NCBI GenBank assembly: GCA_017621795.1
Contig: JAGASJ010000038.1
Coordinates: 1 to 40,351, forward strand
Length of the DNA: 40,351 nucleotides
Source of the DNA: Oscillospiraceae bacterium
GTDB lineage: Bacteria > Bacillota > Clostridia > Oscillospirales > Oscillospiraceae
Direction of reading: 5' to 3'
Shown here: piece after piece, positions 1 through 40,351 of the stretch
Layout: every line of letters begins with the position of its first letter
How positions within the stretch are numbered: position 1 is the stretch's first letter
The notes under the pieces: model-generated
What the model saw: only the letters and a program-made list of their open reading frames with translations
Database searches by the model: none
What the model was told of the DNA's origin: nothing
Position numbers and translations under genes: made by a program

Positions 1-38
1 CCGTGAATGCCAAATCTGCCGTTTTTGTGCTCACTCAT
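1..38 (-). CDS. trpB: Tryptophan synthase beta subunit, 5' end only
   Basis: Only the first 12 codons lie in the window (MSEHKNGRFGIH); the gene continues off the left edge. The GRFGIHG segment is the characteristic N-terminus of TrpB, which makes tryptophan from indole and serine with pyridoxal phosphate. The start at 38 is chosen because GGGAGG lies seven bases upstream; an in-frame ATG at 44 is too close to that site. The Trp-specific T-box immediately upstream supports the assignment independently. The protein is too short here to say whether it is the canonical or the TrpB2 form. Confidence 0.82.
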   Translation of the reverse strand, partial: MSEHKNGRFGIH

Positions 39-337
39 TTTCATTCCTCCCTTGCCCGGAGATATAAAAAAACGCCCCGGACAGAATCGTGTTTCTGCCA
101 AGGACGAATAAACATTTACCCGCGATGCCACCTTGATTCATAGGAACACCCTATGCACTCTGCGAGATACCAACATATCTCCGGCAACTGACGTATGCCC
201 TCACGTTGCAGAATACTCGGCACATAGCCTTTGACTGCACCCTCAGCGGCCCATCTTGCAGTAATTGCACCGCCCGGCTCTCAGCACCACCGGACTCTCT
301 GTGGGGAATGTACTGCCGCCCCTCCGCCTCATCGGTT
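39..337 (-). promoter_or_regulatory. T-box riboswitch leader, tryptophan specifier (UGG)
   Basis: Read on the minus strand, the leader has an AGTA motif opposite a specifier loop AAGATGGG (plus-strand 250-257) closed by a GCGGC/GCCGC stem. The specifier triplet is TGG at 251-253, which is Trp. An AGAGAG distal stem I segment follows the 5' side. Near the 3' end is a T-box core, AGGTGGCATCGCG (about 121-133), followed by a terminator. Uncharged tRNA-Trp should stabilise the antiterminator and switch on trpB. Motifs are read directly; ligand specificity is inferred from the specifier position and the downstream gene. Confidence 0.85.
70..106 (-). terminator. T-box attenuator terminator
   Basis: On the minus strand CGTCCTTGGCAGAA pairs with TTCTGTCCGGGGCG (one internal mismatch), followed by a run of seven T. 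It lies between the T-box core and the trpB ribosome binding site, the usual place for the regulated terminator. Confidence 0.8.
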
Positions 338-343
338 TTCTGA

Positions 344-373
344 ATTATACCACAATACACGGACAGTTGTCAA
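344..373 (-). promoter_or_regulatory. Sigma-A promoter of the trp T-box transcript
   Basis: Minus-strand TTGACA (368-373) and TATAAT (344-349), both perfect consensus hexamers, separated by 18 bp. Predicted start is near 337. Confidence 0.8.
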
Positions 374-382
374 TCCTAAAAA

Positions 383-410
383 GACAAAAAATGTGCCGCA
401 CTTGCGGCAC
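383..410 (-). terminator. Intrinsic terminator of the lipoprotein operon
   Basis: GTGCCGCA and TGCGGCAC form a perfect 8-bp stem, followed on the minus strand by ATTTTTTG. It lies between the minus-strand operon ending at 581 and the trp promoter, so it should insulate trpB from read-through. Confidence 0.7.
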
Positions 411-466
411 CTTCAATAGATTATCGCGTTTTCCCATATATGCGCCCACCTGCCGTAATTTCTCGT

Positions 467-535
467 AGGGGCCGATTGAGCACACCGGCCCTTACTGTAA
501 TTTTTCGTAGGGGCACCCGTCCCCGGGTGCCCGCA
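467..535. repeat. Two GTAGGGGC-type palindromic repeats
   Basis: Two adjacent imperfect palindromes begin with CGTAGGGGC (467-496 and 508-535). They belong to the short hairpin family seen at many intergenic sites in this window. Nothing else is visible in the 411-580 gap. Confidence 0.55.
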
Positions 536-580
536 GTACGATTTTGTAAGCTTCTTTTACATCACAAACGGTGACTTGCT

Positions 581-1078
581 TTAGGTGTCGTATTCAAAAT
601 AATACAATCTGTTTGTGTCAATATCATACACAGCTAACGAGAAATTGTAGGAAAAACGGTTGAACAGCTCAGCATCGTCAGATACATCCTTTGCCTCAAA
701 GTGCCGATCCTTAAAGCAATAATAGCCATTTTCGATTACCGGCATATGGGCTTCCTTAAATAGATAATACCCATACGATCTACCGTTCTTCTCACCGCCA
801 TACATAATCAGGCTTAGGTTTTCAGACAATGGCAATCGTTTCCAGTCTGCTACAATGCTTAAAGCGGCCGCTTCGTTATCGGAGCAGTCTAAAATCAAGT
901 AGTAGCTTCCATCTCCAAGAAATCCACCGTGGGTATCCATTTCCTCAACCACTGTAAAACTCCGTTTTGAAAATCCAAAGTACTCTTCCTGATAGTTGAG
1001 TAGCTGCAAGACAAATGAGCAAGAGGAGAATACAACCAAAAGAATCATTATAGAGATGCTTGCCATTATTTTCTTCAC
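581..1078 (-). CDS. Putative lipoprotein, unknown function
   Basis: A 165-residue protein whose N-terminus (MKKIMASISIMILLVVFSSC) is a short lysine-rich, hydrophobic signal ending in a lipobox-like FSSC, so it is probably a membrane-anchored lipoprotein. I recognise no domain; the rest is mixed polar sequence rich in Tyr and Phe. The start is GTG at 1078. Its G-T-G-A overlaps the stop of the upstream XRE gene by four bases, and GGTGAT lies seven bases upstream, so translation is probably coupled. It is the last gene of a three-gene operon (DUF2975, XRE, lipoprotein). Function is unknown. Confidence 0.7.
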   Translation of the reverse strand: MKKIMASISIMILLVVFSSCSFVLQLLNYQEEYFGFSKRSFTVVEEMDTHGGFLGDGSYYLILDCSDNEAAALSIVADWKRLPLSENLSLIMYGGEKNGRSYGYYLFKEAHMPVIENGYYCFKDRHFEAKDVSDDAELFNRFSYNFSLAVYDIDTNRLYYFEYDT

Positions 1079-1302
1079 TTCGTATCACCTTTTTCTGCCC
1101 TGTATTCCAAAATATCTCCCGGCTGACAATCCAAGGCTGCGCAAAGCCTTATAAGTGTCGAGATTTTTAAGGCTTTTGCTTTCCCGTTTTTAAGCACGGA
1201 CACATTGGCGATGGTTATTCCTACTTTATCTGCCAGCTCTGTAACGCTCATTTTTCTTTTTGCCAGCATTACATCGATATTAAAAACGATTTCTCCATCC
1301 AT
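1075..1302 (-). CDS. XRE-family helix-turn-helix regulator, YozG-like
   Basis: A 75-residue single-domain Cro/CI-type DNA-binding protein. The HTH spans about residues 18-45 (MSVTELADKVGITIANVSVL) and is followed by the family's typical ending, LCAALDCQPGDILEY. Small regulators with this ending often sit next to DUF2975 membrane proteins, as here, where the DUF2975 gene is 11 bp upstream. GGAG lies eight bases before the ATG. Its target is unknown; autoregulation of the operon is the simplest inference. Confidence 0.85.
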   Translation of the reverse strand: MDGEIVFNIDVMLAKRKMSVTELADKVGITIANVSVLKNGKAKALKISTLIRLCAALDCQPGDILEYRAEKGDTK

Positions 1303-1313
1303 TGCAGGTCTCC

Positions 1314-1793
1314 TTATATCGTCCAGTCACTTTGTTCTTGCAACAGGGCAGCTTTGTTCACCAAATGGGACAATGCGGCGGATATCACTGCAACAGCTAC
1401 ACCCACGAATACGATTACAAATGAAGCAATTACCACGCCTGGGTGACTCATGTTCAAAAAAAGCAAAACGACATTTCCAATCAAAAAGAATACCGCATCC
1501 AAGGACGCTAAAAATGAAATCTTTTTCAGTAAAGAAGCATTTTGTTTTGTAAACGACTGATCGTTACCAATATTGGTTGCGATCCTCCAGGCGTAATAAA
1601 GTACAATATAGCAAGGAATGCCGGATGCCCATATAAACAGAAGCCAAGGCCAAAAACGATTTGATAGCTCAGGATAAGACGTTTGCAAGATCCGACCGTA
1701 TATTGGCACGACCAAAGCATATACGACCAATCCGCAAAGTGCGATTCCAATAAGAATCAATTTTAACCAATTAGAAAGATGTTTCTGTTTCAT
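1314..1793 (-). CDS. DUF2975 family membrane protein
   Basis: A 159-residue integral membrane protein with four hydrophobic segments (about residues 9-31, 46-68, 90-112 and 118-140). The sequence WLKLILIGIALCGLVVYALVVP is typical of DUF2975 N-termini. The start at 1793 is preferred over the in-frame ATG at 1859 because GGAGG lies eight bases before it and the longer reading would cover the promoter. It is first in an operon with an XRE regulator and a lipoprotein. The family has no established function; pairing with a YozG-like regulator is common. Confidence 0.8.
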   Translation of the reverse strand: MKQKHLSNWLKLILIGIALCGLVVYALVVPIYGRILQTSYPELSNRFWPWLLFIWASGIPCYIVLYYAWRIATNIGNDQSFTKQNASLLKKISFLASLDAVFFLIGNVVLLFLNMSHPGVVIASFVIVFVGVAVAVISAALSHLVNKAALLQEQSDWTI

Positions 1794-1835
1794 ACAAAGT
1801 AACCTCCTTGCCCTTTTGTGGACCTTTCTGGAAAC

Positions 1836-1864
1836 AGCATAGCATAATATTGCTTGCAAGTCAA
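1836..1864 (-). promoter_or_regulatory. Promoter of the DUF2975-XRE-lipoprotein operon
   Basis: Minus-strand TTGACT (1859-1864) and TATGCT (1836-1841), 17-bp spacer. Confidence 0.6.
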
Positions 1865-1948
1865 CAAATATTTATCGCATCACGATAAAAATTTATAAAA
1901 ATTAAAACAAAGGGGACGGTTATGCGGCTTCGTCCCCGGTGTTATATC

Positions 1949-1985
1949 AAAACGGTATGAGAAAATTCACTCATACCGTTTTTTC
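1949..1985. terminator. Bidirectional-looking hairpin without an obvious client gene
   Basis: AAAACGGTATGAG pairs perfectly with CTCATACCGTTTT; T-runs are present in both directions. It lies between the operon promoter at 1836-1864 and the promoter at 1994, so no annotated gene ends here. It may be a relic of a lost gene. Confidence 0.55.
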
Positions 1986-1993
1986 GTCTTGGC

Positions 1994-2022
1994 TTTACAT
2001 TTGCAGATTCCTGTGGTAGAAT
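1994..2022 (+). promoter_or_regulatory. Promoter for the structured RNA leader
   Basis: TTTACA (1994-1999) and TAGAAT (2017-2022), 17-bp spacer. The predicted start is immediately before the long hairpin at 2029. Confidence 0.65.
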
Positions 2023-2027
2023 GACAG

Positions 2028-2178
2028 TGCGACACAAACCGAATAATTGCTATTTGCTAGGGGAAACATACCTTGTAAAAAGGTGTTTCCCTCATTTCCC
2101 TATGCAAATAGCGGATGGTTTGTGTCGCAGCAACCGGGGAAAGCACTTTTTTGGCACACCCTTCGGGGTGTGCTTTTT
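2028..2178 (+). ncRNA. Candidate structured small RNA or 5' leader, ~150 nt
   Basis: The predicted transcript folds into a long interrupted hairpin. A 12-bp outer stem GCGACACAAACC/GGTTTGTGTCGC (2029-2040 with 2117-2128) encloses a 9-bp stem GCTATTTGC/GCAAATAGC (2049-2057 with 2104-2112), which encloses GGGAAAC/GTTTCCC (2061-2067 with 2085-2091). A terminator follows: GCACACCC, UUCG loop, GGGTGTGC, five T (2154-2178). It ends ten bases before the next gene's ATG cluster, so it could be a cis-acting leader or an independent small RNA. I do not recognise a known RNA class; it is too short for typical 6S RNA. Confidence 0.6.
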
Positions 2179-2193
2179 AATTGGGGTATGATT

Positions 2194-2628
2194 ATGAAAA
2201 GGTTTATTCGCATTATCTGTCTGCTTGCACTGATCTTTCCTGCAGGCTCTGCGGTTGAGCCTGAATCAATGATTCCAAAGGATCTTTATACACAAGGCAT
2301 ATATAAACTGACCTTTTATCAAAGACTTCTTTTAAATGACCACGTTGGGCACGACTGGACCTTTACCTATACCCACAAAGGAAGAAAAATCAGTAGCGGA
2401 TATACGATCACGCAATCGTTGGATACTTTTACTTTTCAATCAATCAGAGTTGAAATAAGGGAAAATGATAAAATTGACGATGTTGCAACAGATTCATTTG
2501 CCGTTGCAATCTGTGATGGTGGCTCGGGTAAAACCATGGTCATCGTCACAGAAACAAACGGCAGATATAAAGGCAATATTGCAGTATGGGAAATCACTTG
2601 TGAGGTTAAATTGGTCGGCAAGAAATAA
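2194..2628 (+). CDS. Small secreted protein, unknown function
   Basis: A 144-residue protein with an N-terminal signal peptide (MKRFIRIICLLALIFPAGSAV, probable cleavage after GSA). The mature part is mostly beta-type sequence with alternating polar and hydrophobic residues and no domain I recognise. The start at 2194 is favoured because GGGG lies seven bases upstream; ATG at 2188 is in frame but too close. Upstream in-frame extension to 2047 would translate through the RNA hairpin and terminator and is unlikely. The terminator just before the gene suggests attenuation control. Confidence 0.55.
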   Translation: MKRFIRIICLLALIFPAGSAVEPESMIPKDLYTQGIYKLTFYQRLLLNDHVGHDWTFTYTHKGRKISSGYTITQSLDTFTFQSIRVEIRENDKIDDVATDSFAVAICDGGSGKTMVIVTETNGRYKGNIAVWEITCEVKLVGKK

Positions 2629-2633
2629 GTCCG

Positions 2634-2662
2634 TTGTATTGGACACAGTGATATGCTATAAT
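2634..2662 (+). promoter_or_regulatory. Promoter of the short XRE gene
   Basis: TTGTAT (2634-2639) and TATAAT (2657-2662), 17-bp spacer. Confidence 0.6.
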
Positions 2663-2727
2663 ATCGCCGTCAGAACACAGAGGACAATTTATGTGTTACC
2701 GCCACAAGTCCAGGGAGGTGAACGACA

Positions 2728-2916
2728 ATGCAAACCATAAAAGAAATCAGACAATCCACAGGTCTGTCGCAGGCGAAGTTTTCAGCAGCGCTGGGCATTC
2801 CTGTACGAACATTACAGAAGTGGGAAATTGGCGAAGCAAACTGTCCATCTTATGTGGTGGAGCTGATCGCCTACCGAGTGACGCACGATGAGCGTATTCC
2901 CAAAGCGAAAGAATGA
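2728..2916 (+). CDS. Short XRE/HigA-like helix-turn-helix protein
   Basis: A 62-residue protein made almost entirely of one HTH_3-type domain: IREIRQSTGLSQ-like first helices and a recognition helix around IPVRTLQKWEIGEANCPSYV. The R-T-L-Q-K-W-E-x-G pattern is typical of this class, in which many small members are antitoxins or phage-type repressors. GGGAGGTG lies nine bases before the ATG. No partner toxin lies beside it, so a stand-alone regulator is as likely as an orphan antitoxin. Confidence 0.75.
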   Translation: MQTIKEIRQSTGLSQAKFSAALGIPVRTLQKWEIGEANCPSYVVELIAYRVTHDERIPKAKE

Positions 2917-2967
2917 GTGAACACAGGGAATGGCGTGGGAATCTCAAAGTATAGCGTTGTACACTGA

Positions 2968-3008
2968 GATTGCCACACCAGTGACACGGTCACTGGTTCG
3001 CAATGACA
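2968..3008. repeat. Palindromic repeat of the 'ATTGCGA' family
   Basis: GATTGCCAC, then a hairpin CCAGTGAC/GTCACTGG, then TTCGCAATGACA. The same outer arms occur at 29201-29321 and 40085-40123, each around a different inner hairpin. Confidence 0.65.
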
Positions 3009-3072
3009 CAAACTTAATGGCATTGACCTATATGTATCAATTCGCAAAAATTTTCCGTTATATATGCAATAA

Positions 3073-3157
3073 GGGACGGCACACAGGCCGTCCCCTACAG
3101 TGAAATTCTAATATATATATTCTTTTTGGGGTGTCTCATTCATTTTGAGACACCCCC
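3073..3157. repeat. GTAGGGG-type hairpin followed by a GGGGTGTCTCA hairpin
   Basis: GGGACGGC/GCCGTCCCCTAC forms a hairpin at 3073-3097. GGGGTGTCTCA/TGAGACACCCC forms a second at 3128-3156, followed by ATCTTTT on the plus strand, so it may work as a weak plus-strand terminator. The same GTGTCTCA stem recurs at 35364-35398. Nothing coding is visible in 2917-3169. Confidence 0.55.
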
Positions 3158-3169
3158 ATCTTTTAAAAT

Positions 3170-4546
3170 TCAGATCATTTGCTCAGGGTGGAATACTTCG
3201 TCAAACTGTTCTGCTGTGAGGAAGCCCAGTCGCACACAGGCCTCCTTCAGAGAGATGTTTTCCTTATATGCCAGCTTGGCGGTCTTGGCGGCGTTTTCGT
3301 AGCCGATATGGGGATTCAGGGCAGTGACCAGCATCAGGGAGCTGTGCAGGTTTTGCGCCATCTTCTCCCGATTGGCACGGATGCCCACAACACAGTGGTC
3401 GTGGAAGGAGACCATCACTTCCGCCAGCAGACGCGCCGATTGGAGAAAATTGTAGATCAGCACCGGCATAAACACGTTCAGCTGGAAGTTGCCCTGACCG
3501 GAAGCAAAGCCCACAGCTGCATCGTTTCCCATCACCTGCACCGCCACCATCGTAACCGCTTCGCACTGGGTGGGATTGACCTTGCCGGGCATAATGGAAG
3601 AGCCGGGCTCGTTTTCGGGAATGGTGATCTCACCCAGGCCGTTTCGGGGACCGGATGCCAGCCAGCGCACATCGTTGGCGATTTTCATCAGGTCGCCGGC
3701 CAATGCCTTCAGTGCGCCGTGGGCAAATACCAGCTCATCCTTGGAGGTCAGGGCGTGGAATTTGTTTTCTGCGGTGCGGAAGGTCTTTCCGGTGAGGTCG
3801 GATACCTCTTGGGCGACCAGCGCATCAAAGCCCTTGGGGGCATTTAGTCCTGTGCCTACGGCTGTGCCCCCCAGTGCCAGCTCCCTTAGGGGGTCCAGAG
3901 AAAGCCGGATCAGCTGCAGATCCCGCTCTAAAGAGCTTCTCCAGCCGGAGATCTCCTGAGAGAAGGAAATGGGGGTGGCATCCTGCAGATGGGTCCTGCC
4001 GGACTTTACGATCCCCTCGTTTTCCGCTTCCAAACGCCGGAAGGTGTCGATCAGCCGCTTGATGGCGGGAATGACCTTGTTTTCTAAGCTGAGCACCGCC
4101 GCAATGTGCATTGCGGTGGGGAAGGTGTCGTTGGAGGACTGGCTCATATTCACGTCGTCGTTGGGGTGAAGCAGCTTTGCCCCTGCTATGGCGTTGCCCC
4201 GGTTTGCAATGACCTCGTTGACGTTCATATTGGACTGCGTGCCGGAGCCGGTCTGCCATACCACCAGGGGGAAATGGTCGTTTAGACTGCCGGAAATCAC
4301 TTCGTCACAGGCGGCCGTAATGGCGCGGAGCTTCTCTTCGGTCATTTTCTCGGGACGAAGCAGATGGTTTGCCTGCGCCGCGGCCCGTTTGAGAATGCCA
4401 AAGGCATTTATGATCTCCCGGGGCATCGTTTCAATGCCCACACCGATGGGGAAATTTTGACAGGAGCGCTGCGTCCCAGCCCCCCAGTAGCGGTCCGCAG
4501 GGACCGGGACTTCACCCATAGAATCGTGTTCAATGCGGTATTGCAT
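3170..4546 (-). CDS. fumC: Class II fumarate hydratase
   Basis: A 458-residue protein matching class II (iron-independent) fumarase over its full length; it interconverts fumarate and L-malate in the cytoplasm as a tetramer. Family signatures are all present: SGTQSNMNVNEV (101-112), TGS/SSND substrate-site segments, THLQDA (185-190, catalytic His 186) and the fumarase/aspartase signature GSSIMPGKVN (315-324, catalytic Ser region). AAGGAG lies just upstream of the ATG. It stands about 50 bp downstream of the toxin gene in the same direction with no visible terminator between them, so some read-through is possible. Length is normal and no defect is seen. Confidence 0.96.
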   Translation of the reverse strand: MQYRIEHDSMGEVPVPADRYWGAGTQRSCQNFPIGVGIETMPREIINAFGILKRAAAQANHLLRPEKMTEEKLRAITAACDEVISGSLNDHFPLVVWQTGSGTQSNMNVNEVIANRGNAIAGAKLLHPNDDVNMSQSSNDTFPTAMHIAAVLSLENKVIPAIKRLIDTFRRLEAENEGIVKSGRTHLQDATPISFSQEISGWRSSLERDLQLIRLSLDPLRELALGGTAVGTGLNAPKGFDALVAQEVSDLTGKTFRTAENKFHALTSKDELVFAHGALKALAGDLMKIANDVRWLASGPRNGLGEITIPENEPGSSIMPGKVNPTQCEAVTMVAVQVMGNDAAVGFASGQGNFQLNVFMPVLIYNFLQSARLLAEVMVSFHDHCVVGIRANREKMAQNLHSSLMLVTALNPHIGYENAAKTAKLAYKENISLKEACVRLGFLTAEQFDEVFHPEQMI

Positions 4547-4595
4547 ATCGGTTCTCCTTTGAAAGTAACATTAAAAAATTGCCGGCAAAAGACGA

Positions 4596-4901
4596 TTATT
4601 TTATTAACCACTGATAATCCTGTCTGCAATCCACAATCCAATCCACATAGACGGTGTCGTCTTTCACCTGATACAGTACGAGATACCAGTTTTCTACATA
4701 TAATTTGTGATACTTATTTGCCGGGATAAAGTTCTCATTAAAAAAGGGATACCGATGGGGCATATCCTGCAAAGAACGTATTTCTTCTACCAGTCTGTTT
4801 TTAAGCTTGATGGCAGCAGGCTTATGGACCTGTGCTAAAAAACGGATATGCATACCCAGCATTTCCTTGGCCCGGTCAGAGATCATAACCTTATATTTCA
4901 T
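4596..4901 (-). CDS. RelE/ParE-family toxin
   Basis: A 101-residue small basic protein of the RelE/ParE superfamily. Features include the N-terminal beta strand KYKVMISDRAKEML, a helical LKNRLVEEIRSLQDMPHRYPFF stretch and the C-terminal YVENWYLVLYQVKDDTVYVDWIVDCRQDY, where a YLVLY-x-VD-x-V-V-I-V-type strand normally ends in an R-D-x-R motif. It is encoded three bases after the Phd-type antitoxin, the usual order. Whether it cleaves mRNA (RelE-like) or inhibits gyrase (ParE-like) cannot be told from sequence. GAGGAA is the ribosome binding site. Confidence 0.85.
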   Translation of the reverse strand: MKYKVMISDRAKEMLGMHIRFLAQVHKPAAIKLKNRLVEEIRSLQDMPHRYPFFNENFIPANKYHKLYVENWYLVLYQVKDDTVYVDWIVDCRQDYQWLIK

Positions 4902-4904
4902 AGA

Positions 4905-5171
4905 TTATTCCTCGTTGAGAATGCTGTCTAAAAAGCTGTCCAGCTGATCAATGGTGCAGCCGTTGCGCCCCATAGCGCGGTCTTCCTCCACAGCAAGGAG
5001 ATTTTCCCGCAATTGGAGCATCTTCTCCCGGCGTGTAAAGCTTTCAATATCCATAACGACCAAATCACCTTCGCCATTCTTGGTCAGGTAGACCGGTGTT
5101 TGGGTTTTGCGGCAAAGCTCCGCAATTTCATTATAGTTCTGCCGAATGGAAGCAGAAGGGCGGATGTTCAT
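4905..5171 (-). CDS. Phd/YefM-family antitoxin
   Basis: An 88-residue protein starting MNIRPSASIRQNYNEIAELC, the Phd/YefM N-terminal DNA-binding fold, with the conserved PVYLTKNGEGDLVVMDIESF core (about 27-46). The acidic C-terminal half (LDSFLDSILNEE) would wrap the toxin. It is first in the two-gene operon and probably represses its own promoter, as in other Phd systems. GAGGAGG lies eight bases before the ATG. Confidence 0.9.
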   Translation of the reverse strand: MNIRPSASIRQNYNEIAELCRKTQTPVYLTKNGEGDLVVMDIESFTRREKMLQLRENLLAVEEDRAMGRNGCTIDQLDSFLDSILNEE

Positions 5172-5204
5172 AATGAATCCTCCTCATAGTCAAATTCTAA
5201 TATT

Positions 5205-5233
5205 ATTATATGCAGATCTGACTACTATGTCAA
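5205..5233 (-). promoter_or_regulatory. Promoter of the toxin-antitoxin operon
   Basis: Minus-strand TTGACA (5228-5233) and TATAAT (5205-5210), 17-bp spacer, both perfect hexamers; expected to be autoregulated by the antitoxin. Confidence 0.8.
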
Positions 5234-5300
5234 CGAAAAAATAGACAGGTACATAGCCGTTATGTAAATGAGCGGTTGGCACAGTGTACCGATAGTATAA

Positions 5301-5329
5301 AACGGAAGCTAAAAGGCTAGCTTCCGTTT
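5301..5329. terminator. Bidirectional hairpin terminator
   Basis: AACGGAAGCTA pairs with TAGCTTCCGTT. T-rich tails follow on both strands. It ends the minus-strand membrane protein gene at 5377. A very similar GGAAGCTGT stem recurs at 7538-7566. Confidence 0.65.
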
Positions 5330-5376
5330 AACTCAATTTAATTTCTCAAAGTGCGAATTCATATCATGCATGATTA

Positions 5377-5901
5377 TCATGGCGGAGAAAGTTCCTCTAT
5401 ATACACAATAACATTGTCATTCCTAGAAAAGGGATATAGTTGCACATATCCGATTTTTAAGTATTGTCCATCGCCGGAAATAACCCCACCATGGGATTTT
5501 GCGTTATGATAACCTTGCTGAATCTCATAATCCGAATAAGAAAAATAAACACCATTGATTTCAAAAGATTCGTTTGAATGTCCTTCATAGGGCATTGGAT
5601 CAAAGTTTTCTACATAACCCTCAACAACCTCATACTCACCACGCCTATATGCCCCGACAACTTTGGTGTACATACTAATTTCACTGGTAATCAAGATCAA
5701 TGATACTATGCTTATGAAAATACCGGCACAAATACAAAAAATGCGTACAATACGTTTGGCTGTTTGCGGCATTTCTTTTCCTTGACGCAATGCAGTTTTC
5801 TCTGCTATTTTCGGGAAAAGGATAACGAAAAATAGCATAACGACAGGGATTAGATTAAATATGCTGAATTGATAATGTGCTTCATATAAAACTGTTCCCA
5901 T
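5377..5901 (-). CDS. Membrane protein, unknown function
   Basis: A 174-residue protein with two predicted transmembrane helices (about 12-31 and 49-72) and a C-terminal soluble domain of about 95 residues, which would be extracytoplasmic if the N-terminus is outside. The soluble part (VEGYVENFDPMPYEGHSNESFEINGVYFSYSD) resembles small bacterial beta-rich membrane-tethered domains, but I assign no family. GGCGGTGA lies upstream of the ATG. Its promoter closely resembles that of the hypothetical gene at 6942-7304. Confidence 0.65.
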   Translation of the reverse strand: MGTVLYEAHYQFSIFNLIPVVMLFFVILFPKIAEKTALRQGKEMPQTAKRIVRIFCICAGIFISIVSLILITSEISMYTKVVGAYRRGEYEVVEGYVENFDPMPYEGHSNESFEINGVYFSYSDYEIQQGYHNAKSHGGVISGDGQYLKIGYVQLYPFSRNDNVIVYIEELSPP

Positions 5902-5923
5902 TCACTTCACCGCCATTTTGTTT

Positions 5924-5952
5924 ATCATAGCATAGGTTAGGGGAATTGGCAA
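5924..5952 (-). promoter_or_regulatory. Promoter of the 5377-5901 gene
   Basis: Minus-strand TTGCCA (5947-5952) and TATGAT (5924-5929), 17-bp spacer. Confidence 0.55.
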
Positions 5953-5993
5953 CAAAAGCAGGCGGTAAAAGGCAGGTTTTGTGCCGTTGAGGA

Positions 5994-6722
5994 TCATTTA
6001 AGAAATACGCGATACAGTTCTACAAGCATCGGCACAAGCAGTGCAGGCAGCATATTCGCCACGCGGAAGGTCTTTTCCCGAACCAAATTCACGCCTACAC
6101 AGAACACAAGCGCATTTCCCACAAAAGACAGCTCTGCAATCAGCCCATCACTGATCACCGCACCAAACAAGGCGGCGATCAGGGTGATGAGGCCCTGATA
6201 AATAAAAATGGGAATGGCAGAAAAGGCGGCACCAATACCGTATGTCGCCGTCAGTACGGCTATGATCACAAAGTCCAGCAGGGATTTTGTGATCAGCATG
6301 GAGCTGTCGCCGGTAAGACCGTCCTGCATAGCGCCCACAATGGCCATTGCACCCACGCAGATGATCAGTGACGCATTTACAAAACCGTCCACAAAGCGGT
6401 TGTCATTTTTGATTTTTGCCTTAGCTTTCAGCTTGATGCCGATTTTTTCCATTTTGGATTCTATGTCCACCCATTCACCCAGTAGACATCCAAGCACAAG
6501 ACTAAAGATCAGCAGAGTCGTACCCTGTGTGGTGATGCTGCCATTTTCTACGATCAGCATATATTTGAGCACACCGCCGATGCCAATGAAGGTAGTAGCC
6601 AAGCCCAGTGACTGCATCAGAATTTTCTCAAATCGCTTGGCGATGCCGTTTTTCAACAGCATGCCCAGCACACCGCCGAGAATGACGGCAGCAGTGTTGA
6701 CAATCGTACCCAGACCGATCAT
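5994..6722 (-). CDS. DUF554 family membrane protein (YdfK/YqgA-like)
   Basis: A 242-residue integral membrane protein. The N-terminus (GLGTIVNTAAVILGGVLGMLL), the internal GCLLGEW motif near residue 80, and the FVNASLIICVGAMAIVGAMQDG segment (about 113-134) are hallmarks of DUF554, whose transport function is not established. About six or seven hydrophobic helices are visible. GGGGGAG lies before the ATG. It is single, with its own promoter. Confidence 0.9.
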   Translation of the reverse strand: MIGLGTIVNTAAVILGGVLGMLLKNGIAKRFEKILMQSLGLATTFIGIGGVLKYMLIVENGSITTQGTTLLIFSLVLGCLLGEWVDIESKMEKIGIKLKAKAKIKNDNRFVDGFVNASLIICVGAMAIVGAMQDGLTGDSSMLITKSLLDFVIIAVLTATYGIGAAFSAIPIFIYQGLITLIAALFGAVISDGLIAELSFVGNALVFCVGVNLVREKTFRVANMLPALLVPMLVELYRVFLK

Positions 6723-6764
6723 AAAATCTCCCCCAAGCTTTGCAATTACAAGTCGTTTTTTGCC

Positions 6765-6792
6765 ATTATAGCATTTCGATATACAAAGTCAA
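6765..6792 (-). promoter_or_regulatory. Promoter of the DUF554 gene
   Basis: Minus-strand TTGACT (6787-6792) and TATAAT (6765-6770), 16-bp spacer. Confidence 0.65.
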
Positions 6793-6818
6793 GAATACAG
6801 GAAGGTGATCAATGGTCA

Positions 6819-6855
6819 TTATGCCGCGGTATCCGGCATATTTTCGATATAGATC
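6819..6855 (-). pseudogene. Remnant of a SpoIVB-like peptidase 3' end
   Basis: The minus strand reads IYIENMPDTAA followed by a stop. The last residues of the intact peptidase at 8995 are IFIENMLDAAA plus stop, and the fragment at 7434 ends IFTENMLDAAA. Eight of eleven residues and the stop position agree. No upstream homology is visible, so this is only the tail of a decayed copy. Confidence 0.5.
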
Positions 6856-6898
6856 ATTTGATATTTGACGAACTAACGGCTTTTCTTCCCAAATAGGT

Positions 6899-6924
6899 AA
6901 AGCCTCCGGGTAACCGAAGGCTTT
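6899..6924. terminator. Hairpin terminator after the 6942-7304 gene
   Basis: AAAGCCT/AGGCTTT with an inner CGG/CCG stem; short T runs on both strands. Confidence 0.5.
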
Positions 6925-6941
6925 CTTCATCAATGATTCTT

Positions 6942-7304
6942 TTATTCAGGTGCTCCCATCATACGGCGATTAGGATTATTGCCAATGTAATCTTCAAGCC
7001 TTTCTTGCGGGTCGCATCCATCAATCTCCTCTATGACGATGTGATCCCATACATCCTTTAATGAAAGACCCTCAAACACAGGCGCATTGGCCATTTCTTC
7101 AAATGATGGGTAATCGAAGGCGTTTTTTCCATCAGGGGTTAATCCATACCAAAAAACATCTTTTTGTTCATCCCTGCTCCACATTTTGCCCATCCAGCAA
7201 TAATCGTACTTTTGAATATTTAGGAGCATAAACTGGATTTCAACACAAAACTTCTTTTTCGTGTTGAATGTGAATAGCTTTGTTATTTGTTCAAATGTAA
7301 TCAT
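6942..7304 (-). CDS. Hypothetical protein
   Basis: A 120-residue soluble protein with no signal peptide or membrane segment. It contains a Trp- and Asp-rich middle (WMGKMWSRDEQKDVFWYGLTPDGKNAF) and an acidic helical region (LKDVWDHIVIEEIDGCDPQERLEDYIG). I do not recognise a family; small acidic proteins of this kind are sometimes immunity proteins, but nothing nearby shows a toxin. AAGGCGGTGA precedes the ATG. The gene lies in a region of decayed fragments and repeats. Confidence 0.6.
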   Translation of the reverse strand: MITFEQITKLFTFNTKKKFCVEIQFMLLNIQKYDYCWMGKMWSRDEQKDVFWYGLTPDGKNAFDYPSFEEMANAPVFEGLSLKDVWDHIVIEEIDGCDPQERLEDYIGNNPNRRMMGAPE

Positions 7305-7325
7305 ACAATCACCGCCTTTTCTTTT

Positions 7326-7354
7326 ATCGTATCATAAAGCATTGCAATTGGCAA
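7326..7354 (-). promoter_or_regulatory. Promoter of the 6942-7304 gene
   Basis: Minus-strand TTGCCA (7349-7354) and TACGAT (7326-7331), 17-bp spacer. Confidence 0.5.
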
Positions 7355-7360
7355 CAAAAA

Positions 7361-7433
7361 GCGGGCGGTTGATAACCGCCCCTACAACGAAAATCCGCCG
7401 TTTCCCAATGTAGGGGCGGATATTATCCGCCCG
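7361..7433. repeat. Pair of GTAGGGGC-type palindromes in opposite orientation
   Basis: GGGCGGTT-GATAACCGCCCCTAC (7363-7385) and GTAGGGGCGGAT-ATTATCCGCCC (7410-7432) are the same motif facing each other across 25 bases. The pair abuts the stop codon of the SpoIVB-like fragment. Confidence 0.6.
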
Positions 7434-7513
7434 TTAGGCAGCAGCATCCAGCATATTTTCGGTGAAGATGCCGTATCCGGTTTGAGGATCGTTTACCAGT
7501 ACGTGGGTCACGA
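7434..7513 (-). pseudogene. SpoIVB-like peptidase, C-terminal fragment
   Basis: The minus strand encodes VTHVLVNDPQTGYGIFTENMLDAAA then a stop, nearly identical to the C-terminus of the intact SpoIVB-like protein at 8995-9963 (one frame, about 25 residues). Homology stops upstream of the Val-Thr-His, and the catalytic Ser region is missing. It is a truncated duplicate that cannot make an active enzyme. Confidence 0.75.
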
Positions 7514-7537
7514 CATAGCAGAATACCTGTAATGCAA

Positions 7538-7566
7538 AACGGAAGCTGTATTTCACAGCTTCCGTT
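7538..7566. terminator. Hairpin terminator
   Basis: AACGGAAGCTGT pairs perfectly with ACAGCTTCCGTT (5-base loop). On the minus strand it follows the stop of the broken XRE gene. Confidence 0.6.
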
Positions 7567-7677
7567 AAATGTTATATTTAATGATATCAGTAACATCGCA
7601 ATCCAAGATATGCAGAATCGAGCGAGCACATCGGAATCAATCCGTTCCACAGTACCATTACACCTTTTTTCTACCAA
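7565..7677 (-). pseudogene. Frameshifted remnant of an XRE regulator
   Basis: One minus-strand frame reads NGTVERIDSDVLAR; the next frame continues ILHILDCDVTDIIKYN and stops. Together these match the C-terminal half of YozG-type XRE regulators (pattern: NG-x-V-x-x-I-x-x-x-x-L-x-x-I-C-x-x-LDC-x-x-x-DII-x-Y). A single-base shift near 7630 breaks the frame and the HTH part is absent. Confidence 0.55.
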
Positions 7678-7707
7678 CTAAACCGCCAATGTGGGAATAC
7701 GAAAACG

Positions 7708-7736
7708 GCCACCCCGGGAGGGGTGGCCGCCCTACG
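7708..7736. repeat. Palindromic repeat, GTAGGG family
   Basis: GGCCACCCC/GGGGTGGCC around a GGGA-type loop, ending CCCTAC. The stretch 7678-7805 holds nothing else I can support. Confidence 0.5.
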
Positions 7737-7805
7737 GTTAGCCGGTGGATGTGTTTTTAGGAGCGGAGTGATGTGTCTTTACGAAATCTTGTTGATCGTC
7801 CTGTG

Positions 7806-8258
7806 TTAGCCATTCAATGTAAAAAGGATAGAATAGTTGTATTCAGAGTCAAAGGAATCTTCGTGATTGGTCCAGTTGTCACAATTCAAGCTATCTGTCC
7901 AGGTGAACATTTGCTGTCCAATGGAGGCTTCCGGAAGCTCGGCAAACTCAATCAGATCGAAGGTTTTTTCATTGCACTGGGGACACATTACGTGAACGAT
8001 GATGCAAGTGGCTTTCTCTGCTGCTGTTTCAGAGTAGGTCTTGCCCCATCCTTGGTCAACAAGGGATGCAAAATAAAGGTCTGTCACATTTTGCATACCA
8101 GTGATGCTGTAATCTGCAACGGTGACCGTTTTGGTTACCTCAGTTACTTGCGGAATTGTGTCTGTGGTGGTTGCTTCAAGCTTGGTGCTGCCGGACTGAG
8201 TGGAGCATCCAACAAGCAGACATATGCAGAGCAGAGAGCCAAGTAGTATCTTTTTCAT
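7806..8258 (-). CDS. Putative lipoprotein, unknown function
   Basis: A 150-residue protein starting MKKILLGSLLCICLLVGCSTQ, with a clear lipobox LVGC (Cys 18), so the mature protein is a lipid-anchored surface protein. The mature part has a Thr-rich linker (about 27-46) and a domain with a CPQC motif (MCPQCNEKTFDLIEF), perhaps a metal or redox site; no family recognised. The start at 8258 follows GGAGG by eight bases; the longer in-frame ATG at 8321 would cover the promoter. It is divergent from an XRE regulator whose apparent operators overlap this promoter. Confidence 0.75.
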   Translation of the reverse strand: MKKILLGSLLCICLLVGCSTQSGSTKLEATTTDTIPQVTEVTKTVTVADYSITGMQNVTDLYFASLVDQGWGKTYSETAAEKATCIIVHVMCPQCNEKTFDLIEFAELPEASIGQQMFTWTDSLNCDNWTNHEDSFDSEYNYSILFTLNG

Positions 8259-8292
8259 AGTAATTCCTCCTAAATTTAAAATATCTAAACAT

Positions 8293-8347
8293 ATATTAGC
8301 GAGTTTTTCGCTAAAAGTCAATAGCGAAAAACTTTCTAAGGTATACT
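8293..8347. promoter_or_regulatory. Divergent promoters with two matching XRE-type operators
   Basis: The lipoprotein promoter (minus) is TTGACT (8316-8321), 17 bp, TAATAT (8293-8298). A 19-bp palindrome TTAGCGA-N5-TCGCTAA (8296-8314) fills its spacer. A second copy in reverse orientation lies at 8321-8339 and matches the first at 16 of 19 positions (TTAG..AGTTTTTCGCTA). It lies just upstream of TATACT (8342-8347), the likely -10 of the XRE gene. The arrangement suggests the XRE protein represses both genes; this is inference. Confidence 0.6.
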
Positions 8348-8376
8348 ATATTTATCCTAAAAAGGGTGGTGTGGGT

Positions 8377-8595
8377 ATGCCTTATTATCGCAGGATTCGA
8401 GACTTGAGAGAGGACAGGGATCTGACCCAGTCGCAAATGGGGGAGATTCTGTCCTGCAGTCAGCGAGTCTACAGCAACTATGAGCGTGGAGATATTGACA
8501 TTCCTACTACCACACTTATCAAAATTGCGGATTTTCATAAGGTGTCCGTTGACTATCTTTTAGAAAGAACAAACAATCCGAAAACGAACAATTAA
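8377..8595 (+). CDS. XRE-family helix-turn-helix repressor
   Basis: A 72-residue Cro/CI-type regulator. The HTH runs from IRDLREDRDLTQSQMGEIL to SQRVYSNYERGDIDIPTTTLIKIADFHKVSVDYLLERTNN, the classic HTH_3 pattern with the closing SVDYLLxRT. The start at 8377 is preferred over the in-frame upstream ATG at 8200, which would read through the divergent gene. GGTGGTG serves as ribosome binding site. It is probably autoregulated through the palindromes at 8296-8339. Confidence 0.9.
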   Translation: MPYYRRIRDLREDRDLTQSQMGEILSCSQRVYSNYERGDIDIPTTTLIKIADFHKVSVDYLLERTNNPKTNN

Positions 8596-8630
8596 GAGCA
8601 AATCTGCAATAGCGGCAGATTTGCTCTTAA
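8592..8630. terminator. Terminator of the XRE gene
   Basis: TTAAGAGCAAATCTGC pairs perfectly with GCAGATTTGCTCTTAA around a six-base loop, and overlaps the XRE stop codon. It can serve both the XRE gene and the convergent small gene at 8635. Confidence 0.75.
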
Positions 8631-8634
8631 TTTA

Positions 8635-8928
8635 TTACATTACACCATTGGCAAGACTCGCTACCAGGGAGTACATTTCCTTTTCGCTCTTGACAGTATG
8701 GGCCTTATTCAAAATCTCCTGCTTTTGGGATTCGGACAGGTGGGCATAGCGGTTCATGGCGGCGGTGTTGGCAGACAGCGCCAAACCAAAACCAATGGGG
8801 AGCGATGCGAGCGCTGCAGGTGGCAGATGAAGCGAGCTGAGCGAGTGGCCGCGGTCGGCAGATGACGATGGCACTTGTTGCCGAGGAAGCCGCCGGGCAC
8901 CGCAACAGGAATCTTTGTGGAAATCCAT
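8635..8928 (-). CDS. Small conserved Clostridia protein with an apparent internal insertion
   Basis: A 97-residue frame with a strong GGAGG seven bases before the ATG. The C-terminal 55 residues (LPIGFGLALSANTAAMNRYAHLSESQKQEILNKAH...) match a small uncharacterised protein type I recall from Clostridia, normally about 55-60 residues and starting roughly MDFxKIPVGFG. Here MDFHK at the N-terminus is separated from LPIGFG by about 37 residues of unrelated, Ser/Arg/Pro-rich sequence. The corresponding DNA is GC-rich and contains the phrase CGCTCAGCTCGCTTC, like an inserted repeat. Whether the product is functional is unclear. Confidence 0.5.
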   Translation of the reverse strand: MDFHKDSCCGARRLPRQQVPSSSADRGHSLSSLHLPPAALASLPIGFGLALSANTAAMNRYAHLSESQKQEILNKAHTVKSEKEMYSLVASLANGVM

Positions 8929-8951
8929 AGAATTACCTCCATTGTTGTTTG

Positions 8952-8999
8952 TAGGGGAGGCGTTTCGCCTCCCGTGGGACGGGAAACCCGTCCCCTACG
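8952..8999. repeat. Double palindrome, GTAGGGG family
   Basis: Begins GTAGGGGAGGCG, ends CCCGTCCCCTAC, and contains two inner hairpins (GGAGGCG/CGCCTCC and GACGGG/CCCGTC). Its right end overlaps the last codons of the SpoIVB-like gene. Confidence 0.6.
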
Positions 9000-9963
9000 C
9001 GGCCGCGTCTAACATATTTTCAATAAAGATGCCGTAGCCGGTTGTCGGGTCATTGACAAGGACGTGAGTCACGGCGCCGATGAGCTTGCCGTCTTGAATG
9101 ATCGGTGAGCCGGACATACCCTGGACGATGCCGCCGGTGGCATCAAGCAAGGTAGGGTCCGTGACCTTCAGCAGCATATTGCGGCCGTTTTCGTCTGCGT
9201 TTTTGTAGATCTTCAGTATTTCGATTTCATACTCTGCGGTCTGTGTGCCGTTGACGGTGGAACGGATGGTAGCCTTGCCGGTATGCGCCACACCCTTGCC
9301 ACCGGCGGGCAGTGCTTCCGCACCGGGGGAGAGGGTTGCAGAGCCGAAGACGCCCTGTACCGTATTTTTAAAAACCGTCCCGATGGGGGAAGCGCCGGTG
9401 ACAGTACTCATCAGCTGTCCCGGTGCGCCGCTTCGTCCCTGTTTTACGGAGAGTACGGAGGCAGTGTAAACATTGCCCCGGGTCATTTTCACCAGTTTTC
9501 CGTCGGGCGTATTTACGCCGTGCCCCAGCGCCCCAAATTGCTGTGTGGCGGGGTCATACCAGGTGACCGTGCCCACACCGGTCACACCCTGCCGCAAATA
9601 GACCCCCAGTTTTGGACCTTCGGAAGTGATGGACGGCTGAAACGTGAGGGTCTTTTCCTCTTTACCTCTTAAAACGGAAAGCTCCACCTGTCCGTCACTG
9701 ATATGCAGAAGGCTTTGAACATCCCCCGGAGAAGAAACGGCCTTGCCGTCAATGCGCAGGATCCGGTCGCCTAACTGTAAGCCGCAATTTTTGGCATTTT
9801 GACCCATCTGCTCATCAAAACCCGCAACCGACAGCGTGCCGTCCTGCACCTCCAGGCCGATGACCTGTCCACCGGGTACTAAAAGTCTGGTTGCAAAAGC
9901 GGTTTGTACCGATAATATTGCGCATACTATGGTTAAAAACATATAATTTTTTAATTTTTTCAT
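8995..9963 (-). CDS. SpoIVB-like serine peptidase (family S55) with PDZ domain
   Basis: A 322-residue exported protein: signal or anchor helix (about 7-24), a PDZ domain (about 47-110, including GLQLGDRILRIDGKAV), and an S55 peptidase domain. GALGHGV (about 145-150) carries the expected catalytic His 149. GGIVQGMSGSPII (about 278-289) carries the catalytic Ser, and TGYGIFIENML closes the domain. SpoIVB acts in the intermembrane space of the forespore to start sigma-K activation. Here recN and spo0A, the usual neighbours, are absent, so it may be a second paralogue. Start 9963 follows GGAGGG; the ATG at 10002 lacks such a site. Two decayed copies of its 3' end lie at 6819 and 7434. Confidence 0.85.
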   Translation of the reverse strand: MKKLKNYMFLTIVCAILSVQTAFATRLLVPGGQVIGLEVQDGTLSVAGFDEQMGQNAKNCGLQLGDRILRIDGKAVSSPGDVQSLLHISDGQVELSVLRGKEEKTLTFQPSITSEGPKLGVYLRQGVTGVGTVTWYDPATQQFGALGHGVNTPDGKLVKMTRGNVYTASVLSVKQGRSGAPGQLMSTVTGASPIGTVFKNTVQGVFGSATLSPGAEALPAGGKGVAHTGKATIRSTVNGTQTAEYEIEILKIYKNADENGRNMLLKVTDPTLLDATGGIVQGMSGSPIIQDGKLIGAVTHVLVNDPTTGYGIFIENMLDAAA

Positions 9964-10060
9964 TGTTGCCCTCCTTTCGCCTGCTTGTTTAATATGCCTC
10001 ATTTAACAAGGTTGTAGCCCCTGAAAAATTCGAAAAAATCGGTAAAAATCTCCAAAAACA

Positions 10061-10097
10061 TTTACCTATTGACAAGGTAGGTAAATGATGATATAGT
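10061..10097 (+). promoter_or_regulatory. Promoter of the Fe-S operon with Rrf2-type operator
   Basis: TTGACA (10069-10074), 17 bp, TATAGT (10092-10097). A perfect 8-bp inverted repeat TTTACCTA/TAGGTAAA (10061-10068, 10078-10085) straddles the -35 hexamer. Its position and the Rrf2 gene at the end of the operon suggest negative autoregulation. Confidence 0.7.
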
Positions 10098-10134
10098 ACA
10101 GATAGAAAAGTAGAAAACCTTATGGAGGAAGAAT

Positions 10135-11322
10135 ATGCAAGTTTATGCAGATAACGCCGCCACCACGAAAATGAGCAAAGCGGCGATTGAGGCAATGCTG
10201 CCTTATTTTGATAAAACATACGGCAATCCTTCCAGCCTGCACACCCCCGGTCAGGAGGCAAAGGAAGCACTGGAGGATGCCCGCGCACGGATCGCAGGCT
10301 GCATCGGCTGTGAGCCCCGGGAGATCTATTTCACCTCCGGCGGCAGCGAGGCAGACAATCAGGCAATTCGCTCTGCGGCCTATTATGGGGCCCGCAAAGG
10401 AAAAAAGCACATTATTTCCACTGCTTTCGAGCATCACGCCGTATTGCATACCCTGGAAAAACTGGAAAAAGAGGGCTTTGAAGTCACCCTTTTGGATGTA
10501 AAAACCAACCATAATATTACTGCCCGGCAGGTACGCGACGCCATTCGGGAGGATACCTGCTTGGTGAGTGTGGTGTATGGCAATAACGAGATCGGCTCTT
10601 TACTGCCCATTGCGGAGATCGGCGAGGTTTGCAAGCAGGCCGGTGTACCCTTCCATACAGATGCGGTGCAGGCGGTGGGGCACGTTGCCATCAACGTAAA
10701 GCAGGAAAACATTGACCTATTATCTCTGTCTGCCCACAAGTTCCACGGCCCCCGGGGTGCCGGCGTGCTGTATGCCCGCCGCGGCTTCCCTCTGACCAAT
10801 CTGATCGAGGGCGGCGCACAGGAACGCGGCAAGCGTGCCGGTACGGAAAACCTGCCTGCAATTATGGGTATGGCCGCCGCACTGGAGGAAGCCTGCGCCA
10901 ATTTGGAAGACAACCAAAAGAAGGTAACTGCCCTGCGGGACAAGCTGGTGGCAGGCCTTTCCAAGATCCCGCACTGCGCAATGAACGGCGACCCCGATCA
11001 CAGACTACCCGGCATTGTCAGCTTTTGCTTTGAGGGCATTGAAGGGGAGTCGCTGCTGCTGCTTTTAGACGCACAGGGGATCTACGCATCCTCCGGCTCT
11101 GCCTGTACCTCCGGCTCTTTGGATCCCAGCCACGTATTGCTGGCTATTGGCCGTGTTCATGATGTTGCCCACGGCTCCCTGCGGCTGAGCCTGAGCCACT
11201 ACAATACGGAGGAAGAAATCGATTATATTTTGGAAACCGTGCCGCAGGTCGTCAGCCTGCTGCGGAATATGTCCCCCGTTTGGCGGGATCTGCAGAACGG
11301 TGTCCGCCAGTATATTTTATAA
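10135..11322 (+). CDS. Cysteine desulfurase, NifS/IscS class
   Basis: A 395-residue class V aminotransferase-fold enzyme using pyridoxal phosphate. It removes sulfur from cysteine as a persulfide and passes it to the scaffold protein. Visible features are the N-terminal YADNAATT (4-11), the cofactor stacking His near FEHHAV (98-103), HTDAVQ (174-179), the PLP lysine in SLSAHKFHGPRG (Lys 202) and the mobile catalytic Cys in SSGSACTSGSLDPSHVL (Cys 324). GGAGGAA precedes the ATG. It is first in an operon with iscU-like and Rrf2 genes. Length is normal; whether it is best called NifS or IscS cannot be decided. Confidence 0.95.
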   Translation: MQVYADNAATTKMSKAAIEAMLPYFDKTYGNPSSLHTPGQEAKEALEDARARIAGCIGCEPREIYFTSGGSEADNQAIRSAAYYGARKGKKHIISTAFEHHAVLHTLEKLEKEGFEVTLLDVKTNHNITARQVRDAIREDTCLVSVVYGNNEIGSLLPIAEIGEVCKQAGVPFHTDAVQAVGHVAINVKQENIDLLSLSAHKFHGPRGAGVLYARRGFPLTNLIEGGAQERGKRAGTENLPAIMGMAAALEEACANLEDNQKKVTALRDKLVAGLSKIPHCAMNGDPDHRLPGIVSFCFEGIEGESLLLLLDAQGIYASSGSACTSGSLDPSHVLLAIGRVHDVAHGSLRLSLSHYNTEEEIDYILETVPQVVSLLRNMSPVWRDLQNGVRQYIL

Positions 11323-11334
11323 GGAGAATAAACG

Positions 11335-11766
11335 ATGGCATTATATAGCGAAGTGGTAATGGACCATTTTACCCACCCGAGAAATGTGGGCTTTATTGAA
11401 GACGCCGACGGTGTCGGTCAGGTAGGCAACGCCAAGTGCGGCGACATTATGAAGATCTACCTGAAAATTGAAAATGATATGATCGTGGACGTGAAGTTTG
11501 AGACCTTCGGCTGTGGCTCTGCCATTGCATCCTCTTCCATGGCTACCGAAATGATCAAGGGAAAGCCCCTGTCTGAAGCATTAAAGCTGACCAACAAGGC
11601 GGTTGCCGAGGCGTTAAGCGGTCTGCCTGCCCACAAGATGCATTGCTCCGTGCTGGCAGAGGAAGCCATTAAGTCTGCGGTGAAGGATTACTATGACCGC
11701 AACGGCATCGAGTATGATCACACGCAGTTCCCCGATTGCGAGAACTGCGCCCACTGCCACGAATAA
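11335..11766 (+). CDS. IscU/NifU-like Fe-S cluster scaffold
   Basis: A 143-residue scaffold protein on which iron-sulfur clusters are assembled. The three cluster-ligand cysteines are Cys 35 (GNAKCGD), Cys 60 (FGCGSAIASSS) and Cys 104 (MHCSVLAEEA); Asp 37 is also conserved. The C-terminal tail adds CENCAHCHE, an extra Cys/His group seen in NifU-like proteins of Clostridia. The gene starts 12 bp after the desulfurase stop, preceded by AAGGAG. Confidence 0.94.
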   Translation: MALYSEVVMDHFTHPRNVGFIEDADGVGQVGNAKCGDIMKIYLKIENDMIVDVKFETFGCGSAIASSSMATEMIKGKPLSEALKLTNKAVAEALSGLPAHKMHCSVLAEEAIKSAVKDYYDRNGIEYDHTQFPDCENCAHCHE

Positions 11767-11769
11767 GCG

Positions 11770-12183
11770 ATGATCGTATCAACAAAAGGACGGTATGCCC
11801 TGCGGGTGATGGTTTACCTTGCCCAAAGTGGGGAAGGGGCGTATGTGCCCCTGAAGGAGATCGCAGAGGAAGAGGGGATCTCCCAAAAGTATTTGGAGGC
11901 CATTATGACCGTGCTCTCCAAGGCGGGCTTTGTGGATGCGGTCCACGGAAAAGGCGGTGGATATCGGCTCAACAGAGCACCGGAAAATTACACCATTGGC
12001 AGTATTCTGAAGCTGACGGAAGGCTCTTTGGCCACGGTGTCCTGCACCACCCAGGGCGCGTCTGCCTGCTCCAGAAGCTCCTGCTGTAAGGCGCTTCCAA
12101 TGTGGGAGAGGCTGGATAAAATGGTGGACAGTTTCTTTGAATCCATTACCCTGAACGACATTCTCACAGAAGAAAATATATAA
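11770..12183 (+). CDS. Rrf2-family transcriptional regulator (IscR-like)
   Basis: A 137-residue winged-helix regulator. The N-terminus MIVSTKGRYALRVMVYLA and the wing HGKGGGYRLNRAPENYTIG are typical of Rrf2. Cysteines at about 92, 100, 105 and 106 sit where IscR holds its cluster-ligand group, so a cluster- or redox-sensing role is plausible. It starts three bases after the scaffold gene stop, with no strong separate ribosome binding site, suggesting coupling. The inverted repeat at 10061-10085 is its likely operator. Confidence 0.92.
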   Translation: MIVSTKGRYALRVMVYLAQSGEGAYVPLKEIAEEEGISQKYLEAIMTVLSKAGFVDAVHGKGGGYRLNRAPENYTIGSILKLTEGSLATVSCTTQGASACSRSSCCKALPMWERLDKMVDSFFESITLNDILTEENI

Positions 12184-12188
12184 AATAC

Positions 12189-12219
12189 AAGGGAGGCAGT
12201 TTAGCAAACTGCCTCCCTT
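12189..12219. terminator. Bidirectional terminator between convergent genes
   Basis: AAGGGAGGCAGTTT pairs perfectly with AAACTGCCTCCCTT around AGC. It separates the Fe-S operon from the cca fusion gene. T-runs are short on both sides. Confidence 0.7.
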
Positions 12220-12246
12220 GTGTGTTATATCCGTTTCAGCTTGATT

Positions 12247-14268
12247 TTATAGGTTGTTCAAAAATTCCTTGGCGGCGGCCTTCAGCGTTTCGTGGTCGTT
12301 TGGCAGCTTGCCGTCCAGTACCTGCTGCAGTAAGTGGTGCATAGCCTGACCGATTTGGGGCCCTTCCTCATAGCCCAGGGCAATCAAATCGTGACCGTCA
12401 ATGGCCAGATCCTTGGCTTCCAGACGCCCTTCCTCTTTGGAGAGCTTTTTCAGCATATCCACCAGCTTTTGGCGGTCGCGCAGATGCTTTTCCTTTTTGT
12501 AGCCGGTGGCAATGCGGTCGGCGGTTTGCAGGTCGATCATCCGTTTGAGCGTAGGCTCGCCGTACTTACTTAATCTGCGGCGCAGAAGGGGCTTTTCGGG
12601 GGTCAACAGATCCATGTGGTGGGTGATCAGGGTCACCACTTCCTCCCGCAGTGCGGCAGGTGCCTTCAGCCGCAGCAGAATTTGCTCTGCTACGCGGGCG
12701 CTTTCCCCGGCGTGACCGTGGAAATGGCCCTCACCCTTTTCGTCCCGTGTAAAGGTTTGGGGCTTGGAAACATCGTGCAGTAGTGCCGCCCAGCGCAAAG
12801 TGGCATCCCCGGGCACATTGCAAAGCACCATTTCCGTGTGACGCAGTACATCATAGCGGTGGTGACGGCTGTGCTGACAAAAATCCGCACAGGGCACAAG
12901 CTCCGGCAAAACCTGCAGCAGAATATCCTTATAAAGGAGCAGATCGCCTTCTTCGATGTGACACAGGATCTCGGTCAGCTCGCTGTAAACGCGCTCGGAT
13001 GCCAGTCGGTCCATGGTGGGCGCCAGCGCCACCATTTCCTGTAGGGTATCCTTTTGGGGAATCAGACGGAAGCGGCAGGCAAAACGCACGCCCCGTAAAA
13101 TCCGCAGGGCATCTTCGCTGAATCGCTTTTTGGGATTACCCACAGCGCGCAGGGTGCGGTGAAACAGATCCGCCGTGCCGCCGTAGGGGTCGATGTAACC
13201 AACAGCGGGATTAAAGGCCATGGCGTTCACCGTAAAGTCCCGCCGTGCCAGATCATCACACACGTCGTCCACAAATTCCACCCAGTCGGGATGGCGGCTG
13301 TCTGCATAGCTGCCTTCGGTGCGGTAGGTGGTGATCTCATACAGGCACTTGTCGACGACCACGCCCACAGTGCCGTGCTTTTCCCCGTTTCTTACCAGTT
13401 CGTAGCCGTCAAAGACCTTGGCGATCTCATCGGGCTTTGCGTTGGTGCAAAGGTCGTAATCCTTGGGGGTGAGCCCCAGCATCCCGTCCCGCACACAGCC
13501 GCCCACGGCGTAGGCGGTGTAGCCGGCGCGTTCCAGCATTTTAATAAGCTTCTCCACAGGCGTGGGCAAAACCATTTTACAGGGCGTAACAAAAAAGGTG
13601 CTCAGAAGCCAAAGGGACAGACTGACAAAATAAAGAATATGCCCGTAGGCGGCGGCAGCAATGGCACAAAACAGGGCCGCCTGCCCCCACACAAAGCCTG
13701 CGCGGTAGTCTGTTTTTTGACCGGAGGCGCAGGTGAGCCGATGAATGCCGTAAATGGCGGCAAACAGGTAAAACAGGCTGTCAAAAAGATAGTCCTGGGT
13801 CTGATTGAGCTTTGTCCACAGTGTCAGGTTGCCCAGCACCATGCCAAAGCACATAAAAATGGGCAAAAGCATATTCAGAAGGGAGGGCTTTTTGCCTGCA
13901 AAATAAGCGGTAGCCAGCCCCCAAAAGCCGAAAAGACCCATTGCCTGCGCCACCAGCAGCAAGGTACTACCCTCTGTTTTAAAAAGCATATAGGCACAGG
14001 CCAGTGCACCGAATCCGGCACCGATGCCGGCAATGGGAAGCTTCGTGACGATCTGATAGGGGCGCTTGGGGCCTGCAAAGCGGTATATGATCAGCAAGAC
14101 CGCAAGAAGGGCGGCGATCCCGTACAAAATGGGATAATTGGGGTGGTGCAGGGGGATCAGGCCCAGTTTGTCGCTTTGCGCGTCCACATACATTTCGTTG
14201 CGTAAAAAGCCGCAGACGATGCCTGATAGCAGTGTAAAGGGTAAAAACAGCTTGGGAAGGTTTTTCAT
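12247..14268 (-). CDS. cca: Fusion: polytopic membrane domain plus CCA tRNA nucleotidyltransferase
   Basis: A 673-residue frame. Residues 1-231 are very hydrophobic, about six or seven transmembrane helices, with no family I recognise. Residues 232-673 form a complete CCA-adding enzyme of normal size (442 residues), which adds or repairs the 3' CCA of tRNA. It has GGCVRDGMLG (256-265), the catalytic DYD (270-272), RRDFTVNAMAFNP, and a C-terminal HD region with RWAALLHDVSKP. An internal Met 232 (start codon at 13575) is exactly where stand-alone enzymes begin, but has no good ribosome binding site. The start at 14268 has GGAGG and overlaps the upstream stop as ATGA. Confidence 0.85.
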   Translation of the reverse strand: MKNLPKLFLPFTLLSGIVCGFLRNEMYVDAQSDKLGLIPLHHPNYPILYGIAALLAVLLIIYRFAGPKRPYQIVTKLPIAGIGAGFGALACAYMLFKTEGSTLLLVAQAMGLFGFWGLATAYFAGKKPSLLNMLLPIFMCFGMVLGNLTLWTKLNQTQDYLFDSLFYLFAAIYGIHRLTCASGQKTDYRAGFVWGQAALFCAIAAAAYGHILYFVSLSLWLLSTFFVTPCKMVLPTPVEKLIKMLERAGYTAYAVGGCVRDGMLGLTPKDYDLCTNAKPDEIAKVFDGYELVRNGEKHGTVGVVVDKCLYEITTYRTEGSYADSRHPDWVEFVDDVCDDLARRDFTVNAMAFNPAVGYIDPYGGTADLFHRTLRAVGNPKKRFSEDALRILRGVRFACRFRLIPQKDTLQEMVALAPTMDRLASERVYSELTEILCHIEEGDLLLYKDILLQVLPELVPCADFCQHSRHHRYDVLRHTEMVLCNVPGDATLRWAALLHDVSKPQTFTRDEKGEGHFHGHAGESARVAEQILLRLKAPAALREEVVTLITHHMDLLTPEKPLLRRRLSKYGEPTLKRMIDLQTADRIATGYKKEKHLRDRQKLVDMLKKLSKEEGRLEAKDLAIDGHDLIALGYEEGPQIGQAMHHLLQQVLDGKLPNDHETLKAAAKEFLNNL

Positions 14269-14969
14269 ATAATGGCCTCCAGTAATAGTACAATGCCCAC
14301 CAGCACCGGCTGATGCAGAAGATACAGCGGTAAACTCCAGCGACCGATGGCACAGAAGAATGCGGGCAGTCCGCATTTGGAATTGACGCTTGGAAACAGC
14401 GTCTCTTTTTTCTTATACAGCAGCTTTCCCAGCAGTGCGCCTGCCAGGAAAAAGCCCAAAAAGGGAAGCAGGGGGAAGTGATCCGATGCGGCAAAGCCCG
14501 AAGGGACAAAGCCCAACGCCACGCCCCAGTAATGGGAGACGATCATCTGATCCTCCAATAGAATACCGGGCAGAATGATCGCAGGTGCCAGCACCCCCAA
14601 AGCCCAGCAGGGCAGTGATCTGAAAACGGGCCACAGCAGCATACATACGCCTAAGCAGTGGAGCACGCCGAAGTATACCGGGTCCATAATCGCCCACTTA
14701 TTCATTAGAAAGCTGACGATAGAGACGGCTAAGCCGCACCCGAACACCACAAGTCCCCGACGGACCGGATGGTGCCCCAAGGTGATGCAGATCCCGGAGA
14801 TGATGAAAAACAGCACGCCGCCCCATTGGGATACGAAGGTAAACAGGCTGCCCCGGATCCAGGAAAAAGGCCCAAACAGCTGATCTATGTGCATCATCAG
14901 ATGGCACAGAATCATCCCGATTACAAACAGTCCCCGCAGGGCATCCAGCTCCCAAATCCGCTTTTTCAT
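14265..14969 (-). CDS. DUF1624/heparan-acetyltransferase-like membrane protein
   Basis: A 234-residue integral membrane protein. It starts MKKRIWELDALRGLFVIGMILCHLMMH, the R-x-x-E-x-D-x-x-R-G signature of the acyltransferase-3/DUF1624 group that acetylates sugars at the membrane. GGVLFFIISGICITLG and the closing GRWSLPLYLLHQPVLVG also fit. About seven helices are visible. The start at 14969 follows GGGATGA; the ORF extends further upstream but lacks support. It is translationally coupled to the cca fusion gene by a 4-bp overlap. Substrate is unknown. Confidence 0.85.
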   Translation of the reverse strand: MKKRIWELDALRGLFVIGMILCHLMMHIDQLFGPFSWIRGSLFTFVSQWGGVLFFIISGICITLGHHPVRRGLVVFGCGLAVSIVSFLMNKWAIMDPVYFGVLHCLGVCMLLWPVFRSLPCWALGVLAPAIILPGILLEDQMIVSHYWGVALGFVPSGFAASDHFPLLPFLGFFLAGALLGKLLYKKKETLFPSVNSKCGLPAFFCAIGRWSLPLYLLHQPVLVGIVLLLEAII

Positions 14970-15042
14970 TCTGTCATCCCTTCGTTTTTTATTATTATAA
15001 CAGAAAAACAGGGAAATTCTACCCCTAATGTAAAAATAACAC

Positions 15043-15071
15043 TTGTTTATACCGAAAAATAGGAGTATAAT
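15043..15071 (+). promoter_or_regulatory. Promoter of the plsC-glyQS operon
   Basis: TTGTTT (15043-15048), 17 bp, TATAAT (15066-15071). The 80-base leader contains a GTCCGG/CCGGAC hairpin (about 15089-15118) of unknown role. Confidence 0.6.
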
Positions 15072-15156
15072 GACTGTAACTGTGCTTCGTCCGGCAGGAA
15101 ATACCCTGTCGGCCGGACCACTCAGACGCCTCCGGGCGGATCCGAAGGAGAAAGAT

Positions 15157-15999
15157 ATGCTACTTGGAACAATATTCCTACTGGCGCTCTCAGCCGCAAC
15201 AGGCATCTGTTTTTGGACGGATGCGTTTCAAAGCCTTGCCTGGCTGTGGGTATTTCCCGTCAGCTTTATAGGCGCTGTTTTGATCGAGGCAGGTATCGTG
15301 TTTGCGGTGGTCATGCTGATGGTGAAAGCGGTGGACTTTGAAAAGCCCCAGGAAAAAGACAGCAAGCCATACCGCTTTGTGATCCAGCTTTTGGCACAGG
15401 CGGCGGTACCCATTCTTTCGGTGCGGATGCATACCGAGGGGCTGGAGAAACGTCCCAAAAAAGGCCGCTTCTTTGTGGTTTGCAACCACTTGAACGAAAT
15501 GGATCCGGTGATACTGCTGCGGTATTTTCCCAAAAGCCAGCTGACCTTTATCTCCAAGCAGGAGAATAAAGAGATGTTTGTGGTAGGCCCCTTTCTGCAC
15601 AAGATCCAGGGGCAGTTCATCAATCGGGATAACGACCGGCAGGCACTGCGCAGTATTATAAAGTGCATCGAGATCCTGCGGGAAGATCGGGGCTCGGTGG
15701 CAGTGTTCCCCGAGGGATACATCCACGATGATAAAAAACTGCACCGCTTCCGCAGTGGTGTGTTTAAGATCGCCCAAAAGACCAAGGTGCCCATTGTGGT
15801 ATGCACCGTGCTCAATACGCCGCCGGTATTCCACAACGGTCTGCGTCTGAAAAAAACCCACGTGCATTTTCACGTGCTGGATGTGATCCAGCCCCAGGAG
15901 TATGAAGCAATGACCACCGTGGAGCTGGGCAACAAGGTATATGAAATGATGGCCGCGGATTTAGGCCCTGAAAACGTTTCCGATGAGCAAGCGGAATAA
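15157..15999 (+). CDS. 1-acyl-glycerol-3-phosphate acyltransferase-like (PlsC) protein
   Basis: A 280-residue membrane acyltransferase. Two N-terminal hydrophobic segments (about 4-19 and 29-57) precede the LPLAT domain. The catalytic H-x4-D is NHLNEMD (His 111, Asp 116), and the substrate-binding FPEG is at 184-187. Such enzymes acylate lysophosphatidate or related lipids at the cytoplasmic face. The start at 15157 follows GGAG by seven bases; the ORF runs further upstream over the promoter. The glycyl-tRNA synthetase gene begins 16 bp downstream, so they probably share a transcript. The exact substrate is not readable. Confidence 0.85.
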
Positions 16000-16015
16000 A
16001 ATGGAGGAAAAGAAA

Positions 16016-17443
16016 ATGAAAAACAGCGAAAAGACCTTAGAGATGATCGTCAACCTTTGCAAAAGCAGAGGCTATGTGTACGCAGGCTCCGAAATTTACG
16101 GCGGCCTGGCCAACTCCTGGGACTACGGTCCTTTGGGCGTGGAGTTTAAAAACAACGTGAAAAAGGCATGGCTGAAGAAGTTTGTGCAGGAATCCCCCTA
16201 CAACGTGGGCCTGGATGCCGCCATTTTGATGAATCCTCAGACCTGGATCACCACCGGTCACGTAGGCAGCTTCTCCGACCCGCTGGTAGACTGCAAGGGC
16301 TGTGGCGCACGGCACCGTGCAGACAAGCTGATCGAGTCTGCTCCCTCCGGCGCGGAGGTCAATGTGGACGCAATGAAGCCGGCGGAAATGAATGACTTTA
16401 TTGCCGAGCATGAGGATGTGGTGTGTCCCAACTGCGGCAAGCATCACTTTACTTCTATTCGTAATTTTAATCTGATGTTCCAGACGAAGATCGGCGTCAC
16501 CGAGGATTCCTCCTCCACCTGCTATCTGCGCCCTGAAACCGCACAGGGTATTTTTGTAAACTTTGCAAACATTCAGCGCACCACCCGTAAGAAGCTGCCC
16601 TTCGGCGTCTGCCAGGTGGGCAAGGCCTTCCGTAACGAGATCACCCCGGGCAACTTCACCTTCCGTACCCGTGAATTTGAGCAGATGGAATGTGAATTTT
16701 TCTGCAAGCCCGGCACCGACCTGGAGTGGTTTGCCTACTGGAAGGACTTCTGCAAGAATTGGCTTGTCAGCTTAGGCATCAAGGAAGAGAGCCTGCGTCT
16801 GCGTGACCATGAGCCTGCAGAGCTGGCCTTCTATTCCCGTGCCACCACGGATATTGAATATCAGTTCCCCTTCGGCAGCGGCTGGGGCGAGCTGTGGGGC
16901 ATTGCCGACCGTACCGATTACGACCTGGGCCGTCATCAGGAGGCTTCCGGCAAGGCACTGGATTACTATGACCAGGAAACCAACGAGCATTATATTCCCT
17001 ACGTGATCGAGCCTTCTTTGGGCTGTGACCGTGTGGCACTGGCATTTTTGTGCGAAGCATACGATGAGGAAGTGGTGGGTCAGGATAAAAACGGCAAGGA
17101 CGATGTGCGTACCGTTTTGCGCCTGCATCCCGCACTGGCACCCTTCAAGGCGGCTGTTCTGCCCCTGAGCAAGAAGCTCAGCCCCAAGGCAGAGGAGATC
17201 TACCGTGAACTGCAAAAGGACTTTATGGTGGATTTTGACGATGCCGGTTCTATCGGTAAGCGTTATCGCCGTGAGGACGAGATCGGCACACCCTTGTGCA
17301 TTACTGTGGACTTCCAGACCGTGGGTGATGAAAATACCGAGGCAGACAACTGCGTGACGGTCCGTGACCGCGATACCATGGAGCAGGTGCGTATCCCCAT
17401 CAGCGAGCTGAAGAATTATATCGCTGAAAAGTGCCGTTTCTAA
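16016..17443 (+). CDS. glyQS: Glycyl-tRNA synthetase, homodimeric class II type
   Basis: A 475-residue enzyme charging tRNA-Gly. It begins [37 protein letters not shown], the typical start of the eukaryote/Gram-positive alpha2 form. A zinc-binding insert carries CKGC (93-96) and CPNC (137-140). Class II motif 2 lies in [25 protein letters not shown] and motif 3 in [14 protein letters not shown]. The anticodon-binding domain is C-terminal. Start 16016 has GGAGG eight bases upstream; upstream in-frame ATGs exist at 16001 and 15983. No T-box is seen ahead of it. Confidence 0.96.
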
Positions 17444-17450
17444 TCAAAAT

Positions 17451-17479
17451 AAACCGCCCAGCACATGGGCGGTTTTTAT
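17451..17479 (+). terminator. Terminator after glycyl-tRNA synthetase
   Basis: AAACCGCCCA/TGGGCGGTTT with a five-base loop and TTTTTATC. It ends directly before the ribosome binding site of the next gene. Confidence 0.8.
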
Positions 17480-17495
17480 CTAAGGAGGTGTTTTG

Positions 17496-18713
17496 ATGAA
17501 CATATTATATATTGCCTATTCCTGCGGTACCCGTTCGGGAAGTGAAAATGCCATCGGCTGGAATATTCCCATGCACAGCGCCCTGATGGGCAACAATGTA
17601 TACATCATCACAAAAAACACTTCAAAATCGGATCTGCAGGACTATCTGGAAAAGCACCCCATACATAATCTGAAGGTCCTTTACGTGGATGAGCCCTCCT
17701 ATCCCAAGCGCCTGCGGAAGATGCTTTTTGCCCTGTGCCTGAAAAAATGGCAAAAGCGGGCGTACCGTGCGGCAAAAGCGCTTTGCGCGCAAGAGCCTGT
17801 GGAGCTGATCCACCAGATCACGCCGGTGGAATTGCGCAACATCGGAAGCTACGGAAAAATCAAGAATGTCCCCTTTGTGGTGGGCCCCATCGGCGGTGGA
17901 CAAAAAATAGCAAAGCCCCTTCGCGGCTATGTAAAAGGCAAGGGAAGGGTCGTGGAAGGACTGCGCCTGCTGTTTAACGGGGTGAACAGGCTGACCGTCC
18001 GACTGACGGGGAAGCTGAAGCACTGTGACTATATCTTCTACGCCAATGAGGAGACGCGGGATTACTTGCCCACTAAGGGCAAAAGCGCCCTCTGCACAGA
18101 GGTGGGTATAGCACAGGTGCCTGCGTATAAGCCTCCCCGGAAGGAGGAAAAGCAGGGCTGTACCTTCTTGATCGCAGGCAGACTGGAGTATTTTAAGGGG
18201 CACGATTTCGTGCTTGACGCAATGGAAAAGCTTCCGGAGAACGTGGACTTTACTTGTTTGGTTGTAGGTGCCGGCCCAATGGAAGAACGGCTGAAGCAGC
18301 GGTGCAGTGCATCCGCGCGCCTGGAAAATCGGGTGCAGTTTTTGGGCAAGGTAGACTATAAGCAGATGGCGCAGGTATATGAGCAGGCCGATGTACTGCT
18401 GATGCCCAGTATGCGGGAAACCACCGGCACGGTCATCCTGGAAGCCATGGCACAGGGTCGCCCGGTGATCGCCCAGAACGCCTTTGGAGCAAAGCTGCTG
18501 GTGGGCGCGCAGGCAGGATGGCTGTATGACGGAAAAAGCCGGGAGCAGATGCTGCGGCAGCTTAAAAACATCCTGCAGCACTGTATCGACTGCCCGGAGG
18601 ATGTAGCGCAGAAGGGGCAGCTTGCCGCCTGGGAGGCGCAGAACTATCTGTGGCCGGAAAAGCTGAAGATCTATACATCCGTTTATGAGCAGCTGCGCTC
18701 AGAACGCAATTAA
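17496..18713 (+). CDS. Glycosyltransferase family 4 (GT-B) protein
   Basis: A 405-residue GT-B glycosyltransferase, cytoplasmic or membrane-associated. The N-terminal domain has YSCGTRSGSENAIGWN (donor/acceptor loop). The C-terminal domain has FLIAGRLEYFKGHDFVLDAM and the E-x7-E motif in LMPSMRETTGTVILEAMAQGRPVIA, the nucleotide-sugar binding site of GT4 enzymes. It probably builds an exopolysaccharide or glycolipid. GGAGG lies 10 bases before the ATG. No promoter is apparent between it and the preceding terminator, so it may depend on read-through. Single gene; the acceptor is unknown. Confidence 0.88.
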   Translation: MNILYIAYSCGTRSGSENAIGWNIPMHSALMGNNVYIITKNTSKSDLQDYLEKHPIHNLKVLYVDEPSYPKRLRKMLFALCLKKWQKRAYRAAKALCAQEPVELIHQITPVELRNIGSYGKIKNVPFVVGPIGGGQKIAKPLRGYVKGKGRVVEGLRLLFNGVNRLTVRLTGKLKHCDYIFYANEETRDYLPTKGKSALCTEVGIAQVPAYKPPRKEEKQGCTFLIAGRLEYFKGHDFVLDAMEKLPENVDFTCLVVGAGPMEERLKQRCSASARLENRVQFLGKVDYKQMAQVYEQADVLLMPSMRETTGTVILEAMAQGRPVIAQNAFGAKLLVGAQAGWLYDGKSREQMLRQLKNILQHCIDCPEDVAQKGQLAAWEAQNYLWPEKLKIYTSVYEQLRSERN

Positions 18714-18740
18714 AAGGAATCGTCTTATAAAGCACAAAAA

Positions 18741-18780
18741 ACAGCACAAAATCTGCAAGCAGATTTTGTGCTGTCTTTGT
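18741..18780. terminator. Strong hairpin terminator
   Basis: ACAGCACAAAATCTG pairs perfectly with CAGATTTTGTGCTGT (15 bp). It lies between the convergent glycosyltransferase and CHAP-protein genes and can serve both. Confidence 0.8.
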
Positions 18781-18788
18781 TCATCCTT

Positions 18789-20498
18789 TTATGCAGGCAC
18801 AAGGGCCTTTTTGCGCTTATGGATCAAGGATAGCGCGATCAGCAGTGCGCTTAAAATACACGCGCCGGCCACCGCAGGAAGCACGATCATCCAGGGGATC
18901 TCCACAGTGCCCTGTACAGTGGGGGCGTTCATACCGCATACGGTACATTTGCCGCTTTCCACATCCCAGTGATGGGCCTGTGCTTCGTTCGTGCCTTTGA
19001 GCCAGTGGGCGTTTTTGTCGTGGCTGTAGTCGGCTGCGGTAGGTACGTGGGTCAAGATGGGCGCCAGCTCAAAGCCGCAATCCTTACAAAGCTGTGCGTG
19101 ATCCTCAGTGGCACCGGAGCCCGGGTTATGGGGCAGTGTGTCACTTTTCTGACCGCAGTGGTCGCATTCGGTCCAGTGACCGGTTTTGTCGGACTGAAGC
19201 TCTGTGCCCCAGCTGTGCACCGTTTCGCGGATGTAGCCGCATTCGTCACAGCTTTCGTCACAATCGGCACTGTAGGTGTGCGCGGTCTTTCCCTCTATGG
19301 CAGAGCAGTGCAGGCAGGTGCGCCAGTGATGGGTTTCATCGTATTGCCACTGCTGTGCGTATTCGTGGACAGCGGATTCCTTATAGGAGCAGGTCTTGCA
19401 GGCGGCATCACAGCTGTCGCTTCCCCGCTTGTGGCTCTCTACGCCCACACGCCCCATACAGTCACTGCAGGTGCGCCAGTGGGAAGAAGCGTCGGCAGAG
19501 TAGGTTTTGGAAACGGTATGCTTCTTTTCCTCTACGTGTCCACAGCTGGTGCAGGTGCGGCAATGAGAATCCCCATCCTTATACATCCATTCGCCGTAGG
19601 TGTGGGTGCTGTTTTTGGGGATGTCCACCGTTCTGGTCTCACCGCAAACACTGCAGGTCTGCTGCTTTGTGCCGACCGTTTTACAGGTGGCATCCTTGAT
19701 CACCTTGTCACTGCCCCAGCTATGCTTGACCTGTGACACGTAGCCGCAGTGCGTGCAGGTAGCCTTGTGATAGGTGGCGTTGTATTTTGCGTAGCTGCCG
19801 TAGCTATGGCTGCAGCTTGCCATAATGCACTCCTTGCAATCGGCCACCTTGGAGGTGTTGCCGGTGTAGCTTTTGGCATTGCAGGAGGTACACAGCTGAT
19901 ATTCCTTGTGGGGGTGGGCAGATTCCACCTTGGTCTCGTATGTATGACTGTGGCTGTTTGCGCCGTTATAATTGGGGGATGCAAAATAATAGGCATCGTA
20001 CAGGCGCCGTTTGCGGATGTACACACCTTGCTTGGAGGAATCGTTTTCCCAGGTGTTGCCCTCCAAGGTGTAGAAGTAATCGCCGCTGACATAGTAGACA
20101 AGGCCCGTGTGGTTGCCGTTGTCCTTAAAGAACAGGTCGCCGGATTGGGGCAGGCGGCTGGTGGCTTTGAAGGTGTTGGTCAGTCCGAAGCTGGAAGCAC
20201 TGGCGAAGCCGTTTTTCTTCAATACGCTGGAGGGGATGCCTGCCTGATTGGCACACCAGGATACAAACGCACCGCACCAGGCCATATTGGAATGGCCAAA
20301 CCATACGCCGTATTTGGTGTAGTTGTTGCTGCCCTCCATATATCCCACCTGGGTCAGGGCAACGCCGATAATATCCGCCCGCTGGTCGCCGGTATTTTTA
20401 TATGTATTTTCATACGCCGCGTCTGCCTGCATCACGGTTAGGGGCAAGCAGGTCAGTACCAAAATGGCACACAGCATAAAAGTTACAATTCTTCTCAT
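18789..20498 (-). CDS. Secreted CHAP-domain protein with Cys/His-rich repeats and C-terminal anchor
   Basis: A 569-residue exported protein. Signal peptide 1-27 (ends QADA); CHAP cysteine amidase/peptidase domain about 35-175 with AWCGAF (Cys 75), HTGLVYY (His 130) and LEGNT (Glu 146/Asn 148). About nine Cys/His-rich units follow (190-520), each with CxxC and nearby H-x-W or H-x-Y (TYHKATCTHCG, SHCRTCTSCGH, HHWRTCLHC, GHWTECDHCG). A C-terminal membrane helix with positive tail (IALSLIHKRKKALVPA) anchors it. CHAP domains cut peptidoglycan cross-bridges; the repeats look like wall- or zinc-binding modules. The start at 20498 is chosen over 20510 for its GATGAGG spacing. Confidence 0.85.
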   Translation of the reverse strand: MRRIVTFMLCAILVLTCLPLTVMQADAAYENTYKNTGDQRADIIGVALTQVGYMEGSNNYTKYGVWFGHSNMAWCGAFVSWCANQAGIPSSVLKKNGFASASSFGLTNTFKATSRLPQSGDLFFKDNGNHTGLVYYVSGDYFYTLEGNTWENDSSKQGVYIRKRRLYDAYYFASPNYNGANSHSHTYETKVESAHPHKEYQLCTSCNAKSYTGNTSKVADCKECIMASCSHSYGSYAKYNATYHKATCTHCGYVSQVKHSWGSDKVIKDATCKTVGTKQQTCSVCGETRTVDIPKNSTHTYGEWMYKDGDSHCRTCTSCGHVEEKKHTVSKTYSADASSHWRTCSDCMGRVGVESHKRGSDSCDAACKTCSYKESAVHEYAQQWQYDETHHWRTCLHCSAIEGKTAHTYSADCDESCDECGYIRETVHSWGTELQSDKTGHWTECDHCGQKSDTLPHNPGSGATEDHAQLCKDCGFELAPILTHVPTAADYSHDKNAHWLKGTNEAQAHHWDVESGKCTVCGMNAPTVQGTVEIPWMIVLPAVAGACILSALLIALSLIHKRKKALVPA

Positions 20499-20554
20499 CA
20501 ATAACCTCATCCATTTACATCTTAAATATGGCCGTTTTCTCTCACTTTAAGGCA

Positions 20555-20583
20555 ATAATACAACACTTCAGGGAAAAAAGCAA
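20555..20583 (-). promoter_or_regulatory. Promoter of the CHAP-protein gene
   Basis: Minus-strand TTGCTT (20578-20583), 17 bp, TATTAT (20555-20560). Confidence 0.5.
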
Positions 20584-20655
20584 TAGCTATTTCATAAAAA
20601 GAAACAACTTTGTAATTATTTTGTAACCATTGACCAAAAACAAAATAGTTTAGAG

Positions 20656-20684
20656 TTTACTTTTTGAGTGACTGGTGCTATAAT
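20656..20684 (+). promoter_or_regulatory. Promoter of the RodA/FtsW gene
   Basis: TTTACT (20656-20661), 17 bp, TATAAT (20679-20684). Confidence 0.6.
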
Positions 20685-20770
20685 GTGATTATCTATGGTC
20701 AGGGGGACTATATGTGGGGGATTTTCCCTGTTCCCGGGACTAAAATACTGCACAAAAAGGAGGGTCGGGT

Positions 20771-21937
20771 GTGCGTCGGCTGATTGATTACACCAAAAAA
20801 ACCATACGCCAGGCAGACCTGATCCTTTTGGTGCTGTGTCTTGCCGCCACTGCCTTCGGCACACTGGTCATTGCCAGTGCCACCAACGCCCAGGGCAACA
20901 CCCGTTTCCTTGCGGTGCAGATCGTGGCTGCCTTGCTGGGCGTGGGAATGTTTTTTGTGGTCTCCGCGGTGGATATTGACTTTATTACGGAGCACCGCAA
21001 CTGGCTGGTTGCCATCAACTGCTTTATGCTTCTGCTGCTGATCCCCTTCGGCGTGACCCCCGCCGGCTCCGACAACCGAAGCTGGCTGGAGCTTCCCTTT
21101 ATGCCGGTGCAGATCCAGCCTGCGGAAATTTGTAAGATCTTTTTCGTGCCTATTTTGGCATCGGTGATGGCCACTTATCAAAATAACCCCTCCCGCCCCA
21201 AGGCGGTGATGCACCTGCTGTTTCACACCGGCCTGATCGTGGGGCTGAATATGGTCATTTCCAAGGACCTGGGCGTGTCTCTGATTTTCGTCTCCGTATT
21301 TTTGGGGATGGCGTTTGCAGGCGGTGTCAGCCTTTTGTGGTTTGCCGCTACTGCAGGTGGCATTGCGGCGCTGGCACCTATTATATGGAGCTTTTTGGAG
21401 GACTACCAAAAGCGTCGTATTATGATCGTGTTTGATTCCTCCATCGATCCAAACGGCATCAACGAGCGCTATCACACGGTGCGCAGTCTGAAATCCCTGA
21501 TGGGCGGGGGTATGACCGGGCAAGGTCTTTTCAACGGCACCCGTACCCAAATTCAGGGCGCCCTGCCTGCACAGCACACCGACTATATCTTCTCTGCCAT
21601 CGGCGAGGAGCTGGGCTTTATCGGCTGTCTTGTTACAGTGCTGCTGATCGCCGCCATTATCGCCCGCTGTATTTGGGTAGGTACCCGGAGTAACGACTAT
21701 AAGCGCCGCCTGATCTGCTTCGGCGTTGCCGCGGCACTGATGTTTCAGCTTTGTATCAATGTGGGTATGTGTATCGGCATTGTGCCGGTTATCGGTCTGA
21801 CCCTGCCCTTTATCAGCTACGGTGGATCTTCCCTGATCTCGCTGTATGCCATGGTGGGGCTTGTGGCAGGTGTGTTTGCCCGTCCCTCGCCGACCAGCCA
21901 GGAGCGATATATCCGCCCGCCCTATAAGAGATTGTAA
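20771..21937 (+). CDS. SEDS-family peptidoglycan polymerase (RodA/FtsW/SpoVE)
   Basis: A 388-residue membrane protein with about ten helices. SEDS proteins polymerise lipid II into glycan strands with a class B penicillin-binding protein. Diagnostic segments are LELPFMPVQIQPAEICKI (usually QPSE; Ala here), SKDLGVSLIF, the extracellular GMTGQGLFNGTRTQIQGALPAQHTDYIFSAIGEELGF and the signature FISYGGSSL. Start is GTG at 20771, four bases after AGGAGGG. It is not next to mreB or ftsZ, so its role in elongation, division or sporulation is open. Confidence 0.92.
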   Translation: MRRLIDYTKKTIRQADLILLVLCLAATAFGTLVIASATNAQGNTRFLAVQIVAALLGVGMFFVVSAVDIDFITEHRNWLVAINCFMLLLLIPFGVTPAGSDNRSWLELPFMPVQIQPAEICKIFFVPILASVMATYQNNPSRPKAVMHLLFHTGLIVGLNMVISKDLGVSLIFVSVFLGMAFAGGVSLLWFAATAGGIAALAPIIWSFLEDYQKRRIMIVFDSSIDPNGINERYHTVRSLKSLMGGGMTGQGLFNGTRTQIQGALPAQHTDYIFSAIGEELGFIGCLVTVLLIAAIIARCIWVGTRSNDYKRRLICFGVAAALMFQLCINVGMCIGIVPVIGLTLPFISYGGSSLISLYAMVGLVAGVFARPSPTSQERYIRPPYKRL

Positions 21938-21942
21938 ACCCA

Positions 21943-21967
21943 AAGGTGCAGGCGGTAGCCTGCACCT
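21943..21967 (+). terminator. Terminator-type hairpin, left duplicate
   Basis: AAGGTGCAGGC/GCCTGCACCT around GGTA, six bases after the RodA/FtsW stop. An identical 25-bp copy is at 22209-22233, on the other side of the 241-bp element. Confidence 0.7.
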
Positions 21968-22208
21968 CAGAGTGTCAAAGAACCCCCAAACCGTCAAAAT
22001 ATAAATCTAAATATTTTGAATCATATCGTAGGGGACGGGTCTCCCGTCCTGAAAGTATTTTTTTAAAAAGGCTTGCTCCGCAAGATATTTTGACTTACTG
22101 CGCATCGCTCCCCACTCGAGTATCTATATACACATCGGGGTCGCGTTGCTTGTCTTTGGTGCTTCTTTGACCTCTGCAGTCTGTCAAAAAATACTTTTTT
22201 GACAGACC
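21968..22208. mobile_element. MITE-like non-coding element, copy 1
   Basis: Starts CAGAGTGTCAAAGAA and contains the near-complement TTCTTTGACCTCTG (22164-22177), followed by a perfect palindrome GTCTGTCAAAAAA-TAC-TTTTTTGACAGAC (22179-22207). It includes a GTAGGGGACGGG hairpin (22028-22049). It matches 26992-27233 almost throughout, except one ~25-base patch (about 22049-22072). No plausible protein is encoded. Both sides carry the same 25-bp hairpin, which reads as a target-site duplication. Confidence 0.75.
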
Positions 22209-22233
22209 AAGGTGCAGGCGGTAGCCTGCACCT
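22209..22233 (+). terminator. Terminator-type hairpin, right duplicate
   Basis: Exact copy of 21943-21967. It now lies 24 bases before the start codon of the DUF2079 gene. Confidence 0.7.
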
Positions 22234-22256
22234 TCTTAGTGAAAGGAGTTTCTGCT

Positions 22257-24116
22257 TTGAAAACGATGGAAAAATCACAGCTTGCGCCCCGGGCGTTGGT
22301 GCGCCACCTGCTTTTGGCCTGGCTGATCGCCGCGACCGTGGAGTATCTGCTGCTGCCGCAAAGCGTCAAGTCCTTGACGCAGCTGCAGGGCATCGGCCAA
22401 ATGTCTTTGGTGCGGGTGCTGCTTTTGACGCTGTGCGGTTTCGGGGCATTGACCTTCCTTGCGGGAAGCTATCCCGGCTTTTTAAAGGCAGAGCGCTGGA
22501 TGTTTGCAGGCACTTTCGGTCTATTAAGCATTTTGGCCCTTTCTTCCAGCTATACCACCCCGTTTTTGCTGCTTTGTTTGCTGATTTTGGGCATTTTGGT
22601 GGTTTATGGGCTGTTTGGCGCTTCGGACCCGCTCAAAAAAGAAAAGACACTTCGTGGCGGCGCATTGCCTCCGGTTTTGGAGAAAAATAGCCTCATATAT
22701 CCTGTTTTAGTGGGGCTGATGGCTTTGGGCTTTGTGATCGCGGTCAGCGCCTGGACTGTGGGACGGTATAAAACCTTCTCCACCCCTACTTTTGACTTCG
22801 GCATCTTCGCCCAAATGTTCCACAATATGAAGGAAAGCGGCGCACCGATGACCACTGTGGAACGGGATGGTCTATTATCCCACTTTGCGGTGCACGTCTC
22901 TCCCGTCTATTATTTGATGCTGCCGATCTACCTGCTGTTTCCAAGCCCTGTCACACTGCAGATCCTCCAGCCGGTGATTTTGGCATCTGCTGTGATCCCG
23001 CTGTGGCTGATCGGCAAGCGGCACGGCATGAGCCAGCTTTTGCGCACACTGCTTTGCGCGTTGCTGCTGATATTGCCGGTGACCGCAGGCGGAAATTATT
23101 ACGATCTGCACGAAAACTGCTTCTTACTGCCCCTTTTGCTGTGGCTGATGTACGCTGTTGACCGGCAAAGCACGGTGCTCACGGTGATTTTTGCTCTGCT
23201 GACCCTGTGCGTCAAGGAGGACGCGGCGGTGTATGTGGCAGTGGTAGGGCTGTATGTGTTGTTGCGGGCACTGACCCATCGTCCCGGTGCACACAAAAAA
23301 GAATTGTGGACCGGCATCGGCCTGCTGGCCGGTGCGCTTTGCTGGTTTATAGTGGTCACCTGGTATCTGCGCACCCACGGCGACGGTGTGATGACGAACC
23401 GCTACAGAAACTTTAATTACGATGGCTCCGATTCCCTGATCTCTGTGATCAAGGCTACTGCGATGTGCCCCATGAAGACCCTTTTTGAGTGCGTGGACAA
23501 GGAGAAGCTGACTTATATCGGGCAGACTGTTCTGCCCCTGCTGGCGATCCCTCTGTTTACCCGCCGCTTTGACCGCTATATCCTGCTGATCCCCTATATC
23601 CTGGTCAACCTGATGTCGGACTACACTTATCAGCACAGCATCCTTTTCCAGTACAATTTCGGCAGTACCGCACTGCTTGTTTATCTTTTGGCGGTGAATC
23701 TATCCGACCTGCGCAGAAAGCTTGTTCCCCTGTGCGCACTGGTCGCAGCCATCGTGGTATCCGCAGGCTTTTTCTTCCAAACCGTAGCGCCCCAGATCTG
23801 GTATTACAGCACCCTTTACGGAAAATATGCTCCCTACTACGAAAGCGTCGCGGATACCCTGGATACCATTCCCGACGACGCATCCGTTACCACCCACACC
23901 TTCTACGGCGCTTATCTGTCAGAACGGGCCGTACTGTACGACCTGCGCTACTGCTCCCGGGAGCATTTGCTCAGCTCCGATTATGTAGTGATCCGCTCCA
24001 ACACCGATGCCGAGGTGGATCGCTTTGGCGGCTTTGAGGCTCTTTGCGCCCTTTTGGAGGAACAGGGCTACACCCTCCGTACCCAAAACGGCACCTTGGT
24101 CATTTACGGAAAATAA
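22257..24116 (+). CDS. DUF2079 family polytopic membrane protein
   Basis: A 619-residue membrane protein with about twelve helices. The segment TFSTPTFDFGIFAQMFHNMKESGAPMTTVERDGLLSHFAVHVSPVYYLMLPIY (about 178-230) is the DUF2079 core; members resemble GT-C glycosyltransferases, and its Asp/His-rich loop would be extracytoplasmic. The best start is TTG at 22257, with AAAGGAG seven bases upstream; ATG at 22266 is too far from it. It may glycosylate a wall polymer or lipid; this is inferred from fold resemblance only. The anion permease follows 29 bp downstream. Confidence 0.85.
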   Translation: MKTMEKSQLAPRALVRHLLLAWLIAATVEYLLLPQSVKSLTQLQGIGQMSLVRVLLLTLCGFGALTFLAGSYPGFLKAERWMFAGTFGLLSILALSSSYTTPFLLLCLLILGILVVYGLFGASDPLKKEKTLRGGALPPVLEKNSLIYPVLVGLMALGFVIAVSAWTVGRYKTFSTPTFDFGIFAQMFHNMKESGAPMTTVERDGLLSHFAVHVSPVYYLMLPIYLLFPSPVTLQILQPVILASAVIPLWLIGKRHGMSQLLRTLLCALLLILPVTAGGNYYDLHENCFLLPLLLWLMYAVDRQSTVLTVIFALLTLCVKEDAAVYVAVVGLYVLLRALTHRPGAHKKELWTGIGLLAGALCWFIVVTWYLRTHGDGVMTNRYRNFNYDGSDSLISVIKATAMCPMKTLFECVDKEKLTYIGQTVLPLLAIPLFTRRFDRYILLIPYILVNLMSDYTYQHSILFQYNFGSTALLVYLLAVNLSDLRRKLVPLCALVAAIVVSAGFFFQTVAPQIWYYSTLYGKYAPYYESVADTLDTIPDDASVTTHTFYGAYLSERAVLYDLRYCSREHLLSSDYVVIRSNTDAEVDRFGGFEALCALLEEQGYTLRTQNGTLVIYGK

Positions 24117-24145
24117 GCATACATTAGAAATAAAGGTGAATCTTT

Positions 24146-25285
24146 ATGAAACTGCTGCACAGTCACCACAGAAAACATCCCTTTGCCCCTGCGGTGATGC
24201 TTATAAAGAAAAATGTTGTAATGTTTGTGGCGCTGTTTGCGGCCCTGGTGACCATGGTGATCATCCCCCCGGACCGCTACTATTTGGATTACTTCGATTT
24301 TAAAACCCTGACCTGCCTGTTTTGTGTGTTGGCGGTGGTGTGCGCCCTGAAAAACATCCGCTTTTTCTATATTCTTGCAAAGAAGATCGTTCAGCTTTTT
24401 CGCAATGCCCGTATCGCGGTGCTGGCCCTGGTTTATATCACCTTCATCGGCTCGATGCTCATTGCCAACGATATGGCGCTGCTCACCTTTTTACCCTTGG
24501 GCTACCTGGTGCTGACCACCACAGGCAAGGGGAAATATATGGCGTTTACCTATATTATGCAAAACATTGCCGCCAATTTGGGCGGGATGCTGACCCCTTT
24601 TGGAAATCCTCAAAACCTGTACCTTTACTCCTTTTTTGATATTCCCACCGGGGAATTTATGCAGATCATGCTGCCGCCCTTTTTGGTGTCGATCGCCTTG
24701 ATCACTCTGTGTTGTCTGTTTTTTGTGAAGGCAGAGCCTTTGGAGATTCGGGACGAGCCCACGTGCCTACCCAAGGGACGGACGGTGCTGTATCTGTGCC
24801 TGTTTGCGCTCTCCATTGCCATCGTGTTTCGGGGCATCCCTTACTATGTTGGGCTTGCCATCATCCCGGCGGTTTTGCTGATCGCAGACCGCAAGGCGCT
24901 GAAAATGGTGGACTATCCTCTGCTTTTCACCTTTGTGTTTTTCTTTGTGTTTGCAGGGAATATGGCGCGCATTGACGGCGTTCGGCAGCTTTTTTCTGCC
25001 TTGCTGAACAAGAGCACGCTGGTGTTTTCTGTCCTTTCCTGTCAGATCATCAGCAATGTGCCCTCTGCCATTCTCCTGAGCCAATTCACCGGCAATTACC
25101 GCCAGCTCCTTTTGGGCGTCAACATCGGCGGCGTGGGCAGCTTGATCGCATCCCTGGCCAGCCTGATCACCTTTCGGGAATACACCAGGCGTAATCCGGG
25201 GAAAACCGGCTACTACGTTTTGATGTTTACACTGTTTAATTTGGCGTTTTTGGTGATCCTGACCCTGTTTTCCTTGCTTTTTTAA
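24146..25285 (+). CDS. Ion-transporter superfamily permease (ArsB/CitMHS/SLC13-like)
   Basis: A 379-residue membrane protein with about ten helices. The motif MLIANDMALLTFLPLGYLVL, then NIAANLGGMLTPFGNPQNLYLY (about 135-155), and later SNVPSAILLSQF, form the paired N-x-P/GNPQN hairpins of the ion-transporter superfamily that carry dicarboxylates, citrate or arsenite. The substrate is not readable. AAAGGTG precedes the ATG. Its stop overlaps the stop of the opposite-strand gene (25282) by four bases. Confidence 0.88.
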   Translation: MKLLHSHHRKHPFAPAVMLIKKNVVMFVALFAALVTMVIIPPDRYYLDYFDFKTLTCLFCVLAVVCALKNIRFFYILAKKIVQLFRNARIAVLALVYITFIGSMLIANDMALLTFLPLGYLVLTTTGKGKYMAFTYIMQNIAANLGGMLTPFGNPQNLYLYSFFDIPTGEFMQIMLPPFLVSIALITLCCLFFVKAEPLEIRDEPTCLPKGRTVLYLCLFALSIAIVFRGIPYYVGLAIIPAVLLIADRKALKMVDYPLLFTFVFFFVFAGNMARIDGVRQLFSALLNKSTLVFSVLSCQIISNVPSAILLSQFTGNYRQLLLGVNIGGVGSLIASLASLITFREYTRRNPGKTGYYVLMFTLFNLAFLVILTLFSLLF

Positions 25286-25683
25286 TCGGAAGGAAGCAGA
25301 TACAGCATGGGCATCAGCAGCGATGCCTGCCCGTAATCCAGTGTTTTCCACGGCCCACAGCCCTTCGACAGATATCGGCAATCCCGAATACGGTAGGTGC
25401 GGAAGCTGCCGTCACTCATCCAAACCGTGACATGGTGGCGAATCCCCGTCAGCTGCTCCGGGTCTATTCGGGCACGGCCTGTTTCGTTTAATTTGTAGAG
25501 GTAACCCAGCACCGTTTCTATTTTCTCCTCCGATGTATAGTTGCGCGTCAGGGTGTGCTCCTCGTAGCCCGCGGTGACGGTAATACGTGAGATCAAAATC
25601 GGCTTTTCGGCGCCGCAAACCTGTTGCGGACATAAAAATACAAATAAAATCAGAAATAAATAACCTTTTCGTTTCATCCCCAT
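25282..25683 (-). CDS. Small exported protein, unknown function
   Basis: A 133-residue protein with an N-terminal signal (MKRKGYLFLILFVFLCPQQVCGAE, likely cleaved after CGA). The rest has mixed beta-type sequence with WMSDGSFRTYRIRDCRYLS; I recognise no family. The start at 25683 follows GGGAGGG by six bases. The gene is convergent with the permease gene, with overlapping stop codons. Confidence 0.65.
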   Translation of the reverse strand: MGMKRKGYLFLILFVFLCPQQVCGAEKPILISRITVTAGYEEHTLTRNYTSEEKIETVLGYLYKLNETGRARIDPEQLTGIRHHVTVWMSDGSFRTYRIRDCRYLSKGCGPWKTLDYGQASLLMPMLYLLPSD

Positions 25684-25759
25684 TTTAGACCCTCCCATCA
25701 ATATTTTGGCTTTAAAAAACGGAAATATTGACGAAAAATATTGCGTTTGTTTCCAAGTA

Positions 25760-25789
25760 TTGACAAAAATACATTATATCGCTTATCAT
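25760..25789 (+). promoter_or_regulatory. Promoter of the lipoprotein gene
   Basis: TTGACA (25760-25765), 18 bp, TATCAT (25784-25789). Confidence 0.55.
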
Positions 25790-25822
25790 ATAAGCGGGAT
25801 TTAAAAAGAAAGGATGAAAAAA

Positions 25823-26953
25823 ATGAAAACGAGCAAAAAAAGATGCATTTCTCTTGCCCTGGCGGTACTGATGGTCACGGTCCTGTTTGCCGGGTGCGGC
25901 GGGAAAGGCGGAAACGCAGGCGGTAAAACCGGTGATTCTGTCACCGAAAAGCTGCAAAGCGCAAAAAATTATGAGCTGACCCTGTTTAACAGCAGTGAAG
26001 GCGTAGAGCTGTCCTGTACGGTTCAGGTAGACGCGGAAAATCAAACCTTTTATGTGGTAGACGAATCAGATCCCTTTACAGAGGGTGAATACACCACCAT
26101 CTACGGTCAGGGAAACACGGTCTACAGACGGGATGCCAACCGTTACCCTTTGCGCACCGATAAGCTCTGTTTTTCCGAAAAAGACTTTAATGGCATCATT
26201 GGTATGCAGATCGACGGCGTACCCGGACTTCCGGGCCTGATCGAGCTTTCGGATGCCTTCCTTGAATATGAGCCGAAAAAAGACGGCAACACCTATCGTG
26301 TGGATAAGCTCACCGCCCAGCAATACTGCGACTTTTTGAGCATTATGAGCGGCGGCAGTGTGGAAACGCCTGTGGAGGAAGTGGAGCAGGGCATGGCGCA
26401 GGGCATCACCATTTCTGCCTATATGAAGCTGGATGACAGCGGAGTTCTGCAGGAAATTGCGATGGAGCAGATGGGTATGACTGTCGGTTACCGTTTAGGC
26501 AAGCTGAATCAGGTAGGCACCATTGCAGTGCCGGAGTATGTATCCGATTTCGTATGGGAGACCGGCGCATACTATGTATACGAGGAAAACGGCCAAAAGG
26601 CTGTGTACGAATATAGCGATGACGGCTTTGCGTTCACCGGCTTCGGTGAATACTATGCCGACGAGTACGATATCCAATGCTACCGTGTGCTGGAATCCGT
26701 AGAGGATCTGCCTGTACTGGAGGTGCGGGGCATCAACAACAACGGGTTTAACGAGACCCGGGTGCACAATCTGATCATTCCCGCCGGTGTTGCTCTGAAT
26801 ACCAGGTCCGGTTGGGACAACTGGGCCGAGCAAACCACCTTCTTCTTTGACGACAGCCGGGAAGATGCCGCTGTCGATGCTACGGAAGGCCTGCAGATGT
26901 ACTTTGCAGACGAATGGTCCTATGTAGACGGTCTGCCCACCCCCAACAATTAA
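25823..26953 (+). CDS. Large lipoprotein, unknown function
   Basis: A 376-residue protein with a clear lipoprotein signal (SLALAVLMVTVLFAGCGG; Cys near residue 22) and a Gly/Lys linker. The acidic mature part contains repeated YxVxE strands, perhaps LolA/LppX-like in overall type, but I do not assign a family. The start at 25823 is favoured over 25814 because AAAGG lies eight bases before it. The terminator hairpin at 26960 follows the stop by six bases. Confidence 0.72.
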   Translation: MKTSKKRCISLALAVLMVTVLFAGCGGKGGNAGGKTGDSVTEKLQSAKNYELTLFNSSEGVELSCTVQVDAENQTFYVVDESDPFTEGEYTTIYGQGNTVYRRDANRYPLRTDKLCFSEKDFNGIIGMQIDGVPGLPGLIELSDAFLEYEPKKDGNTYRVDKLTAQQYCDFLSIMSGGSVETPVEEVEQGMAQGITISAYMKLDDSGVLQEIAMEQMGMTVGYRLGKLNQVGTIAVPEYVSDFVWETGAYYVYEENGQKAVYEYSDDGFAFTGFGEYYADEYDIQCYRVLESVEDLPVLEVRGINNNGFNETRVHNLIIPAGVALNTRSGWDNWAEQTTFFFDDSREDAAVDATEGLQMYFADEWSYVDGLPTPNN

Positions 26954-26959
26954 AAAATA

Positions 26960-26991
26960 AAACAGGAGATACCGTCAGGTATCTCCTGTTT
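26960..26991 (+). terminator. Terminator hairpin, left duplicate
   Basis: AAACAGGAGATACC, GTCA, GGTATCTCCTGTTT: a perfect 14-bp stem after the lipoprotein stop. Repeated with one loop change at 27237-27268. Confidence 0.85.
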
Positions 26992-27233
26992 CAGAGTGTC
27001 AAAGAACCCCCAAACCGTCAAAATATAAATCTAAATATTTTGAATTATATCGTAGGGGACGGGTCTCCCGTCCCGCAAACAATTTTCAAAAAAGGGCTTG
27101 CTCCGCAAGATATTTTGACTTACTGCGCATCGCTCCCCACTCGAGTATCTATATACACATCGGGGTCGCGTTGCTTGTCTTTGGTGCTTCTTTGACCTCT
27201 GCAGTCTGTCAAAAAATACTTTTTTGACAGACT
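26992..27233. mobile_element. MITE-like non-coding element, copy 2
   Basis: Begins CAGAGTGTCAAAGAA and ends TTTTTTGACAGACT, as copy 1 does. It has nearly the same length (242 bp) and differs mainly in one patch (about 27073-27096). The flanking hairpins are unrelated in sequence to those of copy 1 but are again a left-right duplicate. Confidence 0.75.
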
Positions 27234-27236
27234 AAA

Positions 27237-27268
27237 AAACAGGAGATACCATCAGGTATCTCCTGTTT
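27237..27268 (-). terminator. Terminator hairpin of the tRNA operon, right duplicate
   Basis: Same 14-bp stem as 26960-26991 with an ATCA loop. On the minus strand it is followed by TTTTTTAG and lies one base after the CCA end of tRNA-Lys. Confidence 0.85.
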
Positions 27269-27269
27269 T

Positions 27270-27345
27270 TGGTGACTCGCTGGAGATTCGAACTCCAGAC
27301 CCATTGCTTAAAAGGCAATTGCTCTGCCAACTGAGCTAGCGAGTC
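27270..27345 (-). tRNA. tRNA-Lys (anticodon TTT)
   Basis: Full cloverleaf of 76 nt with encoded CCA: acceptor GACTCGC/GCGAGTC, D-arm GCTCAGTTGGCAGAGC, anticodon stem ATTGC/GCAAT with loop CTTTTAA, T-arm CTGGAGTTCGAATCTCCAG. Anticodon TTT reads AAA/AAG. Confidence 0.95.
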
Positions 27346-27348
27346 TTA

Positions 27349-27423
27349 TGGCTGGGATGGCAGGATTTGAACCTACGAATGCCAGAGTCAAAGTCTGGTG
27401 CCTTACCGCTTGGCTACATCCCA
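27349..27423 (-). tRNA. tRNA-Gln (anticodon TTG)
   Basis: Cloverleaf of 75 nt with encoded CCA: acceptor TGGGATG/CATCCCA, anticodon stem CCAGA/TCTGG with loop CTTTGAC, T-arm with GGTTCAAATCC. It is three bases upstream of tRNA-Lys in the same transcript. Confidence 0.95.
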
Positions 27424-27455
27424 ATGAAATGCGCCCGCCTCTGGACACACGGCGT

Positions 27456-27484
27456 ATTATAACACGGGGCTTTTGATTTTGCAA
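27456..27484 (-). promoter_or_regulatory. Promoter of the tRNA-Gln/tRNA-Lys operon
   Basis: Minus-strand TTGCAA (27479-27484), 17 bp, TATAAT (27456-27461). Confidence 0.7.
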
Positions 27485-27575
27485 CAGTTTTTTTAAACAG
27501 AAAGCAGATTCCGTATTTTCCGGGCTTTTTTGCAAAAATTCACAGCTTTTGTCTTAATTTTTTCCCGTTTCCCTC

Positions 27576-27604
27576 TTGTAAATTTTATGCTTTTGGCGTA
27601 TACT
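27576..27604 (+). promoter_or_regulatory. Promoter of asnS
   Basis: TTGTAA (27576-27581), 17 bp, TATACT (27599-27604). Confidence 0.6.
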
Positions 27605-27639
27605 TTTAATAATTGTCATACCGAAAAGAGGAAAAAACT

Positions 27640-29031
27640 ATGCAACTGATTTCTGTTCGCGAGCTTTTTAAAAACACAAGTGCCTATGCAGGCAAGGAAG
27701 TGGAGATCGGCGGCTGGGTGCGGTCCATCCGTGCCAGCAAGCAATTTGGCTTCATTGTCCTGAACGACGGTACTTATTTTACCCCGCTGCAGGTGGTTTA
27801 TCACGATACCATGGAAAATTTTGCAGAAATTTCCAAGACCAACGTGGGCGCCGCCCTCATCGTCAAGGGCACTTTGGTAGAGACCCCCGAGGCAAAGCAG
27901 CCCTTTGAGATCCAGGCCACCCAGGTGACCGTGGAAGGTGCTTCCACCTCCGACTACCCCCTGCAGAAAAAGCGTCATACCCTGGAATTTTTGCGCACCA
28001 TGACCCATCTGCGTCCCCGCACCAACACCTTCCAGGCGGTATTCCGTGTGCGCAGCTTGATTGCTTTTGCCATTCACCAGTTCTTCCGTGATCGGGACTT
28101 TGTGTATGTGCACACCCCCCTGATCACCGGCTCCGACTGTGAGGGCGCAGGCGAAATGTTCCAGGTCACCACCATGGATCTGCAGAACATCCCCCTGACC
28201 GAGGACGGCAAGGTGGATTTCACCAAGGACTTCTACGGCAAGCCCACCAACCTGACCGTATCCGGTCAGCTCAACGGCGAGACCTTTGCCATGGCCTTTA
28301 AGAACATCTACACCTTCGGCCCCACCTTCCGCGCCGAAAACTCCAACACCACCCGCCACGCCGCGGAATTTTGGATGATCGAGCCGGAGATCGCCTTTGC
28401 AGACCTGAAGGACGATATGCGCCTGGCAGAGGATATGATCAAGTATATCATCGCTTACGTGCTGGAAAACGCACCGGAAGAGATGGCATTCTTCAACCAG
28501 TTTATGGATAATGGCCTGCTGGAGCGGCTCAATAACGTCTTGCACAACGAATTTGGCCACATCACCTACACCGATGCAGTCAAGCTGCTGGAGGAGCACA
28601 ACGATCAGTTTGAGTATCCTGTCCACTGGGGCAGTGACCTGCAGACCGAGCACGAGCGCTACCTGACCGAAGTGATCTTCAAAAAGCCGGTGTTCGTCAC
28701 CGATTACCCCAAGGAGATCAAGGCGTTCTATATGAAGCTCAATCCCGACGGCAAGACCGTTGCGGCGATGGACTGTCTGGTGCCCGGCATCGGCGAGATC
28801 ATCGGCGGCTCTCAGCGTGAGGACAATTACGAGATCCTGAAAAACCGCATTGAAGAGCTGGGTATGAAGCCGGAGGACTACGGCTTCTATATGGACCTGC
28901 GGAAGTATGGCTCTGCCCGTCACGCCGGCTTCGGTTTGGGCTTCGAGCGCTGTGTGATGTACCTGACCGGTATGGGCAACATCCGCGACGTTCTGCCCTT
29001 CCCCAGAACCGTGGGCAACTGCGAACTGTAA
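27640..29031 (+). CDS. asnS: Asparaginyl-tRNA synthetase
   Basis: A 463-residue class IIb synthetase that charges tRNA-Asn. The N-terminal OB-fold anticodon-binding domain ([26 protein letters not shown]) is followed by the catalytic core with [16 protein letters not shown], motif 2 in [29 protein letters not shown], and motif 3 in [43 protein letters not shown]. The C-terminus is diagnostic for AsnRS rather than AspRS. Start 27640 follows AGAGG; the in-frame 27613 start lacks a site. Confidence 0.97.
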
Positions 29032-29043
29032 TCAAAAAAACAC

Positions 29044-29080
29044 AAAGGCGCTGTCTCAAACTGAGACAGCGCCTTTATTT
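29044..29080 (+). terminator. Terminator after asnS
   Basis: AAAGGCGCTGTCTCA pairs perfectly with TGAGACAGCGCCTTT, then ATTTG. Confidence 0.75.
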
Positions 29081-29140
29081 GTCAGTGAAGAGAGAAGAGA
29101 GAAGAGAAAAGGTGTCGGCAAAAGCCGACAATTAGATAAT

Positions 29141-29165
29141 ACGGGCAGATGATATCTGCCCCTAC
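29141..29165. repeat. GTAGGGGC-type hairpin
   Basis: ACGGGCAGAT/ATCTGCCCCTAC. A near-identical copy is at 29470-29492. A TGTCGGC/GCCGACA hairpin lies just before it (29113-29130). Confidence 0.55.
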
Positions 29166-29200
29166 GATCAGGAATCGGAATATACATCCCGCAAACGTTT

Positions 29201-29321
29201 GTCATTGCGAGCCGCTTGACAAGCGGCGTAGCAATCCGTACCCCTTGCCGCCGAAGGCGGCGCGGTGCTTTGCACCGCAAGAAAACGGATTCCCACGTTG
29301 CCTGCGGCTCCTCGGAATGAC
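29201..29321. repeat. Long 'ATTGCGA' family repeat
   Basis: Outer arms GTCATTGCGAGCC and CTCGGAATGAC, with GTAGCAATCCGTA and ACGGATTCCCACGT as a second inner pair, and several GC-rich inner hairpins. It is the longest copy of the family also found at 2968 and 40085. This kind of repeat is widespread in bacteria. Confidence 0.65.
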
Positions 29322-29408
29322 CGGGGCGGATTTCCCGCCCCGGTTTTAATTCGTTGTCGCAAAGCCGATATATCAAAATAACAGCGGGAGAGAAACCGTC
29401 TTTTTGGC

Positions 29409-29464
29409 GCTCTCCCTCCGTCTTCGCCTGACGGCGAATCCACCTCCCTCGTCAGAGGGAGGCT
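29409..29464. repeat. CCTCCGTC/GGGAGG palindromic repeat
   Basis: CTCTCCCTCCGTC...CCACCTCCCTCGTCAGAGGGAGGC. Related to the arms at 31547-31692. The interval 29080-29500 is otherwise non-coding. Confidence 0.55.
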
Positions 29465-29469
29465 TTTTG

Positions 29470-29492
29470 CGGGCAGATGATACTGCCCCTAC
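29470..29492. repeat. GTAGGGGC-type hairpin
   Basis: GGGCAGAT/ACTGCCCCTAC, almost the same as 29141-29165, 330 bp away. Confidence 0.55.
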
Positions 29493-29500
29493 AATAAGCT

Positions 29501-29533
29501 AAAAACGCAGAGCGCGGGGCGCTCTGCGTTTTT
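29501..29533. terminator. Terminator of the pyridoxal kinase gene
   Basis: AAAAACGCAGAGCGC pairs with GCGCTCTGCGTTTTT; poly-T on both strands. On the minus strand it follows the stop at 29537 directly. Confidence 0.8.
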
Positions 29534-29536
29534 ACA

Positions 29537-30367
29537 TTATTTTAAATATTCGTGGAGCTTATACAGCACCGGCTCGAAGGCCGCGCCGTACCAGTGATTA
29601 TCCAGCTTTGCCGTTTCTTTGATGCAATCCACGGTGTAATCCGCTGCGATTTTGGCGGCCTGCACAGCGGTCTTTCCCCGCATCATAGCGCCAACCAAAG
29701 CAGAGGCATAAATATCGCCTGTGCCGTGGCAGCTGTTTGGCAGCAGTTCGTGCTCGTAATAGCTGTATACGCCCTTTTCGTACACCACCACACCGGTTCT
29801 GCCTTCTGCATAAGACACGCCGGTGAGTACCACATTGGACATTCCCTTTTCTGCAAGTGCGGCCAGCAAGCCATCAATGTAGCTGCGGTCGTATTGGGTC
29901 TTAAATTCCATACCGGTTAAAAAGCACGCTTCCGTAATGTTGGGCACCACAAAATCCGCGTCGGCACACAGCGCCACCATTGCCTCCACATAAGCCCCGT
30001 CAAAGCCGGGATACAGCTTGCCGTTATCGGCCATAGCGGGATCCACCACCGTAACGCCCGAGGCGGTTTTCAGCTCTCTGAACATCTCGCGGATATAGGA
30101 GATCTGCTCACGGCTGCCCAAATAGCCGGTATAGATGGCCTCAAATTGAAGCTGCTCTTTTTTCCAGTGGTCTTTGATTGCAGGCATATCTCCGGTCAGG
30201 TCCCGAAAAGTATAGCCTGTGAAACCGGCGGTATGGGTAGAGAGCACTGCAGAGGGCAAAATAGAAGTCTCCAAGCCGCAGGCAGAGAGAATCGGCAATG
30301 CCACGGTTAGGGAGCACTGGCCCACACAAGAGATGTCCTGGATCGTCAGAATGCGTTTATATGCCAT
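29537..30367 (-). CDS. Pyridoxal/pyridoxamine kinase (PdxY/PdxK type)
   Basis: A 276-residue ribokinase-fold enzyme that phosphorylates vitamin B6 vitamers in the salvage route to pyridoxal phosphate. It starts KRILTIQDISCVGQCSLTVALPILSACG, typical of PdxY-like kinases; VVDPAMADNGKLYPGFD lies mid-protein; the C-terminal anion-hole motif is NSCHGTGDIYASALVGAM, where GTGD supplies the catalytic Asp. AGAAGGA lies before ATG 30367. PLP would serve enzymes such as the desulfurase and TrpB encoded here, but no direct link is implied. Confidence 0.93.
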   Translation of the reverse strand: MAYKRILTIQDISCVGQCSLTVALPILSACGLETSILPSAVLSTHTAGFTGYTFRDLTGDMPAIKDHWKKEQLQFEAIYTGYLGSREQISYIREMFRELKTASGVTVVDPAMADNGKLYPGFDGAYVEAMVALCADADFVVPNITEACFLTGMEFKTQYDRSYIDGLLAALAEKGMSNVVLTGVSYAEGRTGVVVYEKGVYSYYEHELLPNSCHGTGDIYASALVGAMMRGKTAVQAAKIAADYTVDCIKETAKLDNHWYGAAFEPVLYKLHEYLK

Positions 30368-30478
30368 AAAAATCCTTCTTTCAGAAAAATGTAGCGGTAT
30401 TATAGCACAGCACAATTCAAGAATAAAGTCTGACTTTTTAAATATTATGTTATTTTTTAAATAATTCCCCGCTATCCG

Positions 30479-30507
30479 TTGCATTTGTGGTTAAAACAGG
30501 CTATAAT
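30479..30507 (+). promoter_or_regulatory. Promoter of the exonuclease gene
   Basis: TTGCAT (30479-30484), 17 bp, TATAAT (30502-30507). Confidence 0.65.
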
Positions 30508-30541
30508 GAACTGACTATTTGGAATTTTTGAGGTTTTACGG

Positions 30542-31525
30542 ATGGATTACATCGTTTTGGATATGGAATGGAATCAGCCCTGGCCCGGTTCACCTTCTGC
30601 CAAGAAGGTCCTGCCGGTGCAGATTCGGGGAGAGATCCTGCAAATTGGTGCGGTGCGTATCACCGAAGCGCAGCAAGTGGCAGACGAATTTCAAGTGCTG
30701 ATCAAGCCCAAATACTACCGTCGGCTGAACCGTCGGGTCAGTAAGCTCACCGGCATCAAGGAGGCCCGCCTGCGGGAAGAGGGCATCGGTATGGAGGAGG
30801 CAATGGCGCGCTTTCGTGCCTGGTGCGGTGAGGATGTGATCTTCCTTACCTGGGGCTTTGACGACATCACGATTTTAAAAGAAAACCTGCAGCTTTACCG
30901 CATTGATGATCGCTGGGTAAGCCGCTGGTACAACGCTCAAATGATCTTTAACGCCCAGACCGACGGGTCTTCCGCCCAAAAAGCGCTGAAGACCGCTATG
31001 GAGATCTTTGGTATCGAGCCCTCTCGCCCTGCCCACGATGCTTTGGGCGATGCCTACCATACCGCCCTGATCTGTGCCCGCTTAGACCTGCAAAAGGGTA
31101 TCGACGAGTACGGCGGCAGTCTGCAGAGCCATATTGACGGCTTCCACGGCGCGCAGATCCCCGGCTGTATCAGCCGCAAGGTGTTCTACGATTACGCCGA
31201 CAAGCGCAGTGCCTTAGCCGCGATGTCCGGCGCGGAAAATCAGTGCCCCACCTGCGGGCGACAAATGCTGGGCTCCCGCTGGTTTGCCCAGCCCGGCAAA
31301 CGGTATATGGATTTGGCCACCTGCCCGGAGCACGGTAAATTCCTCATCCGCGTGCGGCTTTCCGACCAGCCTGACGGCACGGTCCGTGTCAGCCGTCTGA
31401 CCTACGAAGCTACCTCTGAGGCCGCTGAGGCCTACGCCCGACGGGTGGAAAAGGCAGAGCCGGAAGCACCCCGCCGTTCCGAGCGTCGACGCAGAAGCCG
31501 CCTGCCCAAGAAAACAGAGCAGTAG
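30542..31525 (+). CDS. DEDDh 3'-5' exonuclease (KapD/ERI-1-like) with zinc-ribbon tail
   Basis: A 327-residue protein. The N-terminal 180 residues form a DnaQ-like exonuclease: Asp 7 and Glu 9 in VLDMEWN, Asp 107/108 in WGFDDITIL, and the closing His 165-x4-Asp 170 in AHDALGDAYHTA. The C-terminal part carries CPTC (235-238) and CPEH (261-264), a likely zinc ribbon, and ends in a very basic tail (RRSERRRRSRLPKK) that may bind nucleic acid. KapD-like exonucleases usually act on RNA ends or single strands; the substrate here is not known. Start 30542 has GAGG eight bases upstream. Confidence 0.88.
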   Translation: MDYIVLDMEWNQPWPGSPSAKKVLPVQIRGEILQIGAVRITEAQQVADEFQVLIKPKYYRRLNRRVSKLTGIKEARLREEGIGMEEAMARFRAWCGEDVIFLTWGFDDITILKENLQLYRIDDRWVSRWYNAQMIFNAQTDGSSAQKALKTAMEIFGIEPSRPAHDALGDAYHTALICARLDLQKGIDEYGGSLQSHIDGFHGAQIPGCISRKVFYDYADKRSALAAMSGAENQCPTCGRQMLGSRWFAQPGKRYMDLATCPEHGKFLIRVRLSDQPDGTVRVSRLTYEATSEAAEAYARRVEKAEPEAPRRSERRRRSRLPKKTEQ

Positions 31526-31546
31526 AACCTTGTTAAAGCGTAAGCT

Positions 31547-31692
31547 TGGCTCCCCTGCAGGGGAGCTGGCATATTGCCGATTTTAGGCAATATGACTGAG
31601 GGGTTTACAGAGCTATAAGTATATAATAGACGGAGACTCCGTTAACCCCTCCGTCTCGCCTTGCGGCGAGCCACCTCCCCTGCAGGGGAGGC
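31547..31692. repeat. Inverted pair of CTCCCCTGCAGGGGAG repeats
   Basis: Left arm 31547-31606 (GGCTCCCCTGCAGGGGAGC, inner hairpin, GACTGAGGGGTT) and right arm 31642-31692 (AACCCCTCCGTC, inner hairpin, CCTCCCCTGCAGGGGAGG) are the same unit in opposite orientation. The unit also occurs at 29409-29464. No gene is visible between 31526 and 31959. Confidence 0.6.
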
Positions 31693-31741
31693 GTTGACGG
31701 CGCGCCCCGCAAATGAATATTTCCTGAAATTGAACTGTAGG

Positions 31742-31769
31742 GAACGGCCTGTGTGCCGTTCTTTTTTTT
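31742..31769 (+). terminator. Intrinsic terminator
   Basis: GAACGGC/GCCGTTC around CTGTGT, followed by eight T. It is the last strong stop before the acyltransferase operon. Confidence 0.7.
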
Positions 31770-31906
31770 GCGCAGTTTGAGAAAAAAATTTGCGGAAAGA
31801 CGCGCAGATCATTCCCCGCGCACATATTTTGAGACAGCTCCGATTCCACATTTTTCCTTTTTTAAACAATTCTTTGCGGAATCTTGAATTATTTATGTCC
31901 TTTTTG

Positions 31907-31935
31907 TTGCTTTTTGTCCCATCTTATGGTAGTAT
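31907..31935 (+). promoter_or_regulatory. Promoter of the acyltransferase-TVP38-transporter operon
   Basis: TTGCTT (31907-31912), 17 bp, TAGTAT (31930-31935). Confidence 0.45.
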
Positions 31936-31959
31936 GTTCGGTAAAATGGAGGAGTGTTG

Positions 31960-33237
31960 ATGAGAGATTACCACAAGGAGTTTGTTTACCGAAAGATCAA
32001 AAAGCCCAATAAGCTTCTTGCACGGATCGTGTTTTTTATTTTCGGCAAGATTTCCAAGAAGCGCAATGTAGAATTTGTCTACGATGAAGACTTTGAGCAG
32101 ATTCGGGACAAGCAGATGATTCTTCTGTGCCAGCACCGTTCCCGCACCGACTTCATCTATGTTTACGCCGGCATTCGCCGTACGGATATGCACATTATGT
32201 GCGGATACCAAAATGTCTTCCAGCCCTTTGTGTATACCATTTTAAAAAAGCTGGAAGTTATTGCGAAAATGCTCTATCAGCCGGATATGCACGCCACGAT
32301 GCAGGTTTTGGGTGCCACCAAGTTGGGTGACAGTGTGATGATCTTCCCGGAGGGGATCCAGTCCTCCAGCGGCTCTACCCACCCCATTAACCCCGCCACA
32401 CTGAAGCTTTTAATGAAGCTGAAGCTTCCGGTTGGCCTTGTATCCCTGAATGGTGCGTACTTTACCCGCAACCGCTACTGTGCCGATATTAAAAAAGGGA
32501 AAATCACCGTCCGTTTTTCCAAGCTGTTTGACTCGGAGGATTTTACCGCCCTTTCCAAGGACGCACTGTACGAAAAGCTTTTAAGCGCTTTCCGCTACAA
32601 CGAATTTGAGCAGCGCCCTGCCGAAAAGATCGCATATCGGGGCAAAAAGCCCAATATATACGGCCTGGATAATATTATTTACCGCTGTCCCCAATGCGGC
32701 GCGGAATACCGATTTGAGATTCGGGACACCCAAATGCACTGCTTAGACTGCGGCTTTGCCATCTCTATGGATGAATATTACGACATTCATCCTGTGCAGG
32801 GCACATTGCCCTTTGAAAATATCGACCGTTGGTACAAATGGCAGCGGCACACGGTTTCCCAACAGGTACAAAAGGATGATTTCTGCCTGCGCACCAGGGT
32901 GCAGCTGAATACCATCAACACCCATAAGATTTCCAAAAACTTTTCTTTGATGTGTCTAGGGGAGGGAACACTGACCCTGACCAATCAGGCCCTTACTTAT
33001 CAGGGCACCCGCAACGGCGAGCAGGTTCTGCTGACCTTTGAGCCCAAGCTGGTGTTTTCTCTGACCATGTCCCTGTCCTATGACCTGGACCTGTATTACA
33101 ACGGCGAATATATGAACTTTAAGCTTCTGGAAAACGAGAAGCAGGTAACGAAATGGATGCTCTGTTCCGAGGAAATTCACAATCTGTACGACCCAATCTG
33201 GAAGAGTGTCAGCGATGAGGTTTATAATGAAGAATAA
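31960..33237 (+). CDS. PlsC-type acyltransferase fused to a zinc ribbon and a GRAM/PH-like domain
   Basis: A 425-residue protein. The LPLAT domain (about 40-220) has the catalytic QHRSRTD (His 59, Asp 64) and FPEG (129-132). A zinc ribbon follows (CPQC 243-246, CLDC 261-264). The last 100 residues (EGTLTLTNQALTYQGTRNGE...) form a beta-rich domain resembling GRAM/PH membrane-binding domains. The acyltransferase core resembles lysophospholipid acyltransferases; the extra domains suggest membrane sensing. Start 31960 has GGAGG eight bases upstream. It overlaps the next gene by 11 bp. Confidence 0.82.
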   Translation: MRDYHKEFVYRKIKKPNKLLARIVFFIFGKISKKRNVEFVYDEDFEQIRDKQMILLCQHRSRTDFIYVYAGIRRTDMHIMCGYQNVFQPFVYTILKKLEVIAKMLYQPDMHATMQVLGATKLGDSVMIFPEGIQSSSGSTHPINPATLKLLMKLKLPVGLVSLNGAYFTRNRYCADIKKGKITVRFSKLFDSEDFTALSKDALYEKLLSAFRYNEFEQRPAEKIAYRGKKPNIYGLDNIIYRCPQCGAEYRFEIRDTQMHCLDCGFAISMDEYYDIHPVQGTLPFENIDRWYKWQRHTVSQQVQKDDFCLRTRVQLNTINTHKISKNFSLMCLGEGTLTLTNQALTYQGTRNGEQVLLTFEPKLVFSLTMSLSYDLDLYYNGEYMNFKLLENEKQVTKWMLCSEEIHNLYDPIWKSVSDEVYNEE

Positions 33238-33949
33238 AAAAGAAAAAGTACTTTTTGCCCTTACAGCACTTTTGATCACCACAATTGTGACCCTTTCCGT
33301 TATTCACTGGTCCACCATTGTGTATCTTTTCCACGAAATGATCTACGGTGTGGCGATCGTAAAAGAATATGTGGAATCCTTGGGTGCCGGAGGCATTCTC
33401 GCCATTTCGCTGGTCATCATTGCCTGCTTTTTCGTGCCGGTCATATCCTCTGTGCCGGTGCAGTTGGCCTCGGTGATCACATACGGCCTGTTTTTCGGGG
33501 TCATTCACACGCTGCTCTCGGTGTTTGTTGCCAGTCAGCTGGTGTTTCTGTTTACCCGGTGCATCCGTATTTTTCAAAGCCCCAAACGCAGAGCCAAGCG
33601 GCAGGAAATGGAAGAAAAGATCCGCAACAGCAAGCGGAGCATTACCCAGTTTGTCATTTTATCCTATGTTGCACCCTTCATCCCCTTTCTGCTCATCCAT
33701 GTTGTTGCCGCTGTCAGCGGTATGAAGTGGTGGAAATACTCCCTGATCACCTTTGTTGGACCGCTTGCCGACATTTTGATGACCCTGTGGATCGGCGAAA
33801 AGGTTACCTCCGCATCCTCTCCTGTGATCTCCTTTACGGTTTTAGTGATTCTGATTACCTGCGTATCTCTTTCCCTGATTTTTAAGAATAAGATCATTGA
33901 CGCCATTTTTACGCCAAACGAAGAGGAAAGCAGCGCTTATGGAAAATAA
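33227..33949 (+). CDS. TVP38/TMEM64 (DedA-like) membrane protein
   Basis: A 240-residue membrane protein with about six helices. The segment ISSVPVQLASVITYGLFFGVIHTLLSVFVASQLVFLFTR (about 83-121) is the SNARE-associated/VTT core of TVP38 proteins, which are thought to move or scramble phospholipids. Start 33227 follows GATGAGG and overlaps the acyltransferase stop by 11 bp. Neighbouring a lipid acyltransferase supports a membrane-lipid role; this is inference. Confidence 0.85.
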   Translation: MKNKKEKVLFALTALLITTIVTLSVIHWSTIVYLFHEMIYGVAIVKEYVESLGAGGILAISLVIIACFFVPVISSVPVQLASVITYGLFFGVIHTLLSVFVASQLVFLFTRCIRIFQSPKRRAKRQEMEEKIRNSKRSITQFVILSYVAPFIPFLLIHVVAAVSGMKWWKYSLITFVGPLADILMTLWIGEKVTSASSPVISFTVLVILITCVSLSLIFKNKIIDAIFTPNEEESSAYGK

Positions 33950-35354
33950 ACAGCTGAACAAAGAGGTCAAATTCGGCCTGAAAAGCTTTATCACCATCTG
34001 CTCCATACTGATCGCAGTCATTATTGCGGTGGGTATTCTCACATACGTGATCCCCGCCGGTACTTATCAGTATGACGAAAACGGAACCATCATCCCCGAT
34101 TCCTTTACACGGCTGGAGGAGGGGAGCCGTCTGCCGGCATACCGATGGATCTCCGCGCCTGTGGAGGCGCTTATTATCGGTGAGGGAAACTTCAATATCA
34201 TTCAGATCATCGCAGTCCTGCTGATTTTAGGGGGCAGCTTCAAGGTGCTGGACCGTTCCGGCGGTCTGTACGCTGTGGTACAGGTGATCATTGACCGTTT
34301 CTATAACAAGCGCTATAAGCTGATCTGGGCAATCACCCTGTTTATGATGCTGCTGGCTTCCTGCTTCGGTTTACAGGAAGAGCTGCTGATCCTGTTTCCC
34401 ATCTTCTTGTCCTTTGCCACAGCCATGGGCTGGAGCAATACCCAAGCGGTCAGCCTGATACTCATTACCTCCGGTGTGGGCTTTACCACTGCCATCTTCA
34501 ATCCCTTTACGGTGGGGATGTCTTCGGAGCTGGCAGGGGTCAGTATTTTAAGCGGCATTTGGTACCGCATTGGCATATTCTGCCTGATGTATGTGCTGAC
34601 GGCCCTGTATCTGGTACGTATGGCAAAAAAGGACGAAAAGGAAAGTAAAAATCCCATCAGACAGGATTTTGCCGCCCTGACTGAGGAAGAAAAAGCCATC
34701 TACGGGCGGAAGGCAAAGCAGGTCTTTACCCTGTTTTTCGCCGTGCTGGGGGTGATCATCCTGGCTTCCGCGGTGCCATTTATCGCAGAGCTGGGCATTG
34801 GCATGGTGCTGATGGCGCTGAGCTTTGTCGCAGGCGCGTTCATCATCGGCAAAAAGGCAATGGGCAGCGCCAAAAAGGCACTGCAGGCCTTCTGCAGCGG
34901 CGCAAAGGATTTAGCACCCTCCATCGTGATCATACTGCTGGCATTCAGCGTGAAATACATCGCCGAAAACGGCAATATCCTGCACACCATGTTCTATTAC
35001 TGCCACCGCTTTATTGCCGCGCAGTCTCCCTATGTGGGTGTGATCGTGCTGTATGTGCTGATTTTGGTGTTTGAATTTTTCATTCCCAGCTCCACCGCGA
35101 AGGTGGCACTGCTGATCCCTCTGCTGACGCTGGCACCTATTCCCGGTATCAGCACCAACATTATCATTTTGGCGTTCTTGTTCGGTGACGGCTATGCCAA
35201 CGTCCTTTATCCCACCTGCGGTACACTGGTCATTGGCTTGGGTCTTGCGGAAGTGGGCTATATGCAATGGCTGCGGCGTACGGTGCTGTTTCAGGTCGTG
35301 CTGTTTGTGCTTTCCGTTGCGTTTTTGCTGCTGGCAGTGCATATCGGCCTTTAA
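33939..35354 (+). CDS. DcuC/YfcC-family transporter
   Basis: A 471-residue membrane protein with about twelve helices, starting KFGLKSFITICSILIAVIIAVGILTYVIPAGTYQYDENGTIIPDSF, the YfcC-type start of the C4-dicarboxylate/amino-acid anaerobic carrier family. Conserved re-entrant segments are SGVGFTTAIFNPFTVGMSSELAG and EFFIPSSTAKVALLIPLL. The substrate is likely a carboxylate or amino acid but cannot be read. It overlaps the TVP38 gene by 11 bp, so all three genes are one transcript. Confidence 0.87.
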   Translation: MENKQLNKEVKFGLKSFITICSILIAVIIAVGILTYVIPAGTYQYDENGTIIPDSFTRLEEGSRLPAYRWISAPVEALIIGEGNFNIIQIIAVLLILGGSFKVLDRSGGLYAVVQVIIDRFYNKRYKLIWAITLFMMLLASCFGLQEELLILFPIFLSFATAMGWSNTQAVSLILITSGVGFTTAIFNPFTVGMSSELAGVSILSGIWYRIGIFCLMYVLTALYLVRMAKKDEKESKNPIRQDFAALTEEEKAIYGRKAKQVFTLFFAVLGVIILASAVPFIAELGIGMVLMALSFVAGAFIIGKKAMGSAKKALQAFCSGAKDLAPSIVIILLAFSVKYIAENGNILHTMFYYCHRFIAAQSPYVGVIVLYVLILVFEFFIPSSTAKVALLIPLLTLAPIPGISTNIIILAFLFGDGYANVLYPTCGTLVIGLGLAEVGYMQWLRRTVLFQVVLFVLSVAFLLLAVHIGL

Positions 35355-35360
35355 AAGTAT

Positions 35361-35403
35361 AAAAAGAGGGTGTCTCAAAATCAATGAGACACCCTCTTTT
35401 TTA
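35361..35403. terminator. Bidirectional terminator
   Basis: AAGAGGGTGTCTCA pairs perfectly with TGAGACACCCTCTT, with T-runs on both sides; serves the transporter operon and the convergent DUF975 gene. Confidence 0.8.
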
Positions 35404-36360
35404 TTTATAGTTGGGCGCGTACTGCTTCAGCTGCTCGTAGGCCAGGGCCTGTGCGGCGTGGCGCCGTGCGCCGACGAAAAACGCAAGACCGATGCCCAGC
35501 ACACTGTATACGCCGTAGCACAGCAGTGTAAACCAGGACGTTGCCATAGGCGCAGGCATTCCCGCCAGCTCCAAAATCAGCGGCAGCGCCGGCAAAAGGC
35601 TCAGCAAAAACTGCAGCAGGTAATACCACCAAAAGCGCAGATCCAATTTAAACAGCTCGTTGCGGTTACCCTTGGTGATCATACTGCTGATGCTCAAAGC
35701 GGCCATGGCGCCCATACCCTTGTTGTCCATCAGCAAATACCCTGCCATCATAAATCTGTACCGCAAAAGCAGCCCCGCACAGCCGCAAACTGCCAGGAAA
35801 ACAACCGACACGCCGATAAAGTAGGGGAGGCACGTTTCCAGCGGAAGCTGCTCCAGCAGTGCGGAAATATCCTGGATGGATTCCTCATTTACCTGCTGCA
35901 TCATTTCCTGCAGCTCCTGGGGAACGGGAATGACCATTGCGAGAATGGGCGCAATGTTGAGCGACAGCATACACACCAAAAATCCGAACACCGCCAGCAT
36001 CAGATTATACCGAAAAAGCGGTCCGATGCGGAAGAAGCCTGCGGTCAGGCGGGAAAAGCTGCTGCTTTCTCCCCGTGCCGCCTGCAGTGCCAGGTGCCAC
36101 AGACCGGCAGTGAAGAACAGCTGTGCCACCGAAAGGGCTACAGAAAGCACCTGCGGAACGGTTTTGAGCACTGCGATCTTTCCCATAGAGGACAGCCCGG
36201 ACAGATCCGACATCCAATAATTGCAGAGCAGATCCACCAGGTAAAGCAGGATCATAGCGCCTGCGGAGACGGCGGTATGTACTGCCACCATCGTTTTATA
36301 GTCCTTCTTTTCTGCGGTCAGTTTTTTTCCGTCCCGACTGAGATTTTTCGGCTGTATCAT
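35401..36360 (-). CDS. DUF975-like polytopic membrane protein
   Basis: A 319-residue membrane protein with six hydrophobic helices (near 30, 80, 120, 185, 250 and 280). It resembles the DUF975 group in the layout of a large loop between helices 3 and 4 and in LLLRYRFMMAGYLLMDNKGMGAMAALSISSMITKGNRNELFKLDL, where the M-x-G-N/K-x-x-x-x-F-x-L-D-L-x-F motif is typical. Function of the family is not established. AAGGAG lies before the ATG. It is divergent from an XRE-TPR regulator, a possible controller. Confidence 0.72.
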   Translation of the reverse strand: MIQPKNLSRDGKKLTAEKKDYKTMVAVHTAVSAGAMILLYLVDLLCNYWMSDLSGLSSMGKIAVLKTVPQVLSVALSVAQLFFTAGLWHLALQAARGESSSFSRLTAGFFRIGPLFRYNLMLAVFGFLVCMLSLNIAPILAMVIPVPQELQEMMQQVNEESIQDISALLEQLPLETCLPYFIGVSVVFLAVCGCAGLLLRYRFMMAGYLLMDNKGMGAMAALSISSMITKGNRNELFKLDLRFWWYYLLQFLLSLLPALPLILELAGMPAPMATSWFTLLCYGVYSVLGIGLAFFVGARRHAAQALAYEQLKQYAPNYK

Positions 36361-36382
36361 TATTTTTTCTCCTTTTTCTGCC

Positions 36383-36411
36383 TTGCAGGCAGGTATCTTT
36401 TATGGTATGAT
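36383..36411 (+). promoter_or_regulatory. Promoter of the XRE-TPR regulator
   Basis: TTGCAG (36383-36388), 17 bp, TATGAT (36406-36411). A small hairpin ACCGAT/ATCGGT (36438-36455) lies in the leader. Confidence 0.6.
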
Positions 36412-36475
36412 AACGGGGTAAATGAAAATTACCCACTTACCGATCGAACCATCGGTTAAAAGAGGCGGTGAATAA

Positions 36476-37267
36476 ATGGAGCTGGGTCAAAAATTAAAGC
36501 AGGCACGGTTAGAAAAGGGGCTTTCCCAACGGCAGTTGTGCCACGACATCATCACCCGCAATATGCTCTCCCTCATTGAAAACGGCTCTGCCAAGCCCTC
36601 CCGCAGCACCCTGCAGGCACTTTGCGCCCGATTGGAGCTGCCTTTAAGCCACTTCATTGCCGACGCCCCATCGGAAAACCTGCAAATTTTGTCCCGCGCC
36701 ACAGAGGAAGAGCCCCGTGTGGCACTGCGATCTTTGGAAGGCTACAGTTCCCCGGATGCGCTGCTGGACGGCTGGTATCACTACCTCTGTGTGCGGAAAC
36801 GGCTTGACCTGGCAAGAGAAGCCTTGCAGGAACACCGCAACAGCTATGCTGCTGCCCTTTTAAAAGAATGTGAAAAGCATTTAGACTGCACACAGCCCCT
36901 TCGGGCGCAGTTTATAGAGGAATATGCCTTAATGTGTCACAGCGCAGAGCTGCTCACGGCCAATCAGGCGGCGGCACTGCTTCCGTCCCACGGGGAGGCA
37001 CAGTGCTTGCAGGCAAAGGCCGCTTTTGAGCGGGGGGATTACACCCTGTGCCTGAAGCTGCTGGACGCTGCTTGCCCCTTGGGCTACGATGCAAGGCTGA
37101 TGCAATGCGACGCATTGATGGCACTGAAGCAATACAGCCGGGCGTGCCCACTGCTATTGGAGCTGGAGCATACGCAGGATTGCGCTGTTTACAGCCGCCT
37201 GGAACAATGCTATCGGGAGCAGGGGGATTTCCAAAAGGCCTATGAGTATGCCTGTAAGCAACGATAA
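36476..37267 (+). CDS. XRE regulator with C-terminal TPR-like repeats
   Basis: A 263-residue protein. Residues 1-62 are an HTH_3 domain (LGQKLKQARLEKGLSQRQLCHDIITRNMLSLIENGSAKPSRSTLQALCARLELPLSHF). The remainder is all-helical with TPR-like repeats (for example HGEAQCLQAKAAFERGDYTLCLKLLDAA and YSRLEQCYREQGDFQKAYEYAC). The layout resembles peptide-sensing regulators of Gram-positives (PlcR/NprR/Rgg-like); no signal peptide gene is visible nearby. GAGGCGGTG precedes the ATG. Confidence 0.85.
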   Translation: MELGQKLKQARLEKGLSQRQLCHDIITRNMLSLIENGSAKPSRSTLQALCARLELPLSHFIADAPSENLQILSRATEEEPRVALRSLEGYSSPDALLDGWYHYLCVRKRLDLAREALQEHRNSYAAALLKECEKHLDCTQPLRAQFIEEYALMCHSAELLTANQAAALLPSHGEAQCLQAKAAFERGDYTLCLKLLDAACPLGYDARLMQCDALMALKQYSRACPLLLELEHTQDCAVYSRLEQCYREQGDFQKAYEYACKQR

Positions 37268-37270
37268 AAT

Positions 37271-37954
37271 CTATCTTAAACCGTCGGTAAGGGTTACCTT
37301 ATCGGCGGTTTTTTCATCCTTCCATTTTAAAAAGCGGGCGGGATTGCCTGCCACCACAGCGTTTGCAGGCACATCCGCGGTAACTATCGCACCTGCGCCG
37401 ACCACCGCGTTGCGACCTATGCAAACACCCTCTAAAATCACAGCACCGGCGCCGATCAGCACATCTTCCTCTACCACCACCGGCTGCATACAGGCAGGCT
37501 CGATCATTCCCGCCAAAACTGCGTTCGCGCCGATGTGACAGTTTTTTCCGATCTGTGCACCGCCGCCGATTACCGCACCCATATCCACCATCGTACCACT
37601 GCCGATCACTGCCCCTATATTGACCACCGCGCCCATCATGATCACCGCGTCATCGGCAATTTGCGCGCTCTGCCGAATCACCGCGCCCGGCTCTACACGG
37701 GCATTCAGCTTTTCCGGAGGTATGAGCGGCAGGCGGCTGTTTCTGCGGTCTGCCTCCACCATACAGACGGTAAACCGGTCCCCGTGGGCTTCCAGAAAGG
37801 GGGCAATATCCTCCCACTGACCGCATATAATCATAAAGTCTACGCCCCGAAAGGTTACACAGCCCGGAAGGTCCACCGAGCTGATGGGCTTTACATACAC
37901 CTTCACTGGCGTGGACGGTACGGCGTTTTGCAGGTTTTGAATATGTTTATTCAT
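37271..37954 (-). CDS. dapH: Tetrahydrodipicolinate N-acetyltransferase
   Basis: A 227-residue left-handed beta-helix acetyltransferase. The N-terminal domain is mixed alpha/beta (about 1-85); hexapeptide repeats run from about 88 to 200 ([41 protein letters not shown]...). It acetylates tetrahydrodipicolinate in the acetylase pathway to meso-diaminopimelate and lysine. GGAGGG lies before ATG 37954. The divergent M20 deacetylase, 63 bp away, fits the same pathway. The convergent XRE gene terminator overlaps the last codons. Confidence 0.93.
37278..37314 (+). terminator. Terminator of the XRE-TPR gene, inside the 3' end of dapH
   Basis: AAACCGTCGGTAAGG pairs with CCTTATCGGCGGTTT (two G-T wobbles), loop GTTA, then TTTT on the plus strand. 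The same bases encode the last ~13 codons of dapH on the opposite strand. Confidence 0.65.
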
Positions 37955-37967
37955 ACAATTCCCTCCT

Positions 37968-37996
37968 ATCGTACCACCATTGTATGCAAAACTCAA
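37968..37996 (-). promoter_or_regulatory. Promoter of dapH
   Basis: Minus-strand TTGAGT (37991-37996), 17 bp, TACGAT (37968-37973). Confidence 0.5.
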
Positions 37997-38017
37997 GTAA
38001 AAATTAAAGGAGCGCTT

Positions 38018-39094
38018 ATGACCTTGATCCGTGATTTTTACGCACTGCACCGGATCCCGGAGCTGGACTGCACACTGCCGAAGACCTGCTCGTATGTAAG
38101 GCACTGCCTCAGCGTTTTGCGCTGCAGTGTCACATCACCCACCACGGGGAGCCTTTGCGCCTATTTTGATTTCGGACAGGAGGATGCGCTGGCTTTTCGG
38201 GCCGATATGGATGCGCTGCCCATTGAGGAGGCAACCGGCTTGCACTATTCCTCCGTCCACGCGGGACAGATGCACGCCTGCGGACACGACGGACACACCG
38301 CCATTTTACTGGAGCTTGCCCGCCGTCTCCACCGAAAAAAGACGCTCTCCCACAATATTTTGCTGATTTTTCAGCCGGGAGAGGAACAAAAAGGGGGTGC
38401 CGGGCAGCTTTGCGACAGCGGCATTTTTGAACAGTACAAGGTGCGCGCCATTTTCGGACTGCACCTTTGGCCGAAGCTGACCAAGGGAAAAATTCACGGA
38501 AAAAGTGGTGCGATGATGGCGCAAAGCAGTGGCATTACCGCCTGCTTTGAGGGGAAAAGCTGCCATATCGCGTCAAAAAAAGAGGGCATTGATGCCCTCT
38601 TTGCCTGCTGCCGATTTTATGAGCAGGCCTGTGCGTTGCGTGCTTCCGCGCCCCATCTTTTAGCCTTCGGAAAGCTGGAAGGGGGGACGGCAGGCAATGT
38701 GGTTTGCGACCGTGCCGTCTTATATGGCAGCCTGCGGTGTTTTCACCCCCGGGTGCACAGCCATCTGCGGAAGCGTCTTTTGAACCTTTGGAAGCAGGTT
38801 GCCGCCGATACGGGCTGCAGCGGGGCTTTGGAGATTACAGAGGGCTATCCCGCTGTATACAACGATGCCTCCCTGTTTTCCGCGGTTTGCCGTGTGTACC
38901 CTGTTGCGCCGCTTTTGAGCCGAAGCTGGGCGGCAGAGGATTTTTCCTTTTATCAGCAAAAAGTTCCCGGCGCATTTTTCTTTTTGGGATTGGGAGACAC
39001 CCCGGCGCTTCACAGCCCGCAGTTTTGCTTTGACCCGGATGTTTTGCAGCAGGGGGTCCGTTTTTTTGAGACCCTGTGTGAAAAAATAACATAA
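38018..39094 (+). CDS. M20-family amidohydrolase, probable N-acetyldiaminopimelate deacetylase
   Basis: A 358-residue metallopeptidase-fold enzyme (M20D). Metal and catalytic motifs are [12 protein letters not shown] (61-71), MHACGHDGH (85-93), [11 protein letters not shown] (119-129, Glu 122/123), GLHLWP, and [20 protein letters not shown] near the C-terminus. M20D enzymes hydrolyse N-acyl amino acids; here divergence from dapH argues for removing acetyl from N-acetyl-diaminopimelate. Start 38018 follows AAAGGAG by six bases. The reading frame extends upstream to 37535 through dapH, which is not coding. Confidence 0.85.
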
Positions 39095-39147
39095 TCCGTC
39101 GGCAATGACAATGCCTTTGGCATCCTTTGTCTAATATACAAATGACG

Positions 39148-39176
39148 AAGGGCACGTTGTGCAACGTGCCCTTTTG
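39148..39176. terminator. Bidirectional terminator
   Basis: AAGGGCACGTTG pairs perfectly with CAACGTGCCCTT; lies between convergent M20 and XRE genes. Confidence 0.75.
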
Positions 39177-39189
39177 GATTACATAGATA

Positions 39190-39462
39190 TTAACCTTTTC
39201 GGATGATTTTGTCAGGAAACACCGATGCGTTTATCAAATCGGCAGGGTCTATTTCAAGGGCATCGGCAATATTGAAAAACACCTCTAATGAAAACGGGCG
39301 GGCAATGCCGGGTGCCTCAATGGAACTGATGTGCGAGCGGCTGACATTTGCTCTTTCTGCCAACTGCTCCTGAGAAAGTCCTCGCATCTTGCGGAGCGTA
39401 GAGATCGCAATACCCAGTTGAATATATCGGTCTCTGTTCTTAAACTCTGTGTCTTTGCTCAC
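39190..39462 (-). CDS. XRE-family helix-turn-helix regulator
   Basis: A 90-residue single-domain regulator. The HTH is clear: YIQLGIAISTLRKMRGLSQEQLAERANVSRSHISSIEAPG (about residues 12-51), followed by PFSLEVFFNIADALEIDPADLI. A GTG at 39462 is eight bases after GGAAGG and gives the usual family start (MSKDTEFKNRDRYIQ). An ATG at 39468 and a GTG at 39471 are alternatives but are too close to the site. It is divergent from the SLOG-protein gene; a TATAAT lies just upstream on the minus strand. Confidence 0.85.
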   Translation of the reverse strand: MSKDTEFKNRDRYIQLGIAISTLRKMRGLSQEQLAERANVSRSHISSIEAPGIARPFSLEVFFNIADALEIDPADLINASVFPDKIIRKG

Positions 39463-39531
39463 ACACATCACCTTCCTTTGGAATAATTATACTTTTCCCA
39501 AAAGAAAAATGCTGTATTCACATAAAAGAAC

Positions 39532-39560
39532 TTGACTGATATTTTGAGCAAATGTAAAAT
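39532..39560 (+). promoter_or_regulatory. Promoter of the SLOG-protein gene
   Basis: TTGACT (39532-39537), 17 bp, TAAAAT (39555-39560). Confidence 0.5.
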
Positions 39561-39626
39561 ATATAGGAATACTTCGTGTTAGCAAACACATTTGCCGTTA
39601 TTTGTGAGCAAGAGGAAGGTGCTGTT

Positions 39627-40121
39627 GTGGTCTGCTCTTTTTTTGGTCATAAAGATACACCGTCTATCGTGTTTTCGCAGCTCAAGAAATGTATTGAGCA
39701 TTTGATTATAAGCCGGGGTGTCAACAGCTTTATGGTTGGCAATCAGGGCAGCTTTGACGGTATGGTGTTGAAAGCCCTGCGGGAACTAAAACAAAAATAC
39801 CCACATATATGCTACAGTGTTGCCCTTGCCTATATGCCGGGCAAAGGGCAGAAATATGAATTGTACAGCCAAACCGAGACCTTTTTGCCGGAAGGCATTG
39901 AAAACGTTCCCAGAAGATTTGCTATTTCCCATAGAAACAAATGGATGGTCAAAGAATCAGATATCGTAGTTTGTTACATTACGCATTTATGGGGTGGCGC
40001 TGCGCAATTCGCAGAATATGCGCAAAGGCAGGGAAAAGAGGTAATCAACCTTGCCGGCAGTGATGTGCAAATTGGGACGGGAAACGGATTGCCACGCCGC
40101 TTGTCAAGCGGCTCGCAATGA
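39627..40121 (+). CDS. SLOG-family (YpsA/DUF1273-like) protein with repeat-derived C-terminus
   Basis: A 164-residue Rossmann-type protein. It starts VVCSFFGHKDTP, contains FMVGNQGSFDGMVLKALRELKQKYPHICYSVALAYMPGKG, and later RRFAISHRNKWMVKESDIVVCYITHLWGGAAQFAEYAQRQGKEVINL, the SLOG/DprA-like nucleotide-binding pattern. The start is GTG at 39627, with AGAGGAAGG seven bases before; the upstream frame to 39576 looks untranslated. After GKEVINL, where homologues usually end, an 'ATTGCGA' repeat supplies the last dozen residues and the stop. Function of the family is uncertain; nucleotide-derivative binding is likely. Confidence 0.82.
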   Translation: MVCSFFGHKDTPSIVFSQLKKCIEHLIISRGVNSFMVGNQGSFDGMVLKALRELKQKYPHICYSVALAYMPGKGQKYELYSQTETFLPEGIENVPRRFAISHRNKWMVKESDIVVCYITHLWGGAAQFAEYAQRQGKEVINLAGSDVQIGTGNGLPRRLSSGSQ

Positions 40122-40123
40122 CA
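40085..40123. repeat. Short 'ATTGCGA' family repeat
   Basis: CGGATTGCCAC, hairpin GCCGCTTG/CAAGCGGC, then TCGCAATGACA. The inner hairpin is shared with the copy at 29201. Confidence 0.65.
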
Positions 40124-40181
40124 ATACCTTTGGACGAACAGTATTTATACAAATGATATATTTCCACATCGTGAAAATCAT

Positions 40182-40211
40182 TGAGGCACACTTCCAAGGA
40201 AGTGTGCCTCA
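40182..40211 (+). terminator. Terminator-type hairpin next to the insertion sequence
   Basis: TGAGGCACACTTCC pairs perfectly with GGAAGTGTGCCTCA around AA. It lies two bases before the element's left end, as do the hairpins flanking both MITE copies. Confidence 0.6.
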
Positions 40212-40228
40212 TCAGTCTGTCAAAAAAC

Positions 40229-40257
40229 TTCCAATAAGCCTCCGTTTCTGGTATAAT
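40229..40257 (+). promoter_or_regulatory. Transposase promoter
   Basis: TTCCAA (40229-40234), 17 bp, TATAAT (40252-40257); the -35 is weak. Confidence 0.45.
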
Positions 40258-40278
40258 AAAGGAAACGGGGGTGTTTTT

Positions 40279-40351
40279 ATGGAACAATGGAGAAAAGATG
40301 CCAGAAGTGAAGCGATTATCGTGGATTTAGAGGCATTAGTGCCTCAGGATC
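40279..40351 (+). CDS. Transposase, 5' end only (IS1182-like)
   Basis: The first 24 codons are visible: MEQWRKDARSEAIIVDLEALVPQD. The phrase L-E-x-LVPQDH is typical of the N-terminus of IS1182/IS5-type DDE transposases, which move DNA by cut-and-paste. No strong GGAGG is present before the ATG (GGGGGTG is nearest). The rest is outside the window, so the family call rests on this short stretch and the neighbouring end motif. Confidence 0.6.
   Translation, partial: MEQWRKDARSEAIIVDLEALVPQD

Follow-up and report, generated by a model that had tools for sequence, protein, structure and literature searches.

The window, that is, the whole 40,351-nucleotide stretch of DNA analysed here (Oscillospiraceae bacterium assembly GCA_017621795.1, contig JAGASJ010000038.1, positions 1 to 40,351), contains a 241-bp element situated between two identical copies of a 25-bp hairpin (Table 1), placed 3′ of the stop codon (21935–21937) of an ORF that by eye resembles ftsW/rodA. 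An earlier note on this DNA described a non-coding element flanked by identical terminator-type hairpins at this place, and the observation is confirmed with exact coordinates. Both hairpins fold as stem-loops, with 10 and 11 pairs, a 4-nt loop, and folding energies as DNA of -13.1 and -13.8 kcal/mol, and none of 200 shuffled sequences was as good for either of them. The boundary of the element is uncertain by 1 nt, because the T at 21967 closes the duplication and also supplies the T of the element end TCAG. No ORF of at least 80 aa lies wholly within the 241 bp, in agreement with its description as non-coding. The hairpin at the right end of the element adjoins an internal stretch that matches the left end in inverted orientation, and the arrangement looks like two joined element ends.

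The label terminator-type holds only in part: the position after a stop codon agrees with it, but the hairpin is missed by a strict terminator scan of the window because its tail is poor in T. A search of the whole window against Rfam at gathering scores returned two tRNAs and nothing else. A second copy of the element, together with its hairpins (26959–27268), lies immediately upstream of genes for tRNA-Lys and tRNA-Gln that are encoded on the opposite strand.

Table 1. Coordinates of the two element copies and their hairpins in the window.
Feature	Coordinates	Strand	Remarks
Left duplicated hairpin, 25 bp	21943–21967	.	AAGGTGCAGGCGGTAGCCTGCACCT
Left terminal repeat	21967–21980	+	TCAGAGTGTCAAAG; T at 21967 common to the hairpin
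MITE copy, 241 bp	21968–22208	+	TCAGAGTGTCAAAG end at left
Right-end hairpin of the element	22179–22207	.	Two facing terminal-repeat copies (GTCTGTCAAAAAA...TTTTTTGACAGAC)
Right duplicated hairpin, 25 bp	22209–22233	.	AAGGTGCAGGCGGTAGCCTGCACCT again
Left hairpin, second copy, 33 bp	26959–26991	.	
Second MITE copy	26992–27232	+	Upstream of a tRNA-Lys gene on the other strand
Right hairpin, second copy	27236–27268	.	One loop mismatch relative to the left hairpin

Hairpin duplication within a MITE family

The element belongs to a MITE family of a genus within the Oscillospiraceae. The genome that carries the window (G000; 2.03 Mb in 105 contigs, 89% complete) has 25 matches to it, and whole or partial copies are shown at 20 places, several of them halves at contig ends. 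Matches are present in 23 of the 61 genomes of the genus sample, some to a short internal stretch only, and the 13 named stretches with an exact 5′ end correspond to Oscillospiraceae MAGs from the hindgut (colon, rectum or cecum) of roe deer, sheep, goat and yak. The term MITE-like, as applied in the earlier note, is apt: the element is short, it is repeated in its own genome, the transposase gene is absent, its terminal repeats (TCAGnnTGTCAAA) are common to the genus IS elements L056, L057 and L074, and target duplication is accompanied by three single-hairpin unoccupied sites among the 12 compared. Its length is 239–269 bp in 51 of the 54 copies having duplicates, with left ends that are mostly TCAGAGTGTCAAAG and right ends that are mostly TTTGACAGACTGA or TTTGACAAGCTGA.

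The duplication was counted in 58 distinct copies with both recognisable ends and flanks, leaving out those whose left flank is shorter than 70 bp, those at contig ends, and those with a right end that departs from the end pattern. A copy's own left and right flanks align at a score of at least 30 in 51 of these 58, compared with 3 of 3306 pairs mixed between copies, so the flanking repeats are not due to chance. Three copies from the related genome G116 (L179, L180 and L182), chosen after their duplicates were seen, were added later to give 61, and with these included the hairpin is duplicated in 54 of the 61 copies (89%), a figure that is valid only for copies with an intact right end. A hairpin adjoins the left end in 60 of the 61 copies and the right end in 59, whereas the control frequencies for the left and right tests are 157 and 234 of 4000 at non-ORF positions, and 40 and 62 of 4000 at random positions. 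T-rich tails follow the right-hand hairpin in 40 of 59 copies.

In most cut-and-paste elements the cuts in the two target strands are separated by a short distance that does not vary. In this family the duplications range from 22 to 42 bp (mean 29.9) and the hairpins from 22 to 49 bp; the two lengths are correlated (r = 0.75, 0 of 10,000 permutations, 54 copies), and the centre of the duplication is within 1 nt of the hairpin dyad in 52 of the 54, such that the hairpin seems to set both the length and the position of the duplication, as in structure-guided integration. The target hairpins differ in sequence and length between copies, and the elements themselves are closely similar. As read from the flanks, the element occupies hairpins having no common sequence and the duplication spans the hairpin from one foot to the other; its size seems to depend on the hairpin and not on a fixed distance. 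The transposase might instead read some other feature of gene ends, such as supercoiling or a terminator protein, and cut with a long variable stagger, the hairpin being a passenger. The location of the sites at gene ends would agree with this, as would the fact that a folded state is invisible in sequence, but a passenger would not give a duplication that tracks hairpin length and is centred on the dyad, and we consider this explanation improbable.

Seven of the 61 copies are without the hairpin duplicate. Four of them (L075, L095, L105 and L135) have unlike hairpins on the two sides and are possible scars of recombination between elements; the MITE copy at L074 has no duplicate of its own and adjoins an IS; L111 is the inner member of a tandem pair of elements, with the duplicated hairpin on the outer sides of the pair; and no hairpin was found at the right end of L035. 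A recheck using the left-end pattern gave 101 distinct matches followed by 330 bp or more of sequence; 58 of these were already among the 61. The other 43 include many chance matches in genes and, by eye, about two dozen real left ends with an altered right end, only about seven of which have a hairpin copy downstream. A copy of the left flank occurs within 420 bp in six of the 43 (L015, L017, L026, L176, L183 and L184), the L026 match being an inner repeat of a copy already counted, and in two others (L079 and L111) it is further off, beyond a second element. The duplicate is thus missing more often in copies with an altered right end; joint loss of the right end and the adjoining hairpin would have this effect and may have happened in these copies. 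The earlier description of the duplicate as a complete stem-loop applies to 54 of the 61 intact-end copies, but not to the seven exceptions or to most copies with altered right ends.

Unoccupied sites in a related genome

Twelve sites were compared between G000 and G116 (which matches genome RGIG4196), six occupied in the former (L001, L002, L005, L007, L008 and L015) and six in the latter (L178–L183). At the site corresponding to that in the window (L001), G116 lacks the element and has a single hairpin with a changed loop between genes that are 89% and 84% identical to those flanking the window copy; the two matches overlap by 25 bp, which is the hairpin. The earlier note had proposed to test whether an empty site has one hairpin, and this is the case here. 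The site of the G116 copy L180 has one 33-bp hairpin in G000, and that of L179 has one hairpin of diverged sequence, so that three of the 12 (L001, L179 and L180) are clean single-hairpin sites. One hairpin with a rearranged or one-sided flank is present at the L005 site in G116 and at one flank of L181 in G000. L183 corresponds to L017, a site filled in both genomes; at the L182 site G000 has IS1182 ends; and for the remaining five (L002, L007, L008, L015 and L178) a flank is missing or is on another contig. Two hairpins without an element were found at none of the 12 sites, five of them with incomplete flanks. Two more distant relatives are also without the element at this position, and we draw no conclusion from either: the genes of G029 have no hairpin between them, and G016 has one that is clear by eye. 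At the L005 site in G116 (L210), an unrelated stretch of ~400 bp with the motif TGTCATTGCGAGCC is situated just after the single hairpin.

These comparisons bear on two ways in which paired hairpins could arise without any duplication of the target. In one, the element landed between tandem hairpins (double terminators) that were already present, and the two hairpins do differ in 26 of the 54 pairs, as old tandem copies might. This is very improbable given that the unoccupied sites have one hairpin (cleanly at L001 and L180, diverged at L179, and also at L005 and at one side of L181) and that none of the compared sites, including the five with incomplete flanks, has an empty pair. In the other, the hairpins are part of the element and travel with it, for which the presence of a hairpin at both ends in nearly all 61 copies could be cited. 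Yet hairpin sequence and length (22–49 bp) vary between closely similar elements and a homologous single hairpin stays behind at the unoccupied site, making this an extremely improbable account. Both pre-existing tandem hairpins and element-borne hairpins are contradicted by the readable single-hairpin sites.

Parts of PMC5678879 and PMC4923244 report that IS1272, of the same family as the IS elements considered below, deletes or replaces its target stem-loop, raising the prospect that here too insertion eliminates the hairpin, those seen beside the element having some other origin. In IS1272-type insertion the target hairpin is lost and nothing is duplicated; in contrast, two copies of one hairpin are kept in 54 of the 61 copies here and the unoccupied sites have one. 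Replacement of this type is contradicted for this group, for which we regard it as highly improbable, and may apply to some of the copies without a duplicate.

IS1182-family elements at duplicated hairpins

The earlier note pointed to the IS1182 family as a source of the transposase, citing its long, variable target duplications; long direct repeats are listed for this family by ISfinder. A model of the IS1182 family matches 17 of 60 genomes, five of them above the curated cut-off. A family search of the window's own assembly found no IS1182 transposase; the assembly has only broken IS ends. Two IS elements of the genus, L056 and L057, have the TCAGnnTGTCAAA ends, and L057 lies between two exact copies of a 23-bp hairpin. 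MITE and IS1182 partner are found together in one genome, G116, where locus L074 has the order hairpin, MITE, IS1182 element with a 474-aa transposase, and the same hairpin again. The two MITE ends there resemble the two different ends of the IS. The L074 and L057 transposases score 379.7 and 388.6 bits, respectively, against NF033551 (cut-off 270), and the former matches PF13751, PF05598 and PF01609 (DDE_Tnp_1_6, DUF772 and DDE_Tnp_1). In the window's own genome, contigs C61 and C20 terminate in two IS1182 ends much like those of L074 (L226 1678–1868 and L227 1–171), both of them next to the same hairpin; in G116 the MITE copy L182 occupies the homologous place, at a different hairpin, and from the synteny we infer that C61 and C20 hold the two ends of one IS1182 copy. 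The proposed link is thus borne out by the common ends, the transposases in relatives, the L074 tandem within one hairpin and the IS1182 ends in the own genome, and the MITE is apparently moved by an IS1182-type transposase.

The ends of 15 IS1182-type elements were examined (including L058, L059, L071 and L072), the sample from outside the genus being six of the 382 plasmid records that had a match. A duplicated hairpin, as read, is present in seven: L055 (one mismatch), L056 (three differences in 17), L057 and L074 of the genus, and L235 (Peribacillus), L236 (Bacillus subtilis) and L238 (Macrococcoides) on Bacillota plasmids. All seven lie inside duplicates of about 17–37 bp, as read from the flanks, and resemble the MITE in the form of their ends, differing from it in being autonomous and transposase-bearing. 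L237 consists of tandem IS copies with ambiguous flanks, and L054 has two different hairpins, as does L064 (753 bp), an element outside the 15. Two alphaproteobacterial elements, L239 (Sphingobium) and L240 (Thioclava), share the family name and have 25–27% transposase identity but no duplicated hairpin was seen at the ends taken. With the Bacillota plasmid elements having duplicated hairpins and these two lacking them, the hairpin-duplicating habit appears to be a trait of part of the IS1182 family. Short non-autonomous IS1182-family derivatives are also described in part of PMC3852290, namely the ISMac2-partner MITEs of Methanosarcina acetivorans (160 and 169 bp); these differ in that the description mentions neither feature, and the words "hairpin" and "terminator" are absent from the text of the paper.

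A proposed model for integration and possible loop remodelling

The reading we favour, at a probability of roughly 85%, is that the MITE is mobilised in trans by an IS1182-family DDE transposase using the TCAGnnTGTCAAA ends, and that the whole target hairpin is duplicated on insertion; the interpretation given in the earlier note is supported to this extent. The two joints would be one hairpin apart, and gap repair would leave each side of the element with a complete hairpin. The hairpin and the cut position are observed only as they stand after the insertion event, and from these we infer that the DNA may have been folded, as an extruded hairpin or a cruciform, at the time of attack or cleavage. 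Insertion would leave a hairpin on each side, which may explain its tolerance at gene ends.

The differences between paired hairpins are concentrated in the loops: in ungapped pairs, 22 of 213 bases differ in the loop and 10 of 1196 in the stem. Two of the 54 pairs match more closely when one hairpin copy is inverted, their loops being the inverse of each other exactly at L117 (0 versus 5 mismatches) and nearly at L119 (1 versus 3). Outside the 54, the same holds at the L017/L183 site filled in both G000 and G116 (5 versus 7 and 4 versus 6, respectively) and at the IS1182 site of the own genome (L226/L227; 1 versus 4). Selection on the stem explains the enrichment of differences in the loops, and accounts less easily for the inversions. 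Template switching at quasi-palindromes would yield such inversions, and a tentative and somewhat unlikely extension of the model is that insertion itself remodels the hairpin, repair with template switching between two single-stranded hairpins within the transposition complex giving rise to both loop changes and inversions in one copy. On this reading, integration would generate mutations in terminator loops in addition to duplicating terminators. As a test of age, the hairpins differ in 13 of 27 pairs from copies with a nearest neighbour of 96% identity or more, and in 13 of the 27 other pairs; these equal counts are only suggestive, nearest-copy identity being a poor clock.

Hairpin targeting by IS1182 relatives has precedents in the published passages considered here. 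Palindromes are known targets of some IS1182 members (Siguier 2015, cited in parts of PMC5678879 and PMC4923244), and the staphylococcal IS1272 and TnSha1 resemble the present case in having an IS1182-family transposase and hairpin targets of varied sequence, several of them terminators (same sources); IS1272 differs in that the hairpin is removed or replaced with no target duplication, whereas here the whole hairpin is duplicated. According to part of PMC12056078 (2025), IS1182-related transposases act with or without target duplication or deletion and may recognise sequence or DNA structure. Wan et al. 2017 (PMC5678879), in the part considered, present duplication as a possible pathway b beside the hairpin-replacing path proposed for IS1272, and the sequences described here fit pathway b.

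An IS1182-type MITE whose integration duplicates its target hairpin represents an integration outcome that is little documented in the openly accessible literature, and the surprise is a moderate one because palindrome targeting by some members of the family was already known. Many cases are now supplied of a pathway drawn as a possibility in the part of PMC5678879 considered, in a family of which one member, IS1272, is reported there to do the opposite and delete the hairpin. Duplication length varies with the stem-loop of the target and so offers a natural read-out of structure-guided integration, and the number and regularity of the cases make the mechanism directly testable. The findings also suggest how the element could multiply at gene ends, with a hairpin remaining on both sides.
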